64,000 bases of DNA from Limnohabitans planktonicus II-D5 (GTDB lineage Bacteria > Pseudomonadota > Gammaproteobacteria > Burkholderiales > Burkholderiaceae_C), in contig NZ_LFYT02000006.1 in NCBI RefSeq assembly GCF_001270065.2, positions 1 to 64,000 on the forward strand, read 5' to 3'. The position numbers were made by a program, and so were the translations under genes. Positions 1 to 64,000 of the stretch are shown here, piece by piece. Every line of letters starts with the position of its first letter. Positions within the stretch are counted from its first letter, which is position 1. The notes beneath the pieces were generated by a model. That model saw only the letters and a program-made list of their open reading frames with translations, was not told where the DNA came from and ran no database searches.

Positions 1-204
1 GTCCAAGTGCCGCCATTGGCGTTTTTGTCGGTCATGAATGCCTTGATCGAGCAAGCCACACACGGGGCAGGCCAGACGTTTGGCATCGCAGGTGAGATCA
101 AAGTCAATGCGACGGCGGGCCATGTCGAGGTTGACGTTTTCAACGCGCCACGGGGCAGACAAGCCCAGCGCACTGGTGAACAAAGATTCGATTCCAATAG
201 CCAT
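1..204 (-). CDS. ISL3-family transposase, N-terminal 68 codons, cut by the window edge
   Basis: The minus strand from ATG at 204 stays open to base 1. It encodes an N-terminus with a CPVCG zinc-finger half followed by IHDRQKRQWRHLD. The pattern CxxCG, then a basic stretch, then WRHLD is typical of the zinc-binding N-terminal domain of ISL3-family transposases, which cut and paste DNA by a DDE mechanism. The catalytic part is outside the window, so activity cannot be judged. The gene points away from the polysaccharide cluster into the rest of the insertion sequence. Confidence 0.75.
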   Translation of the reverse strand, partial: MAIGIESLFTSALGLSAPWRVENVNLDMARRRIDFDLTCDAKRLACPVCGLLDQGIHDRQKRQWRHLD

Positions 205-346
205 TTACGGATCTTCAGTTGATGAACGGACATCCGCCATCAGGATTTGTGAGCAGCCGACTGCGCCTGTGGCCAACAAACACCACCGGGCTCGGTTACT
301 GCATTGTATTTTTCAAGTCAAGTTCCACACGGAATGACGAAGAGCC
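1..346 (-). mobile_element. ISL3-family insertion sequence, one end only
   Basis: This is the end of an insertion sequence whose remainder lies outside the window. It carries the transposase start (204 to 1). Its outer boundary is placed near 346, where the minus strand reads GGCTCTTCGTCATTCC, which resembles an ISL3-type terminal inverted repeat. That sequence interrupts an O-antigen-polymerase reading frame. The boundary is inferred from where the polymerase-like protein stops making sense. The other end and the target duplication cannot be seen. Confidence 0.7.
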
Positions 347-785
347 AACGCAAACCACCAGCTCGCTCACTGGCTTCGGCAAACCAATTAATGGCACCAA
401 AAACGTATTGTATTGGCAGGGTTAATGCTGCAAGAAAGTAGAAAATCGTTAGTACTTGCACAGGTCTCATTGCTGAATCTGAAGCAAGTACAAGGCAAAT
501 TATTCCAAGGGGGAACGTAGCCCAAAGGCGGAATAGACCAACAGCTGGGTCACCATATTGATTATCAGAAAAAATTGTTACGAAACTTGCATAATACGTC
601 ACAAAAACAGAAAAAAATATCACAATATCAAAATTTATTTCCTCGGTACTTTCCATTGAAAATGCTAATAAAAATATAGCAAGAACTAAACCCAAAGCAA
701 TAAAATAAAATGGTGTTAAATTTCGTAAAATATGGAATAGATATAATGTAAAACATAGCAGCCCAAGTGCTTTAGTTGTTCTCAT
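347..785 (-). pseudogene. O-antigen polymerase (Wzy-like), truncated by the insertion sequence
   Basis: About 146 residues remain of a hydrophobic multi-pass membrane protein with at least four predicted helices. The last native residues are NWFAEASERAGGLR, which resemble the region of Wzy/WaaL-type O-antigen polymerases just before their large periplasmic loop. The frame then runs into insertion-sequence DNA and stops at 318. The start at 785 is chosen because its ATG overlaps the TGA of the upstream glycosyltransferase. Local base composition is AT-rich, like the two genes before it. A polymerase normally joins O-units in the periplasm; this one lacks its C-terminal half and should be inactive. 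A truncated ligase is the alternative. Confidence 0.65.
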
Positions 786-1792
786 GTGTACCAACCGTCC
801 TTATTAGCGCGTTCCGCACTCATTATTCTTGTCTGTGATCGTGCGCGTACACCATCTCTATATGCTCCTGCAAGCACAAATCTGTAGGCGGTGTTTGAAT
901 AAAAGAGTTTTTTGTTATCAAATCGTAATAGTATTCTGGCAATTATCTTAGCCAAATTTGAGTCTAATACAAAGTGTATTGTTTTACGATACAAATTGTG
1001 CATTCCACTTTCATTGGAATCTTGTGGCTCAAGCCATTTTGTCTGTCCAATTTCGTCCACATGCTTAAGCGAAATAGATTTGAATACTGGCATGCCATCT
1101 CGACCAGCATGGTACATTTTTATCATGAATTTTTTAATATTCCCCCCGAGTTCTTGGTGTACTATGTCTGCACTGCAAGGCTTTAGACTGTACCCTCTGG
1201 ACATAAGGTCAATGCCAAACTGTATATCCTCAAAACCATAGCCTATATAGTCTTCATTAAATCTCATACCATCTTCGAGTAAAAGTTTTTTTTCAATTAG
1301 TAAATTCATTGTCACAATGTTAGTGAAATGAAGTTCGGTAGTAAAAGGTTTTTCCTTTGAAAAATGGCAATTATTGCGGTACCGATAATAATTACTTTGC
1401 TTTACCAGTATTGATGGAAACTTGACACCACCACACCATGCGATCCTTTTGCCACTAAATGGTTCAGCAGTTGTCAGAAAAATTTCCAGATGATCAGTTT
1501 CTGGTATGCAGTCATCATCTAGAAATACAATAAATTTACCTTGAGATAGTTTTATGCCTGTATTGCGTTTAGTAGTCACTGCATTTGTTTCCGCATCAAC
1601 AATCCGAAGGTTGAAGTTTGGAAATGTTGAATATTTACTAACAACATCTCTTGTCGCATCACCGCTATTACTATCAATAACAATTGCCTCCCAATGTTCA
1701 AATGGTAGTGTTTGTTTTGATAATGCAGCCAATACTTCATCCAGGATATTAGGTCGTCTCCAGGTTGAAATAATTACACTAATTTTATACAT
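782..1792 (-). CDS. Glycosyltransferase family 2
   Basis: This 336-residue protein has a GT-A fold. Its N-terminus reads KISVIISTWRRPN, followed by the nucleotide-binding region and the metal-binding motif FLDDDCIP near residue 100. A second conserved block (EDIQFGIDLMSRGY, near residue 205) matches the catalytic-base region of GT2 enzymes. It should transfer a sugar from a nucleotide sugar onto a lipid-linked O-unit on the cytoplasmic face of the inner membrane. ATG 1792 is preferred over an upstream ATG because it begins the GT-A strand. It overlaps the end of the flippase gene by 8 bases and its stop overlaps the polymerase start, so the genes are translationally coupled. Donor and acceptor cannot be inferred. 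Confidence 0.8.
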   Translation of the reverse strand: MYKISVIISTWRRPNILDEVLAALSKQTLPFEHWEAIVIDSNSGDATRDVVSKYSTFPNFNLRIVDAETNAVTTKRNTGIKLSQGKFIVFLDDDCIPETDHLEIFLTTAEPFSGKRIAWCGGVKFPSILVKQSNYYRYRNNCHFSKEKPFTTELHFTNIVTMNLLIEKKLLLEDGMRFNEDYIGYGFEDIQFGIDLMSRGYSLKPCSADIVHQELGGNIKKFMIKMYHAGRDGMPVFKSISLKHVDEIGQTKWLEPQDSNESGMHNLYRKTIHFVLDSNLAKIIARILLRFDNKKLFYSNTAYRFVLAGAYRDGVRARSQTRIMSAERANKDGWYT

Positions 1793-3032
1793 AATTTTTC
1801 CTTGTTTTTTTTGAAATATAGATACGCACAGCAATAAACATGAAAATTGCAAGGCTTATTTCTGCTGCTATCATTGCAGCAATACCAGAAAATAAAGGTG
1901 CAATGTTGAGAATGGTGACAAATGTTGTTAAAGCAATTATTTCAGAAACAAGAATCGATTGAAAGTAAGATTTGTCGTTGCCGGAGGGTACTAATGTAAG
2001 TCCACCATAAATAACGCCAATTGCAATAAAGATCGGCGTGGGTGCGGCAATACGAAGCATGAGTGCTAGATCATCTTCATTATTTGGTAGCATGAGTTGT
2101 GCAATGTAATCAGCAGCTATGAATATCGTACCAGCACCTACAGTCGATAATGTTAACAAAGTTATTAGTGCGTATTTTCTTAGTTTTTCACTACTGTTCT
2201 GATCGTTATTGTGTTGCTCACTCAATAGAGGAAATAACGCATTTGCAAGAGGTATACCTAAAGCAGAAACACTGCGAATAACTCGATCTGTTATCAACAA
2301 AAGACCAGCTGCGGCTGATCCAACGTAAGCCCCCGTTAATGCCACGACGATCTGAGAGTGGAATCCTAGTAAGCTTAACGACAAGAAACTTCTCATTGAA
2401 TTAGCTAAATTTTCCTTGTATTCAATTATTGATACTTTAAAATACCAAGCAATCCTCATTTTTAAAGTAGCATAAAGCAGTACTGCACCCCCAATTAAAT
2501 ATGTACAACCAAATGCAAATCCTGCAAGAAAAAGATCATTTTCACTTTCGATAAAAAATACAACTATAGCTAAAAAACATAACTTGGATAAAAGATTTGA
2601 AGTTGCTAACCATGCGAAATAACTTTTTCCATGAAAAAGCCATGTTGCTTGAAATACACTGCCAATAATTGCAGGTACTGATATTGCAAGAAAAAGATGC
2701 CCTTCAATAGGGGGTATTTTTAGTATAAATAATAGAATTATCAACAGCAATGTTAAGCACGCAAGGAGTGCACGTGTATTTTGTATTTTTGAATATATTT
2801 TCGAAATTTCACTATTTTTTTGTGCTAAGGCTACTTCCCTAGCTGCTACTAATATGAAACCAAAATCAACTATCTGTACTAGAAAAATAGTGATTGCCTG
2901 GGCAATTGCAAACTTTCCAAAAGCATTTGTACCAAGGGCATTTGAAAGAAATGGAAAGGCGATTAATGGCAGCAAAAAATTAGCCCCCATTGATATTGCA
3001 GAAAGAATAATATTTTTATTTAGTTTCTTCAT
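1785..3032 (-). CDS. O-antigen/polysaccharide flippase, Wzx-like
   Basis: This 415-residue integral membrane protein has about 12 to 14 hydrophobic segments. Its N-terminus (ANFLLPLIAFPFLSNALG, with FGKFAIAQA after it) is typical of the polysaccharide biosynthesis (MOP) flippase family. It should move undecaprenyl-linked O-units from the inner to the outer leaflet of the cytoplasmic membrane. It lies between the Wzz gene and the GT2 gene on the same strand. The base composition is clearly more AT-rich than rml or the core genes, as is usual for horizontally exchanged O-antigen modules. The AT-rich spacer 3033-3184 shows no gene. Confidence 0.8.
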   Translation of the reverse strand: MKKLNKNIILSAISMGANFLLPLIAFPFLSNALGTNAFGKFAIAQAITIFLVQIVDFGFILVAAREVALAQKNSEISKIYSKIQNTRALLACLTLLLIILLFILKIPPIEGHLFLAISVPAIIGSVFQATWLFHGKSYFAWLATSNLLSKLCFLAIVVFFIESENDLFLAGFAFGCTYLIGGAVLLYATLKMRIAWYFKVSIIEYKENLANSMRSFLSLSLLGFHSQIVVALTGAYVGSAAAGLLLITDRVIRSVSALGIPLANALFPLLSEQHNNDQNSSEKLRKYALITLLTLSTVGAGTIFIAADYIAQLMLPNNEDDLALMLRIAAPTPIFIAIGVIYGGLTLVPSGNDKSYFQSILVSEIIALTTFVTILNIAPLFSGIAAMIAAEISLAIFMFIAVRIYISKKTRKNYV

Positions 3033-3184
3033 TTATTATTTAAAAAATTCATCAATTATACAGAATTAAATAAATAATTTTAATTATTTACAAGCAAGTT
3101 TTGCCTATAAAATTAAAAAAATTCAACTGCAATGCGACTTAGCATTATTGAATGACTAGTCGGATTCAAAAATAAAGTCCACGA

Positions 3185-4048
3185 TCACATACCTATGGCC
3201 TTGAGCCATGATGCTTTGAGAATTGCCAGTTTCTTAGCCAAATTGATGTTACGTTTTGAGTTTCTGATGGAATTTCGAATGAACACCCAAATGAGCAACA
3301 AAAACCCTGCAGCTTGCACTGCCAGCACGGTGCTGAGCCCACGTTTGGGTTCTGAATGCTTGGTGGGTAATGTTGCCTCTTGCACCAGAACGCTGGCATC
3401 TAGGCCATTCAGTTGTTGCTCGATCGTAGATTGAGCTGCTTGGCTTTCTTGCACAACGCGCATCATTTGAGCATAGCCTTGAGCCACTTCAGATGCACCA
3501 GAAGTACCTGTGCTTTCTAGTTTTTTACCTAACAATTGTGCAGATTGGCTGGCTTCTTTTTCACGGGCTTTGGCCTGTTCCAACTGTTTTTCAAGCCTTG
3601 CTTTTTCGCTGTCGCGTGGCTTGCTTTGTGCATAGACCTGTTGAAGCACAGACATGTTCAAAGCTTGTGCAGCCTGTGGGGTATGGGCTTTTGTGATCAG
3701 GGTGACCAACTTGTCTTTGGCGTTGAACCGGGCTTGAATTTCCTCTTTGAGCTTCAAGCGGGCATCGTCAACCTCCATGCCTGGGGTGTATCCCAAAGTT
3801 TTTGCAATGGGGTCAAGTACAGCGGCACTGTGAATGAGGCTAGCCGTTATTTGCTCAGCCTTAAGAATGGCGGTGCTTTCATAGGTTTTGGGCCACAGCG
3901 AAGCTGCTGCAAAAACCACAAGACCCGCAACAACGGGGCCAATAACCAGTAATCTCAAGTTATCAACGATGACTTGTAGTAAATCGATCAATGTAAACGT
4001 CTCAATGATCGAGACTGTGGATTCGGTATTTGGATTTTCAGTGTTCAT
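3185..4048 (-). CDS. wzz: Polysaccharide chain-length determinant (Wzz family)
   Basis: The 287-residue protein has the Wzz layout: an N-terminal cytoplasmic tail, a membrane helix near residues 32-52 (LLVIGPVVAGLVVFAAASLW), a periplasmic domain with a long heptad-like stretch (residues 140-200, rich in K, E, Q and A), and a C-terminal helix near residues 240-260 followed by a basic tail. Such co-polymerases set the modal length of O-antigen or capsule chains together with Wzy. The Wzy-like gene of this operon is broken, so its partner may be missing or encoded elsewhere. The gene lies 106 bases downstream of rmlC. Confidence 0.8.
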   Translation of the reverse strand: MNTENPNTESTVSIIETFTLIDLLQVIVDNLRLLVIGPVVAGLVVFAAASLWPKTYESTAILKAEQITASLIHSAAVLDPIAKTLGYTPGMEVDDARLKLKEEIQARFNAKDKLVTLITKAHTPQAAQALNMSVLQQVYAQSKPRDSEKARLEKQLEQAKAREKEASQSAQLLGKKLESTGTSGASEVAQGYAQMMRVVQESQAAQSTIEQQLNGLDASVLVQEATLPTKHSEPKRGLSTVLAVQAAGFLLLIWVFIRNSIRNSKRNINLAKKLAILKASWLKAIGM

Positions 4049-4154
4049 ATTTCTTTTTGATCATGAATCTTGTACGGTACGCCCGACATGACATTCAAAT
4101 TGTGATGGGGCGTATGCAGAATGGACTAACGATTTCAAACGTTGAATTAACGTC

Positions 4155-4706
4155 TTAGCAAAAAACTTCTGCTTGCGCCAAGCTCAGTCCAGCTTGGTCT
4201 TTAAGCGACAGTTGTGGCGCCAGCCCTTGCGGCCAAGTGATCCCAATGGCCGGGTCGTTCCACGCAATACAGCGTTCGTGCACGGGGGCGTAGTAGTCGG
4301 TGGTTTTGTACAAGAAGTCGGCAGCGTCCGACAACACCACAAAGCCATGCGCAAAGCCCGGTGGCACCCAGAATTGTTTGTGGTTGTCCTCAGTCAGTTC
4401 CACTCCGGCCCATTGGCCAAAGGTGGGAGAGCTTTTGCGGATGTCCACGGCCACGTCAAACACGGCGCCGCGCACCACACGCACCAGCTTGCCTTGTGGC
4501 TGCTGCAGCTGGTAGTGCAAGCCACGCAACACGCCTTGGGCGCTGCGGCTGTGGTTGTCTTGCACAAAGTTCACATCCAGGCCAGTGACTTGGTTGAAGT
4601 CTTGCTGGTTGAAGCTTTCAAAAAAGAAGCCGCGCGCATCGCCAAAGACCTTGGGCTCGAGGATGAGCAGGTCGGGGATGTGGGTGGGGGTGACGGTGTA
4701 GGGCAT
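4155..4706 (-). CDS. rmlC: dTDP-4-dehydrorhamnose 3,5-epimerase
   Basis: The 183-residue protein matches the cupin epimerase RmlC: LEPKVFGDARGFFFESFN near the start, FVQDNHSRS, GVLRGLHYQ with the catalytic His, and VFDVAVDIRKSSPTFG. It converts dTDP-4-keto-6-deoxyglucose to the rhamno isomer in dTDP-L-rhamnose synthesis. ATG 4706 is preferred over an upstream TTG (4718) that overlaps the preceding ATPase stop, because family members begin about here. rmlA lies 4.6 kb upstream on the same strand, and accessory cassettes separate the two. The first ~46 bases of this gene reappear at 6132-6177 and, diverged, at 7344-7401. rmlB and rmlD are not in the window. Confidence 0.93.
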   Translation of the reverse strand: MPYTVTPTHIPDLLILEPKVFGDARGFFFESFNQQDFNQVTGLDVNFVQDNHSRSAQGVLRGLHYQLQQPQGKLVRVVRGAVFDVAVDIRKSSPTFGQWAGVELTEDNHKQFWVPPGFAHGFVVLSDAADFLYKTTDYYAPVHERCIAWNDPAIGITWPQGLAPQLSLKDQAGLSLAQAEVFC

Positions 4707-4714
4707 GGATTGGA

Positions 4715-6061
4715 TCAATTGCTGTGGCTCATTTGATCATTGAGCAGCCAGGCGCTGGCCAGGGTGAGTTCAATGTCAGACGGCCAGCTCAGGTCACTGG
4801 GTGGCGGCATCAGCACAATCAGTTGTGCATGTGCTTGCGTCAATTGCTTCCGGGCGTCTTGCAACGCACGGATTTCTCGCGTCAAGGTGTCCTGTGAGCT
4901 GATGTCTGCACAGACTTGAATCAGTGCTTCGCGCCCATCGGGATAGCGGGCATGAAAATCCACCTCAAACCCGCCGGGCGTGTGAACATAGCTCACTTCG
5001 GCACCGTTGCGCAGCAGTTGGTGCAAGACGGCACATTCGAGTGCATGGCCGGTGTTGGCTTTACCGGATCGGTCAAACAAGGCGATCAGCCCGGTATCGA
5101 CGGGGTAGACCTTGCGGGGGTTGACTTGTTTTTGTCGAACCGAGCTGCTGCAGATGCTGATGCTGGTGAGTAAAAACGCGTCTTCTAAATAAGACAGAAG
5201 CTGGTGCAACGTGTCTTTGCCCACAGCAACGCCTCGCGACTTGAGGTCGGCATGGAATTTGTTGATGCTAAAGCTGCCTGCAGCGTTGCCCAAGAGTTGT
5301 TGCACCATCCATCGCAGCACCTGGGGCTGACTGAGGTTGTGGCGCTCTATCACGTCGCGCAACAGCAAAACGTCTACGTAATTGCGCAGCAGGGCGTGGC
5401 GGCTGCGTGTGTCCAAGCCTTGCGCTTCTGGAAATCCGCCTTGCTCCAGGTACTGATCCAGGTCGTGCGCAAGTTGTGAATGGCTGGCTTTGGTGAGTTT
5501 GTACCATTCCTGTGTGGGTTCATGCCCAATGTGGCGCAGCATTTCTCGAAAGCTGAAGGGTGTGACGGTGGCCTCCAGGGCGCGGCCCCGCATGCTGCTG
5601 GCCACTTCGCGAGAGAGCATGCGTGCAGAAGAACCCGAGAGGTAGAGGTCGATGTTTTCGGAGTCCAGCAAGCGGCGGGCAAAGGTTTCCCAGCCCGGTA
5701 CAAGCTGTATCTCGTCTAGATAGAAAGCGGCTCGGCGTTGGTCGCGCCACTCTGGATGAAGCCGGTAGTAGGTTTGCACCAGCCGGTCGAGGTCAGATGC
5801 TTGCAAGCCTGCGAGTCGTTCGTCTTCAAAGCTGAAGTAAACCAGCCCTTCACGCGGCGTACCAGCTTGTACGCGCTGGGCCATGAGCTGCCACAAAAAC
5901 GTGGTTTTGCCGGCCCGGCGCATGCCAATCACGGCCAGCGCTTTGCCCTGCACTTGCGGCAGCCAGACATCGCGTCGGGTCATGACGGGCATGGAGCGCG
6001 TTTGCGCATCCACGATTTTTTCCGTGTAGACCGAGTCTATTTGACTATCTGAAAACAACAT
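4715..6061 (-). CDS. AAA-family ATPase with DUF4143 C-terminus
   Basis: This 448-residue protein has a Walker A (GMRRAGKTT, near residue 47), a Walker B region (FYLDEIQLV, near residue 115), a sensor block (LYLSGSSARML), and then the DUF4143 domain with VDTGLIALF and a C-terminal nuclease-like segment (EVDFHARYPDGREALIQV). Such AAA_14/DUF4143 proteins are common in accessory genome regions and their cellular role is not established. Its stop lies within a few bases of the rmlC start. Upstream there is a copy of the rmlC 5' end (6132-6177), so the gene appears to have been inserted between the rmlC start and its former upstream neighbour. It is intact. Confidence 0.85.
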   Translation of the reverse strand: MLFSDSQIDSVYTEKIVDAQTRSMPVMTRRDVWLPQVQGKALAVIGMRRAGKTTFLWQLMAQRVQAGTPREGLVYFSFEDERLAGLQASDLDRLVQTYYRLHPEWRDQRRAAFYLDEIQLVPGWETFARRLLDSENIDLYLSGSSARMLSREVASSMRGRALEATVTPFSFREMLRHIGHEPTQEWYKLTKASHSQLAHDLDQYLEQGGFPEAQGLDTRSRHALLRNYVDVLLLRDVIERHNLSQPQVLRWMVQQLLGNAAGSFSINKFHADLKSRGVAVGKDTLHQLLSYLEDAFLLTSISICSSSVRQKQVNPRKVYPVDTGLIALFDRSGKANTGHALECAVLHQLLRNGAEVSYVHTPGGFEVDFHARYPDGREALIQVCADISSQDTLTREIRALQDARKQLTQAHAQLIVLMPPPSDLSWPSDIELTLASAWLLNDQMSHSN

Positions 6062-6131
6062 ATATTTTGAATATTATCCTTTTAAAAAGGACAAATTCAA
6101 ATAAATTTAGGCGGCTGAGCTGGACTCAACA

Positions 6132-6177
6132 ATGAGCAGGTCGGGGATGTGGGTGGGGGTGACGGTGTAGGGCATGG
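6132..6177 (-). repeat. Duplicated 5' end of rmlC (copy 2)
   Basis: These 46 bases are identical to 4663-4708, which cover the first ~15 codons of rmlC including its ATG. The reading frame does not continue. The copy sits just upstream of the DUF4143 ATPase and just downstream of the HEPN gene, so it marks a cassette boundary. Confidence 0.9.
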
Positions 6178-6212
6178 GGAGTTGCTTGAAATCGCCGAAC
6201 GGAGTTCAGCTC

Positions 6213-6650
6213 CTATAAGGAGGAATTCAATGACTGTTGAGCGAGTGTCAGGAGTGCTTGGGCTTGGTCAAGGCATTCCTTGAGCAAACTTTCGGTGATG
6301 AGTTCACCGTCGTAGTCGGTCAAGTTTCTTTGTTTGCGCAGACTGTCCAAAATTCTGACAGTGGTGGGTGCCACGTTCAGGGTGTGGACAAGGCATTGCA
6401 ATGTGGTTTGGTGATGGCCTGGTTTGCTGGTCGATGTCCTGTAGCCCTGGCTCAGCAAGGCAGCATCGGCGACCGCTCGAATGGCTGTGTAAGCGCAGTC
6501 AAAACGCGTTTCCATGCTGTTGTCGGTGCGCTTGGCGTCTTCCAATCTGATTTGCGCAACATGCAGCATTTTTTGCTGCAGTTCATGAGAAAACGGCACC
6601 GAATCAAGCAAGCCAATACGGTGCAGGTTGCTCAGGGGCTCAGAGTTCAT
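6213..6650 (-). CDS. HEPN-domain protein, putative toxin or substrate-binding partner of the nucleotidyltransferase
   Basis: This all-helical protein of 145 residues carries LRKQRNLTDYDG near residue 107, which matches the R-N-x-x-x-Y-x-G variant of the HEPN signature found in proteins paired with minimal nucleotidyltransferases. HEPN proteins can be RNases, and their partner nucleotidyltransferases can neutralise them by nucleotide transfer. In this subset the canonical RxxxxH histidine is replaced, so catalysis is uncertain. The gene overlaps its upstream partner (6640-7230) by 11 bases, which implies coupled translation. It is most likely a toxin-antitoxin-like pair. Confidence 0.7.
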   Translation of the reverse strand: MNSEPLSNLHRIGLLDSVPFSHELQQKMLHVAQIRLEDAKRTDNSMETRFDCAYTAIRAVADAALLSQGYRTSTSKPGHHQTTLQCLVHTLNVAPTTVRILDSLRKQRNLTDYDGELITESLLKECLDQAQALLTLAQQSLNSSL

Positions 6651-7230
6651 GTTCTTCCCCCATGATGAAGAGCTTGGGTTTGTTCATCAGTTCTTGAACA
6701 AATGTGTTGTGCACTTCTTTTTTGTCTGACCATTCTTGTCGAGTCATGACTTTGGGATTGATTTCTCGTGCCAAGCTTGTTTGTGCGTCGTACACCGAAT
6801 TCACCACCTGCCCAAAACTGACGTCACCAATGATCATGAGATCAACGTCACTTTGCGGGCCTTCTGTGCCTTTGGCCATGGAACCAAAGACAAATGCCTG
6901 AGCAATGTGTGGCGTGAGCGCTTGCAGCGCTGAGACCAATACATCTTTGAGCCCGGTGGTTTTACGTATCAGCCCCGACAATTCCGGATAGACCGGATGA
7001 TCGGTGTTGGCGCAAAACTGCGTTTGGTTGCCTACTTTTTGCAGCCGAAGCAATCCGACAGCCACCAGACCATCGAGTTCTTTTTTCAGAGTGCCGGGTG
7101 AAGCGCCTGTGAGCCTTGCCAGCTCCCGGAGATGAAGCCATTTTTGTGGGTTCATCAGCATTAAAGCCAATACTTTTCGACGGTATTGATTGGGAAAAAG
7201 AATTTCCGATAATGAAAAATTGTTTTCCAT
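6640..7230 (-). CDS. Winged-helix/nucleotidyltransferase fusion, putative antitoxin or regulator
   Basis: The 196-residue protein has an N-terminal winged-helix domain (residues ~10-75: LHLRELARLTGASPGTLKKEL, with GLLRLQKVGNQ after it). A minimal nucleotidyltransferase domain follows, with the signature FGSMAKGTEG and the metal ligands SDVDLMIIG (residues ~113-135). This architecture is common in prokaryotic HEPN-nucleotidyltransferase modules. The fusion could bind its own promoter and modify the HEPN partner, which follows with an 11-base overlap. The spacer upstream (7231-7343) contains no gene, and a diverged rmlC 5' fragment follows at 7344. Both catalytic Asp of the DxD are present. Confidence 0.75.
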   Translation of the reverse strand: MENNFSLSEILFPNQYRRKVLALMLMNPQKWLHLRELARLTGASPGTLKKELDGLVAVGLLRLQKVGNQTQFCANTDHPVYPELSGLIRKTTGLKDVLVSALQALTPHIAQAFVFGSMAKGTEGPQSDVDLMIIGDVSFGQVVNSVYDAQTSLAREINPKVMTRQEWSDKKEVHNTFVQELMNKPKLFIMGEEHEL

Positions 7231-7343
7231 AAAAGTACGATTGTTTTTTTATGGAAAACATTTTAGATCGAAAGATGAAATAGAACTAACCAGGATTACC
7301 AGGAACAACCCGCTGTCGACGATGGGGCCACATCACCAGTTTG

Positions 7344-7401
7344 CCTTGGCCTCAAGGATCAGGGCGTCGGGGATGTGGGTGGGGTGACGGTGTAGGGCAT
7401 G
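7344..7401 (-). repeat. Duplicated 5' end of rmlC (copy 3, diverged)
   Basis: About 58 bases align to 4649-4706 of rmlC, with several substitutions and a one-base deletion in a G run that destroys the frame. The copy begins 4 bases beyond the AlbA_2 gene's stop. It is the oldest-looking of the three copies and again marks a cassette boundary. Confidence 0.8.
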
Positions 7402-7405
7402 AGCG

Positions 7406-7945
7406 TTATAGCGAGAAGTAGCCGCCCGTTTTAGGGGCCCCACGAAATTCGATTTTTCCTTGGTCTTTGAGTTGCTTGAGCCAGCGTTCGATGGTGCGTT
7501 GAGTCACACCACTTTGCACAACGAGCGCCGCTGTGTTCATGCCGGGCTTTGTGGCAATGAGGCGGCTCAGGTCTTCAGTATTTTTTACTCCGCCACTTAC
7601 TCCCTCATCCTGCGACTCCGACTGTGACTTTGTAAAAGTTGCCATTACCCCACCGAATTTTTCGGCAATGTCGAAGTGAACTTCCGGGTAGTCCTGCAAA
7701 GTTTTGCGGATGCGGATGAAGCCGCTGCCGTATTTTTCAATGCCGGTGGTCAGGTAGAAGGCTTCGGCGACCAGTTTGTTGCGAAGGGTGGTGCCTTGCA
7801 CGGTTCCCTGGTCTGTGACGCCGACAAGGACATGCCCACCTTTTGCATTGGCAAATGCCATCAGAGTTTCGATACAGGCTTTGTCAAACGAGGACTTGAA
7901 TTCCTGCGTTTGCGTCTCGCCTGCGTCGATCCATTGCTGAATCAC
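7406..7945 (-). CDS. AlbA_2-domain (Schlafen-like) HTH protein, internally deleted
   Basis: The N-terminus (TQTQEFKSSF, then LMAFANAKGGHVLVGVTDQGTVQG) is the AlbA_2 DNA/RNA-binding domain. The middle (RNKLVAEAFYLTTGIEKYGSGFIRIRK) is the block that in full-length relatives lies roughly 200 residues further on. The C-terminus (residues ~125-179) is a helix-turn-helix. Family members are usually 400-500 residues and this one has 179, so the core appears excised in frame between residues ~52 and 56. The GTG start at 7945 overlaps the stop of the nucleotidyltransferase upstream. Such proteins occur in accessory and regulatory loci with unproven functions. Activity of this short form is doubtful. 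Confidence 0.7.
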   Translation of the reverse strand: MIQQWIDAGETQTQEFKSSFDKACIETLMAFANAKGGHVLVGVTDQGTVQGTTLRNKLVAEAFYLTTGIEKYGSGFIRIRKTLQDYPEVHFDIAEKFGGVMATFTKSQSESQDEGVSGGVKNTEDLSRLIATKPGMNTAALVVQSGVTQRTIERWLKQLKDQGKIEFRGAPKTGGYFSL

Positions 7946-8241
7946 AACGCAACCCCTTGTTGAGCAGCGATGCGGTGAATGGGTTGTTCCAGCAAGTTGG
8001 ACGCTTTGAGTAGCACATCCACCTTGCGCCCATGCATGGCTCGCGAGACCCTGCTGGCAATGCGGGCCGAGACCACGGCAGGCTCGGGCAAGGCCCGACT
8101 CACTTCGATCATCAGGTCCACATCACCGCCTTTGGCCGCGTCATCTACCCGAGACCCAAACAGCGTGACCTGCACGCCCTCACCCAGCACGGCTTGGGCG
8201 GTGCTTTTGATGGTTTCGATTTGGGCGGGGGTCAGGCGCAT
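7942..8241 (-). CDS. MNT-type nucleotidyltransferase, putative antitoxin
   Basis: This 99-residue minimal nucleotidyltransferase has LFGSRVDDAAKGGDVDLMIEV (GS...DxD) near residue 28. Its first ~30 residues are almost identical to those of the paralogue at 8766-9050, so the two are duplicates that diverged after the DxD strand. It overlaps the AlbA_2 gene start by 4 bases. No HEPN gene follows it directly. It may have lost its own partner or have been re-paired with the AlbA_2 gene. Confidence 0.75.
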   Translation of the reverse strand: MRLTPAQIETIKSTAQAVLGEGVQVTLFGSRVDDAAKGGDVDLMIEVSRALPEPAVVSARIASRVSRAMHGRKVDVLLKASNLLEQPIHRIAAQQGVAL

Positions 8242-8307
8242 ATTGGCGGTTCTTGCTGAAGCTTTGGGTGGGCTGGCATTCGCTTGCAGGGCAAGCTCCT
8301 ACAGGGA

Positions 8308-8769
8308 TCAATGGGTGGAATAGGTTGTTTGACAAAAGGCAATGAGTTGCTCGTGCCAGAGCAAGAGCTCTGGGGCGGCTTGGATCATTTGGTCAAAAAA
8401 CTCGTGAAGAACCGCTGGGTCGTCTTCTTATTCGTGGTTGACGCCGTTGCGCAGTTCGCGGATGTCTTTCCAGCGGTCCACCGAGTCGATGCAGCCGAGC
8501 TTTTCCATGTAGAGCAAAACAGCCGTGAAGGGCTCAGAGGGTTTTTCTTCCTCCACAGCCACGGCTTTCATGGTTTTGCCCATGTGCTCTTGGTATTCGC
8601 TGAAGCGAATGCGAAAGGCGGCCAGCGTTTCGTGCTGATCGGGCTGCAAGACTTGCCAGTTCTGGATGGGCAAAAGGGCTGTCACTTGAGTAATGGAATA
8701 ACTCAAGTAGTCGCGCATGCGGCCCAGGTGGTCCAGCTTTTTCCAGATGAGGGCGATGTGTTCGCTCAC
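8308..8769 (-). pseudogene. HEPN toxin with a premature stop
   Basis: The frame encodes a HEPN/nucleotidyltransferase-substrate-binding protein whose catalytic motif RNGVNH (R-x4-H) is intact. It is stopped at TAA (8428-8430), two codons after that motif. Beyond the stop the same frame continues for 39 sensible codons (starting EDDPAVLHEFFDQMIQAAPE) to TGA at 8308-8310. A single base change from a Tyr codon (TAC or TAT) explains it. The 113-residue product keeps the RNase motif but lacks the last helix. The ATG at 8769 overlaps the stop of its partner nucleotidyltransferase, the usual arrangement of HEPN-MNT toxin-antitoxin pairs. Confidence 0.75.
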
Positions 8770-9050
8770 AGGCGGATGCCTTCTTGTTTGGCGATCAAAG
8801 CGATGGGGCTGCGGTCGCCAAAGGGTTTGACTATGAGGTTTACCGGCATGTCCAGTTGGTCTTGCAAGCTGACTTTGCAGCGGATTTTTTTCATCAAATC
8901 GGGCCGGGTGGTTTCGACGTAAAGGTCCACATCGCCGCCTTTTTGCTGCTCGTCTACGCGTGAGCCAAACAACGTGACCTGCACGGCCTCACCCAGCACG
9001 GCTTGGGCGGTGCTTTTGATGGTGTCGATTTGGGCGGGGGTCAGGCGCAT
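8766..9050 (-). CDS. MNT-type nucleotidyltransferase antitoxin
   Basis: The 94-residue protein has the GSxxD and DxD motifs of minimal nucleotidyltransferases (LFGSRVDEQQKGGDVDLYVE). Known MNT antitoxins neutralise HEPN RNase partners by adding nucleotides next to the RxxxxH motif. Here the partner (8308-8769) overlaps by 4 bases but carries a nonsense mutation. ATG 9050 is chosen because it aligns with the start of the paralogue at 8241. The first ~30 codons of the two genes are nearly identical at DNA level, which suggests a recent duplication or gene conversion. Confidence 0.8.
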   Translation of the reverse strand: MRLTPAQIDTIKSTAQAVLGEAVQVTLFGSRVDEQQKGGDVDLYVETTRPDLMKKIRCKVSLQDQLDMPVNLIVKPFGDRSPIALIAKQEGIRL

Positions 9051-9097
9051 GTTGGGGTTTTGTGGATTTTTTCTGGATTGCCACGTCGCTTCATTAC

Positions 9098-9265
9098 CAT
9101 TGATTCGGCCGTGTGAAGTTTTCAATGCCCAAAGCTGTTGTAGGTCGGCGGTCGAAGACTCCGAAATGGGCCTGTGCCGAAACCCAAAACGTCGGACTCT
9201 GCGAGTACCGACCTACCAGATGACATTTCTCACACATTTCAAACTTCAGCGTGCCGGATCAATAG
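9098..9265. mobile_element. 168-bp MITE-like element with internal REP pair (copy 1)
   Basis: The left end (ATTGATTCGGCC, then TGTGAAGTTTTCAATG) and right end (CATTTCAAACTTCAG, then CCGGATCAATAG) form ~29-bp imperfect terminal inverted repeats. Between them lie two GTAG-headed hairpins in inverted orientation with heads outward: subtype B at ~9140 and subtype A ending ~9215. A second copy of the same length, in the opposite orientation, lies at 12751-12918. There is no coding capacity. It lies between the MNT/HEPN cassette and rmlA. Confidence 0.75.
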
Positions 9266-9316
9266 CAATGACGGATTCTGATTCGTCTTTGCGAGCCAAG
9301 CGTGGCCATCCCGTGT

Positions 9317-10189
9317 TTACTTCAGCAAGTTCAACAAGTAATGGCCGTAACCGTTTTTGGCCAAGGGCTGAGCGAGTTTTTGCAGTGATTCGGCGTTGAT
9401 CCACTTTTGATGGAAAGCGATTTCTTCTGGGCAGGCGACCATAAGACCTTGGCGTTTTTGCAAGGTGGCAATGAAACCAGCGGCTTCGAGCAGGCTGTCG
9501 TGGGTGCCAGTGTCGAGCCAGGCATAGCCGCGGCCCATGATTTCAACATTGAGTTGGTCCAGTTCCAGATAGCGTTTGTTGACGTCGGTGATTTCCAGCT
9601 CGCCACGGTGTGATGGCTGGATGTCTGCGGCGATATCACAGACTTGGCTGTCGTAAAAATACAGGCCGGTGACTGCGTAATTGCTTTTTGGGGCCTTGGG
9701 TTTTTCTTCAATGCTGAGCGCGCGTTGCTGATCGTCAAAGTCGACCACACCGTAGCGCTCGGGATCGTGCACATGGTAGGCAAAGACGCTGGCGCCTGCG
9801 TTGCGCTGGTCAGCGCTACCCAGCAGTTTGACCAAGTCATGGCCGTAAAAGATGTTGTCGCCCAAGACCAATGCACTGGGATCGTTGCCGACAAAGTCTT
9901 TGCCGATGATGAAGGCCTGGGCCAGGCCGTCGGGACTGGGCTGAACGGCGTATTGGATGTTCATGCCCCACTGGCTGCCATCGCCCAGCAATTCGTTAAA
10001 GCGCGGGGTGTCTTGCGGCGTGCTGATGAGCAGCACGTCTTGGATGCCCGCCAGCATGAGCGTGGTCAGCGGGTAATACACCATGGGTTTGTCGTAGACC
10101 GGCATGAGCTGTTTGCTCACGGCTTGGGTCACCGGGTACAGGCGCGTGCCGGATCCGCCTGCGAGGATGATGCCTTTGCGATTGGACAT
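9317..10189 (-). CDS. rmlA: Glucose-1-phosphate thymidylyltransferase
   Basis: The 290-residue protein has the nucleotide-binding signature [16 protein letters not shown] at its N-terminus, [16 protein letters not shown], the substrate block [12 protein letters not shown], and [14 protein letters not shown] near residue 225. It makes dTDP-glucose from dTTP and glucose-1-phosphate, the first step to dTDP-L-rhamnose. ATG 10189 is chosen because the Rossmann strand starts right after it; an upstream ATG would add 10 unrelated residues. It lies downstream of uppS on the same strand and would normally be followed directly by rmlC. Its 3' neighbour is now a mobile element plus accessory cassettes. 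Confidence 0.95.
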
Positions 10190-10434
10190 GTTTTGTTTGC
10201 TTTGTAAGGGGTGCTGCATGAATCAATGCAGGCTACCGCAGTCCAGCAACGCAGGCGTTGCAGACTTAAGACAGATTAAATGCACCATTCCAGTGCAAAA
10301 ACCATCGACCAACCCTGTTTTCAGGAGGTCCAACATTGTATTCTTAAGACCAATGGGGTTTTTAAAAAAATGTATGCCTATTGACTCATTTAAAAAATCA
10401 AATCAGCATTTTCTTGATGTTATTGACAATTTTC

Positions 10435-11205
10435 TTACAAAGGCGCAGACGATCCAAAACGGCGATCCCGTCCCGAAAACCACTCAATGGCTTGCTTGAG
10501 CCGCTTGGGTGTGAAGTCTGGCCACAGGTCGTCCGTGAAGAACATTTCTGCATAGGCGGCCTGCCAGAGCATGAAGTTGCTGACCCGTGACTCGCCACCT
10601 GTGCGAATGAGCAGATCGACTTCTGGGGCGTACGAAGTGCTGAGGTATGCCGACAAGCCCTCTTCCGTCATGTCTTGCAAACTCTGGTGAGGATGGGCTT
10701 TTTGCCAAGCCTGGGCGGCCTGAATCATGTCCCAGCGCCCCCCGTAATTGGCGCACACGTTGACGGTGATGGCCGTGTTGGCTGCTGTTTGCGCTTCTGC
10801 TTTGGCGATGAGGTCTTGCAGCAGGGGGCCAAAGCGCGCCGTGTCACCCACCACTTTAAGACGCACGCCGTTGGCGTTCATGTTGTTGATCTCTTTTTGC
10901 AAGTACGTCATGAACAGGCTCATGAGGCTGCTGACTTCTTCTTCGGGGCGTTTCCAGTTTTCGGTACTGAATGCAAACAAGCTCAATTGCGACACGCCCA
11001 ATGCGGAACAGGCTTTGACGATGTCGCGCACCCGTTTGGCACCGGCGGCATGCCCGAGGGCTGCGGGCATGAAGCGCTTTTTGGCCCAGCGACGATTGCC
11101 GTCCATGATGATGGCAATGTGAGCGGGCAGTGTGATGGAGGGGGAGGAAGACAAGTGATGGCCGGTGCTGAATGGGGGAGTGATTTTAGTGGCTTGAATG
11201 TGCAT
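10435..11205 (-). CDS. uppS: Isoprenyl (undecaprenyl) diphosphate synthase
   Basis: This 256-residue cis-prenyltransferase carries the family motifs: HIAIIMDGNRRWAKKR (catalytic Asp), LFAFSTENWKRP, and LLIRTGGESRVSNFMLWQAAYAE near the C-terminus. It would condense isopentenyl diphosphate into undecaprenyl diphosphate, the precursor of the lipid carrier for O-units and peptidoglycan. It starts 5 bases after the stop of the RfaH-like gene. The essential copy in Burkholderiales is normally beside cdsA/dxr/frr, so this is probably a second copy devoted to surface-polysaccharide supply; that is inference. The 245-base spacer between it and rmlA shows no gene. Confidence 0.88.
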   Translation of the reverse strand: MHIQATKITPPFSTGHHLSSSPSITLPAHIAIIMDGNRRWAKKRFMPAALGHAAGAKRVRDIVKACSALGVSQLSLFAFSTENWKRPEEEVSSLMSLFMTYLQKEINNMNANGVRLKVVGDTARFGPLLQDLIAKAEAQTAANTAITVNVCANYGGRWDMIQAAQAWQKAHPHQSLQDMTEEGLSAYLSTSYAPEVDLLIRTGGESRVSNFMLWQAAYAEMFFTDDLWPDFTPKRLKQAIEWFSGRDRRFGSSAPL

Positions 11206-11210
11206 TTGAA

Positions 11211-11765
11211 TCAGCCGTGGCTGAGTTCGACTTGATGGTGTTCGAGTTGGACAACGGTGGGACGACCGAGTATTTCCAACAAAACAGCCACCCGTTTACT
11301 GGACACATTTTGCACAAGTCCCTCGATGCCTTTGAGGGCTGTGTGTTTGAGTCTCACGGTTTGACCCGCTTTGATGTTGCTCAACTCTTGCAAGGTGGCG
11401 TGGTTGCGATCTTGTTCGAGCTGGCGGATGCGCTGCACAAGGTCGTCGTGCAAGAGCGCCGGCTCAAAACCGAAACGCACAATCGTGGCCACGCCTTTGG
11501 TGCTGCGCACAGCTGAGATGCTTTGCTCGGGTTTGCCCGGGCGAAACAGGATGTAGCGCGGAAACATGGGCTCAAACAAGGCCACCGGGCCTTGTTCTGT
11601 TTTCTTGAACTTCTTGTAAAGCGGCAAATACGATTCAAATGCCTGCTGCTCCAGATTGATGTGGGCGATTTCTTCTTGACGAGGCTTGGTGTAAGCCAAA
11701 TACCAACGACCTGCGCCTGGGTTGTCGCTAGAAAAGGGATTTGTTGTCTCTTGGATCAAGGGCAT
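11211..11765 (-). CDS. NusG-like transcription antiterminator (RfaH/UpxY type)
   Basis: This 184-residue NusG paralogue has an N-terminal NGN domain beginning WYLAYTKPRQEEIAHINLEQQ and continuing to FEPMFPRYILFRPG. A C-terminal KOW domain follows (IKAGQTVRLKHTALKGIEGLVQN). Specialised NusG paralogues of this kind open many polysaccharide operons and let RNA polymerase read through long, poorly translated gene clusters. Position as first gene of the operon supports that role. No ops-like sequence was recognised. Transcription probably starts in 11766-11835. A strong terminator further upstream separates it from the H-NS-like gene. Confidence 0.85.
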   Translation of the reverse strand: MPLIQETTNPFSSDNPGAGRWYLAYTKPRQEEIAHINLEQQAFESYLPLYKKFKKTEQGPVALFEPMFPRYILFRPGKPEQSISAVRSTKGVATIVRFGFEPALLHDDLVQRIRQLEQDRNHATLQELSNIKAGQTVRLKHTALKGIEGLVQNVSSKRVAVLLEILGRPTVVQLEHHQVELSHG

Positions 11766-11835
11766 GCGCGAAATCGTTAATGAACAAAGTTTAACAAGAT
11801 TTTAACTTTTTTCTTTACTGCTGAAATCAGTTTTT

Positions 11836-11870
11836 AAATGCAAAACCCCGCAAAGCGGGGTTTTGCATTT
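11836..11870. terminator. Bidirectional intrinsic terminator
   Basis: A perfect 16-bp stem (AAATGCAAAACCCCGC with its complement) closes on a 3-base loop and has T-rich flanks on both strands. On the minus strand it would end transcripts of the H-NS-like gene before the polysaccharide operon starts. The rest of the 356-base gap 11766-12121 shows no gene. Confidence 0.85.
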
Positions 11871-12121
11871 TCAACAACTCAGCCAATCTTTAATTGACAA
11901 TTAATTTTATCAATTTTGCTTCATTGATTCCAGTCGGCTTGAATCTTACATTGTTCGATTCATGAGGGCAGCCACCTTGCACCGACAACGACCCAGTTTC
12001 GCAAGCGCATCTGGCTTGAACCAGAAACTAAACCCTCGCGGGTGGAGTCCTCGAAAAAAAGGGTGGCTGGATCAATAAGGATTGAACAGAGTAGCAGAAA
12101 ACAATGAAAGGCTCAAAAGAC

Positions 12122-12421
12122 TCAAGCGATCGTGAAAGGCGCGCGGTCTTGACCTTCAATCCACTTGGGCGCTTTGCCTCGACCTGTCCAGGTTTGGCCA
12201 GTGGCTGGGTCACGGTATTTGGCAGCCACTTTGCTGACTGCTTTGGCGCTGACACTCTTGCTGACGCGGCCAGGGAATATGTCTTGTGCAGTCAGGCCAT
12301 ATTCAGCCACCAACTCGCGAACTTTAGCGACTGCGCTGGAAATTTCATTCTGGCGGGCTTGAGCAATGGCCAATTCCAAGGCTTCACGCTGGGCCAATAA
12401 TTCTTTGTAGCTTTGGGTCAT
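12122..12421 (-). CDS. H-NS family nucleoid protein
   Basis: This 99-residue protein has an N-terminal coiled-coil oligomerisation segment (residues ~4-40, rich in E, A, Q and L) and a C-terminal DNA-binding motif TWTGRGKAPKWIE (consensus TWTGRGRxPxW). H-NS proteins bind AT-rich DNA and silence horizontally acquired genes. The AT-rich wzx/GT2/wzy genes nearby would be natural targets, but that is inference. Many Burkholderiales carry several small paralogues and this may be one of them. Transcripts should end at the hairpin at 11836-11870. The 329-base gap 12422-12750 is AT-rich and shows no gene. Confidence 0.88.
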   Translation of the reverse strand: MTQSYKELLAQREALELAIAQARQNEISSAVAKVRELVAEYGLTAQDIFPGRVSKSVSAKAVSKVAAKYRDPATGQTWTGRGKAPKWIEGQDRAPFTIA

Positions 12422-12750
12422 GTTAACTCCTGATTAAAATAACAAGTCTGAAATATACACCAAATAATCCGTACGGCATTGTTTTTTTTAAACTGACTGA
12501 ATTTCAGCAGTTCAATACAGAAAATTCCTCGATCAAAAATTTTTTCCACACAGTGGGTCTACATACAAAAAATGTTGTCCAGATATTATGGAACTGGCCA
12601 CAAGGTGTTTGAATTTGTTTCGGCTGTGCCAGCGTTGTGCGGCTGACGATGGTTTTCAAGGGGATTCCACGCCCATCAATTGCAATGCAAGCACCGGCGG
12701 GTCGCATATTGTCCCGGGAGCGTGACAACACCACCCCTATTGATTTTGCT

Positions 12751-12918
12751 TATGGATCTGGCACGCTGAAGTTTGAAATGAGTGAGACATGTCATCTTGT
12801 AGGTCGGTACTCGCAGAGTCCGACATGGTGGGTTTGGGCACAGGCCCCTGTCGGAGTCTTCGACCGCCGACCTACAACATCGTTGCGCATTGAAAACTTC
12901 ACGGGGCCGAATCGATAG
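12751..12918. mobile_element. 168-bp MITE-like element with internal REP pair (copy 2, inverted)
   Basis: This copy has the same length and about 85% visible identity to the reverse complement of 9098-9265. Terminal inverted repeats are TATGGATCTGGCACGCTGAA (left, continuing GTTTGAAATG) and its partner at 12888-12918. The interior holds a subtype A palindrome (12798-12824 region) and a subtype B palindrome in reverse (~12850-12875), heads outward. It sits between the tctA terminator and the H-NS gene promoter region. No coding capacity. Confidence 0.78.
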
Positions 12919-12952
12919 GTCTTATCGGCCGCCCACCATACCTGGTGCACCC

Positions 12953-12984
12953 CAAAAAAAACGGCCTCCAAGGAGGCCGTTTTG
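12953..12984 (-). terminator. Intrinsic terminator of tctBA
   Basis: On the minus strand the stem AACGGCCTCC/GGAGGCCGTT with a two-base loop is followed by eight T residues. It lies 30 bases after the tctA stop, so it is the expected end of the tctBA transcript. Confidence 0.9.
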
Positions 12985-13013
12985 ATGCGCAGCACAAGTG
13001 CTTCAGGCGCAGG

Positions 13014-14525
13014 TCATTCTTCGACGAAGGCTTCTTCACGTTTGGATTTGATCGAAGGCAAAGCCACGATGATCAAAAGCAGCAAGGCCGCAGCCAGCAA
13101 ACCTGCTGACAAGGGGCGCGTGACGAACACACTCCAGTCTCCGCGTGACAAGAGCATGGCGCGGCGCAGGTTTTCTTCCATCATCGGGCCCAGGATAAAG
13201 CCCAACAGCAAAGGCGCTGGCTCCATGCCGAGTTTGATGAAGACGTAACCAATCACGCCAAACATCGCCACCATCCAGATGTCCCAGGTGTTGTTGTTGG
13301 TCGAATACACGCCAATGGCGCAGAACAGCACAATGGCCGGGAACAACCAACGGTAAGGCACCGACAGCAACTTGATCCAGATGCCGATCAGGGGCAGGTT
13401 CAAGATGATCAGCATGGCGTTGCCGATCCACATCGAGGCGATCAGGCCCCAGAACAACTCGGGGTTGCTGGTCATCACCTGAGGGCCAGGCTGGATGTTG
13501 TGGATGGTCATCGCGCCCACCATCAAAGCCATCACGGCGTTGGGCGGAATGCCCAGTGTCAGCAATGGAATGAAGGAAGTTTGCGAGGCCGAGTTGTTGG
13601 CTGATTCGGGCGAAGCCACACCGCGGATGTTGCCTTGGCCGAAGGGCACTTCACCAGGACGGAGTTTGGTTTTCTTCTCGATGGTGTAGGCCGCAAACGC
13701 TGCCAACAAAGCACCGCCACCGGGCAAGATGCCCAAGGCCGATCCCAAAGCCGTGCCACGCAACACAGCAGGCACCATGTTTTTGAAGTCTTCAGCGCTG
13801 GGCATCAAACCGGTCACTTTGGCCGTGAAGACTTCGCGCTCTTCTTCGGGCTTGGACAGGTTGGAGATGATCTCGCCATAACCGAACACACCCATGGCGA
13901 TCACGATGAAGCCCACGCCATCGGTCAACTCAGGGATGTCGAAGCTGAAACGCGCTACGCCCGAGTTCACGTCGGTGCCGATCAAGCCCATCAACAGACC
14001 CAACACGATCATGCCGACCGCTTTGATGAGCGAGCCTGAAGCCAACACCACCGCACCAATCAAGCCCAAGACCATGAGCGAGAAGTATTCGGCGGGGCCG
14101 AACTTGAAAGCCACTTCGGTCAGGGGGCCTGCGAAGGCCGCAAGAATCAAGGTGCCCACGCAACCGGCAAAAAACGAGCCCAAACCAGCGGCCGCCAAAG
14201 CAGGGCCGGCGCGGCCTTTGCGGGCCATTTGGTAACCGTCAATCATGGTCACCACCGACGAGGCTTCGCCGGGCAAATTGACCAAAATGGCGGTGGTGGA
14301 GCCGCCGTATTGCGCGCCGTAATAAATACCGGCCAACATGATCAGCGCAGCCACTGGTGGCAGCGCATAAGTGGCGGGCAAAAGCATGGCAATGGTGGCC
14401 ACAGGGCCCACACCCGGCAAGACACCAATCAAGGTGCCCAGCAAACAGCCGATGAACGCGTAAATCAGGTTTTGAAAGGTGAAGGCCACCCCAAAACCGA
14501 GAGCCAAGTTGTCAAACAGTTCCAT
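13014..14525 (-). CDS. tctA: Tripartite tricarboxylate transporter, large permease subunit
   Basis: This 503-residue membrane protein has about 12 helices and the TctA family signature near the N-terminus (GCLLGTLIGVLPGVGPVATI) and the second related loop (GSALGILPGGGALLAAFAAY). With TctB and a periplasmic binding protein it imports carboxylates driven by an ion gradient. It starts 13 bases after the tctB stop and is followed by a strong terminator. No TctC/Bug binding-protein gene lies next to it, so the substrate cannot be inferred; Burkholderiales carry many orphan TctC proteins. Confidence 0.95.
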   Translation of the reverse strand: MELFDNLALGFGVAFTFQNLIYAFIGCLLGTLIGVLPGVGPVATIAMLLPATYALPPVAALIMLAGIYYGAQYGGSTTAILVNLPGEASSVVTMIDGYQMARKGRAGPALAAAGLGSFFAGCVGTLILAAFAGPLTEVAFKFGPAEYFSLMVLGLIGAVVLASGSLIKAVGMIVLGLLMGLIGTDVNSGVARFSFDIPELTDGVGFIVIAMGVFGYGEIISNLSKPEEEREVFTAKVTGLMPSAEDFKNMVPAVLRGTALGSALGILPGGGALLAAFAAYTIEKKTKLRPGEVPFGQGNIRGVASPESANNSASQTSFIPLLTLGIPPNAVMALMVGAMTIHNIQPGPQVMTSNPELFWGLIASMWIGNAMLIILNLPLIGIWIKLLSVPYRWLFPAIVLFCAIGVYSTNNNTWDIWMVAMFGVIGYVFIKLGMEPAPLLLGFILGPMMEENLRRAMLLSRGDWSVFVTRPLSAGLLAAALLLLIIVALPSIKSKREEAFVEE

Positions 14526-14538
14526 GAATTAATTCTCC

Positions 14539-15027
14539 TCAACCGGTGATGAAGGTGGGCCAGACCGGAAACTGCAGCTTGAGCAGCAGCACAAAAGCGC
14601 AGTAGCTGCCAATGGACAGGATGGTTGCCAAAATCAAGACTTCTTTGAGCTTGAAGGTGTCACCTGCCAAACTGACCACCAAGGTGGTGCCGAAAATCGC
14701 CACGATCAAACCCATGGCCGGCACGCCCATATTGGGCAGGCCACCCAATAAAAGGCCAAACAACAAATTACCGGCAATGATGAAAAACAAAGGCTTCCAG
14801 GCCCATTTGCCAATTTTTTCACCGTCTTGGGTTTCGACCGTCAACGCTTTGAACATGACAAAGGCACCGATAAGCGCCAACAAAATGCCCAGTAACAGGG
14901 GAAAGTAACCCGGCCCCATGCGGGCACCGGTACCGACGCTGTAATTGGTCGCGCCAATGGCAAAGGCTGTACCGGCCACGGTATAAAACAGCCCTGAGAA
15001 AAAGTCTTTTTGACTCTTGATGTTCAC
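14539..15027 (-). CDS. tctB: Tripartite tricarboxylate transporter, small permease subunit
   Basis: This 162-residue protein has four hydrophobic helices and the TctB-family block GTGARMGPGYFPLLLGILLA near residue 32. The start is the GTG at 15027, which has an AGGAG Shine-Dalgarno sequence seven bases upstream and yields the normal family length. A longer in-frame extension upstream overlaps the palindromic repeats and is not credible. It is co-transcribed with tctA. TctB is needed for transport but does not bind substrate on its own. Confidence 0.92.
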   Translation of the reverse strand: MNIKSQKDFFSGLFYTVAGTAFAIGATNYSVGTGARMGPGYFPLLLGILLALIGAFVMFKALTVETQDGEKIGKWAWKPLFFIIAGNLLFGLLLGGLPNMGVPAMGLIVAIFGTTLVVSLAGDTFKLKEVLILATILSIGSYCAFVLLLKLQFPVWPTFITG

Positions 15028-15277
15028 GAGATATCTCCTCTGATTGAGTTGGGGTGATTCTGCGTGAAGATACCCCCTTTGGCGGATGTGGGTTACACCT
15101 ATATCCCGAGGGTGACAAAGCGCTGGTTTACCCTGATGCGCCCGTACTTTTTTGGGGTTTTTATTTGGGCCCAACATGCGCTTGATAGATCCGGCACGCA
15201 CAAACCCGAAATAATTGCACTCAGCCATCTCGCAGGTCACGGACCTACGGGAAACCGCAGGCCTCGTGTTGTCGGTA

Positions 15278-15500
15278 GTTTCAGCTCCGACGTTTATCCT
15301 CTTCGGCACAGGCTCCATGTCGGGGCTAAAGCCACCGACCTACAAGAGCCCCCGTCCCCGTAGGTCGGCACTCGCAGAGTCCGACGTTTGCCAAACCATC
15401 TGCGGGCCGCATTCATTTCTTGTCGGTTTGCCCACCAATGTCGGGGTCTTCGACCACCGACCTACACAAGCCCCGTAGGTCGGCACTCGCAGAGTCCGAC
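15278..15500. repeat. REP cluster: five GTAG-headed palindromes
   Basis: In the 561-base gap between tctB and the spermidine-synthase-like gene lie, in order: a degenerate subtype C hairpin (~15278-15298), subtype C reversed (~15319-15343), subtype A (~15365-15390 region), subtype B reversed (~15441-15466) and subtype A (~15475-15500). The upstream part (15180-15200) has a remnant of the MITE terminal repeat. No gene is seen in the gap. Confidence 0.8.
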
Positions 15501-15588
15501 GTTTGTTCGCTTCGGCACAGGCCCATGCAGGGCTGAAGACATGACAACACCCTTGAAGAGGGAAGCCTTCAGAAGCCCGAACAACAGG

Positions 15589-16359
15589 TCAAGTCGTCAG
15601 GGGCTTGAATACACGCAACCATTTGGGGGCGGGTATGTCCCATTTTTCCTGGATGTTTTCGGCTGCGGCCGTGAGCTGTTCACGCTTGGGGCGCGAGGCC
15701 GTGCGCTGCGCCAGCACGATGGCGTTGCCTTCGCGGGTGGGCTTGAAGGCCCAGACCGCGTCTTCACCAAAAGCAGCGCAGATTTTCTCCACGCTTTCGC
15801 CGTAGCTGGACGAACGGCCAAACAGGTTCACCGTCATCACGCCCTGCGGGGTCAGCAGTTCCCGGCAATGGCGGTAAAAGTCGGGCGTGTCCAGCACGGG
15901 TGCTGCGGCTTCTTCGTCGTACAGATCGACCGCCAAGGCATCCACGGTGCCGCGCCATTCTTCCTTTTGAATTTCTTGCAAGGCATCGGCCAGCACCACG
16001 CGCAGGCGCTCATCGTCTGGCGGCAGGCGAAACCAGCCCCGGCAGGCATGCAAAACACCGGGGTTGAGTTCGATGGCGGTGCAGGTCATCTTGAGTTTTT
16101 TGTAGCAAAACTTGGTGATCGTGCCCGCGCCCAGCCCCAGCTGCATGGCGTGTGCGCCCTTGACTTGAGCGTGCGGGTAAAACAGCAGCCAGCCAAACAT
16201 GCGCTGCACATATTCCAGCTCGATGTCGTAGGGGCGATCCAGAAACATCGAGCCCTGAATCCACTCGGTGCCCAGGTGCAGATAACGGATCTCGCCGTCT
16301 TCGGAGAAGTTGACTTCGGGCAGTTCAAGGGCTGGGTCGCCAGCTTTTTTTCGACTCAT
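15589..16359 (-). CDS. Spermidine-synthase-like methyltransferase-fold protein
   Basis: This 256-residue protein has a Rossmann-fold S-adenosylmethionine/propylamine-transferase core: LQLGLGAGTITKFCYKK (motif I, near residue 72), CTAIELNPGVLHACR, then DALAVDLYDEEAAAP, where the catalytic Asp of polyamine synthases would lie. It could transfer aminopropyl groups, but many such stand-alone homologues have no known substrate. Its ATG overlaps the stop of the DNA glycosylase gene by 4 bases, so it is the last gene of the lolC-lolD-tatD-glycosylase operon. REP elements follow the operon on the other side of its stop. Confidence 0.7.
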   Translation of the reverse strand: MSRKKAGDPALELPEVNFSEDGEIRYLHLGTEWIQGSMFLDRPYDIELEYVQRMFGWLLFYPHAQVKGAHAMQLGLGAGTITKFCYKKLKMTCTAIELNPGVLHACRGWFRLPPDDERLRVVLADALQEIQKEEWRGTVDALAVDLYDEEAAAPVLDTPDFYRHCRELLTPQGVMTVNLFGRSSSYGESVEKICAAFGEDAVWAFKPTREGNAIVLAQRTASRPKREQLTAAAENIQEKWDIPAPKWLRVFKPLTT

Positions 16360-16916
16360 GGAGTGGTTCTGTGGTGAATGGCGCTGTCGTCAGCGGGCGG
16401 TGTCATCACGGCACGCCAGGCGGCCAGTTTTTGTTCAAAGGTCCAGGACGCATGGGCCGGACTGGTCGATGGTAGGCGATGAATCGTCACCCGCCCGGCC
16501 AAACCGGCTTCTTCCAGCGCTTTTTTGACCGTTCGGGCATGCCGGAAACTCTCGCCGCCGTTGTGGGCGATGGTGCTCAGCTGCGGACATTGCGCAAGCA
16601 GGCCCGGAAAATCATTGAGCTGGCCCTGCTGGATGGCACTGTCCAGACTGCCCTCGCGTGCGCAGGCGGCATACACGTCCCACACCCCCACGCCCAGCAA
16701 AAGCAGGCATTGGCAACGGCGGGCGTAGTCGCGGTCTGCAGGCCACCCGGCACCGGGCCACAGCGCCTGCATGATGGGCCAGAACTGGTTTTGAGGGTGC
16801 GCGTAATACTGCTGCGCCTGCAAAGACTTGACACCCGGAAAGCTGCCCAGCACCAATACCCGGGTGCCCGCAGAGACCAGCGGGGCCAGGCCTTGCAACA
16901 GAGGGGACGCACTCAT
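16356..16916 (-). CDS. DNA-deoxyinosine glycosylase, uracil-DNA glycosylase superfamily
   Basis: The 186-residue protein has VLVLGSFPGVKSLQAQQYYAH near residue 20, the signature of the hypoxanthine (deoxyinosine) branch of the UDG superfamily. QNQFWPIM follows, and the C-terminal active-site loop is RLPSTSPAHA. It should remove deaminated bases from DNA and start base-excision repair. ATG 16916 overlaps the TGA of tatD, which supports this start over an upstream in-frame ATG inside tatD. The assignment to deoxyinosine rather than uracil rests on motif resemblance only. Confidence 0.8.
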   Translation of the reverse strand: MSASPLLQGLAPLVSAGTRVLVLGSFPGVKSLQAQQYYAHPQNQFWPIMQALWPGAGWPADRDYARRCQCLLLLGVGVWDVYAACAREGSLDSAIQQGQLNDFPGLLAQCPQLSTIAHNGGESFRHARTVKKALEEAGLAGRVTIHRLPSTSPAHASWTFEQKLAAWRAVMTPPADDSAIHHRTTP

Positions 16917-17758
16917 GCCTGCACCCTGCGCGAGGCCAGCGCGGCCAGCCGGGGCAAGGCCCGCTGGGCATTGGCGGTGGTGAGCTGCGCCAGCGCCGCC
17001 AGCGGCATGCCGCGCAACGGGGCCAGCTGCTGGGCAATGCGCGGCAGCTCGGCCGGGCTGTTGCGCCCTTGCGGCAGGCCCTGTGCGCGCTGCTCGGCGG
17101 TCTGGTACAGCCAATGCGGGGGCATGTCGGGCGCATCGGTCTCCAGCACCAGGGCACTTTCGGGCAGCTCGGTGGCCAGGCGGCGCAATTGCAAAGCCCG
17201 CTCATAAGTGAGCGCCCCACCAAAACCCAGCGCCCAACCCAGGGCCACAAAGGCCTGCGCCTGCTGAATGCTGCCATTGAAAGCATGCGCGATGCCGCCA
17301 GGCACCGCCACCTGGCGCAAGCCTTTGAGCAGCAGATCGGCTGAACGGCACACATGCAAGATCACGGGCAGGCCATGCTTTTGCGCCAGCTGAAGCTGGG
17401 CTGTGTAGAAAAACCATTGGCGCTCACGCAGGGCGGGCGTGCACAGCGCAGGCACAAAAAAATCCAGCCCGATCTCGCCCACCGCCACCAGGTGTGGGTC
17501 ACCCAGGCGCTCGGTCAGGGCTTGGTCCAGCGCCAGCACATCGGCCTCATCAGCCTGCGGCACATACAGCGGGTGGATGCCCAGCGCATACGCATCGCCG
17601 TGGCGGGCGGCCAGTTCGGCCACGGCCTGCCAGTGGCTGCGCTGCACCGCCGGGATCACGCACAGCCCCACCCCTTGCTGGCGCGCGAGCGCCCTGACGG
17701 CGTCGCGGTCGGCGTCAAACTCGGCCGCGTCCAGGTGGCAATGGGTGTCGATCCACAT
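16913..17758 (-). CDS. tatD: TatD-family metal-dependent hydrolase
   Basis: This 281-residue TIM-barrel hydrolase begins IDTHCHLDAAEFDAD, where HxH binds the first metal. It continues with AVGEIGLDFF (conserved Glu), PVILHVCR (His), GIAHAFNGS (His) and LVLETDAPDMPP (catalytic Asp region). Family members are 3'-5' exonucleases or deoxyribonucleases acting in DNA quality control. It follows lolD by 18 bases and overlaps the glycosylase gene, making a repair-themed tail of a lipoprotein-export operon. Confidence 0.9.
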   Translation of the reverse strand: MWIDTHCHLDAAEFDADRDAVRALARQQGVGLCVIPAVQRSHWQAVAELAARHGDAYALGIHPLYVPQADEADVLALDQALTERLGDPHLVAVGEIGLDFFVPALCTPALRERQWFFYTAQLQLAQKHGLPVILHVCRSADLLLKGLRQVAVPGGIAHAFNGSIQQAQAFVALGWALGFGGALTYERALQLRRLATELPESALVLETDAPDMPPHWLYQTAEQRAQGLPQGRNSPAELPRIAQQLAPLRGMPLAALAQLTTANAQRALPRLAALASRRVQA

Positions 17759-17776
17759 GGCGCGATGTGACGCCGA

Positions 17777-18703
17777 TCAAACGGCCGCTTGCAGCACGCC
17801 CTTGACCAGGTGCAGCTGCCGGTCGCAACGCGCAGCCAGCGCGGCATCGTGCGTGACCACCACAAAGGCGGTGCCACGCTCTCGCGCCAGCTGCAGCATC
17901 AGCGCAAACACACCGTCGGCCGTTTCGCGGTCCAGGTTGCCAGTGGGCTCGTCGGCCAGCACACAAGCGGGCTCGTTCACCAGGGCACGGGCCAGCGCCA
18001 CACGCTGGCGTTCGCCCCCGGACAGCTCGGAAGGCCGGTGGTGCAGTCGTTTGTCCAGGCCCACACGCGCCAGCCACTGCGCGGCCACCAGGGCGGCATC
18101 TCTGCGGTTTTGGCGGCGAATCCACAGCGGCATGGCCACGTTGTCCAGGGCGCTGAACTCGGGCAGCAAATGGTGAAACTGGTAGACAAAACCCAGGTAG
18201 CGGTTGCGCCACTGGCCTTGTTCAGCCGCGCTCAAGGCCGAGAGCAATTGGCCCTGCAGCTGCACGCTGCCCTGGGTGGGCGCATCCAGACCACCCAGCA
18301 AATGCAGCAGCGTGCTTTTGCCCGAGCCCGAAGCGCCCACAATGGCCAGGGTCTCGCCCGCGTGCACCTGCAGGTCCACGCCTTGCAGCACCGTCACATC
18401 GAGTCGGCCTTCGGTGAATCGCTTGGTCAGGCCCTGGGCCTTCAAGACGACATGGGCTTTTGGGCTGTTCAGGGGTGGGCTTGATTCGATCTGGCTGAAG
18501 ACAGAGGTGTTTGCCGGGGACAAGCTTTCCAGAGGCAGGCTGGCCTGCGAGGTGCAGGCCACGGCGGGACTTGCCAAAGGGAGGGTGTCCACAGCAGGCT
18601 GCAAATCGGCAGCCTCAGAGTTCGGCGCCGCCGAAGAGCCCAAGCTGGGCGCCGTCAAAGAGCCCAAGGTCTCGGGCAGTGTAGGCAGAGAAAGTTTATT
18701 CAT
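17777..18703 (-). CDS. lolD: Lipoprotein-releasing system ATPase LolD, with a long N-terminal extension
   Basis: The core (residues ~82-308) is a standard LolD ATPase: Walker [11 protein letters not shown]-loop [18 protein letters not shown], signature [15 protein letters not shown], Walker [12 protein letters not shown] and the switch His in VVVTHD. It powers release of lipoproteins from the inner membrane to LolA. The first ~80 residues are an extra low-complexity segment rich in S, P, L and A, not present in typical LolD proteins of ~230 residues. The start at 18703 overlaps the lolC stop by 8 bases, which supports it. A second in-frame start closer to the ABC domain is not obvious. Confidence 0.92.
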
Positions 18704-19964
18704 AACGCAGGGCTTCCGCCGGGTTCACTTGGCTGGCACGCCAGCTGGGGTAGAGCGTGGCCAGGAACGCCAGCACCAGAGAGATGATGGCAATCGGCCA
18801 TATGTCGCTGGCCAGCGGCTCGCTGGGCATGCGGCTGATCAGGTAAATGTCGCGCGGCAAAAAGCTGGCGTTGAACAGCTGCTCCAGCGCAGGCACGATC
18901 ACGTCGATGTTGAAGGCCACCAGCAGGCCCAGCCCCAAACCGCTGAGCGTGCCGATCACGCCCACCGTGGCACCCTGCACCACAAAAATGCCCATGATGC
19001 TGCGCGGGCTGGCCCCCAGGGTGCGCAAGATGGCGATGTCCGCACGCTTGTCGGTCACCGTCATCACCAGCGTGCTGACCAGGTTGAAGGCGGCCACCGC
19101 CACGATGAGCGTGAGGATGATGAACATCATGCGTTTTTCAACCTGCACGGCGGCAAACCAGGTCTTGTTTTGCTGTGTCCAGTCGCGCACAAAAAAGCCA
19201 GCGCCCAGCTGCATTTGCAAATCACGGGCCACCTCGCGGGCCAGGTGCAAATCACGCAACTTGAGCCGGATGCCGCTGGGGCCTTCGAGCCGGAACATGC
19301 GGGCCGCATCGTCCACATGCATCATGGCCAGGGCCGAGTCGTATTCATAGTGGCCCGAATGGAAGCTGCCCACCACCTGCATTTGCTTCATGCGCGGCAC
19401 CACGCCCGCAGGGGTCACCTGCCCCGATGGCGAGACCAGCGTGACCGGGTCGCCGCTTTGCACGCCCAGGTTTTGCGCCAGATCAGCCCCCAGCACGATG
19501 CCAAACTCCCTCGGCACCAACCGCGCCAGCACGCCAGCCTGGGCTTCTGACGACAAATCGGTCACCTCGGGCTCCAGCGCTGGATCAATGCCGCGCACCA
19601 GCACACCTTTCATGTCTTCACCCCGCGCCAGCAGTGCCTGCGCGGTGATGAAGGGCGCTGCGCCCAGCACTTGAGGATGCGACTTGAGCCGGGCCAGCAC
19701 ATCCGGCAAATGGGTCACCGCGTTGCCATCAGCGGCATACACCTCGATGTGCGAGACCACACCCAGCATGCGGTCGCGCACTTCGCGCTGAAAGCCGTTC
19801 ATCACGCTCAGCACGATGATGAGCGCCGCCACGCCCAAGGCAATGCCCAGCATGGACACGCCAGAGATGAAAGAAATGAAGCCGTTGCGCCGCGTGGCGC
19901 GGCCTGCACGCGTGTAGCGCCAGCCCAGCACCAGCTCGTAGGGGATGTTTTTGAAAAAAGCCAT
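18696..19964 (-). CDS. lolC: Lipoprotein-releasing system permease LolC/E
   Basis: This 422-residue MacB/FtsX-fold permease has an N-terminal helix ([21 protein letters not shown]), a large periplasmic domain (residues ~50-265) and three C-terminal helices with the coupling segment [19 protein letters not shown]. It ends EALRYE, typical of the family. With LolD it extracts outer-membrane lipoproteins. Betaproteobacteria often use one LolC/E-type subunit as a homodimer. ATG 19964 gives [17 protein letters not shown], the usual family start. It diverges from nhaA across a 90-base promoter region. Confidence 0.92.
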
Positions 19965-20054
19965 AGGCCGGTATTGTGCAGTGCAGGCCCACAAATCCCC
20001 CAGAGGCAGGCCATGAAACACGGACCGCGCAGCCGGATTGAAGACAATGGCCCC

Positions 20055-21239
20055 ATGAAAACATCTCCAACACCCCCTTTCCTGCGTTTTTTCGCGACCG
20101 AGTCAGCCCCTGGAATGATCCTGGCGCTGGCGGCTGTGGCTGCTTTGCTGATCAGCAATTCACCTTGGGGAGAGTGGTATCGGTTCTTTCTGAACATTCC
20201 CGGCCAGGTGGTCATTGGCGAGCAGGCTTTGGTGCTGTCCAAGCCCCTGATCCTGTGGGTCAATGACCTCTGGATGGCCGTCTTTTTCTTTTTGGTGGGG
20301 CTGGAGATCAAACGCGAGTTCCTCGAAGGTGAGCTCTCCGGGCCGGGCCAGTTGCTGCTGCCTGCCGTGGCGGCCTTGGGCGGCATGCTCGTGCCAGCGC
20401 TGATTTACTCCGCCATCAACTGGGGTGACGCTGTAGCGCTGCGCGGCTGGGCCATACCCGCTGCCACCGACATCGCTTTTGCCTTGGGCATTGTGGTTTT
20501 GCTCGGGCAACGCGTGCCCCTGTCGCTCAAGATTTTTCTGACTGCCGTGGCCATCATCGACGACCTGGGGGCCATCGTCGTGATTGCCCTCTTCTACACG
20601 GCCAACTTGTCCTGGCCCATGCTGATGGGCGCGCTGTTGTCGGGGCTGGTGCTCTTCGGTCTGAACCGCCTGCGCATCACCCGGGTCGATGTGTACATCG
20701 TGGTGGGGCTGGTCATGTGGGTTTGCGTGCTCAAGTCCGGGGTGCATGCCACTTTGGCGGGGGTCATCACGGCGCTGGCCATTCCCATGCGCGATGGGCA
20801 CGGCCATTCCCCCTTGGAAACCATTGAACACGGCCTGCAGCCCTGGGTGGCCTTCTTGGTGTTGCCCATGTTTGCCTTCACCAATGCGGGCGTCCTGCTC
20901 GAGGGGGTCAGTCTGAATACCTTGTTGTCGCCAGTTCCACTGGGCATTGGTCTGGGCTTGGTGGCAGGCAAAGCCATTGGGGTGTTTGGGACGTCGTACC
21001 TGATGATCCGCAGCGGCCTGGCCAAAGCCCCCGCCGACGCCTCGAACCTGCAACTTTTGGGCGTGAGCGTTTTGTGCGGCATTGGCTTCACCATGAGCTT
21101 GTTCATAGGTGGCCTGGCTTTCTCGGGCCTGGGTGCCGGGTTTGAACTCCAACTCAAACTGGGGGTGCTGGGTGGCTCGGTCATTGCGGGTCTGCTGGGC
21201 ACCCTGCTGCTGCGGATCAAACACCGCTCACCCTCCTGA
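20055..21239 (+). CDS. nhaA: Na+/H+ antiporter NhaA
   Basis: The 394-residue membrane protein has about 12 helices and NhaA landmarks: FFFLVGLEIKREFLEGEL, IPAATDIAFALG (Asp of helix IV) and AIIDDLGAIVVIALFY (the ion-binding Asp pair of helix V). Near the C-terminus it has CGIGFTMSLFIGGLAF. It exchanges Na+ for protons and supports pH and sodium homeostasis. The length matches the E. coli protein (388 residues). ATG 20055 is chosen because the FFATESAPGMILALAA block follows directly. Confidence 0.95.
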   Translation: MKTSPTPPFLRFFATESAPGMILALAAVAALLISNSPWGEWYRFFLNIPGQVVIGEQALVLSKPLILWVNDLWMAVFFFLVGLEIKREFLEGELSGPGQLLLPAVAALGGMLVPALIYSAINWGDAVALRGWAIPAATDIAFALGIVVLLGQRVPLSLKIFLTAVAIIDDLGAIVVIALFYTANLSWPMLMGALLSGLVLFGLNRLRITRVDVYIVVGLVMWVCVLKSGVHATLAGVITALAIPMRDGHGHSPLETIEHGLQPWVAFLVLPMFAFTNAGVLLEGVSLNTLLSPVPLGIGLGLVAGKAIGVFGTSYLMIRSGLAKAPADASNLQLLGVSVLCGIGFTMSLFIGGLAFSGLGAGFELQLKLGVLGGSVIAGLLGTLLLRIKHRSPS

Positions 21240-21380
21240 TGAACGCAACCAACCAGAGCAGGCATGGTGTTTGCACTTAAAAAGTCACAGAGGTGACGAT
21301 TTCAAACCCTGCTCCGGTCTGAAATGCCGAAGACCCCCAAGACTCTTTGGGTCCAAGCGCACAAACAAGGAGACACCCCC

Positions 21381-22223
21381 GTGATCAATCGACTCATGCC
21401 CCTGAGCGCCCTGGCCGCCGCCGCATTGCTCAGCGCCTGCCAAACCGCCCCGGTCAAAACCGCCACACCCCCGACTTCGCCCGAAGTGGTGGGCGAATTT
21501 CGCAAGGGTACGGGCTATCTGAACGGCTACATCGACCGCAAGGAACTGCCAGACAGCCTGGCCCTGGTGCCGCCTCCGCCTGCCCCAGGCTCGGCCCGCT
21601 ATTCGGCCGATCTGCAGCAACACCAGCAAACCCGCGCCCTGCGCAACACACCGCGCTGGGAATACGCGTTCAAGGACGTGAACCTGAAGTTCCCAGAAGC
21701 AGCCGGGGTGTTCTCGTGCGCGCTGGACATGCCCATCTCGCAAGAAGCCACGCCCCACCTGAACATGCTGCTGCGCCGCAGTCTGGTGGACGCCGGGTTT
21801 GCCACCTACAAAGCCAAAGACCATTACCAACGCAAGCGCCCCTTTGCCGAGCTGGGTGAAACCACCTGTTCCCCCAAGGAAGAGGCCCACCTGTCCAAGG
21901 ACGGCTCGTACCCCTCGGGCCACGCGGCGTTGGGCTGGGCCTGGGGCCTGATTTTGGCGGGTGTGGCCCCGGACAAGGCCAACGCCCTGCTGCAACGCGG
22001 CCACGCTTTTGGTGACAGCCGCATGGTCTGCGGCGTGCACTGGCAAAGCGACCTGGAAGCCGGACGCGTGGTCGGGGCCGCCGCTGTGGCCCGCCTGCAA
22101 GCCGACCCGGTGTTCCAAGCACAAGCCCAACTGGCCAAAGCCGAAATTGCCTCCGCCCGAGCCAAAGGCCTGAAATCAGACCGCCAAGATTGCGCATCGG
22201 AAGCTGCGGCGCTGAAGCGTTGA
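21381..22223 (+). CDS. Class A (PAP2-fold) acid phosphatase, lipoprotein
   Basis: The 280-residue protein has the phosphatidic-acid-phosphatase signature: KDHYQRKRP, YPSGHAALGW and GDSRMVCGVHWQSD, with all catalytic Arg, His and Asp residues present. A signal peptide ends in LLSAC, a lipobox, so it is probably lipid-anchored in the periplasm, where it would hydrolyse organic phosphomonoesters. GTG 21381 is preferred because AAGGAG lies eight bases upstream; upstream ATGs have no such site. It is a single gene, followed by REP palindromes in the convergent spacer. Confidence 0.85.
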   Translation: MINRLMPLSALAAAALLSACQTAPVKTATPPTSPEVVGEFRKGTGYLNGYIDRKELPDSLALVPPPPAPGSARYSADLQQHQQTRALRNTPRWEYAFKDVNLKFPEAAGVFSCALDMPISQEATPHLNMLLRRSLVDAGFATYKAKDHYQRKRPFAELGETTCSPKEEAHLSKDGSYPSGHAALGWAWGLILAGVAPDKANALLQRGHAFGDSRMVCGVHWQSDLEAGRVVGAAAVARLQADPVFQAQAQLAKAEIASARAKGLKSDRQDCASEAAALKR

Positions 22224-22247
22224 AAAGCCAAGGCCTGTGGTGTCCCG

Positions 22248-22460
22248 TAGGTCGGCGGCTTCAGCCCCGACATGAGCCTGCGCCGAAGCCCATATGTCGG
22301 ACTCTTCGAGTGCCGACCTACAAAAAAACGGTTTCCCGTAGGTCGGCGGTCGAAGACCCCGACATGAGCCTTCGCCGGAGACCGAATGTCGGACTCTGCG
22401 AGTGCCGACCTACAAAAAACCTGTCTCCCGTAGGTCGGCGGTCGAAGACCCCGACTTGGG
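22248..22460. repeat. REP cluster: C, A, B, A, B palindromes
   Basis: Between the phosphatase stop and the metY-tail fragment lie five GTAG-headed hairpins: subtype C forward (~22248), subtype A reversed with loop GAA (~22295), subtype B forward (~22337), subtype A reversed (~22388) and subtype B forward (~22430). Forward and reversed copies alternate, forming heads-outward pairs. Degenerate spacer sequence (GCGCCGGAGCCCGAC-like) continues to ~22503. Confidence 0.8.
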
Positions 22461-22503
22461 CCTGTGCCGGAGCCCGACTACATGAACCTGCGCCGGAGCC
22501 CGA

Positions 22504-22724
22504 CATGGATTTTCAGCGGCTGGCCTTGTCCAGCGCCTGGTCGATGTCCCACAGGATGTCGTCCAGGTTTTCCAGGCCCACCGAGATCCGCACCATGTCG
22601 GGCGACACGCCTGCGGCCAGCTGCTGGGCGTCGTCGAGCTGGCGGTGTGTGGTGCTGGCCGGGTGGCTGATCAGGGTGCGGGTGTCACCGATATTCACCA
22701 GGTGGCTCATGAACTGGGCCGACT
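22504..22724 (-). pseudogene. Duplicated 3' end of the metY-like gene
   Basis: About 220 bases are nearly identical to 25003-25223 and encode the last ~70 residues of the O-acetylhomoserine sulfhydrylase at 25008-26291 (from MSHLVNIGDTRTLISHP on). The upstream edge at ~22724 joins directly to a yebC fragment, so there is no start region. Both copies touch a REP palindrome at the same point beyond the stop codon. Confidence 0.88.
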
Positions 22725-23053
22725 TGAATCTCTGATGCGCTGCGGTTCACCTTGTAGGTCAGCACCTCGATCATCACGGGCACTTGGTGCAGCACAAAGC
22801 CTTCGTAAATCACGCGCTCAAAGCTGACCGCATCGCCCAGCAGGCCTGCGCCTTTCTTGATGGCGCGTTCCAGCGTTTCCTTGGGCATGGACACTTAGCG
22901 GGCCTGCTCCACCACCAGACACAGGCGCGAGTTGGCCGACGGGTCAGCGCCGTTGCGGGCTGCGAACATGATGTCTTTGGCCAGACAGCCAAACAATTTG
23001 CCGCGGGCATCGGCTGCCTGTGCCTTGCCTTTTGCTTTCCACTGCGCGCCCAT
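22725..23053 (-). pseudogene. YebC/PmpR-family (DUF28) remnant, truncated and interrupted
   Basis: From ATG 23053 the frame encodes MGAQWKAKGKAQAADARG, GKLFG, DIMFAARNGADPSANSRL, LCLVVEQAR, a recognisable start of a YebC/PmpR regulator. It then meets a TAA at 22895-22897. The frame resumes with MPKETLERAIKKG and runs to NRSASEI, where it is replaced by the metY tail at ~22724. The C-terminal two thirds of the protein are missing. An intact yebC elsewhere is likely. Confidence 0.85.
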
Positions 23054-23191
23054 GGGGTCTTCTTTGTCTTGGGATCAAAGCGGAAAGTTTAAGCGCTCGC
23101 CCATCGCAAACCTTGGCCAACAAGGGTCTCAAAGGTCACAGGGGCGCAGGCCTGCCAAGTCAATAATGGCCGATCAGACACAACGCTGCCC

Positions 23192-24103
23192 ATGAACCAC
23201 CCTGCCTTGCCTTTGTTTCCCGGTTTTGCCCATCACCTGCTGGAGGTCAGCCCCGGCGTGTCGATTTCGGCCATGGTGGGCGGCCAGGGTCCGGGCTTGC
23301 TCTTGCTGCACGGCCATCCCCAAACCCTGGCCATTTGGCACAAAGTGGCCCCCACGCTGGCGCAACACTTCACCGTGGTGGCGGCCGACTTGCGTGGCTA
23401 TGGCGATTCGTCCAAGCCCCAAGGCGGGTTGGACCACATCGCTTATGCCAAACGCAGCATGGCGCAAGACCAGGTGAGCCTGATGCGCCAAATGGGCTTT
23501 GAGCGCTTTGCGGTGCTGGCGCACGACCGGGGTGCCCGGGTGGCGCACCGCCTGGCGTTGGACCATGGGCATGCGGTCAGCAGCATGGCCTTGCTCGACA
23601 TCGCGCCCACCTTGGCCATGTATGAACAGACCACCGAAGCCTTTGCCCGCTCTTATTGGCACTGGTTCTTTTTGATCCAGCCTCATCCCCTGCCCGAGCG
23701 CCTGATTCAGGCCGACCCTTCGGCCTACGTCACCGAGGTCATGGGCAACCGCAGCGCTGGGCTGGCCCCTTTCGATCCGCGTGCTTTGGCCGAATACCAG
23801 CGCTGCCTGGCATTGCCGGGTGCTGCGCACGGCCTGTGCGAAGACTACCGGGCGTCAGCGGGCATTGACCTGGTGCACGACCGGGAGGACATCGCCCAAG
23901 GCCGGCGGCTGGAGATGCCACTGCAGGTGCTCTGGGGCGCGCAAGGCGTGGTGCAGCGCTGTTTTGATCCACTCAAGGAATGGCAAAAAGTGGCCACCCA
24001 GGTCACGGGCCAGGCGCTGCCCTGCGGCCACTACATCGCCGAAGAAGCGCCTGAAGCCTTGCTGGCCAAGGCCTTGCCGTTTCTGCAAGGGCTGGCGGCA
24101 TGA
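23192..24103 (+). CDS. Alpha/beta hydrolase, haloacetate dehalogenase-like
   Basis: The 303-residue alpha/beta hydrolase has an oxyanion segment LLLLHGHPQT and DLRGYGDSSKP. The nucleophile elbow is HDRGARVAH, with Asp as nucleophile as in dehalogenases. YWHWFFLIQPHPLPE carries the His-Trp pair that binds halide in fluoroacetate dehalogenase. The distal His is in CGHYIAEEAPE. It would cleave carbon-halogen bonds of haloacetates hydrolytically in the cytosol; substrate range is inferred from the motif match. Its stop overlaps the start of the EamA transporter, which suggests one transcript. Confidence 0.8.
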   Translation: MNHPALPLFPGFAHHLLEVSPGVSISAMVGGQGPGLLLLHGHPQTLAIWHKVAPTLAQHFTVVAADLRGYGDSSKPQGGLDHIAYAKRSMAQDQVSLMRQMGFERFAVLAHDRGARVAHRLALDHGHAVSSMALLDIAPTLAMYEQTTEAFARSYWHWFFLIQPHPLPERLIQADPSAYVTEVMGNRSAGLAPFDPRALAEYQRCLALPGAAHGLCEDYRASAGIDLVHDREDIAQGRRLEMPLQVLWGAQGVVQRCFDPLKEWQKVATQVTGQALPCGHYIAEEAPEALLAKALPFLQGLAA

Positions 24104-24978
24104 GTCAGCACAACCGGCGCGGCATCGTCACCATGACCGGTGCCATGGTGTTCTTTGTGGTCAACGATGCGTTGGTCAAGTGGGTCAGCACGGACCTTTC
24201 AACCCCGCAACTGATTTTTGTGCGCGGGGTGATGACCACGGCGCTGCTGTTGGCCCTGGCTGGGTGGATGGGCCAGTTGCAGCTCTGGCGCACCACACTG
24301 ACGCGCTCGGTGCCTGCCCGTGCTGTGCTCGACAGTCTGGCGTCCTTCACCTACCTCACGGCGGTGTTCCACATCCCTTTGGGTAACGCCACGGCGATCA
24401 ATTTGGCGGGCCCGCTGTTCCTGACCCTGATGGCGGTCTTCTTTTTGCACGAGCGGGTCACGCCGGGCCGCTGGGCGCTGATCGTGCTGGGCTTTGCTGG
24501 CGTGCTGCTGGTGGTGCAGCCGCGCATGGGGGACTTCAATGCCTATGCCTTGTTGTGCCTGTTTGCGGCGGTGCTGCACGCGGGGCGCGATTTTCTGACG
24601 CGGCTGGTGCCCGCTCAAGTGCCTTCGCTCTTGATCACCTTGTCCACGGCGATCATGGTCACTGTGTTGGCGGGTGTGTGGAGTCTGTTCGAGCCCTGGA
24701 AGCCCATGGCCACACAAAACCTGTGGCAGCTGTTTGGCGCGTCACTGTGCTTGGCAGCGGGCTACCACTTGCTCACGCTCAGCATGCGTTTGGGCGACAT
24801 GAGCGTGATTGGGCCGTTTCGCTACAGCGGCTTGCTGGTGGCGCTGGTGCTGGGTTACCTGATGTGGGGCGATGTGCCCAACACGCTGGCTTGGTGCGGC
24901 ATTGCACTGGTGGTGGCGGCCGGGTTGGGCTTGCTCCAGTCTGAGCGCATGCGCCGGCAGGCCGCGGGCGGCCTGTAG
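24100..24978 (+). CDS. EamA/DMT-family transporter
   Basis: This 292-residue protein has ten predicted helices in two EamA repeats (residues ~8-135 and ~150-285), including GNATAINLAGPLFLTLMAVF and the RYSGLLVALVLGYLMWGD block. It should move small metabolites across the inner membrane; the substrate is unknown. It is coupled to the dehalogenase gene by a 4-base overlap. Its TAG stop codon (24976-24978) is part of the GTAG head of a REP palindrome, so the native C-terminus has been set by the repeat. Confidence 0.85.
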   Translation: MSQHNRRGIVTMTGAMVFFVVNDALVKWVSTDLSTPQLIFVRGVMTTALLLALAGWMGQLQLWRTTLTRSVPARAVLDSLASFTYLTAVFHIPLGNATAINLAGPLFLTLMAVFFLHERVTPGRWALIVLGFAGVLLVVQPRMGDFNAYALLCLFAAVLHAGRDFLTRLVPAQVPSLLITLSTAIMVTVLAGVWSLFEPWKPMATQNLWQLFGASLCLAAGYHLLTLSMRLGDMSVIGPFRYSGLLVALVLGYLMWGDVPNTLAWCGIALVVAAGLGLLQSERMRRQAAGGL

Positions 24979-24999
24979 GTCGGCGGCTTCAGCCCCGAC
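24975..24999 (+). repeat. REP palindrome, subtype C, supplying a stop codon
   Basis: The palindrome has a GTAG head, lower stem GTCGG/CCGAC and upper stem GGCT/AGCC. The T-A-G of the head is the stop codon of the EamA gene. The element fills the whole space between that stop and the converging metY stop nine bases further on. Confidence 0.88.
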
Positions 25000-25007
25000 A
25001 TGGGTTT

Positions 25008-26291
25008 TCAGCGGCTGGCCTTGTCCAGCGCCTGGTCAATGTCCCACAAGATGTCGTCCAGATTTTCCAGGCCCACCGAGATCCGCACCATGTCAGGCGG
25101 CACGCCTGCGGCCAGTTGCTGGGCGTCGTCGAGCTGGCGGTGCGTGGTGCTGGCTGGGTGGCTGATCAGGGTGCGGGTGTCACCGATATTCACCAGGTGG
25201 CTCATGAACTGGGCCGACTCGATGAAGGTCACGCCTTGCGCCAAACCACCTTTGACGCCAAACGACAGCAAGCCTGAAGCACAGCGCATCTGGCGCTGCA
25301 TCAGGGCGTGCTGCGGGTGGTCACTCAGGCCGGGGTAGTTGACCCAGGCCACGCGCGCATCGGCCTGCAAAAACTTCGCCACACCTAAAGCGTTGTCACA
25401 GTGCTTTTGCATGCGCAGCGGCAAGGTCTCGACGCCTTGCAAAATTTGCCAAGCGCTCATGGGGCTGAGCGATGCGCCAAACACGCGCAGGCTTTCCATG
25501 CGGCAGCGCATGGAAAAGCCAAAGTCGCCAAAGGTCTCGTAAAACTTCACGCCGTGGTAGCCCTGCGAGGGCTCGGTCATGCCGGGGAACTTGCCGTTGT
25601 CCCAAGGAAATTTACCGCCTTCGACCACCACGCCACCCAAGGTGGTGCCGTGCCCCGCCAGGTATTTGGTGGCCGAATGCACCACGATGTCGGCCCCCAG
25701 CGCCAGCGGGTTGCACAGCAGCGGGCTGGGCACGGTGTTGTCGATGATGAGCGGCACGCCGTGCGCATGGGCCACCTCGGCCACGGCCGCGATGTCCAGC
25801 ACCACCATGCTCGGGTTGCCCAAGCTCTCGGCGTACACCGCCCGGGTGTTGGGGCGCATGGCTGCGGCAAAGGCCTCGGGTTTTGTCGCGTCCACAAAGC
25901 TGGTTTCGATGCCGAACTTGGCCAGGCTCACGGCCAGCAGGGTGACCGAGCCGCCATACAAAGCCCCGGCCGCCACCACATGGTCGCCCGCTTGCAGGAT
26001 GGTCATCAGCGCCATGGTTTCGGCCGCCATGCCCGAGGCACTGGCCACGGCAGCACGCCCGCCTTCGAGCGCGGCCACACGCTCTTCGAGCACCGCCACC
26101 GTGGGGTTGCTCAGGCGCGAATACACATTGCCAAAGGTCTGCAGGTTAAACAGCGAAGCCGCATGCTCGGCGCTGTCGAACACAAAGCTGCTGGTCTGGT
26201 AGATCGGCAAGGCGCGTGCGCCCGTGGCCGCGTCGGGAATTTGCCCGGCGTGGATGGCCAGGGTTTCGGGGTGGAATTGGCGGTCGGTCAT
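25008..26291 (-). CDS. metY: O-acetylhomoserine aminocarboxypropyltransferase (sulfhydrylase)
   Basis: This 427-residue PLP enzyme of the Cys/Met-metabolism family has SSFVFDSAEHAASLF near residue 35, YSRLSNPTVAVLEERVAALEGG, and the PLP-lysine motif VHSATKYLAGHGTTLGG near residue 205. SHLVNIGDTRTLISHPASTTH follows near the C-terminus. It makes homocysteine from O-acetylhomoserine and sulfide. ATG 26291 starts MTDRQFHPETLAIHAGQ, the usual family start. The 3' end has been duplicated to 22504-22724. No riboswitch was recognised upstream. Confidence 0.93.
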   Translation of the reverse strand: MTDRQFHPETLAIHAGQIPDAATGARALPIYQTSSFVFDSAEHAASLFNLQTFGNVYSRLSNPTVAVLEERVAALEGGRAAVASASGMAAETMALMTILQAGDHVVAAGALYGGSVTLLAVSLAKFGIETSFVDATKPEAFAAAMRPNTRAVYAESLGNPSMVVLDIAAVAEVAHAHGVPLIIDNTVPSPLLCNPLALGADIVVHSATKYLAGHGTTLGGVVVEGGKFPWDNGKFPGMTEPSQGYHGVKFYETFGDFGFSMRCRMESLRVFGASLSPMSAWQILQGVETLPLRMQKHCDNALGVAKFLQADARVAWVNYPGLSDHPQHALMQRQMRCASGLLSFGVKGGLAQGVTFIESAQFMSHLVNIGDTRTLISHPASTTHRQLDDAQQLAAGVPPDMVRISVGLENLDDILWDIDQALDKASR

Positions 26292-26336
26292 GGTGTTGGG
26301 TTTGAAAAGTTGGTTCAAAAATGGCAACAGCAGAAA

Positions 26337-26452
26337 TATTGATCCGGCCCTGTAAAGAGTTCAATGGTCAATGATTTTGTAGGTCGGCGGCTTTAGCCCC
26401 GACAAGTGCCCGCGACCAACCAGCACTGTCGGAGCTAAAGCTACCGACCTAC
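26337..26452. repeat. Half MITE terminal repeat plus inverted pair of subtype C REPs
   Basis: TATTGATCCGGCCCTG (26338 on) matches the terminal repeat of the 168-bp element. It is followed at 26379 by a subtype C palindrome forward and, ending 26452, one in reverse, heads outward. The second terminal repeat is missing. It fills the region between the metY start and the CoA-binding gene's 3' end, where no other gene is seen. Confidence 0.72.
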
Positions 26453-26503
26453 GGGGTCGCGGTGCAAAAGATGCAAACATCTGGCCTGATCAATGAGAAG
26501 CCC

Positions 26504-26971
26504 TCATACCAGCCGCCGCGCCGAGATGACGCCGGTGTTCACGCCCACCCAGTTCAGGCCGCCAAACAGCCGGGCGTGTTCGATCTTCACGCAGCGGTTG
26601 CTCACCGAATCCATGCCCGCCTGCCGGGCCAGCGCATCGGCCTGTGCATTGGCCACACCCAGCTGCTGCCAAAGACACCGGGCACCGATCTGCACCGCCT
26701 GTTCGGCAATCGGCAGCACGTCTTCGCTGCGGCGAAACACATCGACCATGTCCACTTTGAACGGGATGTCGTTCAGGCTGACGTAACAGGTTTCACCGAG
26801 GATCTCGCCGCCCGCATAACGCGGGTTGACGGGCACGATCTTGAAGCCGTGCGACTGCATGTACTTGGCCGCGAAATAGCTGGGCCGGTGCCACTCGGCC
26901 GACAGGCCCACCACCGCAATGGAGTGGCAACTTTTGAGGATGCGCCGCAGCGCGTGCAAATCGTTGTGCAT
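26504..26971 (-). CDS. CoA-binding domain protein (YccU-like)
   Basis: This 155-residue Rossmann-fold protein has IAVVGLSAEWHRPSYFAAKYM near residue 14, FKIVPVNPRYAGGEILGE and DMVDVFRRSEDVLPIAEQAV, and ends NRCVKIEHARLFGGLNW. This is the single-domain CoA_binding_2 family (YccU type). It binds CoA or a related nucleotide; the cellular role is not established. ATG 26971 is selected because the upstream extension runs through a palindromic element and AAGGA precedes this ATG at a suitable distance. Confidence 0.85.
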   Translation of the reverse strand: MHNDLHALRRILKSCHSIAVVGLSAEWHRPSYFAAKYMQSHGFKIVPVNPRYAGGEILGETCYVSLNDIPFKVDMVDVFRRSEDVLPIAEQAVQIGARCLWQQLGVANAQADALARQAGMDSVSNRCVKIEHARLFGGLNWVGVNTGVISARRLV

Positions 26972-27035
26972 GAAAGTCCTTCTGTCTCTTGTGCGTCGTT
27001 CTGTTGAAGTCTTCAGCTTAAGCGTCGCTAGTTCT

Positions 27036-27115
27036 TTTGTAGGAGCCCCCCCTGTGGGTGATGGCTTAAAGGGCGTGTCCCACGCCCATCGCCCACAGGG
27101 GGGTTCCTGCAAAAA
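27036..27115. repeat. Long imperfect palindrome of the GTAGGAG class
   Basis: The arms TGTAGGAGCCCCCCCTGTGG (extending through GTGATGGC) and GCCCATCGCCCACAGGGG (extending to GGTTCCTGCA) flank a 17-base centre. A related, more degenerate palindrome lies at ~28445-28502 and shorter relatives at ~8284-8304 and ~40318-40382. It lies about 65 bases upstream of the CoA-binding gene start and just beyond the MFS gene's stop. It is a second, distinct palindromic repeat family. Confidence 0.7.
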
Positions 27116-27162
27116 CCGACAAGCCAAGTGCCAAATCCGTCATCTTCATAGGGGTCACAGGT

Positions 27163-28359
27163 TCAATATTTCGCCAAGCCGCTCAGCTTCATTTGCCGCG
27201 AGGCCCAGGTGGCGCACAGCGACAGCAGGCCGCACACCGCCATCACACCCAAATAATGCCCGCTCCAGTCAAATGCCGCCCCGGCCAGCACCGGGCCCAG
27301 CAAGTTGCCCAATGCCGCGCCGCTGTAAAGCGTGCCCACCACGCTGGCCACCGATCGGCCGCCAAAATAATCCATGCAAATGGCGGGCAAGAGCGACACG
27401 ATGGAGCCATAACTCAGGCCGAACCACAACGCAAACAGCACCAGCATGGCCTGCCCGCCCGCCGCGCCCCACAGCACATACGACGCACCCATGGACAGCT
27501 GCATCAGCACCAGCGTCTGCGCCCGGCCCAGCCGGTCGGCCAGCAGGCCAATGGCAAAGCGCCCCACCAGACTGCCCACGCCAATCAGGCCCACCAAACC
27601 GACGGCAAAGGCCTCGCCCAAACCCAAGTCCCGCGCCGAGGCGGACACATGCGCAAAAGGAATGAACATCACGGGCGAGGCCAGCACGGTGGCCAAGTAG
27701 AGCCAGCGAAAAGTGGGGTTGCGCAAGGTCTCGCGCAAAGTCAGCCCGGAGGCCGAGCCCCCTGCACTGGTCGCACCGGGGGCGGCCTGCACGGCAGGGG
27801 CGCGGCGCAGCAAACCCGCCGCCAACAAGCCCAGCACCAAGACCGCCAAGGCCAGCAGCTGCATGGCTTCGCGCCAGGGCATGGGACCAATCGCCATGGC
27901 CACCAGCACCGGCACCAGCAAGGTGCCTGCGCCCACGCCCGAGCTGGCAATGCCCCCGGCCAAGCCGCGCCGGGTGGTGAACCAGGGCTGCACGCTGGCA
28001 ATGGACGGCGTGTAGACCAGCGCAATGCCCAAGCCCACCAGCAAGCCGTAACTCACGTACACCGCCATCAAGGACGTGGCCCAGCTGGTGGCCAGCAGGC
28101 CCAGCGCAATGAGTGCCATGCCCGCCGAGCACACGACGCGCGGGCCAAAGCGGTCGGCCAGCATGCCGCCGCCCGCGCCCAGCACAAAGTAAACAAAGCC
28201 CGAGAGGCCAAAGATCCAGGACACATCGGCCCGCTGCGCCGAGAACTCGGCCGCAAACGACTCAAAAAACGCCGCAAACGAATACGACACCCCGAAGATC
28301 AGCGCCAAACACACAAAGGTGGCCCAAACCACCACCCAGGCATAGGGGGTCTCTTTCAT
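27163..28359 (-). CDS. MFS transporter, monocarboxylate/oxalate-formate antiporter type
   Basis: This 398-residue protein has twelve predicted helices. The N-terminus (YAWVVVWATFVCLALIFGVSYSF, FFESFAAEFSAQRADVSWIF) and the GGMLADRFGPR loop are typical of the MCT/OFA branch of the major facilitator superfamily. It probably exchanges carboxylates; the substrate is unknown. It is a single gene. The 430-base gap that follows (28360-28789) holds a degenerate palindrome (~28445-28502), a hairpin-like GGGAGCTTGCC element (~28565) and a lone terminal repeat of the 168-bp element (28664-28690). No gene was seen there. Confidence 0.82.
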   Translation of the reverse strand: MKETPYAWVVVWATFVCLALIFGVSYSFAAFFESFAAEFSAQRADVSWIFGLSGFVYFVLGAGGGMLADRFGPRVVCSAGMALIALGLLATSWATSLMAVYVSYGLLVGLGIALVYTPSIASVQPWFTTRRGLAGGIASSGVGAGTLLVPVLVAMAIGPMPWREAMQLLALAVLVLGLLAAGLLRRAPAVQAAPGATSAGGSASGLTLRETLRNPTFRWLYLATVLASPVMFIPFAHVSASARDLGLGEAFAVGLVGLIGVGSLVGRFAIGLLADRLGRAQTLVLMQLSMGASYVLWGAAGGQAMLVLFALWFGLSYGSIVSLLPAICMDYFGGRSVASVVGTLYSGAALGNLLGPVLAGAAFDWSGHYLGVMAVCGLLSLCATWASRQMKLSGLAKY

Positions 28360-28789
28360 CTTGTCTCCGGTTCTTTTTGGAAGTGGCTGTCATTGTGCCT
28401 TTGAAGCATCGCGGCTTGATGGGTTTTGCGGCCTTGTCGTTTGGCACGCACGCTGGTGGGTGATGGCGTGCGGCGGGGACGCGCGTGCAATCGCCCACAG
28501 GGTTAGGCTTCTGTTGATTCGGCACGATGAAGTCTGAGCCGTGTGTTGCCCGTTGGGAGGATTTTGTGGGAGCTTGCCAGCCAAGCGCAAAACCTGTGCT
28601 CCACACGCGTCTGATCGCCAGCAGGGCTAGCGCCCACAAGGTGCAAGATTGAAGTCACCCTACAAACTTCACAGGGCCGGATCAATAAACGGGCATGCCC
28701 TTGTCGGTTTTCGGATTCATCCGCGGCAGTCAACTCACACATGCTGGGCTTGCCCATAATGAGCCCTCCATTGCCACCAAGGTTCCCCG

Positions 28790-29476
28790 ATGAACGCCAC
28801 AGAACGTGACCAGTTGCAGCAATTTTTGAGTGCTTTACGCCAGACCCGTGCCGACCCGAAAGACCCCACGGCCGACGGCCTGATTCGCGAAGCGGTCAGT
28901 GCACAAGCCGACGCGCCTTATTTGCTGGTGCAGCGCGCCATGGGTTTGGGCGTGGCGCTGGATGCGGCCCAGATGCGCATAGCGCAACTGGAAGCGCAAT
29001 GCGCACAGCAATTGGCCCAGTTGGCCCAACTGCAAACAAGCCAGGCAAGTCAAGCGCCAGCACCGGCCTCCAACGGTTCATGGATGTCGGGCGCACAGAG
29101 CTGGGGCCGTGAAGCTCAAAGGCCCGCACAGCCCTTGCCGACTGCCTCAGCCCCTTTCGCCACCACTTCGCCTGCGGCCGCACGCACTGCTGCCATGCCA
29201 GCCCAAGCCCCCGCAGCTACCAGCGCTTGGGGCGGCGGCATGATGGCCCAAGTGGCCACCACCGCAGCGGGCGTGGTGGCGGGCGGCTTGTTGTTTCAGG
29301 GGGTGCAAAGCCTCATGGGGCACCACAACCCTTCCCCGGCCTCAAACCCCGCCAACTCGCCTGCTTCGCCGTTGAGCAACGCCCAAGATGAAGCTTTGCC
29401 AGGTCTGGTATCGCCACAGGCTTCGGCAGACGATGCAGGTGATGCCTCATGGGACTCTGGCGAAGACTGGGCTTGA
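28790..29476 (+). CDS. DUF2076-domain protein
   Basis: The 228-residue protein starts with a helical segment (ERDQLQQFLSALRQTRADPKD, DGLIREAVSAQADAPYLLVQRA), the DUF2076 signature. A Q/A-rich coiled coil follows (residues ~60-85), then a long Pro/Ala/Ser-rich linker. Near residues 150-170 is a hydrophobic glycine-rich helix (VATTAAGVVAGGLLFQGVQSL) and the C-terminus is acidic (DAGDASWDSGEDWA). No function is established for the family. The layout suggests a membrane-inserted or envelope-associated protein. Confidence 0.82.
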   Translation: MNATERDQLQQFLSALRQTRADPKDPTADGLIREAVSAQADAPYLLVQRAMGLGVALDAAQMRIAQLEAQCAQQLAQLAQLQTSQASQAPAPASNGSWMSGAQSWGREAQRPAQPLPTASAPFATTSPAAARTAAMPAQAPAATSAWGGGMMAQVATTAAGVVAGGLLFQGVQSLMGHHNPSPASNPANSPASPLSNAQDEALPGLVSPQASADDAGDASWDSGEDWA

Positions 29477-29526
29477 CACTCCCTTTGATGCACCGACTTG
29501 CAAGCAATCACCCACGAAAGCCCCAC

Positions 29527-29667
29527 ATGGACCCCAAACGCCCCCTGCACAGATCCAAGAGCCTCGAAGACGTGGTGCTCAAATTCATCGAAAAAAACAA
29601 CCGAGTCATTTGGGCAGTGCTTTTTGCCATTGCTCTGGCAGTGATCTACGGCATGAACGCCACCTGA
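29527..29667 (+). CDS. Small single-pass membrane protein, 46 residues
   Basis: The frame encodes a basic N-terminus (DPKRPLHRSKSLEDVVLKFI, then EKNN) and one clear transmembrane helix (VIWAVLFAIALAVIYGM). ATG 29527 was chosen because the sequence upstream of it in frame overlaps the DUF2076 gene's end. It lies between the DUF2076 and RpfE genes on the same strand. Positive charges before the helix suggest the N-terminus stays in the cytoplasm. The family was not recognised; coding status is plausible but not certain. Confidence 0.5.
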   Translation: MDPKRPLHRSKSLEDVVLKFIEKNNRVIWAVLFAIALAVIYGMNAT

Positions 29668-29709
29668 AACCGCTCAAAGGTTTTTGGGGGCCTGCGACAA
29701 TCTGGCCCC

Positions 29710-30693
29710 ATGCACCTGATCATTCCCTACGCAGCCAGCCACGCCCTCAACGGCCCCGAGATTTGGGCCGGTTTGCAGCTGCCGAATTTGCAAGCCCTGC
29801 TGTCCCTGCTTCAGCGCCAGCAGGTGCTGCAAGGCCCTGAAGCCACAGCGCTGCACCTGCCCCACGAACGCCTGCAAGCCCAAGCCCTGGGCTGGGCCAT
29901 CGACACGGCCGCCCTGCCATGGGCCGCCTGGCACCTGGCGGGGCAAGGCCAAGCCAGTGCCGAGCCCCAAGCCTGGATGACGCCCTGCCACTGGCAAATC
30001 GGCATGGACCAAGTGGTCATGGCCGACCCAGAACATTTGCACCTGTCGGACGATGAATCGCAGCAACTGCTGCTGGCCATGCAACCGTTTTTGCAAGAAG
30101 ACGGCTTGCAAGTGACGTGGCACAGCGCCTTGCTGTGGCACGCACAAGGGCCCTTGCTGGCCGATGTGCCCACCGCCTCGCTCGACCGGGTGATCGGCCA
30201 AAACGTCAAAGACTGGATGCCCGACCACCCCGCTGCCCGGCCCCTGCAACGCCTGCAAAGCGAGATGCAAATGCTGCTGTACAACCACCCGGTGAACGAC
30301 GCCCGCGAGGCCCGCAGGCAACACACCGTCAACGCCTTTTGGCTGCACGGCGCGGGCACGCTGCCCGTCAGTGGCACGGTGGCTGCGCAGCCCTTTGCGG
30401 GCGCACCAGGTTCTGCAATTTCAGCGCCTGTCACCGTGTCTACAGCCTTGCGATCAGCTGCCTTGCATGGCAACGCGCAGGCTTGGCAGCAAGCCTGGCT
30501 GCAACTCGACGCCACGGCCGTGGCCGACTTGCTGCAACACGTCAAAGCCACTGGCCAAGGCACGCTCAGCCTGTGCAGCGAAGACGCGGCCCATACTTAC
30601 ACGGTCGCGCCTGCCGCCTGGCACCACCGGATCACACGCCTGTTCAACAAACCTTCCCCTGCAGCGGCTCTCCAAGCCCTCATCACTAACTGA
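29710..30693 (+). CDS. RpfE-type conserved protein
   Basis: This 327-residue protein begins MHLIIPYAASHALNG and contains PCHWQIGMDQVVMADPEHLHL near residue 92 and DWMPDHPAARPLQRLQSEMQMLLYNHPVN near residue 170. That resembles proteins annotated as RpfE-type or phosphoglycerate-mutase-like that sit beside recJ in beta- and gammaproteobacteria, including the Xanthomonas rpf region. No catalytic motif is evident and the function is unknown. It ends seven bases before recJ, so the two are co-transcribed. Confidence 0.72.
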   Translation: MHLIIPYAASHALNGPEIWAGLQLPNLQALLSLLQRQQVLQGPEATALHLPHERLQAQALGWAIDTAALPWAAWHLAGQGQASAEPQAWMTPCHWQIGMDQVVMADPEHLHLSDDESQQLLLAMQPFLQEDGLQVTWHSALLWHAQGPLLADVPTASLDRVIGQNVKDWMPDHPAARPLQRLQSEMQMLLYNHPVNDAREARRQHTVNAFWLHGAGTLPVSGTVAAQPFAGAPGSAISAPVTVSTALRSAALHGNAQAWQQAWLQLDATAVADLLQHVKATGQGTLSLCSEDAAHTYTVAPAAWHHRITRLFNKPSPAAALQALITN

Positions 30694-30700
30694 TCACCCC

Positions 30701-32410
30701 ATGAATTTGCTCACCCGAGATGTGCCCCCCCGCAGCGCCTGGGCGCTGGAACAAGCGGGCATCCACCCCCTGCTGGCCCGCCTGTATGCCGCCCGTGGCG
30801 TGCAGTCCAAAGACGAACTCGACGACGCGCTGAACCTGCTGCTGCCCCCTGCCAGCATGCTGGGCACACAAGAAGCCGCCAAACTGCTGGCCGATGCCAT
30901 GGCGCAAAACAAGCGCCTGTGCATCGTGGCCGATTACGACTGCGACGGCGCGACCGCCTGCGCCGTGGGTGTGCGCGGCCTGCGCATGCTGGGGGCACAC
31001 AACGTCAGCTATTTGGTGCCTGACCGCGTGGTCGACGGCTATGGCCTCACGCCCCCGATTGCCGAGCGTGTGCACCAGCAAGGCGCGGATGTGTTGATCA
31101 CCGTGGACAACGGCATCGCCAGCGTGGCGGGCGTGCAGGCAGCGCAAGCCCTGGGCCTGCAGGTGCTGGTGACCGACCACCATTTGCCGGGCAGCGAGCT
31201 GCCCACAGCCGAAGTCATCGTCAACCCCAACCAACCCGGCTGCAGCTTCACCAGCAAATCCATCGCCGGTGTGGGCGTGATGTTTTATGTGCTGCTGGCC
31301 CTGCGGGCTGAGTTGCGCCAGCGCGGCGTGTTTGACGCCAGCACCCAGCCGCGCCTAGACGCCCTGCTGCCCTTGGTGGCTTTGGGCACCGTGGCCGACG
31401 TGGTCAAGCTCGACCCCAACAACCGCCGCTTGGTGGCCCAAGGCCTGCGCCGGGTGCGCGCAGGCGCCCTGCCCCCCGGCATGGCCGCGCTCATGCGTGC
31501 GGCCAGCCGCGAAACCGCCAAGGCCACGACGTTTGACTTTGGCTTTGCCCTGGGCCCGCGCATCAACGCCGCAGGCCGCCTGGCCGACATGACGCTGGGC
31601 ATCGAATGCCTGCTGACCGACGACGCGGGCCGCGCCGACGAGCTGGCCAAACAACTGGACGCGATCAACCGCGAACGCCGCGTGATCGAAGGCGACATGC
31701 GCGAGATGGCCATGGAAATGGCCGAGTCGCTGTTTGACGAAGGAGACGAGCCACCGCCCGCCATTTGCGTGTTCGACCCGGATTTTCACGAAGGCGTGGT
31801 GGGCATTGTGGCCTCGCGCATCAAGGACAAACTGCACCGCCCCACCTTTGTGTTTGCGGCCAGCAGCGCCCCGGGCAAAGAGCACGAACTCAAGGGTTCG
31901 GGCCGCTCCATTGCGGGCTTTCATCTGCGCGACGCGCTCGACCTGGTGGCCAAACGCGCCCCGGGCGTGCTGCTGCGCTTTGGCGGCCACGCCATGGCAG
32001 CGGGCTGCACCGTGGCCGAAGAACACCTCGATGTGTTTGAAGAAACGCTGAACCAAGTCGCCATGGAATGGCTGGACGCCGCCACACTGCAACGCCGCCT
32101 GGAAACCGATGGGCCGCTGCCTGCCGAATACCGCCGGGTGGACCTGGTGGAGATGCTTCACCACGAGGTCTGGGGCCAAGGCTTTGCACCGCCCGTGTTT
32201 TGCGAAGAGATCGAGGTGGTGTCGCAGCGCTTGGTGGGCGAAAAACACCTGTCGCTCAAGATGAAGCACCAAGGCCAGCCAGTGGATGGCATTTGGTTTG
32301 GCCGGACTGAGCCTTTGCCCGCACGCGTCAAACTGGCCTACCGGCTGGACGCCGACGAGTGGCAGGGGCAAAAGCGCGTGCGCTTCCTGATTGAAGGCGC
32401 CGAGCTGTAA
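30701..32410 (+). CDS. recJ: Single-stranded-DNA-specific exonuclease RecJ
   Basis: The 569-residue protein carries the DHH phosphoesterase motifs: VADYDCDGATA (motif I), LITVDNGI (II), VTDHHLPG (III, DHH) and VALGTVADVV (IV). The DHHA1 block follows (RFGGHAMAAGCTV), then the C-terminal OB domain. RecJ degrades single-stranded DNA 5' to 3' in recombination and mismatch repair. ATG 30701 gives the normal family start (LLTRDVPPRSAWAL). Downstream lies the first tandem REP array, 29 bases after the stop. Confidence 0.96.
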   Translation: MNLLTRDVPPRSAWALEQAGIHPLLARLYAARGVQSKDELDDALNLLLPPASMLGTQEAAKLLADAMAQNKRLCIVADYDCDGATACAVGVRGLRMLGAHNVSYLVPDRVVDGYGLTPPIAERVHQQGADVLITVDNGIASVAGVQAAQALGLQVLVTDHHLPGSELPTAEVIVNPNQPGCSFTSKSIAGVGVMFYVLLALRAELRQRGVFDASTQPRLDALLPLVALGTVADVVKLDPNNRRLVAQGLRRVRAGALPPGMAALMRAASRETAKATTFDFGFALGPRINAAGRLADMTLGIECLLTDDAGRADELAKQLDAINRERRVIEGDMREMAMEMAESLFDEGDEPPPAICVFDPDFHEGVVGIVASRIKDKLHRPTFVFAASSAPGKEHELKGSGRSIAGFHLRDALDLVAKRAPGVLLRFGGHAMAAGCTVAEEHLDVFEETLNQVAMEWLDAATLQRRLETDGPLPAEYRRVDLVEMLHHEVWGQGFAPPVFCEEIEVVSQRLVGEKHLSLKMKHQGQPVDGIWFGRTEPLPARVKLAYRLDADEWQGQKRVRFLIEGAEL

Positions 32411-32438
32411 ACCGGGCAGCATCGCTTACTGCGCAAAT

Positions 32439-33454
32439 GTCGGACTCTGCGAGTGCCGACCTACGAAGGCGATGCAGTAGGTCGGCGGTCGAAGACCCCG
32501 ACGTTGACTGGCCAAGCCCACAGGCCCATGGCAAGCAGCACCGCTCATCGCGCAATTGTCGGACTCTGCGAGTGCCGACCTACAAGGCGATGCAGTGGGT
32601 CGGTGGTCGAAGACCCCGACGTTGGCTGGCCATGCCCATAGGCCCATGGCAAGCAGCGCTGCTCATCGCGCAAATGTCGGACTCTGCGAGTGCCGACCTA
32701 CGAAGGCGATGCAGTAGGTCGGTGGTCGAAGACTCCGACGTTTGTTTGCCATGTCCACAGGCCCATGGCAAGCAGCGCTGCTCATCGCGCAATTGTCGGA
32801 CTCTGCGAGTGCCGACCTACGAAGGCGATGCAGTAGGTCGGTGGTCGAAGACCCCGACGTTGGCTGGCAAAGCCCACAGGCCCATGGCAAGCAGCACTGC
32901 TCATCACGCAAATGTCGGACTCTGCGAGTGCCGACCTACAAGGCGATGTATTTGTAGGTCGGTGGTCGAAGACCCCGACGTTTGTTTGCCATTCCAATAG
33001 GCCCATGGCAAGCAGCACTGCTCATCGCGCAAATGTCGGACTCTCCGAGTGCCGACCTACGAAGGCGATGCAGTAGGTCGGTGGTCGAAGACCCCGACGT
33101 TGGCTGGCCAAGCCCACAGGTCCATGGCAAGCAGCACTGCTCATCGCGCAAATGTCGGACTCTGCGAGTGCCGACCTACAAGGCGATGCAGTAGGTCGGC
33201 GGTCGAAGACCCCGACGTTTGTTTGCCAAGCCCACAGGCCCATGGCAAGCAGCACTGCTCATCGCGCAAATGTCGGACTCTGCGAGTGCCGACCTACGAA
33301 GGCGATGCAGTAGGTCGGCGGTCGAAGACCCCGACGTTGGCTGGCCAAGCCCACAGGCCCATTGCAAGCAGCACCGCTCATCGCGCAAATGTCGGACTCT
33401 GCGAGTGCCGACCTACGAAGGCGATGCAGTAGGTCGGTGGTCGAAGACTCCGAC
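32439..33454. repeat. Tandem REP array 1: nine ~119-bp units
   Basis: Units start at 32439, 32558, 32676, 32795, 32914, 33035, 33154, 33272 and 33391. Each has a subtype A palindrome in reverse, a 12-20 base linker (GAAGGCGATGCA), a subtype B palindrome forward, and a ~55-base spacer with the core GCCCACAGGCCCATGGCAAG. The array fills the space between converging recJ and gcdH. The start of the spacer alternates between GTTGGCTGG and GTTTGTTTG from unit 3 to unit 8, so part of the array grew as ~238-bp dimers. Reading frames through it encode only repeated peptides and are not counted as genes. Confidence 0.93.
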
Positions 33455-33474
33455 ATGGGTGGGCAGAACAGCGG

Positions 33475-34659
33475 TCAGTTGGAAAACGCCGCAATCCCGG
33501 TGATGGCGCGGCCCAGGATCAGGGCGTGCACGTCGTGCGTGCCTTCGTAGGTGTTGACCACTTCCAGGTTCACCAGGTGGCGGGCCACGCCGTATTCAGC
33601 GCTGATGCCGTTGCCGCCCATCATGTCGCGGGCCAGGCGGGCAATGTCGAGCGCTTTGCCGCAGCTGTTGCGCTTGAGGATGGAGGTGATTTCCACCGAG
33701 GCCGTGCCTTCATCCTTCATGCGGCCAAGACGCAAGCAGCCTTGCAGGCCTAGGCTGATCTCGGTCATCATGTCGGCCAGTTTTTTCTGGATCAGCTGGT
33801 TCGCAGCCAAGGGGCGGCCGAACTGCTGGCGGTCCATCACGTACTGGCGGGCGCGGGTGTAGCAGTCTTCGGCGGCACCCAAGGCACCCCAGGCGATGCC
33901 GTAGCGGGCGCTGTTCAGGCAAGTGAACGGGCCTTTCAAGCCGCGCACTTCGGGAAAGGCGTTTTCTTCGGGGCAGAAGACTTCGTCCATGACGATCTCG
34001 CCGGTGATGGAGGCACGCAGACCCACCTTGCCGTGCACGGCGGGGGCAGACAGGCCTTTCCAGCCTTTTTCCAAAATGAAGCCGCGGATTTGGCCGCCAT
34101 CGTCCTTGGCCCAGACCACGAACACGTCGGCGATCGGGCTGTTGGTGATCCACATCTTGGCACCGGACAGGCTGTAGCCGCCGGGCACTTTCTTGGCGCG
34201 GGTGATCATGCTGCCGGGGTCCGAGCCGTGGTTGGGCTCGGTCAGGCCAAAGCACCCGACCCACTCTCCACGGGCCAGCTTGGGCAGGTATTTTTGCTTT
34301 TGCGCTTCGGTGCCGAAGTCGTTGATCGGCACCATCACCAAAGACGACTGCACGCTCATCATCGAGCGGTAACCGCTGTCCACGCGCTCGACTTCGCGGG
34401 CCACCAGGCCGTAGCAGACGTAATTGAGGCCCGCGCCGCCATATTGCTCGGGGATGGTGGCACCCAAGAGACCCAGCTCACCCATCTCGTTGAAGATGGC
34501 GCGGTCGGTGGTTTCGTTCAAAAAGGCGTCTGTCACGCGGGGCAGCAGGCGTTCCTGGCAGTAGGCGCGGGCGGCTTCGCTGACCTGGCGCTCGTCTTCG
34601 GTCAGTTGAGACTCGAGCTGGAAAGGGTCGGACCAGGAAAAGCGGTGACTGGAACTCAT
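33475..34659 (-). CDS. gcdH: Glutaryl-CoA dehydrogenase (acyl-CoA dehydrogenase family)
   Basis: This 394-residue flavoenzyme has [17 protein letters not shown] and [19 protein letters not shown] (FAD/acyl-CoA binding). Also present are [30 protein letters not shown], and the catalytic Glu in [17 protein letters not shown]. The match is closest to glutaryl-CoA dehydrogenase, which decarboxylates glutaryl-CoA to crotonyl-CoA in lysine/tryptophan and glutarate breakdown. ATG 34659 is chosen because the upstream extension crosses the regulator's promoter. It diverges from a LysR gene (127-base gap), the usual gcdH-gcdR arrangement, and its 3' end abuts REP array 1. Confidence 0.92.
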
Positions 34660-34786
34660 GATGGCGTCTTTCAAAAAAACAGAAGATGGCTCGATCCTAG
34701 AGTGAAAGCCGTCATTTATCAAACGATTGTTTTTCACCCAGATATGATTTTTTGTATGATCAGAAGATATCCCCCACCACCCAGCC
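34660..34786. promoter_or_regulatory. Divergent gcdH/lysR promoter region
   Basis: The 127-base AT-rich gap contains ATCAAACGATTGTTTTT near 34718 and a tandem TATGAT...TATGAT near 34743-34760. A LysR regulator commonly binds such a shared region to control both genes. No -35/-10 pair was assigned with confidence. Confidence 0.4.
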
Positions 34787-35698
34787 ATGCGCCGCAAACT
34801 GCCCTCCACCCAGGCTCTGATCTGCTTTGAAGCCGCCGCTCGGCACGCCAGCTTCACCAAGGCGGCGCAAGAGCTGGCCCTGACGCAAGGTGCCGTCTCG
34901 CGCCAGGTGGCCTCGCTGGAGGACATGCTGGGCGTGCCGCTGTTCAAACGCGGGCAGCACGGCATGCAGCTGACCCCGGCCGGGCAAGACTATGTGCGCC
35001 AGATCAGCACCCGGCTGGACGCGTTGGAACGAGACACGCTGGACCTGATGGGCAGGCAAGGCCAGGGCGAGAGCCTGACGCTGGCGGCCGTGCCCACCTT
35101 TGCCTCGCGTTGGCTGATTCCCCGCTTGCCCAGTTTTGCCACAGCACAACCGCAAACCCCGGTCCACATCGAAACGCGCACACGCCCCTTCATGTTCAGC
35201 GACTCGGGCCTGGACGCAGCGCTGTACGCGGGCACCCCTGCGCAGGTGGCGCAATGGGCGGGCACCGAGGCCACCCGCCTGTTTGACGAAGAAGTGCTGC
35301 CCGTGTGCAGCCCCGAACTGCTGGGCCAGACCCGGCCCCTGCGGCCCGAAGAATTGGCGCACTTGCCCCTGTTGCAGCAATCGACCCGCCCCGAAGCCTG
35401 GCGCCAGTGGTTTGACGCGCAGGGGATGGACGCCCCACGGGCCATGGCCGGGCCCAGGTATGAGCTTTTTTCAATGCAGGTGGCCGCCGCCCGCTGCGGC
35501 CTGGGAGTGGCGCTCATGCCCACGCTCTTGATTCCTTCGGAGCTGGCCAGCGGCGAACTCGTGGTGGCCTGCGACCGCCCCTTGCGCGGACAGCGCGCCT
35601 ATTACCTGGTGCAGCCACAAGTGGCCCAGCCCCGGCCCATGCTGGCGCACTTCAAGGCCTGGCTGTTGCTGCAAAAAGAGGTGGGCGACGCACCCTGA
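34787..35698 (+). CDS. LysR-family regulator, GcvA/GcdR-like
   Basis: The 303-residue protein has an N-terminal winged helix-turn-helix (residues 8-65: [46 protein letters not shown]) and a C-terminal effector domain with the GcvA-type [21 protein letters not shown]. It probably controls the divergent gcdH gene in response to a glutarate-pathway intermediate; this is inferred from the head-to-head placement. REP array 2 begins 22 bases after its stop. Confidence 0.88.
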
Positions 35699-35720
35699 GC
35701 AGCGTACAAGGCCCACAAAC

Positions 35721-36875
35721 GTCGGTGTCTTCGACCGCCGACCCACAAATACCTGGCCTTGTAGGTCGGTACTCGCAGAGTCCGACGTTTCTGGGGTGAC
35801 CGGTGATGTGGGTCATGGGCCTGGGGGCATGGTGAACAAACGTCGGGGTCTTCGACCACCGACCTACAAATATCTGGCCTTGTAGGTCGGTACTCGCAGA
35901 GTCCGACGTTTCTGCGATGAGCAGTGCTGCTTGCCATGGGCCTGTGGGCATGGCCAACAAACGTCGGGGTCTTCGACCGCCGACCTACAAATACATGGCC
36001 CTGTAGGTCGGTACTCGCAGAGTCCGACGTTTCCGAGGTGACCGGTGATGTGGGTCATGGGCCTGTGGGCATGGTGAACAAACGTCGGGGTCTTCGACCA
36101 CCGACCTACAAATACATGGCCCCGTAGGTCGGTACTCGCAGAGTCCGACGTTTCTGAGGTGACCGGTGATGTGGGTCATGGGCCTGTGGGCATGGTGAAC
36201 AAACGTCGGGGTCTTCGACCGCCGACCCACAAATGCCTGGCCTTGTAGGTCGGTACTCGCAGAGTCCGACGTTTCTGGGGTGACCGGTGATGTGAGTCAT
36301 GGGCCTGTGGGCATAGTGAACAAACGTCGGGGTCTTCGACCGCCGACCCACAAATACCTGGCCTTGTAGGTCGGTACTCGCAGAGTCCGACGTTTCTGCG
36401 ATGAGCAGTGCTGCTTGCCATGGGCCTGTGGGCATGGTGAACAAACGTCGGGGTCTTCGACCGCCGACCCACAAATACCTGGCCCCGTAGGTCGGTACTC
36501 GCAGAGTCCGACGTTTCTGGGGTGACCGGTGATGCGGGTCATGGGCCTGGGTGCAAGGCCCACAAACGTCGGGGTCTTCGACCGCCGACCTACAAATACC
36601 TGGCCTTGTAGGTCGGTACTCGCAGAGTCCGACGTTTCTGGGGTGACCGGTGATGCGGGTCATGGGCCTGGGTGCAAGGCCCACAAACGTCGGGGTCTTC
36701 GACCGCCGACCTACAAATACCTGGCCTTGTAGGTCGGTACTCGCAGAGTCCGACGTTTCTGAGGTGACCGGTGATGTGGGTCATGGGCCTGTGGGCATGG
36801 TGAACAAACGTCGGGGTCTTCGACCACCGACCTACAAATACCTGGCCTTGTAGGTCGGTACTCGCAGAGTCCGAC
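35721..36875. repeat. Tandem REP array 2: ten 121-bp units
   Basis: Forward subtype A palindromes start at 35761, 35882, 36003, 36124, 36245, 36366, 36487, 36608, 36729 and 36850, exactly 121 bases apart. Each is preceded by a reversed subtype B palindrome and a linker (AAATACCTGGCCTT). The unit is the reverse complement of the array 1 unit in organisation. Most spacers read GGGGTGACCGGTGATG, with GGGTCATGGGCCTG after it. Two spacers (following the A palindromes at 35882 and 36366) instead carry GATGAGCAGTGCTGCTTGCC, the reverse complement of the array 1 spacer. It fills the gap between converging lysR and acyl-CoA synthetase genes. Confidence 0.94.
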
Positions 36876-36930
36876 GTTTTTGGGGTGACGGTGCAACCCA
36901 TTCATGCATCAGCGTGTCGGATCAACAGGC

Positions 36931-38502
36931 TCAGGCGTAACGCAGCCGCAAGTCGCGCTTGAGCAGCTTGCCGCTCGGGTTCTTGGGCAGCGCTTCGGCA
37001 AAGACCACGCGCTTAGGACACTTGAAACTGGCCATGTGCTGGGCGCAGTGCGCAATCACGGCGGCCTCGTCCAGCGTCTGCCCAGCCTTGACCACCACCA
37101 CCGCCGTCACGGCCTCGACCCACTTGGGGTCGGGCAAGCCGATCACGGCCACTTCGCTCACTTGCGGCAGGCGGTAAATCATTTCCTCGACCTCGCGGCT
37201 GGCCACGTTTTCGCCGCCGGACTTGATCATGTCCTTCTTGCGGTCCACCACGGTGATGTAACCCTCGTCGTCGATCAGCCCCAAATCCCCGCTGTGGAAC
37301 CAGTCGCCCTCGAACGAAGCTTTGGTGCGTTCGTCGTCATGGAAGTAGCCCAGCATCAAATGCGGTGAGCGGTGCACGATCTCGCCGACTTCGCCCACGG
37401 CCACGTCCTGCATGTCGTCGTTGACCACACGGGTCTCAACGTTGCGCACCGCCTTGCCGCACGAGCCCAGTTTGCGAAGTTGGTCGTCCGGGCCGAGCAG
37501 GGTGGCCAAGGGCGCGATTTCGGTCTGGCCGTACAGATTCCACAAACGCACCTTGGGCAGGCGCGAAGCCAGCTCTTTGAGCACCTCCACCGGCATGATG
37601 GACGCGCCGTAGTAGCCCTTGGCCAGCTGCGCGAGTTTGCCCGCATCCATCAGCGGCGAGCGCAGCAGCGCAATCCAGACCGTGGGCGGGGCAAAGAAGC
37701 TGGTGATGCCGAACTTTTCGAGCATGGGCAGCAGGTTGTCGGGCGTGGGTTTGGAGGTGATGACGTTGGTGCTGCCCATGTAAATGGCCGGGCCAAAGAA
37801 CACATCGAGCTGAGCGCAGTGGTACAGCGGCAGCGCGTGCAGGGCCACGTCGCCCTCGGCAATTTCGGCGTCAATCACGCAGCTGACGTATTGCCACATC
37901 ACCGCGTCGTGCGTCAGTTGTGCCCCTTTGGGCGAAGACTCGGTGCCGCTGGTGTAGACGATCTGCGCCACGTCGTAGCTGCCCAGCTGCAAATCGGGCA
38001 GCGCATCGGTGCAAGCGGCCAGCACATCAAAGCTGTGCATGCCCGACACGCTCTGGCTGGGGTCTTCGGAGGGCAGCCAGATGAACTTCTCGACTTTCGT
38101 GTCCAGTTTGGACGCAGCCTGCGCCAGATCGGCCAGACCGCTGTCAGTAGCCAGGGTCTTGGCACCCGCGTGGCGCAGGATGTAAGCCACCTCGTCGGCC
38201 TTGAGCATGAAATTGATCGGCACCATGACCGCGCCCCGACGGGCCAGCGCAAAGCGCAGCGCCGCAAACCCGTGCGAGTTGCGCGCCAACACCGCCACCT
38301 TGTCGCCCTCGGCCACGCCGATGCTGGCAAGGCCTGCGGCCAGGCGCGTCACCAGCGCATCGAACTCGGCATAGGTCCAGATGGTGCTGCCACACACAAT
38401 GCCGGTTTTGCCGGGCAAGCGGATCGCGGTGCGGCGCAGGGCATCGGCAATGGTCTGGCGGCGAACGGCGGGGTGGATGGCAGTCTGGGTGGCGTGCGAC
38501 AT
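36931..38502 (-). CDS. AMP-dependent acyl-CoA synthetase
   Basis: This 523-residue adenylate-forming enzyme has the P-loop IVYTSGTESSPKGAQLTH near residue 185 and NLYGQTEIAPLA near residue 318. The hinge region follows (SGDLGLIDDEGYITVVDRKKD) and the acyl-adenylate Lys lies in PKNPSGKLLKRDLR near the C-terminus. It activates a carboxylate with ATP and CoA; the chain length is not predictable, although fatty-acid-type ligases share this layout. The proximity to gcdH may point to a shared dicarboxylate or aromatic-acid route, but no operon links them. Its start is 15 bases from that of the divergent DUF2889 gene. Confidence 0.9.
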   Translation of the reverse strand: MSHATQTAIHPAVRRQTIADALRRTAIRLPGKTGIVCGSTIWTYAEFDALVTRLAAGLASIGVAEGDKVAVLARNSHGFAALRFALARRGAVMVPINFMLKADEVAYILRHAGAKTLATDSGLADLAQAASKLDTKVEKFIWLPSEDPSQSVSGMHSFDVLAACTDALPDLQLGSYDVAQIVYTSGTESSPKGAQLTHDAVMWQYVSCVIDAEIAEGDVALHALPLYHCAQLDVFFGPAIYMGSTNVITSKPTPDNLLPMLEKFGITSFFAPPTVWIALLRSPLMDAGKLAQLAKGYYGASIMPVEVLKELASRLPKVRLWNLYGQTEIAPLATLLGPDDQLRKLGSCGKAVRNVETRVVNDDMQDVAVGEVGEIVHRSPHLMLGYFHDDERTKASFEGDWFHSGDLGLIDDEGYITVVDRKKDMIKSGGENVASREVEEMIYRLPQVSEVAVIGLPDPKWVEAVTAVVVVKAGQTLDEAAVIAHCAQHMASFKCPKRVVFAEALPKNPSGKLLKRDLRLRYA

Positions 38503-38517
38503 GGTGCGGGCTCCTGC

Positions 38518-39147
38518 ATGGATATGATCGGAAGATTGAACACCAGACCCGAGAGAATTCCATTGGCACTACCCCCAGCATCCCCCCGAAAACTGTCACA
38601 TACGCGAACCGTGGTGTACCAAGGCTTTGACCGCGAAGACGGTCTGTGGGACATCGAAGCCCAACTGACCGACGTCAAGACCTATGGTTTTGAAGTTTCC
38701 AACGAACGGCCCTTTCCGGCCAACGAGCCAATCCACAACCTGAAAATCCGCGTCACCCTCGACAACAAAATGGTGATCCAGGACATCGCCACGTCTATGG
38801 ACGACATCCCGCACCCCGAGTGCGTCGGCGCGCCACACGGCATGCACAAGCTCATCGGCTGCACCATGGGCCCTGGCTGGCGAAAGATCATCAACCAGCA
38901 CGTAGGCGGCACCGAAGGCTGCACCCACCTGCGCGAAATGCTCTTCAACATGGCGACCGCCGCCTACCAGACCCTGCCCGCAGGCCAATGGCAGCGCCGC
39001 GAACTGGCAGGCCAGCCCCACCCCGAAATGACCCAAGCGCCCTACTTCCTCGGTCAGTGCCACAGCTGGGCTTATGACAGCCCGACGGTGCAAAGGGCTT
39101 ATCCGATGTTTTTCAAGCCGAAGGCGGTTGAGGGGTCTGAGGGCTGA
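38518..39147 (+). CDS. DUF2889-domain protein
   Basis: The 209-residue protein has RTVVYQGFDREDGLWDIEAQ, LTDVKTYGF, IHNLKIRVTLDNKMVIQD and the conserved GCTHLREMLFNMATAAYQT near residue 144. These are typical of DUF2889 proteins often found with CoA ligases and aromatic-acid or steroid catabolic genes. Function is unknown. The start could be 38518 or 38524. A 53-base copy of its 3' end recurs at 40459-40511, on the far side of a toxin-antitoxin-like module. Confidence 0.85.
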   Translation: MDMIGRLNTRPERIPLALPPASPRKLSHTRTVVYQGFDREDGLWDIEAQLTDVKTYGFEVSNERPFPANEPIHNLKIRVTLDNKMVIQDIATSMDDIPHPECVGAPHGMHKLIGCTMGPGWRKIINQHVGGTEGCTHLREMLFNMATAAYQTLPAGQWQRRELAGQPHPEMTQAPYFLGQCHSWAYDSPTVQRAYPMFFKPKAVEGSEG

Positions 39148-39187
39148 AACGCAGCAGGTTCATCACTGAGAGATGAACCGCACCTCA

Positions 39188-39691
39188 TCATTGAGGATTG
39201 CCAAGAACTGACGCAATCAATGAAGGGCTGAGCCAAATGCCATGGCGGCGCATGTTTTCGATGGCATGAGGCAAATCCACAGAAAACCCCAACTGCCGGG
39301 CTTTGAGCAAGATGCCCAATGAACCCGTGAGGTTCAGGCCGCAAAGTCTGGCCGTGCGTCGACCGACCACCTCATCAATGCACACCAGCGGTAACGACAA
39401 ATTCAAAGCCGTCTGAATGACCGAGGCTTCTCCTGCGTCCAGGGAGTTTTTGAGGAACGGCAGCAGTGTGACCGGCCGATCCTGAATATCTAGCCAATCC
39501 GCAGCCTGAAACGCATCAACTCCGAAAGAAGTCTGACCACCCGCACGAACCTCTTGGGCCACTTCAAATGGAACCACAACCCTGGCATACATGAATTTCA
39601 GGATGTCCAGACTGCCCAGGGCTGCGGTCAATGCAATCAAGGGTGTCGTGTTGGACACCAAAACAGCCGAGCGCTCAGGCATTGAGGACAT
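39188..39691 (-). CDS. DUF3368 PIN-like putative toxin
   Basis: This 167-residue protein has the PIN-like start VLVSNTTPLIALTAAL, the central Glu in LDAGEASVIQTAL and CIDEVVGRRTARLCGL, which together match DUF3368. Partners of UPF0175 antitoxins usually have this fold and are presumed RNases (VapC-like). The usual first PIN aspartate appears as Asn in SNTTP, as is common in DUF3368, so activity is unproven. It overlaps the antitoxin gene by 17 bases if the first ATG is used; ATG 39682 is the alternative. Confidence 0.8.
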   Translation of the reverse strand: MSSMPERSAVLVSNTTPLIALTAALGSLDILKFMYARVVVPFEVAQEVRAGGQTSFGVDAFQAADWLDIQDRPVTLLPFLKNSLDAGEASVIQTALNLSLPLVCIDEVVGRRTARLCGLNLTGSLGILLKARQLGFSVDLPHAIENMRRHGIWLSPSLIASVLGNPQ

Positions 39692-39923
39692 CGTCGGCCA
39701 ACTCGTCTTTGGGCAAATCGATCAATGACACCCCAAATCGCGGCAACTCGGCCATAAATGCCACGCGATCCAGACCTGCCAAGGATGCCGCCATGCCAGA
39801 CGACAAGCGCTTCATTTCAAAAAATTTAACGGCCATGGCCAACTTGGCTTCCCGCTGAAAGTCCTCTTTGCCGCAATGCATCACATCCAGGTAGCTATTG
39901 GGAACGTCCAACAAAATCTGCAT
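39675..39923 (-). CDS. UPF0175-family putative antitoxin
   Basis: The 82-residue protein starts QILLDVPNSYLDVMH. It carries KLAMAVKFFEMKRLSSGMAA, LAGLDRVAFMAELPRFGV and ends DLPKDELADDVLNA, the standard UPF0175 pattern with a helix-turn-helix-like centre. It is upstream of and overlapping the DUF3368 gene, the usual antitoxin-toxin order. The pair probably autoregulates. The 535-base stretch 39924-40458 after it holds a GTAGGAGC-type palindrome remnant (~40318-40382) and a lone terminal repeat of the 168-bp element (40430-40458). No convincing gene is seen there. Confidence 0.82.
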   Translation of the reverse strand: MQILLDVPNSYLDVMHCGKEDFQREAKLAMAVKFFEMKRLSSGMAASLAGLDRVAFMAELPRFGVSLIDLPKDELADDVLNA

Positions 39924-40458
39924 AGGAACCTCCGAGTGCTCAAAAGTATGGCACAGCTTCCATGTGCATCAGAATATGCTCACCGTATAGCACTTGCAAT
40001 ACGCAAAGCATGATCTTCACAGTTCAGCACCGCTGCCAACGTAGACTTTCAGCGGATTTTTTGATTTCCTGATCCAGCGTGAGTTGGACAGTCCAACCGG
40101 TGATCTGGAAATTCCGGAAAAAGCGCGCCATGTCATTCATGCTGGCGTCGGCCTGTTGCGAACATCACCGTTCGCATATCGCAAAGCTTGAGACAGCCCT
40201 TTCACACGCGAATTGATCATCGCTTTTGGCAGCACGGGCCATGTCGCGCTCTTTGAAATTGTCAACGACACCACGGTCTTCGTCGGTGCCATTCGGCATC
40301 AGCGGCAAAATGGGTTTTGTAGGAGCAGCACCCCGTGCGCGACTCCCCGCAGACCACAAACGCCAATCGCACGCAGGGCGCAACTTCTACAGATCGCATC
40401 GCTGATCGTTATGCCCAAGACAAACCGTTCACTTCAAACTTCACAGGGCCAGATCAAT

Positions 40459-40511
40459 AGGCCAATGCCACAGCTGGGCGTTTGACAGCCCAACGGTGCA
40501 AAGGGCTTATC
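40459..40511 (+). repeat. Duplicated 3' segment of the DUF2889 gene
   Basis: The 53 bases match 39052-39104 (coding for GQCHSWAYDSPTVQRAY of the DUF2889 protein) with about six differences. It forms a direct repeat that brackets the UPF0175/DUF3368 module. It also supplies the TAA that ends the Rhs core fragment on the other strand. Confidence 0.85.
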
Positions 40512-41124
40512 CACTCGGGTCCGTCATCGCCAACGGGTTGTTCATCACATACGCATACCGGTTGTAACTCTGCAGGTTCCCCGGGCTTTGGATGAACGGG
40601 TCCGCGCTCATGAAGCGGCCAATCAGCGGGTCGTACACCCGACCGTTCATGTGGATCAGCCCCACTTCATCCAGGTGCTCGTGCTCCGTGTAACCACGGT
40701 CCGTGGTCTGGCCCACCAGGCGGTCGTTCTTGTCAGCCAGGCCGTTGGCGTTTCTTCGTTTGCCCCGGGGGTCATATGCCAGCCGCTCCACCACTTGCCC
40801 CGCCTCGTCGGTGATCACCGCGATCGAATTCAGGTGGTCTTGGTGGAAGTAGCGCACTGGCGCGCTGCGTTTGCTCAGATCACTGGCCGTGCTGCTGACG
40901 CCCGCACCACTGCGCGTGGTCACCAACGCAAAGGTCATGCCTGCCGCTTGCAGGTAGTGACGGTTTTCTGTAACGCCGTTGGCATTGAGTTCTTTTTCGA
41001 AAACGAGCGCGTTGTTATCGCCGTGCAGATACCAGGTGGTGCCACCCATCAGGCTGGTGGGAGCGTTGTGGGTCAGGGTTTGTTTGACGCGTTGGTGTCG
41101 GGGCTGGATTTGCCACAGCGGCAC
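40508..41124 (-). pseudogene. Orphan Rhs core fragment
   Basis: About 205 residues of Rhs repeat-associated core are present: RYFHQDHLNSIAVITDEAGQ, LAYDPRGKRRNANG, GYTEHEHLDEVGLIHMNGRV, YDPLIGRFMSADPFIQSPGN and NRYAYVMNNPLAMTDPSG. The frame is cut exactly after DPSG, where the toxin tip would begin, by the DUF2889 fragment. There is no shell-forming N-terminus. It is about 96% identical by eye to the core in the locus upstream (42700-43280). Orphan Rhs tails are normally reservoirs for tip exchange; this one has lost its tip. Confidence 0.85.
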
Positions 41125-41138
41125 CAGAGAATTTACGC

Positions 41139-41238
41139 GCTGCTTCGTTATGGCTGGATCAGATTAATTGGGATCTGACCCCGTTTATGCTGCTTCGTTA
41201 TGGCTGGATCAGATTAATTGGGATCTGACCCCGTTTAT
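41139..41238 (+). repeat. Two tandem 50-bp copies
   Basis: A 50-base unit (GCTGCTTCGTTATGGCTGG..., containing GGGATCTGACCCCGTTTAT) is repeated twice with no difference, starting at 41139 and 41189. Part of a third, altered copy (TATCTGAACCCGATTTACGC) follows. It lies between the orphan Rhs core and the putative immunity gene. Confidence 0.88.
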
Positions 41239-41316
41239 GTGTTGGTATCTGAACCCGATTTACGCAGAAGTGATTTGGACATTAGGCCATGACACCGCGC
41301 AGGGCGGGCATTGTTG

Positions 41317-41721
41317 TCATCGGATGATTTTCTGCCCCGGCTTGCTGTGATCCTCCAACGCTACCGAGTCCGCACGAATTCGGATTTGAACCTCTGTGCG
41401 ATCACCATCAGAATCAACGGAATCCACACTCATGACAAATAAGTACTTTGCCGAATCGCCTTGGAGCGGCTCGGCTCGGATGTCGTTGATTGTGTCGTTT
41501 GGAATCGCACCGCTCGGCTCGAAGGACACGCTCCTTACACCCTCAAAGACAATGAAACCATCAGGCAAGTCTTCCGCCGTGTAGTAATCCCATGTGGCTG
41601 ATCTGACCCGAGATATGCAAGTCGCCTGGACTTTGACTTCAGAGTTCCAGCCGTCAATCAACACCGCTTTACAGCCGCGATCACCAACGTAGACGGTCTT
41701 CAAAAATTCAACAACGTTCAT
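41317..41721 (-). CDS. Putative immunity protein of the Rhs toxin
   Basis: This 134-residue soluble protein begins [20 protein letters not shown] and contains [16 protein letters not shown] and [24 protein letters not shown]. The family was not recognised with confidence. It starts 5 bases after the restored end of the Rhs toxin frame, the place where cognate immunity genes lie in polymorphic toxin loci, and it has an acidic, beta-rich composition. The reading frame is intact although the toxin is broken. Confidence 0.65.
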
Positions 41722-41726
41722 AGCAG

Positions 41727-43445
41727 TCAGTTAATAGGCCAATGAGCGGCGGGGCTGTTCCAAGGAACGACGTTCCCATGAATGTCGAGAGACGACCCTT
41801 GACCTCTCATCCCGGGACCTGTGCCAAGCGCATGCCCGTGCCCATGTGGTGTCGGGTTGTTCGTGTGGCCTTACGGATTCAATCGCTGGTAGTTCGAGCC
41901 GTTAGGATACAGGGTGTGGGTATCGACACCACCCCTGCCAGCCGCCACCGTACTGCCACCTACAGGTTCAATCATCGCGTTGCCCTTGGAGCCCACAATA
42001 ATTCGGTCGATCTGGTTTCCAGCCTTATCCGTGGCAGGGCCAGGCAACCGGCCTGACCCCTTTGCTGCACCAGCTCCACCCCCACCCCCGGCACCAGACA
42101 TCTCCGAACCACAAAGCTGTCCCGGTTTTTGGAATCTAGGTCCCAATTGATTAAACAAATACCCAAAAGCCGCAGTCTCCGCCCCATTGGCAAACTTTCC
42201 GCCAGCGATCACTGATCCTTCCCCACCAGCAACTAATGTAGCTGTCGCTTGATAGGCATTGAACTCTCCCGGCTTCACTTTCCAAGTATCACCAATCCAA
42301 TTGTTTGTGTACTTGCCAAACACCTCACTGGGAGCACCTTGCCCACAACTTCCACCACCTGCTGCACTGCTCACACAACCTCCACCAGCATGGGCTGCAT
42401 AGCGCGTCAAGCTGTTTGCACCTTCTGCACCCACACCGCCTGTCATGGCCGCTGCGCTGAACAATCCGCCTGACAACGCGCCAATGGCCGCGCCTTTGCT
42501 GCTGTCGCTTGAGATGCCTCCGGCCAATGCACCCGCTGCCGCGTTAGAGCCAATCCAGATCCCTGTCACTTGAGCTGTCGTTAAGGTCGTGCCCGCAGCT
42601 GCTGCACCAGCAGCTGCCGATCCAGCCCACGCGCTGTAGATGTACTGCGGCGCCTACACCGCAACAGCTATAGCAACCGCCGCCCTGAAGAACTTCCTCA
42701 AGCGGAAGTACCCACTCGGATCCGTGAACGCCAACGGGTTGTTCATCACATACGCATACCGGTTGTAGCTTTGCAGGTTCCCCGGGCTTTGGATGAACGG
42801 GTCCGCGCTCATGAAGCGGCCAATCAGCGGGTCGTACACCCGACCGTTCATGTGGATCAGCCCCACTTCATCCAGGTGCTCGTGCTCCGTGTACCCTCGG
42901 TCCGTGGTCTGGCCCACCAGGCTGTCGTTCTTGTCGGCCAGGCCGTTGGCGTTTCTGCGCTTGCCCCAAGGGTCATACGCCAGCCGCTCCACCACTTGCC
43001 CCGCCTCGTCGGTGATCACCGCGATCGAATTCAGGTGGTCTTGGTGGAAGTAGCGCACTTGCGCGCTGCGTTTGCTCAGATCACTGGTCGTGCTGCTGAC
43101 GCCCGCACCACTGCGCGTGGTCACCAACGCAAAGGTCATGCCTGCCGCTTGCAGGTAGTGACGGTTTTCTGTGACGCCGTTGGCTTTGAGTTCTTTTTCG
43201 AAAACGAGCGCGTTGTTATCGCCGTGCAGGTACCAGGTGGTGCCACCCATCAGGCTGGTGGGGGCGTTGTGGGTCAGAACCAGCGTCGCACCCAACGCGC
43301 TCTTCATCCAGTGGCTGGCCCCCGGCACGCACATGGTGGCGATGATGTTGTCATGACTGGGAATTTTTGGCATCTTGGACTCAAAGGCCCGCTGCGGATC
43401 AGTCTCATCGCCCCTGCCATAACTCCCCCCTCCCCAGCGCCCCAA
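41727..43445 (-). pseudogene. Rhs core with C-terminal polymorphic toxin, two nonsense mutations
   Basis: The frame runs through an Rhs core (RYFHQDHLNSIAVI to NRYAYVMNNPLAFTDPSG) and is stopped by TAG at 42654-42656 (Trp TGG by one base). It continues unchanged through a glycine/alanine-rich segment to NGSNYQRLNP, is stopped again by TAA at 41871-41873 (Gln CAA by one base), and resumes GHTNNPTPHGHGHALGTG to SPAAHWPIN before TGA at 41727. The tail recalls type 24 polymorphic toxins (recalled from memory). The N-terminal shell is missing and the first ~55 residues (43280-43445) are unrecognised. The toxin must be inactive unless the stops are read through. Confidence 0.85.
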
Positions 43446-43561
43446 GCGCTTTCCCTCAACAGCCTCTGGATCTACACCATGAACCGCTGCACTTTGGCCC
43501 TTCGCGGGCGTGCTTTGCTTTGCCTTGACTTCATCACCTCCTTTGAATCCGTGGAGGCCGC

Positions 43562-44899
43562 ATGAGCAAGAAGGTCTTCATCAAAACCTTTGGCTGCCAG
43601 ATGAACGAGTACGACTCGGACAAGATGGCCGATGTGCTGGGCGCGGCCCAGGGTTATGAACCCACGCAAGACGTGGACGAGGCCGATCTGATTTTGTTCA
43701 ACACCTGCTCGGTGCGCGAGAAGGCGCAAGAAAAAGTGTTCAGCGATCTGGGCCGGGTGCAGCACCTGAAAGCCAAGGGCGTATTGATTGGCGTGGGTGG
43801 CTGCGTGGCCAGCCAAGAAGGTGCCGAGATCATCAAGCGTGCGCCTTATGTGGACGTGGTGTTTGGCCCGCAGACCCTGCACCGCCTGCCCGAATTGCTG
43901 AACGAGCGTGAGCGCAAGCAGCGCCCGCAGGTGGACATCAGCTTCCCCGAGATTGAAAAGTTTGACCACCTGCCACCTGCAAAGGTGGAAGGTGCCACGG
44001 CCTTTGTGTCGATCATGGAAGGCTGCAGCAAATATTGCAGCTATTGCGTGGTGCCCTACACCCGGGGCGAAGAAGTATCGCGCCCGTTTGACGATGTGCT
44101 GGTCGAGGTGGCCGGACTGGCCGCGCAAGGCGTGAAAGAGATCACGTTGCTGGGCCAGAACGTGAACGCTTACCGGGGCAAGATGGGCGGCACCTCAGAC
44201 ATCGCCGACTTTGCGCTGTTGCTGGAGTACGTGGCCGACATGCCGGGCATCGAGCGCATCCGCTACGTGACCAGCCACCCCAACGAGTTCACGCAGCGCC
44301 TGATTGACGCTTATGAAAAGATTCCCAAACTGGTGAGCCATTTGCACCTGCCCGTGCAGCACGGCTCGGACCGCATCTTGATGGCCATGAAGCGCGGCTA
44401 CACCGCCATGGAATACAAGAGCACGATCCGCAAGCTGCGGGCGATCCGCCCCGACATGTCGCTCAGCAGCGATTTCATCGTGGGCTTCCCCGGCGAGACC
44501 GAGGACGACTTCAGCAAGATGATGAAGCTGATCACCGACGTGGGTTTTGACACGAGTTTCAGCTTCATCTTCAGCCCCCGCCCCGGCACGCCTGCGGCCA
44601 ACCTGCACGACGACACGCCACACGCCGAAAAATTGCGCCGCCTGCACCACCTGCAAGCGACCATCGAAGAGAACGTGCAGCGCATCGGCGAGAGCCGCGT
44701 GGGCACGGTGCAGCGCATTTTGGTGGAGCGCCCTTCACGCAAGGACGCCACCGAACTGGCCGGCCGCACCGAGTGCAACCGGGTGGTCAACTTCCCCGGT
44801 GGCCCCAACATGGACCGCCTGATCGGTCAGATGGCCGATGTGCGCATCACGCAGGGACTGTCGCATTCGCTGCGGGGTGAGTTGGTGATCCGCGATTGA
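43562..44899 (+). CDS. miaB: tRNA-2-methylthio-N6-dimethylallyladenosine synthase
   Basis: The 445-residue protein has the N-terminal cluster-binding domain ([41 protein letters not shown]) and the radical-SAM motif CSKYCSYC near residue 157, followed by VVPYTRG. A TRAM domain lies at the C-terminus ([13 protein letters not shown]). MiaB adds the methylthio group to i6A37 in tRNAs. ATG 43562 has GGAGG seven bases upstream. It is a single gene, followed by REP hairpins in the convergent space. Confidence 0.97.
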
Positions 44900-44939
44900 A
44901 ACCAGGCGACATGCCGGGACTGATGAAACAACCTGCGTT

Positions 44940-45096
44940 TTGTAGGTCGGTGGCTTCAGCCCCGACATGCTATTTGGCGCACTAAGTCGGGGCTAAAGCC
45001 GCCGACCTACGAATACCACCCCCGCCTGTACTCGCAGAGTCCGACATGGGTGGGATTGGCGCAGACTCCATGTCGGGGCTAAAGCCGCCGACCTAC
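44940..45096. repeat. REP cluster: subtype C pairs
   Basis: In the convergent gap between miaB and the cyclotransferase gene lie a subtype C palindrome forward (~44941), one in reverse (ending ~45011), a headless subtype A remnant (~45027-45046) and another reversed subtype C (ending ~45096). The last one ends seven bases from the cyclotransferase stop. Confidence 0.8.
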
Positions 45097-45102
45097 GGAA
45101 GA

Positions 45103-45498
45103 TCAGGACTCTCGGCCGACTTCCCGGATGTAGCGGCGGTAGTCGCCGTGCGGGATGGACGTGCAGCCATCCACCGGAAGGTTGTACAAATAGGTCTGCA
45201 CCTGCTGGCCTTGCAGCGGGCCGCTGAGCACCGTCACCACCTCCCGCCAGTAGTGTGATTCGGCGCGGTCACCGGGCACCATGCCTTCCACCGCATCCAG
45301 ACGGGCCAGGTGATCGTCATCGACTTCGTAGACCTCACCGGTGACTTGCCCGTCGCCCTGAAGCAGTCCGGGGTACAGGCCCACATCGATCAATCGACCC
45401 GCTATATGGGCTGGCCCCAGCAAGCGGGCACCGTGCATTTCGGCCTCCAGCCGCAGGCCTGGCAACAGGGTGCCGTAGATAAAAATAGCATGTTTCAT
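45103..45498 (-). CDS. Gamma-glutamylcyclotransferase-like (AIG2/GGCT fold) protein
   Basis: The 131-residue protein begins HAIFIYGTLLPGLRLEAEM, the YGTL/G substrate-binding loop of the GGCT-like fold. It continues GLYPGLLQGDGQVTGEVYEV and LDAVEGM, where the catalytic Glu lies in the L-D-x-x-E-G motif. It may open gamma-glutamyl bonds with release of 5-oxoproline. It sits head to head with the Rieske/glutamine-synthetase-like operon (190-base gap, 45499-45688), which is of interest because that operon may make gamma-glutamyl amides; the functional link is inference. Confidence 0.8.
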   Translation of the reverse strand: MKHAIFIYGTLLPGLRLEAEMHGARLLGPAHIAGRLIDVGLYPGLLQGDGQVTGEVYEVDDDHLARLDAVEGMVPGDRAESHYWREVVTVLSGPLQGQQVQTYLYNLPVDGCTSIPHGDYRRYIREVGRES

Positions 45499-45688
45499 CC
45501 GCCTGATTTTGCGCCAATTCAAGCCTTCGGCTTGACGCCGACTTGACGCATGCCATGCCAAGCCTTGCTTGTCAGCTCTTGGCTGCGTCGTATGCAGGCG
45601 TTTAAACTGATCGGCAAGAGACAAGCGTAGCCCGCCCCCGGACGGGCACACGCCACCGGCAGACACAAGGCGCAAGCCAGAGGTGCAG

Positions 45689-47080
45689 ATGAAAGCAGAA
45701 CAAAACGAACTCATCACCCGCATCGGGCCGGGCACGCCCTGCGGCGCGGTGATGCGCCACTATTGGCAGCCCGTGGCGCTGGTGGACGAGTTCAACCCCG
45801 CGCTCGATCCGCGCATGGCGATTCGCCCCGTGAAGGCAGTCCGCCTTTTGGGGCAAGACCTGGTGCTGTTTCGTAACTCGCTGGGCGACTATGGCTTGCT
45901 CGACCGTGACTGCCCACACCGCGGGGCCGACCTGGCCTTTGGCCGCAACGAAGGCGATGGCTTGCGTTGCCCTTTTCATGGCTGGAAGTTCGACGTGACG
46001 GGCCAGTGCATCGAAACCCCTGCTGAGCCCACCGGCAGCACGCTGTGCACGCGGGTGCGCCAACGCAGTTACCCGATCACCCAACGCAGCGGCATTTTGT
46101 TTGGCTGGTTCGGCCCCGAAGGCCAGACCCCACCACCGCTGCCGGGCATCGACGCTTTCAGTGCCCCGGCCACGCACACCTTTGCCTTCAAGGGCCTGTG
46201 GCACTGCAACTGGCTGCAGGCCTTTGAAGTGGGCATTGACCCGGCGCACGCGTCGTACCTGCACCGCTTTTTTGAAGACGAATCGCTCGAAGGCAGTTAT
46301 GGCCGCCAGTTCCGCGGCGCGAGCGCGGGCGATGTGCAAGGCGAGCGCTGGCCCATGACACGCGTGATGCGCGAGCTGGACCAGCCCGAGATTTCATTTG
46401 AGGCCACCGATGCGGGCCTGCGCCTGACGGCCCTGCGCCCGATCAACGAGGCGCTCACCCATGTGCGGGTGACGAATGCGCTGTTCCCGCACACATTTGT
46501 GATTCCGCTGTCCGAGACCATGACCATCACGCAGATGCATGTGCCGGTGGACGACACACACACCTATTGGTATTCGGTGTTCACCAGCTTTGACGGCCCG
46601 GTGGACAAAGAAGCCATGCGCAAGCAGCGCCTGCCCTCTGTCACGCTGCCCGACTACATCCCCAAAGCGGGCAAGCACAACAACTGGGGCTTTAACCCCG
46701 AAGAGCAGGTCTCGCGCACCTACTTGGGCATGGGCGAGGACGACATCAACGTGCACGACCAGTGGGCCTGCGAGAGCATGGGTGCCATTCAGGACCGCAC
46801 CCGCGAGCACCTGGGAACCAGCGACAAAGTGATCATGGCCAACCGGCGCATGCTGCTCAAAGCCATCGAGACGGTGCAGGCTGGGGGCTTGCCGCCCGGG
46901 TTTGCGCAAGCGGCTGTGGCCAGCCAGCGCGTGGGGCCCGACACAGTGGACGGCATCGCCCCCAGCGGCCAGTGGCCGCAGTGGTGGCGCGAAGCCTGCG
47001 CGGCCAAACGCAGCGGCGCGCCTTGGGACGCCGCCTTGACGGCGGATGTGCCAACCCCAGCCGACACGAGCGCGGCATGA
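45689..47080 (+). CDS. Rieske non-heme iron oxygenase, alpha subunit (phthalate-dioxygenase type)
   Basis: The 463-residue protein has a Rieske centre with CPHRGADL and CPFHGWKF (C-x-H ... C-x2-H, near residues 75-95). A mononuclear-iron site follows (EVGIDPAHASYLHRFFED, with the bridging Asp and two His near residue 185). The start resembles the Burkholderiales MRHYWQPVAL type. It would oxygenate an aromatic or amine substrate with electrons from a ferredoxin. The start is ATG 45689 with AGAGG just upstream. It overlaps the next gene by 4 bases and the operon also encodes a ferredoxin. Confidence 0.88.
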   Translation: MKAEQNELITRIGPGTPCGAVMRHYWQPVALVDEFNPALDPRMAIRPVKAVRLLGQDLVLFRNSLGDYGLLDRDCPHRGADLAFGRNEGDGLRCPFHGWKFDVTGQCIETPAEPTGSTLCTRVRQRSYPITQRSGILFGWFGPEGQTPPPLPGIDAFSAPATHTFAFKGLWHCNWLQAFEVGIDPAHASYLHRFFEDESLEGSYGRQFRGASAGDVQGERWPMTRVMRELDQPEISFEATDAGLRLTALRPINEALTHVRVTNALFPHTFVIPLSETMTITQMHVPVDDTHTYWYSVFTSFDGPVDKEAMRKQRLPSVTLPDYIPKAGKHNNWGFNPEEQVSRTYLGMGEDDINVHDQWACESMGAIQDRTREHLGTSDKVIMANRRMLLKAIETVQAGGLPPGFAQAAVASQRVGPDTVDGIAPSGQWPQWWREACAAKRSGAPWDAALTADVPTPADTSAA

Positions 47081-48555
47081 GCTTCGCCGAACGTTGCGGC
47101 CTGCACAGCCCGGAGCGGCAAGCGGCTTGCGCGCAATTGCTGCAACAGGTCGAGGCCTCGGGCATCGAGCTGATCCGCCTGGGCTGGTGCGACCTGCACG
47201 GCGTGGTGCGCGGCAAGACCATCGTGGCTTCACAACTGCGCAGTGCGCTGGCCAACGGCATCGGCATGGTCAGCACCTTGCTGCTCAAAGACAGCTCGGA
47301 CCGCACCGCCTTCAAAGTATTTGAGCCCGGCATCGAAGAGACGCTGCCCGGCTTTGCCGGGGCCAGCAATTTCACGCTCATGCCCGACCCGGCCAGCTGG
47401 CAGGTGCTGCCCTGGGCCGCCAAGACCGGCTGGCTGCAGGGCCAGCCCTACTTGGCCGACGGCCGCATCGTTCCGCTCGATTCGCGCCATGTGTTGCAGC
47501 TGGCCGTGCAGCGTCTGGCTGAGCGCGGCTGGCAAATGCGCTGCGGGCTGGAAGTTGAGTTCCATATTTACCGCCTCAAAGACCCGCTGCACGGTGCAGA
47601 CCTGGACCCGAACCGTGCCGCCTGGCCCGGCCCTGCTCCCGAGGTCAGCCTGATCCACCCGGGCTTCAACCTGCTGACCGAGGCCTGGTTTGACCGGGCC
47701 GAAGAGCCGCTGCGCATCGTGCAGCGCACCGCGCAAGCGTTGGGCCTGCCGCTGATCTCGCTCGAAATTGAACTCGGCCCCAGCCAAGTCGAAGCGGTGT
47801 TTGACGTGCGCGATGCGCTCACCGCCGCCGACCACATGGTGCTGTTTCGCAACGCCACGCGCCAGGCACTGCGCCGCGCTGGTTACCACGCCACATTCAT
47901 GTGCCGCCCGCCGTTTGACGCCATCATGTCCAGCGGCTGGCACTTGCACCAATCACTGGTCGACACCACGGGCCGCAATGTTTTCATGCGCGATGCTGCC
48001 GCACCGGGTGTCGGTGTGCTGGATGCGCAGCAGGTGCTCAGCGATGTTGGTGCGAGCTGGTTGGCCGGACTGCTGGCGCACGCGCCAGCGCTCACGGCCC
48101 TGTGCACCAGCACCAGCAATGGCTACGGGCGCTTCAGGCCCAACGCGATGGCCCCGCAGTCCATCTTGTGGGGCCGCGACAACCGGGGCGCGATGCTGCG
48201 CGTGATCGGCAACGCGGGCGATACGGCCACCCGCATTGAAAACCGCCTGGGCGAGCCTGCTGCCAACCCCTACCTATACATGGCCTCTCAAATCCATGCG
48301 GGACTGGATGGTGTGGATGCGCACCTGCAAGCGCCGCCCGCCAGCGAAACACCTTATGCATCAGGGGCTGCCACCATCCCGACCAGCCTGGCCGATGCGG
48401 TGCGGGCGCTGCAAAAAAATACGGCCTTGTGCCAGGCGCTGGGCCAGCCCTTTGTGGATTACTACAGCACCATCAAAAAGGCCGAGCACCAGCGCATGGC
48501 GCAGGCCGAAGACGCCCAGGAATTCCACCGCCGCGAATACTTCGGGCGCATTTGA
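47077..48555 (+). CDS. Glutamine-synthetase-like ligase (gamma-glutamyl-amide synthase type)
   Basis: The 492-residue protein has the glutamine-synthetase catalytic motifs GLEVEFHIY, SSGWHLHQSL (His of the ammonia/amine site region) and NGYGRFRPNAMAPQSILWG, plus the ATP-site segment RIENRLGEPAANPYLYMA. It lacks the adenylylation loop of GlnA. Relatives (PuuA, IpuC, AtdA1) join glutamate to amines such as putrescine, isopropylamine or aniline. The neighbours, a Rieske oxygenase upstream (4-base overlap) and a ferredoxin downstream, suggest an amine-degrading pathway. The amine is unknown. Confidence 0.82.
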   Translation: MSFAERCGLHSPERQAACAQLLQQVEASGIELIRLGWCDLHGVVRGKTIVASQLRSALANGIGMVSTLLLKDSSDRTAFKVFEPGIEETLPGFAGASNFTLMPDPASWQVLPWAAKTGWLQGQPYLADGRIVPLDSRHVLQLAVQRLAERGWQMRCGLEVEFHIYRLKDPLHGADLDPNRAAWPGPAPEVSLIHPGFNLLTEAWFDRAEEPLRIVQRTAQALGLPLISLEIELGPSQVEAVFDVRDALTAADHMVLFRNATRQALRRAGYHATFMCRPPFDAIMSSGWHLHQSLVDTTGRNVFMRDAAAPGVGVLDAQQVLSDVGASWLAGLLAHAPALTALCTSTSNGYGRFRPNAMAPQSILWGRDNRGAMLRVIGNAGDTATRIENRLGEPAANPYLYMASQIHAGLDGVDAHLQAPPASETPYASGAATIPTSLADAVRALQKNTALCQALGQPFVDYYSTIKKAEHQRMAQAEDAQEFHRREYFGRI

Positions 48556-48596
48556 CCCACCTTTGAATCACCCCGCCCGACGGCGAAGCACTGAAC

Positions 48597-48926
48597 ATGA
48601 TCACGATCCACCTGCAACCCCACAACCCCACACAAGCGGCACATACCCTGCAAGCCCAGCCCGGCCAAAGCCTGATGCAGGCCGCAGTCGATGCGAATTT
48701 GCCCGGCATCCAGGCCGATTGCGGCGGGCTGCTCACTTGCGCCACCTGCCATGTGGTGGTGCACAGCGACTGGCAAACCAAGCTGCCTGCCGTGAGCAGC
48801 GACGAAGACGGCATGCTGGCCTTCACCGCCCAGGCGCGTGAGCAGGGCAGCCGCTTGTCATGCCAGATTGTGTTGACCCCAGAGCTGGACGGCCTGCAGG
48901 TCACGCTGCCCGCAAGCCAGTATTGA
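48597..48926 (+). CDS. [2Fe-2S] ferredoxin, adrenodoxin/putidaredoxin type
   Basis: The 109-residue protein has the ligand pattern C-x5-C-x2-C in ADCGGLLTCATCHVV (near residue 42) and the fourth Cys in RLSCQIVLTPELDGL. It is the natural electron donor to the Rieske oxygenase two genes upstream. No reductase gene lies in the operon, so a reductase from elsewhere must serve. It ends 16 bases before REP array 3. Confidence 0.9.
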   Translation: MITIHLQPHNPTQAAHTLQAQPGQSLMQAAVDANLPGIQADCGGLLTCATCHVVVHSDWQTKLPAVSSDEDGMLAFTAQAREQGSRLSCQIVLTPELDGLQVTLPASQY

Positions 48927-48942
48927 AACCACCGAAGATTCT

Positions 48943-49410
48943 GTAGGTCGGCGGTCGAAGACCCCGACATTGGCCCGTCAAGCAACAACGCCCATGCCTG
49001 AACGTGTCGGCACACAAACATGTCGGACTCTTCGAGTACCGACCTACGAGGATTGGGTCGGCGTTGATCACAACCCAAGCCGCTGGGAATTCGATCGGCG
49101 TTGATCACAACCCAAGCCGTTGGAAATTAGCAGGTCGGCGGTCGAAGACCCCGACATTGGCCCGCCAAACGTCAACGCCCATGCCAGAACGTGTCGGCCC
49201 ACAAACATGTCGGACTCTTCGAGTACCGACCTACGAGGATTGGGGCGGCAGTGATCACGCCCCCATTGGATCGGCGTTGATCACAACCCAAGCCGTTGGG
49301 AATTAGCAGGTCGGCGGTCGAAGACCCCGACGTTGGGCAGCCAAGCAGCAACGCCCATGCCCGACGGTGTCGACCCACAAACATGTCGGACTCTCCGAGT
49401 ACCGACCTAC
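48943..49410. repeat. REP array 3: three B-A pairs with inserted ~36-bp satellites
   Basis: Subtype B palindromes begin at 48943, ~49131 and ~49307; the second and third have lost the first head bases. Each is followed 50 to 60 bases later by a reversed subtype A with loop GAA (last one with loop GGA, ending 49410). Between pairs lie copies of a 36-base direct repeat (TCGGCGTTGATCACAACCCA, then AGCCGTTGGGAATT) at ~49057, ~49094 and ~49270. The array lies between converging ferredoxin and ffh genes. Confidence 0.85.
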
Positions 49411-49425
49411 GAGTTGCATTGGCGT

Positions 49426-50808
49426 TCAGCGTGGCATGCCCGGAAAACCGCCCCCGCCCATCATGCCTTTCATGGCACCCATGCGTTTCATCATTTTCAT
49501 CATGCCGCCACCGGACATTTTTTTCATCATGTCCTGCATCTGCTCAAACTCCTTGAGCATGCGGTTGACGTCTTGCACCTGAACGCCAGCGCCCGCCGCG
49601 ATGCGGCGCTTGCGGGTGGCTTTGATGAGTTCGGGTTTTTTGCGCTCTTGCGGTGTCATGCTGTGGATGATGCCTTGCTTGCGTCCAATGTCTTTTTCAA
49701 CCTTACCCATGTCCATGGCACCGGCTTTAGCGGTCAGCTGGCTGGGCAGCTTGTCCATCAGGCTCGACAGCCCGCCCATTTGCTTCATTTGCTGGATCTG
49801 AGCCAAAAAGTCGTTCAGATCAAAGCCGCCGCCGCTTTTGACCTTGGCGGCCAGTTTTTGCGCGGCTTCTATGTCCACACCGGCCGTGACCTGCTCGACC
49901 AGGGCCACGATGTCGCCCATGCCCAGCACCCGGCCTGCGTGGCGCTCGGCGTCAAACACTTCCAGGCCATCGATCTTCTCGCTGGTACCGGCAAACTTGA
50001 TCGGCACCCCCGTGATCTGGCGCACCGACAGGGCCGCACCACCGCGTGAGTCGCCGTCCAGTTTGGTCAGCACGATGCCGGTCAGGGGCAAGGCATCACC
50101 AAAGGCGCGGGCGGTGTTGGCCGCGTCCTGGCCCTGCATGGCATCCACGACAAACAAGGTTTCGACGGGCTTGAGTTCGGCGTGCAGGGCCTTGATTTCG
50201 GCCATCAGGGCTTCGTCAATCGCCAGACGACCTGCGGTATCCACCAGCAGCACATCAAAGTGGTGCTTGCGGGCGTAGTCAATGGCAGCGCGGGCGATGT
50301 CGATGGGCTTTTGATCGGCCGAGCTGGGGAACCATTCGGCCCCGGCTTGGGCTGTGACGGTTTTGAGCTGCTCGATGGCTGCAGGGCGGTACACGTCGCC
50401 CGACACGGTCAGCACTTTTTTCTTGCGCTTTTCGATCAGGTGTTTGGCCAGCTTGGCGGTGGTGGTGGTTTTGCCGGCACCTTGCAAACCGGCCATCAGG
50501 ATCACGGCGGGGGGCTGCACGGCCAAGTTGATGTCGGACACGCCCTGGCCCATGGTGGCGGCCAGTTCTTTGTTGACGATGCCCACCAGGGCCTGGCCGG
50601 GTTTGAGCGAGCCAATGACCTCTTGCCCCAGCGCTTTGTCCTTGACGCGGGCAATGAAGTCGCGCACCACGGGCAATGCCACATCGGCCTCCAGCAGCGC
50701 CATGCGCACTTCGCGCAGCATGTCGGTGACGTTGGATTCTGTGATGCGGGCCTGTCCGCTGAGGTTCTTAACGAGGCGTGAGAGTTTGTCGGTCAGGGCG
50801 GAGGCCAT
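49426..50808 (-). CDS. ffh: Signal recognition particle protein Ffh
   Basis: The 460-residue SRP54 GTPase has the N domain (residues 1-85), the G domain with GLQGAGKTTTTAKLA (G1), DTAGRLAIDE (G3) and TKLDGDSRGGAALSV (G4/G5), and a methionine-rich M domain (residues ~300-460, ending FPGMPR) that binds 4.5S RNA and signal peptides. It is divergently transcribed from the YpjD-like gene. The SRP RNA gene was not found here. Confidence 0.97.
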   Translation of the reverse strand: MASALTDKLSRLVKNLSGQARITESNVTDMLREVRMALLEADVALPVVRDFIARVKDKALGQEVIGSLKPGQALVGIVNKELAATMGQGVSDINLAVQPPAVILMAGLQGAGKTTTTAKLAKHLIEKRKKKVLTVSGDVYRPAAIEQLKTVTAQAGAEWFPSSADQKPIDIARAAIDYARKHHFDVLLVDTAGRLAIDEALMAEIKALHAELKPVETLFVVDAMQGQDAANTARAFGDALPLTGIVLTKLDGDSRGGAALSVRQITGVPIKFAGTSEKIDGLEVFDAERHAGRVLGMGDIVALVEQVTAGVDIEAAQKLAAKVKSGGGFDLNDFLAQIQQMKQMGGLSSLMDKLPSQLTAKAGAMDMGKVEKDIGRKQGIIHSMTPQERKKPELIKATRKRRIAAGAGVQVQDVNRMLKEFEQMQDMMKKMSGGGMMKMMKRMGAMKGMMGGGGFPGMPR

Positions 50809-50886
50809 GGGGGGAGTCCAGAAATAACCGGTTCAGCGTGATGGCGAAGCCCCTGTGGCTGCGCCTGAAAGGCTAAACTCGGAGCC

Positions 50887-51690
50887 ATGATTTTAGCGAG
50901 TACCCCATTTTGGATGCTGCCCGCCTCAGGGCTGGCTGCCTTGGCCTATTTACTGGGCGCTTTGGCCGGCGCTCGCTTGAGTGATCAGAATGTTCGCCGC
51001 CTGATGTGGCTGGCTTGGGCTTCCCATGCCGTGGCCTTGCTCGGATTGCTGGCCGGGCCTGTGCGCTTCGGTTTTGCCCCGGCCCTGTCGGTCACTGCCT
51101 GGCTGGTGGTGACGGCTTATGGGATAGAACGACACCTTTTTCCGCAACTCAAGGCGCGCTGGGCCATGGGCGTTCTGGGGGCCGCTGCGGTGCTGCTGGC
51201 CTGGGTGTTTCCGGGCAACTTGCTGTCCTCTCTCGCATCGCCCTGGCTGCCTTTGCATTGGGCCTTGGGCCTCTCAGCTTATGGCATGTTTGCAGCGGCT
51301 GTGGTGCACGCCTGGATGATGACCCGCACGGAGCATGACATTCGCCAGGGCCATGAAGCCGACAGTGGTTTGCCTTTGCTCACGCTGGAACGTCTGACCT
51401 TTCGTTTTGTCAGCGCGGGATTCATGCTGTTGACCGCCACACTCGTTGCCGGCGCTTTGTTTGGAGAAGCCCTTTACGGTCAAGGCCACGGCCGTTGGCA
51501 CTGGGACCACAAAACCGTGTTTGCCTTGCTGTCCTGGCTGACCTTTGCGGTCTTGTTGATCGGGCGCAATCAATGGGGCTGGCGCGGTCGCCGTGCGGTG
51601 CGGGTGCTGTACATCGGGGCAGGTTTGCTGCTGTTGTCCTATGCGGGTTCGCGTTTTGTTCTTGAAATTTTGTTGGGACGTGCAGGATGA
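50887..51690 (+). CDS. Cytochrome c assembly-type membrane protein (YpjD/CcsA-like)
   Basis: This 267-residue protein has eight predicted helices and the CcsA-type blocks LPLHWALGLSAYGMFAAAVVHA and GRWHWDHKTVFALLSWLTF, with conserved His in helices that may handle heme. It is the usual neighbour of ffh in betaproteobacteria. Function in haem or cytochrome c handling is inferred from the family. It overlaps the next gene by 4 bases. Confidence 0.82.
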   Translation: MILASTPFWMLPASGLAALAYLLGALAGARLSDQNVRRLMWLAWASHAVALLGLLAGPVRFGFAPALSVTAWLVVTAYGIERHLFPQLKARWAMGVLGAAAVLLAWVFPGNLLSSLASPWLPLHWALGLSAYGMFAAAVVHAWMMTRTEHDIRQGHEADSGLPLLTLERLTFRFVSAGFMLLTATLVAGALFGEALYGQGHGRWHWDHKTVFALLSWLTFAVLLIGRNQWGWRGRRAVRVLYIGAGLLLLSYAGSRFVLEILLGRAG

Positions 51691-51920
51691 AGTACCTGTT
51701 TTGGCTGTTGGTCGTTTTTGTGGCCATTTGGGCATTCAAGCGCAGTCGCGCCGGCAAGGCCCCCCCTCCAAGCAGCAAGGCCCCCTCCAGCCCGTCTGAA
51801 ATGATCACTTGCGCCCACTGTGGCATTCACCTGCCCGCAGAAGAAGCCGTGTCTGGCCAAAATGGCGTTTACTGCAGCACCGAACACCGCAGCGCAGCCC
51901 ATGACCGCAACCCGGTTTGA
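51687..51920 (+). CDS. PP0621-type small protein
   Basis: The 77-residue protein has an N-terminal membrane helix (YLFWLLVVFVAIWAF), a basic Pro/Ser linker and a zinc-ribbon-like C-terminus (MITCAHCGIHLPAEEAV, then YCSTEHR). This is the PP0621-family pattern found between ypjD and ampD in Burkholderiales. Function unknown; it would be membrane-anchored with a cytoplasmic metal-binding head. Confidence 0.82.
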   Translation: MKYLFWLLVVFVAIWAFKRSRAGKAPPPSSKAPSSPSEMITCAHCGIHLPAEEAVSGQNGVYCSTEHRSAAHDRNPV

Positions 51921-51931
51921 AGCACCGCACC

Positions 51932-52519
51932 ATGCCGCAATTGCCGCGCTTGTCAGAAAATTCTTGGCTGCAAGGCTGGAACCCACAGGCCCTGAGGCTG
52001 GATTCACCCAACTTCGGCCCACGACCCGCAGGCGCCTGCATTGATCTGGTGGTCATCCACTCGATCAGCTTGCCGCCCGGGCATTACGGTGGCCATGAAG
52101 TGCAGGACTTGTTCACCAACCGCCTGGACTGGGCGGCGCATCCTTACTTTGAACAGATACGGGGCCTGCAGGTGTCGGCGCATTTTTATATCCGGCGCGA
52201 TGGCTCTCTGTGGCAATTTGTGAGTTGCGATGAACGGGCTTGGCATGCAGGGGCTTCGCATTACCGGGGACGCAGCAACTGCAACGATGACTCGATTGGC
52301 ATCGAGCTTGAAGGCTTGGAAGGCGAACCGTTTGAAGACGCCCAATACTTCTGCCTGAGCGCCTTGTGCCGTGACCTGCAGCAACACTATCCGATCGCGC
52401 ATGTGGCGGGGCATGAGCACATTGCCCCAGGCCGCAAGTTCGACCCGGGCGCGGGCTTTGATTGGACACGTTTGCAAACAGCTTCAAATTTTTCTGCCCA
52501 AAGTTTTCCAAAACTCTGA
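51932..52519 (+). CDS. ampD: N-acetyl-anhydromuramyl-L-alanine amidase AmpD
   Basis: This 195-residue Amidase_2 protein has the zinc ligands in DLVVIHSISLP and VAGHEHIAPGRKFDPG (the K-x-D triad). It also has the fold markers AHFYIRRDGSLWQFV and ERAWHAGASHYRGRSNCND. It cleaves the amide bond of 1,6-anhydro-MurNAc peptides in the cytosol during peptidoglycan recycling. ATG 51932 is preferred over a TTG 15 bases upstream because it gives the normal N-terminus. The gap 52520-52800 after it has no gene. Confidence 0.95.
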   Translation: MPQLPRLSENSWLQGWNPQALRLDSPNFGPRPAGACIDLVVIHSISLPPGHYGGHEVQDLFTNRLDWAAHPYFEQIRGLQVSAHFYIRRDGSLWQFVSCDERAWHAGASHYRGRSNCNDDSIGIELEGLEGEPFEDAQYFCLSALCRDLQQHYPIAHVAGHEHIAPGRKFDPGAGFDWTRLQTASNFSAQSFPKL

Positions 52520-52803
52520 CTGTTGCATTCCTGCAAATTTTTATGTGTGCGGCAGCCATCAAGGCTTCAGGCCCGAACTGGGAGTCTGGTCTTCGCCGCT
52601 TCATGAAGTGAAGACGCCTTTGCTTGCAAGGCTTTGCCGATGAAAACCCCTTCAAAACCACTCCAGGCTTACGCCCTGCAACAAAAAGCGCATGTTTTAT
52701 GGGCCTATCTGGCATGTGGTTTCACCGACTGAAAAGCCTCCACCGACTTGAGTGGTTTGATTTTTTTCCGAGCCACTCACCAAGACCACGCAATTGCCCC
52801 GGT

Positions 52804-52851
52804 ACACTACCTATAGTGGCTTGAATAACTCCCAGACACCATATATAGTGT
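52804..52851 (+). promoter_or_regulatory. Tandem NrdR boxes upstream of nrdAB
   Basis: ACACTACCTATAGTGG (52804-52819) and ACACCATATATAGTGT (52836-52851) match the NrdR box consensus. They start 32 bases apart, about three helical turns, the spacing typical for NrdR pairs. They lie 82 bases before nrdA. NrdR, with dATP/ATP bound, would repress ribonucleotide reductase from here. Confidence 0.92.
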
Positions 52852-52932
52852 CTGACACAAACCAATAAAAATGATAATTCACTCTCTCCAGCTGCCACTG
52901 AATGAGACACCCCCACCCTTTTACTGAAGCCC

Positions 52933-55854
52933 ATGACCATGCAAACCAACACGACCATTCCCACCTCGTCCACCGGCTTGATGAATACACCCGAATCTGA
53001 CACTGCCCACGCATCCAGCAACCATGCTTTGGCCAACTACCAGATCATTCGCCGCAATGGTGCCGTGGTTCCGTTTGAGCCCAATAAAATTGCCGTGGCT
53101 TTGATGAAGGCCTTTCTGGCCGTTCATGGCACGCAAGGCGCAGCGTCTGCCAGCGTGCGCGAAGTGGTGGAAGACCTGACCAAAAATGTGGTGCGCGCCT
53201 TGATGCGCTCGCGCCCAGGTGGTGGCACATTCCATATCGAAGACGTGCAGGACCAGGTCGAACTGGGCCTGATGCGCAGCAGCAACCACGAAGTGGCCCG
53301 CGCTTATGTGCTCTACCGTGAACGCCGCAACCAGGACCGTGCGCAGCAGCAAGTGGCCGCAGCCCCCCAGGAGCCCACCTTGCATGTGCTCGATGGCGGC
53401 CAGCGCGTCGCACTGAACCTCGATTACCTCAAAGGCATCATGATCAATGCCTGCCAGGGTCTGGGCAAGGACGTGAGCGCCGAGCCCATCGTGGCCGAAA
53501 CCTTGCGCAACCTGTACGACGGCGTGCCCATGGAAGAGGTGTACAAAGCCTCCATCCTGGCGGCCCGCACCTTGATCGAAAAAGACCCGGACTACACCTA
53601 CGTCACCGCCCGCTTGCTGATGCACACCATTGCCAAGGAAATTCTGGGCAAGGAAGTGACGCAAGACCAGATGCCTGAGGCCTACATCGACTACTTCCCC
53701 CAATTCATCAAGAAGGGCGTGGACAACGACCTGCTCGACGAAAAGCTTTTGCAGTTTGACTTGAAGCGACTGTCCGCAGCCCTCAAGCCCGAGCGTGACA
53801 TGCAGTTCGACTACCTGGGCCTGCAGACCCTGTACGACCGCTATTTCCTGCATGTGCGCAAGACCCGTATCGAAATGCCTCAGGCTTTCTTCATGCGCGT
53901 GGCCATGGGCCTGTCGCTCAATGAGACTGATCGCGAAGCCCGCGCCATCGAGTTCTACGAAATCCTGTCTTCATTCGACTTCATGTCGTCCACCCCCACG
54001 CTGTTCAACAGCGGCACCTTGCGTTCGCAACTGTCGAGCTGCTACCTGACCACCGTGCCTGACGACCTGGACGGCATCTACGAATCGATCAAGGAAAATG
54101 CCTTGCTGTCCAAATTTGCGGGCGGCCTGGGCAACGACTGGACCCGCGTGCGCGCCATGGGCTCGCACATCAAGGGCACGAATGGTGAATCGCAAGGCGT
54201 GGTGCCCTTCCTCAAAGTTGTCAACGACACCGCCGTGGCGGTCAACCAGGGCGGCAAACGCAAGGGCGCTGTCTGCACCTACCTGGAAACCTGGCACCTG
54301 GACATCGAGGAATTCCTAGAGCTGCGCAAGAACACCGGCGACGACCGCCGTCGCACGCACGACATGAACACGGCCAACTGGATTCCAGACCTGTTCATGC
54401 GCCGCGTGATGGAAAAAGGCGACTGGACCTTGTTCTCGCCTTCCGACTGCCCCGACCTGCACGATCTGTTCGGTGCCGCTTTTGAAAAAGCTTACGTCGC
54501 CTACGAACAAAAAGCCGAACGCGGCGAACTCAAGCCGAGCAAAAAGGTGTCTGCCAACGACCTGTGGCGCAAGATGCTGTCCATGCTGTTTGAAACCGGC
54601 CACCCCTGGATTACCTTCAAGGACCCTTGCAATGTGCGTTCGCCCCAGCAGCACGCCGGTGTGGTGCACTCGTCCAACCTGTGCACCGAGATCACACTCA
54701 ACACCAGCGACACCGAAACAGCGGTGTGCAATCTGGGTTCGGTCAACTTGTCCAAACACCTGAAAGATGGCCCCAACGGCAAAGTCATTGACCAAGACAA
54801 ACTGCGTCAAACCATCTCGACAGCGATGCGCATGCTCGACAACGTGATCGACATCAACTATTACGCCGTCAAGAAAGCCCGTGACTCCAACCTGCGTCAC
54901 CGTCCTGTGGGCTTGGGCCTGATGGGCTTTCAGGATGCCTTGTATGAAATGCGCATTCCTTACGCTTCGCAAGCAGCTGTGGAATTTGCAGACCAATCCA
55001 TGGAAGCGATCTGCTACTTCGCCTACTGGGCGTCCACCGAACTGGCCCAGGAACGCGGCCAATACTCCAGCTACAAAGGATCCTTGTGGGAACAAGGTAT
55101 CTTGCCGCTGGACACGCTCGACCTGCTGGCGCGCGAACGCGGTGGCTATGTCGAAGTGGACCGTTCTTCCACCTTGGACTGGGACGCACTGCGCAAGAAA
55201 ATTGCAACAGACGGCATGCGCAACTCCAACTGCGTGGCCATTGCACCGACTGCCACCATCTCCAACATCATCGGCGTGGACGCCTCCATCGAGCCTTGCT
55301 TTGGCAACCTCTCGGTCAAGTCCAACCTGTCGGGTGAATTCACCGTCATCAACAGCTATCTGGTGCGCGACTTGAAGCGCCTGGGCCTGTGGGACGATGT
55401 GATGGTCATGGACCTGAAGCACTTCGATGGCTCGCTGCGCCCCATCGACCGCGTGCCCCAAGAGATCAAGTCGCTGTATGCCACCGCATTTGAAGTGGAA
55501 ACGACCTGGTTGGTGGAAGCCGCTGCACGTCGCCAGAAATGGATTGATCAGGCACAGTCGCTCAACATCTACATGGCCGGAGCTTCGGGCAAGAAGCTCG
55601 ATGACACCTACAAGCTGGCCTGGTTGCGTGGCCTCAAAACCACTTACTACCTGCGCACATCGAGCGCCACACAAGCAGAAAAATCCACGGTGCAAGCGGG
55701 CTCGCACAATGCTGTTTCGTCAGGTGCACCTTCGGCTGGCATGAGCGCTCTGGAAGCAGCAGCCGCTGCAGCTCAAGCACAAATGAATGCCACACCTGCG
55801 ACCGACATCAAGTTCTGCGCCATCGACGATCCTGGTTGCGAAGCTTGTCAGTGA
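52933..55854 (+). CDS. nrdA: Ribonucleoside-diphosphate reductase alpha subunit, class Ia
   Basis: The 973-residue protein has an N-terminal ATP-cone (residues ~35-130: YQIIRRNGAVVPFEPNKIAV), the catalytic barrel with SSCYLTTVPDD, SSNLCTEITLN and NCVAIAPTATISNIIGVD, the radical-transfer Tyr pair in KTTYYLRTSSATQ, and the C-terminal redox CEAC tail (GCEACQ). It reduces ribonucleoside diphosphates using the NrdB radical. A ~120-residue extension beyond the E. coli length lies at the N- and C-termini. It is controlled by the NrdR pair upstream. nrdB follows after 141 bases. Confidence 0.97.
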   Translation: MTMQTNTTIPTSSTGLMNTPESDTAHASSNHALANYQIIRRNGAVVPFEPNKIAVALMKAFLAVHGTQGAASASVREVVEDLTKNVVRALMRSRPGGGTFHIEDVQDQVELGLMRSSNHEVARAYVLYRERRNQDRAQQQVAAAPQEPTLHVLDGGQRVALNLDYLKGIMINACQGLGKDVSAEPIVAETLRNLYDGVPMEEVYKASILAARTLIEKDPDYTYVTARLLMHTIAKEILGKEVTQDQMPEAYIDYFPQFIKKGVDNDLLDEKLLQFDLKRLSAALKPERDMQFDYLGLQTLYDRYFLHVRKTRIEMPQAFFMRVAMGLSLNETDREARAIEFYEILSSFDFMSSTPTLFNSGTLRSQLSSCYLTTVPDDLDGIYESIKENALLSKFAGGLGNDWTRVRAMGSHIKGTNGESQGVVPFLKVVNDTAVAVNQGGKRKGAVCTYLETWHLDIEEFLELRKNTGDDRRRTHDMNTANWIPDLFMRRVMEKGDWTLFSPSDCPDLHDLFGAAFEKAYVAYEQKAERGELKPSKKVSANDLWRKMLSMLFETGHPWITFKDPCNVRSPQQHAGVVHSSNLCTEITLNTSDTETAVCNLGSVNLSKHLKDGPNGKVIDQDKLRQTISTAMRMLDNVIDINYYAVKKARDSNLRHRPVGLGLMGFQDALYEMRIPYASQAAVEFADQSMEAICYFAYWASTELAQERGQYSSYKGSLWEQGILPLDTLDLLARERGGYVEVDRSSTLDWDALRKKIATDGMRNSNCVAIAPTATISNIIGVDASIEPCFGNLSVKSNLSGEFTVINSYLVRDLKRLGLWDDVMVMDLKHFDGSLRPIDRVPQEIKSLYATAFEVETTWLVEAAARRQKWIDQAQSLNIYMAGASGKKLDDTYKLAWLRGLKTTYYLRTSSATQAEKSTVQAGSHNAVSSGAPSAGMSALEAAAAAAQAQMNATPATDIKFCAIDDPGCEACQ

Positions 55855-55995
55855 TTGATCAAGACATCGCACTGTGTCGATCAGACTCTGTGCGATGCAA
55901 TTGAACAACACTTCTCAACCGTGCACAGGCATAACGTCAATCACTGCTTTGCATTTCGTGTGCATGCTTTCATAATTTGAACACTGGAAATTTTT

Positions 55996-57117
55996 ATGCT
56001 GTCCTGGGACGAACAAGTCAAACCCGCATTGCAACCCGCAATGCCCGCTTCATCTGGTGCTGATGCATTTGCAGCACCTGCTGCTGCATCTGCAAGCCCT
56101 CGCCGCATGAATGCCGCTGACAAGCGCATCATCAACGGCCAAACTGACGTCAACCAGTTGGTGCCCTTCAAATACAAATGGGCTTGGGAAAAATACCTCG
56201 CTACCTGTGCCAATCACTGGATGCCGCAGGAAGTGAACATGAACCGCGACATCGCCTTGTGGAAAGATCCCAACGGTCTGACCGAAGACGAGCGCCGCAT
56301 CGTCAAGCGCAATCTCGGCTTCTTCGTGACCGCTGATTCGCTGGCCGCCAACAACATTGTGTTGGGCACTTACCGCCACATCACAGCCCCCGAATGCCGC
56401 CAGTTTCTGCTGCGACAAGCTTTTGAAGAAGCGATCCACACACACGCCTACCAATACATCGTGGAATCGCTTGGGCTTGATGAGAGCGAAATCTTCAACG
56501 CTTACAACGAAGTCAAATCCATCCGCGACAAGGACGAGTTCCTGATCCCCTTCATCAGTGCGATCATGGACCCTGAATTCAAGACTGGCACGCTGGAAAA
56601 CGACCAGACCCTGCTCAAGTCGCTGATCGTGTTTGCGTGTCTCATGGAAGGCCTGTTCTTCTACGTGGGCTTCACACAAATTCTGGCTTTGGGCCGCCAG
56701 AACAAGATGACCGGGGCCGCTGAGCAGTACCAGTACATCCTGCGCGATGAGTCCATGCACTGCAACTTCGGCATTGACCTGATCAACACCGTGAAGCTGG
56801 AAAATCCCCAGCTGTGGACTGCGGAATTCAAAGCCGAAATCAAAGCCTTGTTCCTTAAAGCTGTTGAACTTGAATACCGCTATGCCGAAGACACCATGCC
56901 TCGCGGTGTGCTGGGCATGAACGCTTCGATGTTCAAAGGTTATTTGCGCTACATCGCCAATCGCCGCGCCACGCAAATTGGCCTGGAAGCGCTTTTCCCG
57001 AACGAGGAAAACCCCTTCCCGTGGATGAGCGAGATGATTGACCTGAAAAAAGAACGCAATTTCTTTGAGACCCGGGTCATTGAATACCAATCTGGTGGAG
57101 CCTTGTCTTGGGACTGA
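55996..57117 (+). CDS. nrdB: Ribonucleoside-diphosphate reductase beta subunit
   Basis: The 373-residue protein has the di-iron ligands in [15 protein letters not shown] (the Tyr of HAYQY is the expected radical site) and in [16 protein letters not shown]. It ends in [11 protein letters not shown], the tail that docks on NrdA. The first ~45 residues are Ala/Pro-rich. It supplies the tyrosyl radical for class Ia reductase. The spacer to nrdA (55855-55995) carries an imperfect hairpin (ATCGCAC...GTGCGAT, ~55865-55896) that may be a partial terminator or a processing site. Confidence 0.96.
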
Positions 57118-57309
57118 ACTTCTGAACACCCCCCAAATGACTCCCTTATTCAAGCCACACTCCCCAGCGCCTCACGGCGTTGTGCAGTGTGGCTTTCCCG
57201 CGTTCATGGTGCTGAGGAATTCCTCAACACCATGGATCGCTTTGTGCGCTCCAACACGCACCAAGCGTTACCTTTCCGTTGAGTTCTCAACTTGATCAAG
57301 GAGAAAATC

Positions 57310-57840
57310 ATGGCAACTGCAAAAAAAGCAGCAGCAAAAAAAGCTGCCCCCGCGAAGAAGGCCGCTCCGGCCAAAGCTGCACCCGCTAAAAAAGTAGCCG
57401 CAGCCAAGAAACCAGCCGCTAAGAAAGCTGCTCCGGCGAAAAAGGCTGCTCCAGCTAAAAAAGCTGCTGTCGCCAAAAAGCCTGCAGCCAAAAAAGCTGC
57501 TCCCGCAAAGAAAGCTGCTCCAGCCAAAAAAGTAGCCACCGCGAAAAAAGCTGCTCCAGCGAAAAAAGCAGCTCCGGCCAAGCAAGCAGCAGCCAAAAAA
57601 GTAGCGGCCAAAAAGCCAGCTGCCAAAAAAGCTGCTCCCGCAAAAGCCGCTGCGCCAGCCAAAAAAGCCACCGCCAAAAAAGCTGCTGCCAAAAAGCCAG
57701 CCGCCAAAAAGGCCGTTGTGAAAAAAGCTGCGAAGAAGCCTGCTGCGAAGAAGGCCGCCAAAGCACCCGCTGCCCCTGCTGCACAAACCACTCTGAATCC
57801 TCAAGCTGCCTGGCCGTTTCCATCGGCTGCCAAGCCCTGA
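57310..57840 (+). CDS. Histone H1-like Lys/Ala/Pro-rich DNA-binding protein
   Basis: This 176-residue protein is built almost wholly of KKAAPAKKAA-type repeats and ends PLAAWPFP-like (NPQAAWPFPSAAKP). It resembles the C-terminal tail of eukaryotic histone H1 and bacterial AlgP/HctB-type proteins, and should bind and compact DNA through charge. Start ATG 57310 has AAGGAG just upstream (57299). The repeated DNA makes the gene prone to length variation. A strong terminator follows at 57866-57899. Confidence 0.88.
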   Translation: MATAKKAAAKKAAPAKKAAPAKAAPAKKVAAAKKPAAKKAAPAKKAAPAKKAAVAKKPAAKKAAPAKKAAPAKKVATAKKAAPAKKAAPAKQAAAKKVAAKKPAAKKAAPAKAAAPAKKATAKKAAAKKPAAKKAVVKKAAKKPAAKKAAKAPAAPAAQTTLNPQAAWPFPSAAKP

Positions 57841-57865
57841 TTCAGCTGTCAAGCAACAGCACTGA

Positions 57866-57899
57866 AAACCCGACACGGTCAAACGTGCCGGGTTTTTTT
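57866..57899 (+). terminator. Intrinsic terminator after the H1-like gene
   Basis: The stem AACCCGACACG/CGTGCCGGGTT (one mismatch) with a six-base loop is followed by seven T residues. It ends 9 bases before the stop of the converging DUF3426 gene and may serve both. Confidence 0.88.
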
Positions 57900-57908
57900 A
57901 TGGCCATT

Positions 57909-58787
57909 TCAGGGGTAGAAGCTCAGCACACGGTACCCCACCACAGGCAAATTGTCACTGACACCCAAAATCAGCATGCCTGACCAAGTCTGTCCGGCGG
58001 CAATTGTTGAAGGTGCCTCCATGTCCTTGGGCAACAACACTTTTCGAACCAGATCGCTGTCTTGCCCATCTTTCAAGCTCAACTCCAGAGCGGTCATACC
58101 CAAGGTTTGATGGGAGCTGTTGCGCACGGTCCAATGCAGGACAAAACCATCTTTTTGCTTCACGAAGCTCGAGCTGTCTATGACCATCGCGTCTGGATTT
58201 CGCAGCACTGCCGACTCGCAACCGGTGAGCTGACAGACCGACTGAAATGACTGCGCAAGCAAGGGAAACTGTGCAGCCAGCGCATCACGTTGAATCCACA
58301 CCAGCTGTAGGCACAAAATCAAGGCCAGGCTCAGCGATAAGGCTCGCCATGGACCACGTTGAACAGGCACAACGATGGGCTGTTCGCCCCGCGACTCGGA
58401 CACCGCCAGAGGGTTGAACAAGTGCTCAGCAACGTCCGAAGGTGGCGCAATGGGTTCATCTGAGTTTTCAGTGTCTGTGCGCAGACCCGTATCCAAGGGG
58501 GCAACGACTGCAGAAGCCGTCATAACCGGGTCATTTTTGAGCTCGGGGGTTTGGATGGTTGCAGATTGAAAAGTTGGCTTGGAAGTCGTAACTGACAATG
58601 CCACTTCTGGTGTCGGACGCACCACAGGGAGACTGTCAACGCCCCCTTGCCAAGACAACACACGACCGGTGCTGTCAAAGATGTGTGAACAATGGCCGCA
58701 CCTCAACCAGCCTTTGGCTTGCTTGAGTTGATCGGGCAATACCTGATAAACCGTGAGGCACTCTGGGCAGCGGGTGATCCAATTCAT
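57909..58787 (-). CDS. MJ0042 zinc-ribbon/DUF3426 protein
   Basis: The 292-residue protein has an N-terminal MJ0042 zinc ribbon (CPECLTVYQVLPDQL... CGHCSHIFD, residues 8-42). A long low-complexity linker follows, then a membrane helix near residue 150 (ALSLSLALILCLQLVWIQ) and the DUF3426 domain after it, ending VVGYRVLSFYP. The family is common downstream of prmA in betaproteobacteria. Function is not known. The zinc ribbon should face the cytoplasm and DUF3426 the periplasm. Confidence 0.85.
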   Translation of the reverse strand: MNWITRCPECLTVYQVLPDQLKQAKGWLRCGHCSHIFDSTGRVLSWQGGVDSLPVVRPTPEVALSVTTSKPTFQSATIQTPELKNDPVMTASAVVAPLDTGLRTDTENSDEPIAPPSDVAEHLFNPLAVSESRGEQPIVVPVQRGPWRALSLSLALILCLQLVWIQRDALAAQFPLLAQSFQSVCQLTGCESAVLRNPDAMVIDSSSFVKQKDGFVLHWTVRNSSHQTLGMTALELSLKDGQDSDLVRKVLLPKDMEAPSTIAAGQTWSGMLILGVSDNLPVVGYRVLSFYP

Positions 58788-58818
58788 GCCCGATTTTAGT
58801 CAGAGTCCGCAGCAATGC

Positions 58819-59709
58819 TCAAGCTGGCGCAGACTGGGCGGTCATCAAGATCCATCCATCTTCAGAATCAGCCACTTGCAGTTGCACCCATGGCGCATAA
58901 GCATCCTGAAGTTCCTGGGCTTGTCGCTCCAGAATGCCCGCCAGCACCAACGCCCCACCAGGTGCCACATGCGCACACAGCAAAGGTGCCAGCACCTTCA
59001 GAGGTGTTGCCAGAATATTGGCCAACACGGTTTGGTAGTGGCCTTGAGCCAGCTCAGGCATGCCTGCCACCAAATCAACATGGTTGGCCTGGGCATTCAA
59101 GCGGGTCGAGGTGACAGCTGCCTCATCGATGTCCACCGCATCAATGCGGGTGGCACCATATTTGGCAGCGCCAATGGCCAGAATGCCCGAACCACATCCG
59201 TAATCAAGAACATGCTGACCCGCCAGGCCCTGTTGCGCAATCCAGCGCAGGCACATGCGTGTGGTCGGGTGCGTGCCCGTGCCAAACGCCAGCCCAGGGT
59301 CCAAACGAATGATCTGGCGGGCTTGAGCCGGTGGCTCATGCCAGGTGGGTACGATCCAGAAATCAGGCGTCACCTCCACAGGGGCAAACTGAGATTGTGT
59401 CAATCGCACCCAATCCTGATCCGCGACGGCCTCAATCCCCAGCACTTTGCAACCGTCAAAGAAGTCTTGTGCCTGCAATAAATCTGCCGCCTCTTTGGCC
59501 GCAGCTTCTTGAGCAAACAAGGCCACCATGCGCGAACGCTGCCAGCCATCCTTGGGGGGTGGCATGCCGGGCTCACCAAACAAAGCCTGCTCTGCAGGGG
59601 TCTGGGCATCGGCGTCTTCAACCGACACGCTCAAGGCATCCAATGCATCGAGCGCGTCGCTCAGGACATCGACCCGTTCCTCCGGGCACAACAAACTCAG
59701 TTCAAACAT
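58819..59709 (-). CDS. prmA: Ribosomal protein L11 methyltransferase PrmA
   Basis: The 296-residue protein has the PrmA substrate-recognition N-domain and the SAM-binding motif LDYGCGSGILAIGAAKYGA near residue 165. DAVDIDEAAV and the catalytic NILATPL motif follow. It trimethylates L11. It starts 13 bases downstream of the accC stop, in the accB-accC-prmA-DUF3426 order usual for Burkholderiales. Confidence 0.95.
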   Translation of the reverse strand: MFELSLLCPEERVDVLSDALDALDALSVSVEDADAQTPAEQALFGEPGMPPPKDGWQRSRMVALFAQEAAAKEAADLLQAQDFFDGCKVLGIEAVADQDWVRLTQSQFAPVEVTPDFWIVPTWHEPPAQARQIIRLDPGLAFGTGTHPTTRMCLRWIAQQGLAGQHVLDYGCGSGILAIGAAKYGATRIDAVDIDEAAVTSTRLNAQANHVDLVAGMPELAQGHYQTVLANILATPLKVLAPLLCAHVAPGGALVLAGILERQAQELQDAYAPWVQLQVADSEDGWILMTAQSAPA

Positions 59710-59722
59710 GCGTCATCCCGTC

Positions 59723-61072
59723 TCAGCGCTTGTGCTGGCTGAGCCAGTGTTCCAGGTAATGGATGTTGGTGCCCCCGGACATGAACTTGGCGTCCACCAT
59801 CAGCTCGCGGTGCAGCGGGATGTTGGTGCTGATGCCTTCGATCACGGTTTCGGCCAAGGCCGTCTGCATGCGGGCCAGGGCTTGTTCACGCGTATCGCCA
59901 TGCACAATGATCTTGCCGATCATCGAATCGTAGTTGGGCGGCACAAAGTAGTTGTTGTAGGCGTGCGAATCAACCCGCACACCCGGGCCACCTGGCATGT
60001 GCCAGGAGGTGATGCGGCCAGGAGAAGGGGTGAACTTGAAGGCGTCTTCAGCATTCACACGGCACTCGATGGCATGGCCCCGAATCTGGATGTCGCGTTG
60101 CGTGAAGGGCAGCTTTTCACCGGCTGCCACCATGATCTGGGTTTTCACGATGTCCACACCCGTGATCCATTCGGTCACCGGGTGCTCCACCTGCACGCGG
60201 GTGTTCATTTCAATGAAATAGAACTCGCCGTTTTCATACAGGAATTCGAAGGTGCCCGCACCGCGGTAAGCAATCTTCTTGCAGGCGGCCACGCAACGCT
60301 CGCCGATTTTCTCAATCAGCTTGCGGGGAATGCCCGGGGCCGGAGCCTCTTCAATCACCTTTTGGTGACGCCGCTGCATGGAGCAGTCGCGCTCGCCCAG
60401 GTAAACCACGTTTTTGTGCTTGTCGGCCAGTATCTGGATTTCAATGTGGCGCGGGTTCTGCAGGAATTTTTCCATGTAGACCGCGGGATTGCCGAAAGCC
60501 GCACCGGCTTCAGCCTTGGTCATCTGCACCGCATTGATCAGGGCCGCCTCGGTGTGCACCACGCGCATGCCGCGACCACCGCCGCCGCCTGCGGCCTTGA
60601 TGATCACTGGGTAACCCACACTCTTGGCCACACGGCGGATCTGCACCGGGTCATCGGGCAATTCACCTTCTGAACCAGGCACGCAAGGCACGCCTGCGCG
60701 GATCATGGCCTGCTTGGCCGAAACCTTGTCGCCCATGATGCGGATGGACTCGGGGGTCGGGCCGATGAACTGGAATCCGCTTTTTTCAACCCGCTCGGCA
60801 AAATCAGCGTTTTCACTCAAAAAACCGTAGCCAGGGTGAATGGCTTCTGCATCGGTCACTTCAGCAGCCGAGATGATCGCGGGCATGTTGAGGTAACTCA
60901 GCGGTGACGCTGCAGGGCCGATACAAACGGCTTCTTCTGCCAACTTCACGTATTTGGCTTCTTTGTCAGCCTCGGAATACACCATCACGGCCTTGATGCC
61001 GAGTTCACGGCATGCACGCTGGATGCGCAAGGCGATCTCACCGCGGTTAGCCACCAGGATTTTCTTGAACAT
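59723..61072 (-). CDS. accC: Biotin carboxylase subunit of acetyl-CoA carboxylase
   Basis: The 449-residue protein has an ATP-grasp fold: N-terminus [37 protein letters not shown] and [17 protein letters not shown] (Gly-rich ATP loop). Also present are [34 protein letters not shown] and a C-terminal domain. It carboxylates biotin on AccB at the start of fatty-acid synthesis. ATG 61072 is the family start; the upstream extension runs through accB in another frame. The accB-accC gap is 16 bases. Confidence 0.97.
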
Positions 61073-61088
61073 GAAATGCCCGTTCGCT

Positions 61089-61535
61089 TTATTCGATGAT
61101 GAACAAGGGCTGGCCGTATTCGGTCGCTTGACCGTTTTCGCACAGGATTTTGGAAACAGTACCCGACTTGTCAGAGACGATTTCATTGAGGATCTTCATC
61201 GCTTCAATGATGCACAAGGTGTCACCTTCCTTGACGACCGAGCCAATCTGAACGAAGGGCGCAGCACCTGGACTGGATGAACGGTAAAAAGTGCCCACCA
61301 TGGGGGATTTGACAGCATGGCCTGCAGGAGCCGCCACCGGGACTTCTGCAACAGGTGCCGCAGCGACGGGGACTGCCGCTGCGGCAGGCGCTGCCACTTG
61401 CTGCATGATCACGGGCGCAGCAACGCCCATGCTCTTGACAATGCGCACCTTGCCTTCAGCTTCGGTGATCTCCAGTTCGGAGACGTTTGAGTCAGATACC
61501 AAGTCGATCAGGGTTTTGAGTTTGCGCAAGTCCAT
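61089..61535 (-). CDS. accB: Biotin carboxyl carrier protein of acetyl-CoA carboxylase
   Basis: This 148-residue protein has an N-terminal [20 protein letters not shown], an Ala/Pro-rich linker (residues ~50-70), and the biotinyl domain with the biotin-attachment Lys in EAMKILNEI. Start ATG 61535 has GGAGG just upstream. It carries carboxybiotin between AccC and AccAD. The 159-base AT-rich gap 61536-61694 upstream should hold the accBC promoter. Confidence 0.96.
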
Positions 61536-61694
61536 AGGTCCTCCATTGCGTAATCCAACGTAATGGATTGAATTTACACCAATTTTCACTAAAAATCCGC
61601 TAAACCGACGTTATCTTGAAGTAAAAATTTAATTTTAAAATCAAATTCAATAAATAGCCAAATCAAAAAGCGCAAGCTGTCACTTCTCACGGAT

Positions 61695-62246
61695 TCAGGT
61701 TCGATTTGCGTGCCACTTGAGCAAGTCATTTGGCGTGAGTTGGCCCAGCTTCTGCAGCCAAATGGTGCCATCTTCTTTAAAAAACACACTAAATGGCAAA
61801 CCACCAGCACTGTTTCCCAATGCTTTGGCTAACTCAGTGCCCTGCAAACCTGCGAGTCCGACCGGAAAACCCAGAGGCTGGCGAGCCAGAAAACGTTTGA
61901 CGGCACTGGGTTGATCAATGGCCAATGCCAGAACTTGAAAGCCGTTGGCATGCTGTTCACGCCAAAAGGCATCAATCAGGGGTAATTCTTCGACGCACGG
62001 GGGGCACCATGTCGCCCAAAAGTTCACCAACAGCGGTTTGCCGCGAAAAGCGGCCATGTCCAGCACCTCTCCCGAAACGGTTTCAAACTTTTGAGACCAA
62101 AGAGCTTGCTCTGCACCGGGTGCTTGCGCGCCCGGTTGCAAACGCCACCAAGACAAGGCCGCTCCACCGGCAGCCGCCAAGGCACCGGCCCCAAAAATCC
62201 AGCGCCGCCTGGAACGCGTTTGCAGTTGTTCTGTCATGGGTGCCAT
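61695..62246 (-). CDS. TlpA-family thiol-disulfide oxidoreductase
   Basis: The 183-residue thioredoxin-fold protein has the redox motif NFWATWCPPCVEELP near residue 80 and the cis-Pro block GGLPFSVFF. The N-terminus (RSRRRWIFGAGALAAAGGAAL) is a twin-arginine-like signal or signal anchor, placing it in the periplasm. It would reduce or oxidise disulfides of envelope or cytochrome proteins. The first ATG could also be 62237. It follows the downstream-lying hypothetical gene by 6 bases, so the two may be co-transcribed. Confidence 0.88.
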   Translation of the reverse strand: MAPMTEQLQTRSRRRWIFGAGALAAAGGAALSWWRLQPGAQAPGAEQALWSQKFETVSGEVLDMAAFRGKPLLVNFWATWCPPCVEELPLIDAFWREQHANGFQVLALAIDQPSAVKRFLARQPLGFPVGLAGLQGTELAKALGNSAGGLPFSVFFKEDGTIWLQKLGQLTPNDLLKWHANRT

Positions 62247-62252
62247 TGTGAT

Positions 62253-62837
62253 TCAAGCTGCCAACAAGCGTTCCAGCGCCTGCAAATCGCCCCGGGGAGA
62301 GCGGCCTTGTGAATCGGGCAACAAGGCCCCGCGCAAGTCATCGAGGTCATAAATGCGCAAGTGCACGCCAACGTCTTCTCCCAAGGCCTCACAAAAACTG
62401 TGCACGCTCAGCACATCCACGTCATCGCCGTGCAGACCGCGCACCGTTTGGACCTCATACCGCTGGTTCTGGTTGATCAAAGCGATTTCGGCTGATTTGG
62501 TGTCATCACAAAACAAAGCCAAATCCACGTCCGACAGCCGCGTGGCCCAGCCTTGCCAGACGGCACCGCCCAAATGCGGCCGAAATGCCGCCAGCCGCTG
62601 CATCCAGACCCGCGCCAATTCACGCAGGGCCCTCAATTCAGCGGGCTGGGTATCGGCACAAAACAGGGCAATGTAGTCAAGTACCTCGCGCTCAACAAGT
62701 TCATTGGACGGCAAGGCAGTGCGCCCCGGCAAGCCCAGCTCTTTCAGGGCGCGGTGCTTGGCAGGGCCAAAAGCCAACCCCTCTTCCACCACGCAGCGCG
62801 CTGCCGTGGCGGCAATTTCAATTGCGACATCGTTCAT
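62253..62837 (-). CDS. Conserved protein with nucleotidyltransferase-like motif, function unknown
   Basis: This 194-residue protein has a helical N-terminal half and GWATRLSDVDLALFCDDTKSA near residue 105. The spaced G-x-x-T-R-x-S-D-V-D-L resembles the GS...DxD region of nucleotidyltransferase folds, but the family is not otherwise recognised. It is divergent from mpl and upstream of the TlpA-like gene. ATG 62837 is chosen because the upstream extension overlaps the mpl promoter. Confidence 0.7.
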   Translation of the reverse strand: MNDVAIEIAATAARCVVEEGLAFGPAKHRALKELGLPGRTALPSNELVEREVLDYIALFCADTQPAELRALRELARVWMQRLAAFRPHLGGAVWQGWATRLSDVDLALFCDDTKSAEIALINQNQRYEVQTVRGLHGDDVDVLSVHSFCEALGEDVGVHLRIYDLDDLRGALLPDSQGRSPRGDLQALERLLAA

Positions 62838-62898
62838 GAGCGCCGATTCTGCCTGTGCACGCCTGGCTCGCCCGGTTTCGGAGCCTAAAATCCCCCGC

Positions 62899-64000
62899 AT
62901 GCATATTCATATTCTGGGCATTTGTGGGACCTTCATGGGTGGTTTGGCAGCACTGGCACGCGAAGCCGGCCACCGGGTCACCGGTTGTGACGCCGGGGTC
63001 TACCCGCCCATGAGTGAGCAACTGCGGGCCTTGGGCATCGACTTGATCGAAGGTTTTGGTGCAGACCAAATGGCACTGAAACCCGATCTGTATGTGATTG
63101 GCAATGTGGTCAGCCGTGCCCGCTTGCCCGACGGCATGCCGAAATTTCCGCTGATGGAAGCCATTCTCGAAGCCGGAGCGCCCTACACCAGCGGCCCGCA
63201 GTGGCTGTCCGAGCATGTGCTGCAAGGCCGTCATGTGCTGGCGGTGGCCGGCACGCATGGCAAGACCACCACCACCTCCATGCTGAGCTGGGTGCTTGAA
63301 CACGCCGGTTTGGAGCCTGGCTTTCTGGTGGGCGGTGTCCCCCTGAACTTTGGCGTCTCGGCTCGCCTGGGGGGTGGCCGCTATTTTGTGATCGAAGCCG
63401 ACGAATACGACACCGCCTTCTTCGACAAGCGCAGCAAGTTCGTTCATTACCGGCCGCGTACGGCAATCCTGAACAACCTGGAATTCGACCACGCTGACAT
63501 TTTTGACAACCTGGCCGCCATCGAGCGGCAATTCCATCACCTGGTGCGCACCATCCCCGGCTCGGGCCGCGTGGTGGTCAATGGCCTGGAAGAAAGCCTG
63601 ACCCGAGTGCTGGCACAAGGCTGCTGGAGCGACGTGCGCACCTTCGGCTCGACCGTGAGTGACTTTGTGGCCGAGGGCGATCCGTCCAGCTTCCAGGTCC
63701 GTCAGGCGGGCCACACCGTGGCTCAGGTGCAGTGGACACTGGGCGGCGTGCACAACCAGCTCAACGCCCTGGCCGCCATCGCCGCATCTGAACACATCGG
63801 GGTCAGCCCGAATGTGGCTGCACAAGCCCTGTCCAGCTTTGAAAACGTCAAACGGCGCATGGAAGTGCGCGGCACCGTGAACGGCATCACCGTGTATGAC
63901 GACTTTGCGCACCACCCCACCGCCATCCGCACCACCATCAACGGACTGCGCCGCCAGATAGGCCCCCATGCGCGCATCCTGGCCATTTTTGAGCCGCGCA
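62899..64000 (+). CDS. mpl: UDP-N-acetylmuramate:L-alanyl-gamma-D-glutamyl-meso-diaminopimelate ligase, 3' end cut by the window
   Basis: The 367 visible codons begin IHILGICGTFMGGLAALARE (Mur ligase N-terminus). The ATP loop is VLAVAGTHGKTTTTSML near residue 113 and the Mpl-type block is YFVIEADEYDTAFFDKRSKF, then NLEFDHADIF. VYDDFAHHPTAI is near the window edge. It reattaches recycled murein tripeptide to UDP-MurNAc, working after AmpD in peptidoglycan recycling. The C-terminal domain lies beyond base 64000. Confidence 0.95.
   Translation, partial: MHIHILGICGTFMGGLAALAREAGHRVTGCDAGVYPPMSEQLRALGIDLIEGFGADQMALKPDLYVIGNVVSRARLPDGMPKFPLMEAILEAGAPYTSGPQWLSEHVLQGRHVLAVAGTHGKTTTTSMLSWVLEHAGLEPGFLVGGVPLNFGVSARLGGGRYFVIEADEYDTAFFDKRSKFVHYRPRTAILNNLEFDHADIFDNLAAIERQFHHLVRTIPGSGRVVVNGLEESLTRVLAQGCWSDVRTFGSTVSDFVAEGDPSSFQVRQAGHTVAQVQWTLGGVHNQLNALAAIAASEHIGVSPNVAAQALSSFENVKRRMEVRGTVNGITVYDDFAHHPTAIRTTINGLRRQIGPHARILAIFEPR

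Follow-up and report, generated by a model that had tools for sequence, protein, structure and literature searches.

What is the row of nine near-identical palindrome pairs that lies just past recJ in Limnohabitans planktonicus II-D5, and how could it have been multiplied in place? How REPINs arrive at new sites and how BIME arrays grow are unsettled questions. We analyzed the window (the whole 64-kb stretch of II-D5 DNA containing the locus) along with further sequence of the same genome (G000), of Limnohabitans sp. T6-5 (G411), and of other congeners, including those termed here G403, G407, G410, and G418.

The array past recJ

Tandem Repeats Finder (TRF), applied to the 64-kb window, placed an array at 32431-33454 with a period of 119, 8.6 copies, and a score of 1748. 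Within positions 32439-33454 we found 18 palindromes of 26 bp in strict alternation, nine of a type A on the minus strand (the first at 32439-32464, the others starting at 32558, 32676, 32795, 32914, 33035, 33154, 33272, and 33391) and nine of a type B on the plus strand (the first at 32477-32502, the others starting at 32595, 32714, 32833, 32954, 33073, 33191, 33310, and 33429). Their stems follow the scheme GTCGG-N-xxxx-loop-xxxx-CCGAC, the inner four pairs being ACTC/GAGT in A and GGTC/GACC in B, and 17 of the 18 carry the tetranucleotide GTAG, the remaining one having GTGG. Counted from A to A, the units measure 119, 118, 119, 119, 121, 119, 118, and 119 bp, followed by a final A-B pair of 64 bp. 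Alignment of the units, as the first-pass annotation had proposed, gave pairwise identities of 90-97% among the eight full ones, with 25 variable columns and no two alike; identity shows little trend with distance along the array (93.6-94.8% at lags 1-5). The nine-fold array of REP-type palindromes described in that annotation is thus confirmed, and its identity as a REPIN/BIME array is firm. A higher-order repeat of two units was considered, given that a TRF period of 237 scores 1790 versus 1748 for 119, but the flat identity by lag led us to reject it. The plasmid collection searched yielded no match.

The array does lie between converging genes, as had been noted. The upstream ORF (30371-32410, plus strand) contains recJ (TIGR00644, 457.9 bits; cut-off 396.9), and its stop codon is 28 nt from the first palindrome. 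On the other side is an acyl-CoA dehydrogenase ORF (33475-34965, minus strand), whose NCBIfam matches, including one to a glutaryl-CoA dehydrogenase model, all fall below their own cut-offs; of the two gene names first given, recJ is therefore supported and gcdH is not. By eye, the left flank from the recJ stop to the array (32411-32438) resembles the A-side end of the spacer that runs from B to A, and the right flank from the last B to the dehydrogenase stop (33455-33474) is similar to the flank after a single B REP in G403.

The repeated module is a REPIN with two interior sizes

Neighboring REPs were compared in contig C1, the 64-kb window, and stretches partly chosen for their arrays, counting gaps of up to 200 nt. 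Among 314 neighbor pairs that face outward, 275 are B-A, one is A-A, and none is B-B. The B-A gap measures 24-27 nt (89 pairs) or 53-58 nt (177 pairs), together 266 of 275, whereas the gap in facing-in A-B pairs varies from 9 to 135 nt, indicating that the stable module is B-interior-A with GTAG on the outside, i.e. a REPIN. Each module is asymmetric, made of a REP B and a REP A in inverse orientation, with ~25 or ~55 nt between the two REPs and the GTAG tags at its outer ends. The unit boundary drawn initially (A, 12 bp, B, then a conserved spacer) is consequently shifted: the 12-bp gap joins one module to the next, and the "conserved spacer" is the REPIN interior. In these terms the array comprises eight complete B-55-A modules, preceded by a lone A and followed by a lone B; its first interior occupies 32503-32557 (plus strand) and its first joint 32465-32476, the 12-nt joint being near-identical across the array and unlike that of T6-5 at the matching locus.

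Isolated doublets in the II-D5 sample (n = 24) mostly face outward (20, with 3 facing inward and 1 in the same direction). In the sampled stretches of G403, six of seven isolated doublets face inward, which runs counter to a B-interior-A module, although G403 often yields near full-length matches to the single-REPIN element, whose pair faces outward. From locus to locus, short interiors resemble one another (73% identity versus 46% when shuffled, 30 loci), whereas long interiors keep their length but drift in sequence (54.6% versus 48.1%, 47 loci); 31 of the 47 long interiors group into eight subfamilies, each common to 2 to 8 loci, and the interior of the array past recJ joined no other at a 68% threshold.

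REP abundance in II-D5 and the genus

A joint A/B pattern allowing up to one mismatch matched 2,286 sites in the 4.87-Mb genome and the reversed pattern none, so the array is not a chance occurrence. Separate counts for A (1,147) and B (1,571) were not summed, as A sites whose loop is GAA satisfy the B pattern as well. The joint pattern was absent from the 398 other genomes of the family in the draw, five of them from the same genus. A scan of 90 genus genomes for exact GTAGGTCGG-N12-CCGAC gave 1,888 sites in II-D5, 792 in T6-5, 179 in G403, and at most 8 elsewhere. These three genomes measure 4.2-4.9 Mb and many congeners 2-4 Mb; G407, G410, and G418, at 4.6 Mb, have few or no REPs of the A/B pattern.

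A single contig sampled over 400 kb contains 50 REP clusters, which cover 3.2% of the bases and total 238 REPs (types A, B, and C, and unsorted); 14 of the 50 contain at least 6 REPs, and plain extrapolation gives an estimate of ~170 arrays genome-wide. Long regular arrays are hence not unusual here, contrary to the first impression, and BIME-2 and large REP clusters have already been described (PMC2817692, PMC3733652, PMC3116915). Of 101 sampled clusters with two or more REPs, 84 lie outside simple ORF calls, 15 inside, and 2 could not be placed, ORFs mostly made of REPs having been left out of the calls. Across 159 distinct REPs the inner-stem pairs are formed in 92% of cells (shuffled-partner mean 77%, maximum 80.5%); since the difference between A and B supplies much of this signal, it indicates that both REP types keep their stem, not that many independent events took place.

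The window also includes a third REP type, C (GGCTTCAGCC core), and further arrays. The largest, 20 REPs of the A/B family at 35721-36875, lies between convergent ORFs for a LysR-type regulator and an acyl-CoA synthetase. Smaller ones occupy 48943-49410 (plus strand; 6 REPs, 53-nt interiors, long joints) and 22247-22455 (plus strand; 5 REPs of types C, A, and B). At 49058-49413 there is a 176-bp repeat of 1.8 copies in which REPs are mixed with a repeated GATCACAACCCAAGCCG motif. Elsewhere in II-D5, at C1:320800-328514, neighboring arrays have joints of 56 to 127 nt containing TTGGACTCTTCGAATCCCG-like motif repeats, and a short repeat of the CCCACAACG type lies in one of the interiors.

RAYT transposase genes

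Four Y1_Tnp genes were found in the II-D5 genome, all passing the NF047646 model, one only just above the cut-off (80.7 versus 80 bits). The gene at C16:72318-72824 lies between two A/B arrays, scores 179.7 bits with the same model, matches PDB 4er8 (TnpArep) with an E value of 7e-41, and by eye keeps the HxH and tyrosine region in that alignment; judged by these matches, it is a RAYT transposase gene related to E. coli TnpAREP. A second RAYT (C1:302565-303035) is 56% identical to it and flanked mainly by type C REPs, and no A, B, or C REPs occur within ~1.5 kb on either side of the remaining two Y1_Tnp genes. A single array at C1:171772-172636 mixes A, B, and C REPs, from which it may be that REPs of two RAYT systems share one array.

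In other genomes too, RAYTs occur together with particular REPs: T6-5 has an 83% identical RAYT with A/B REPs, strains Jir72 and WS1 and two metagenome bins have RAYTs of 58-60% with type C REPs, and one further bin has a 53% RAYT with REPs of another inner stem. Among the 26 (of 90) genus genomes examined for the A/B RAYT, only II-D5 and T6-5 have it at an identity of at least 80%; these two also give the highest GTAGGTCGG-N12-CCGAC counts of the genus scan. In G403 the best match to it is 54%, yet this genome has two arrays of 9 REPs, so an array can persist in a genome without the cognate RAYT. These two arrays speak against a strict link with the A/B RAYT, whose role in array growth is therefore putative.

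An inverted-repeat element encloses single and expanded REPINs

The flanks of isolated REPINs in II-D5 are shared and terminate in a ~30-bp inverted repeat; its 20-nt arm motif is spaced 15 bp from REP B and 21 bp from REP A. We detected 39 arm pairs in the sampled sequence, defining elements of 98 to 1183 bp. Eighteen of them measure 158-174 bp, and 12 of these 18 enclose two recognized REPs (nine A/B, two C, one A-A); 12 of the 39 measure 229 to 1183 bp and enclose 3 to 21 REPs. A, B, and C REPs are lacking from eight elements, seven measuring 171-172 bp and the eighth 179 bp, and a 98-bp element has a single C REP. The dinucleotide TA is found on both sides of 18 of the 39 pairs. Many single and some multi-copy REPINs thus sit in a short inverted-repeat element, often flanked by TA. 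An additional arm pair, ~1.5 kb apart in C1, encloses an ORF of 348 aa.

Two elements in the window exemplify the single-REPIN form, each 163 bp long and isolated. The one at 9100-9262 (plus strand) contains one B-25-A REPIN and is missing from the corresponding position in G403, where the join is nearly clean (a result obtained at one of two sites compared); the other, at 12753-12915 (minus strand), also contains one REPIN and is flanked by TA on both sides. At 28514-28685 (plus strand), a 172-bp element with similar arms has an interior that lacks A, B, and C REPs and includes a palindrome like TGTGGGAGC...GCTCCCACA. A copy of this 172-bp element is also present in the recJ intergenic region of G403 (L179 2409). 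Full-length element copies with identical ends occur in G403, T6-5, G407, and G410, and a search for the right arm allowing up to three mismatches gave 163 matches in II-D5, 50 in G403, and 23 in T6-5, with matches in 20 of 90 genus genomes.

Its inverted ends with sharp boundaries make the enclosing element a candidate MITE of the TA-target kind; TA lies on both sides in 18 of 39 cases. A DDE_3 (IS630-type) transposase profile gave no match in 5 genomes, with the control positive in 3 of 14.

Arms are found at part of the larger clusters: among 55 sampled clusters of at least 6 REPs, 11 have both arms, 8 have one, and 36 have none. Four of the 11 two-armed clusters, with up to 20 REPs, have their arms at exactly 15 and 21 bp; in most others one or both arms are further off, often by ~51 bp, as though one end REP had decayed. 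The array at 35721-36875 has a diverged right arm outside its right end (by eye). Around the array past recJ no arms were detected within 120 bp at up to 4 mismatches, so that an origin inside an inverted-repeat element would be drawn for it by analogy. We also considered whether the 55-nt spacer could be the right flank joined to the left flank of one inserted pair; by eye, at the second array its first ~19 nt match the right flank and only its last ~6 the left, and the idea was rejected. Because in T6-5 an arm directly adjoins the terminal CTAC (by eye), loss of an end half-module through short homology is preferred. The element boundaries separate dispersal, marked by the arms, from amplification, marked by the interior, so that each step becomes testable.

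The same loci in related genomes

The genus offers a natural comparison, with congeners that have or lack the cognate RAYT and with two loci that differ in copy number among three species. The T6-5 array past recJ counts 27 REPs, its joints being 18 nt long, and its array at the second locus counts 11; in G403 a single B REP lies at the recJ locus and a lone facing-in pair at the other. Among 25 congeners tested over 1.5 kb past recJ, an A/B array is found in T6-5 only and a single B in G403; no A or B REP was called there in the other 23, seven of which have type C or unsorted REPs. Given the 27-REP array of T6-5, the outcome named in the first-pass annotation as refuting its reading, one unit in all close relatives, is not seen.

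Interiors at the recJ locus are 89.4% alike within II-D5, 94.8% within T6-5, and 78.5% between the two; the corresponding values for the joints are 90.1%, 86.3%, and 44.2%. Copy number at this locus thus differs between species, and copies within an array resemble each other more than they resemble those of the other species. T6-5 interiors from this locus are nearer to those of the second array of the II-D5 window (83.3%) than to their positional counterparts (78.5%). The joints of the two T6-5 loci also resemble each other (77.7%), so copying between loci is possible. Homogenization, separate expansion in each species, and copying between loci are all compatible with these data, which do not separate them.

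The joints provide further information. Half of the short-interior arrays (10 of 20) have a joint that looks like the beginning of the right arm run into the last part of the left one, with scores exceeding all 200 shuffles in every case; a shared CTCA lies at the fusion in some (by eye), and one joint contains the whole left arm plus 12 further nt. For the short class, these arm-end joints point to local duplication after insertion. Among 38 long-interior arrays only one has an arm-derived joint above its shuffles, and the joint of the array past recJ is not arm-derived.

Origin of the array

Taken as a whole, the array is probably a tandemly expanded Limnohabitans REPIN (BIME), spread by its RAYT, dispersed with an enclosing element, and then enlarged by tandem duplication and recombination, a mechanism that in part we infer. 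The RAYT would recognize folded GTAG-tagged hairpins on single-stranded DNA, cut nearby, and keep REPINs spreading. Single REPINs may also have been moved to new intergenic sites by some transposase, as cargo of the inverted-repeat element. A settled REPIN, with some flanking DNA, could then have been duplicated in tandem via slippage or short-homology joining, and the array might have grown, shrunk, and been homogenized through unequal recombination. The flat identity along the array and the lack of a DDE_3 match in 5 genomes speak against this account. Most likely, it is selfish DNA tolerated at gene ends; putative effects on supercoiling or on the 3' ends of RNA are possible. More tentatively, and with somewhat less than even confidence, we propose a mobile element of two layers: single REPINs would be dispersed by the TA-target inverted-repeat element, inside which the RAYT system would afterwards multiply them, enlarging the element from 163 bp to more than 1 kb. 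The array past recJ would then be a late, arm-less stage, and G403, having presumably lost the RAYT, would keep scattered single elements, a few small arrays, and remnants.

The first alternative is direct production of the array by the RAYT, which might copy cut single strands at the REPs or join them anew, so that neither slippage nor recombination would be needed. The cognate gene is present in the two genomes richest in REPs, the largest cluster in the 152 kb sampled from G403 has only 4 REPs, and Nunvar et al. considered that differences in BIME length are unlikely to stem from recombination or slippage alone (PMC2817692). Nevertheless, the two 9-REP arrays of G403 lie elsewhere in that genome without this RAYT, though they may be old, and joints vary from array to array, some lying within the arms and one including the whole left arm, as local duplication would yield. 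We regard this alternative as possible but rather unlikely.

That the arrays are kept for a host function, as sites for gyrase or nucleoid proteins or for 3' end protection or termination between convergent genes, appears improbable. Among the 55 arrays with at least 6 REPs, a simple ORF caller placed 50 between ORFs and 3 inside, with 2 not placed, and 19 of the 50 lie between convergent ORFs, compared with 82 of 345 background gaps, a mild enrichment (Fisher p 0.038). E. coli BIME-2 binds gyrase (PMC2817692), and two species have arrays at the same two loci. However, arrays also occur between codirectional (24; background 182) and divergent ORFs (7; background 81, a deficit that is not significant, p 0.15), avoidance of promoters would produce the same orientation bias without any function, and most of the 90 congeners have no or almost no A/B REPs.

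The first-pass annotation suggested that each unit could fold into a compact RNA or DNA structure, given the short palindromes in its spacer; in this reading the spacer would be the working part. Two REPIN modules and one unit in its original frame indeed fold as DNA better than shuffled sequences (z -3.1 to -4.8), but the long stems in these folds are the REPs. The 47 long interiors fold no better than chance (mean z -0.32, versus -0.24 for 60 random genomic 55-mers), as do the 30 short ones (mean z -0.13), no Rfam family reached threshold in the 64-kb window, and the wide differences among long interiors from locus to locus are a further argument against it. By folding, the spacer is thus not structured, and this explanation is very improbable. 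As to an assembly artefact, at least 4 of the 152 contigs of the draft begin in arrays (C12, C17, C32, and C34), but all eight full units differ, a longer array occupies the matching locus in the 7-contig assembly of T6-5, and a collapse could only make the true count larger, leaving this explanation a negligible chance.

Relation to known repeat systems

The BIME-2 and atypical BIMEs of E. coli (REPs Y and Z2; RAYT yafM) also have two alternating inverted REP types, tandem units, and a GTAG tag; the E. coli RAYT is likewise flanked by BIMEs, and the Limnohabitans RAYT is homologous to it over most of its length (PMC2817692, PMC8266576). REPs are about four times as numerous here as in E. coli K12 (roughly 600), and with thousands reported in some Pseudomonas the number alone is not new (PMC8266576). 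Unlike E. coli BIMEs, those of II-D5 show two interior size classes and nesting in an inverted-repeat element.

In Pseudomonas fluorescens SBW25, Bertels and Rainey described REPINs, in which two inverted REPs form the replicative unit as here, along with ordered tandem clusters that include flanking sequence and clusters beside RAYT genes; the largest ordered cluster has four REPINs, and tandem arrays of 12 REP sequences were also reported (PMC3116915). In contrast, one sampled array here has 11 B-A modules and one T6-5 array has 13, and the paired REPs differ in their inner stem. Some of the GTAG families of Di Nocera et al. also comprise thousands of units and tandem clusters with flanking DNA; long TIRs adjoin some tyrosine transposase genes, and TIRs replace or adjoin REPs, whereas a single TIR pair enclosing single or expanded REPINs is not described in the available part of that work (PMC3733652).

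ERIC, Correia/NEMIS, and RUP sequences resemble the enclosing element in being shorter than 200 bp, with inverted ends, a terminal TA, and no proteins of their own (PMC2229807); unlike theirs, the interior here is a REPIN, possibly in many tandem copies. Tandem BIMEs, REPIN clusters, REP clusters with flanking DNA, and families with thousands of REPs are hence already in print (PMC2817692, PMC3116915, PMC3733652, PMC8266576), and the less expected part would seem to be the inverted-repeat element within which some arrays may have grown. In the accessible portions of the open-licence literature we found no paper on palindromic repeats of Limnohabitans or T6-5 and no description of REPIN arrays enclosed by a TA-type inverted-repeat element, which is weak evidence of novelty.

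Other repeats in the window

Two repeats of other kinds were observed in the window. An exact 50-bp tandem duplication, with two copies at 100% identity, lies at 41139-41239. A repetitive ORF of 182 aa (57292-57840, plus strand), rich in Lys, Ala, and Pro, contains AAKKAAPAKK repeats and presumably resembles histone H1-type proteins, given its composition.
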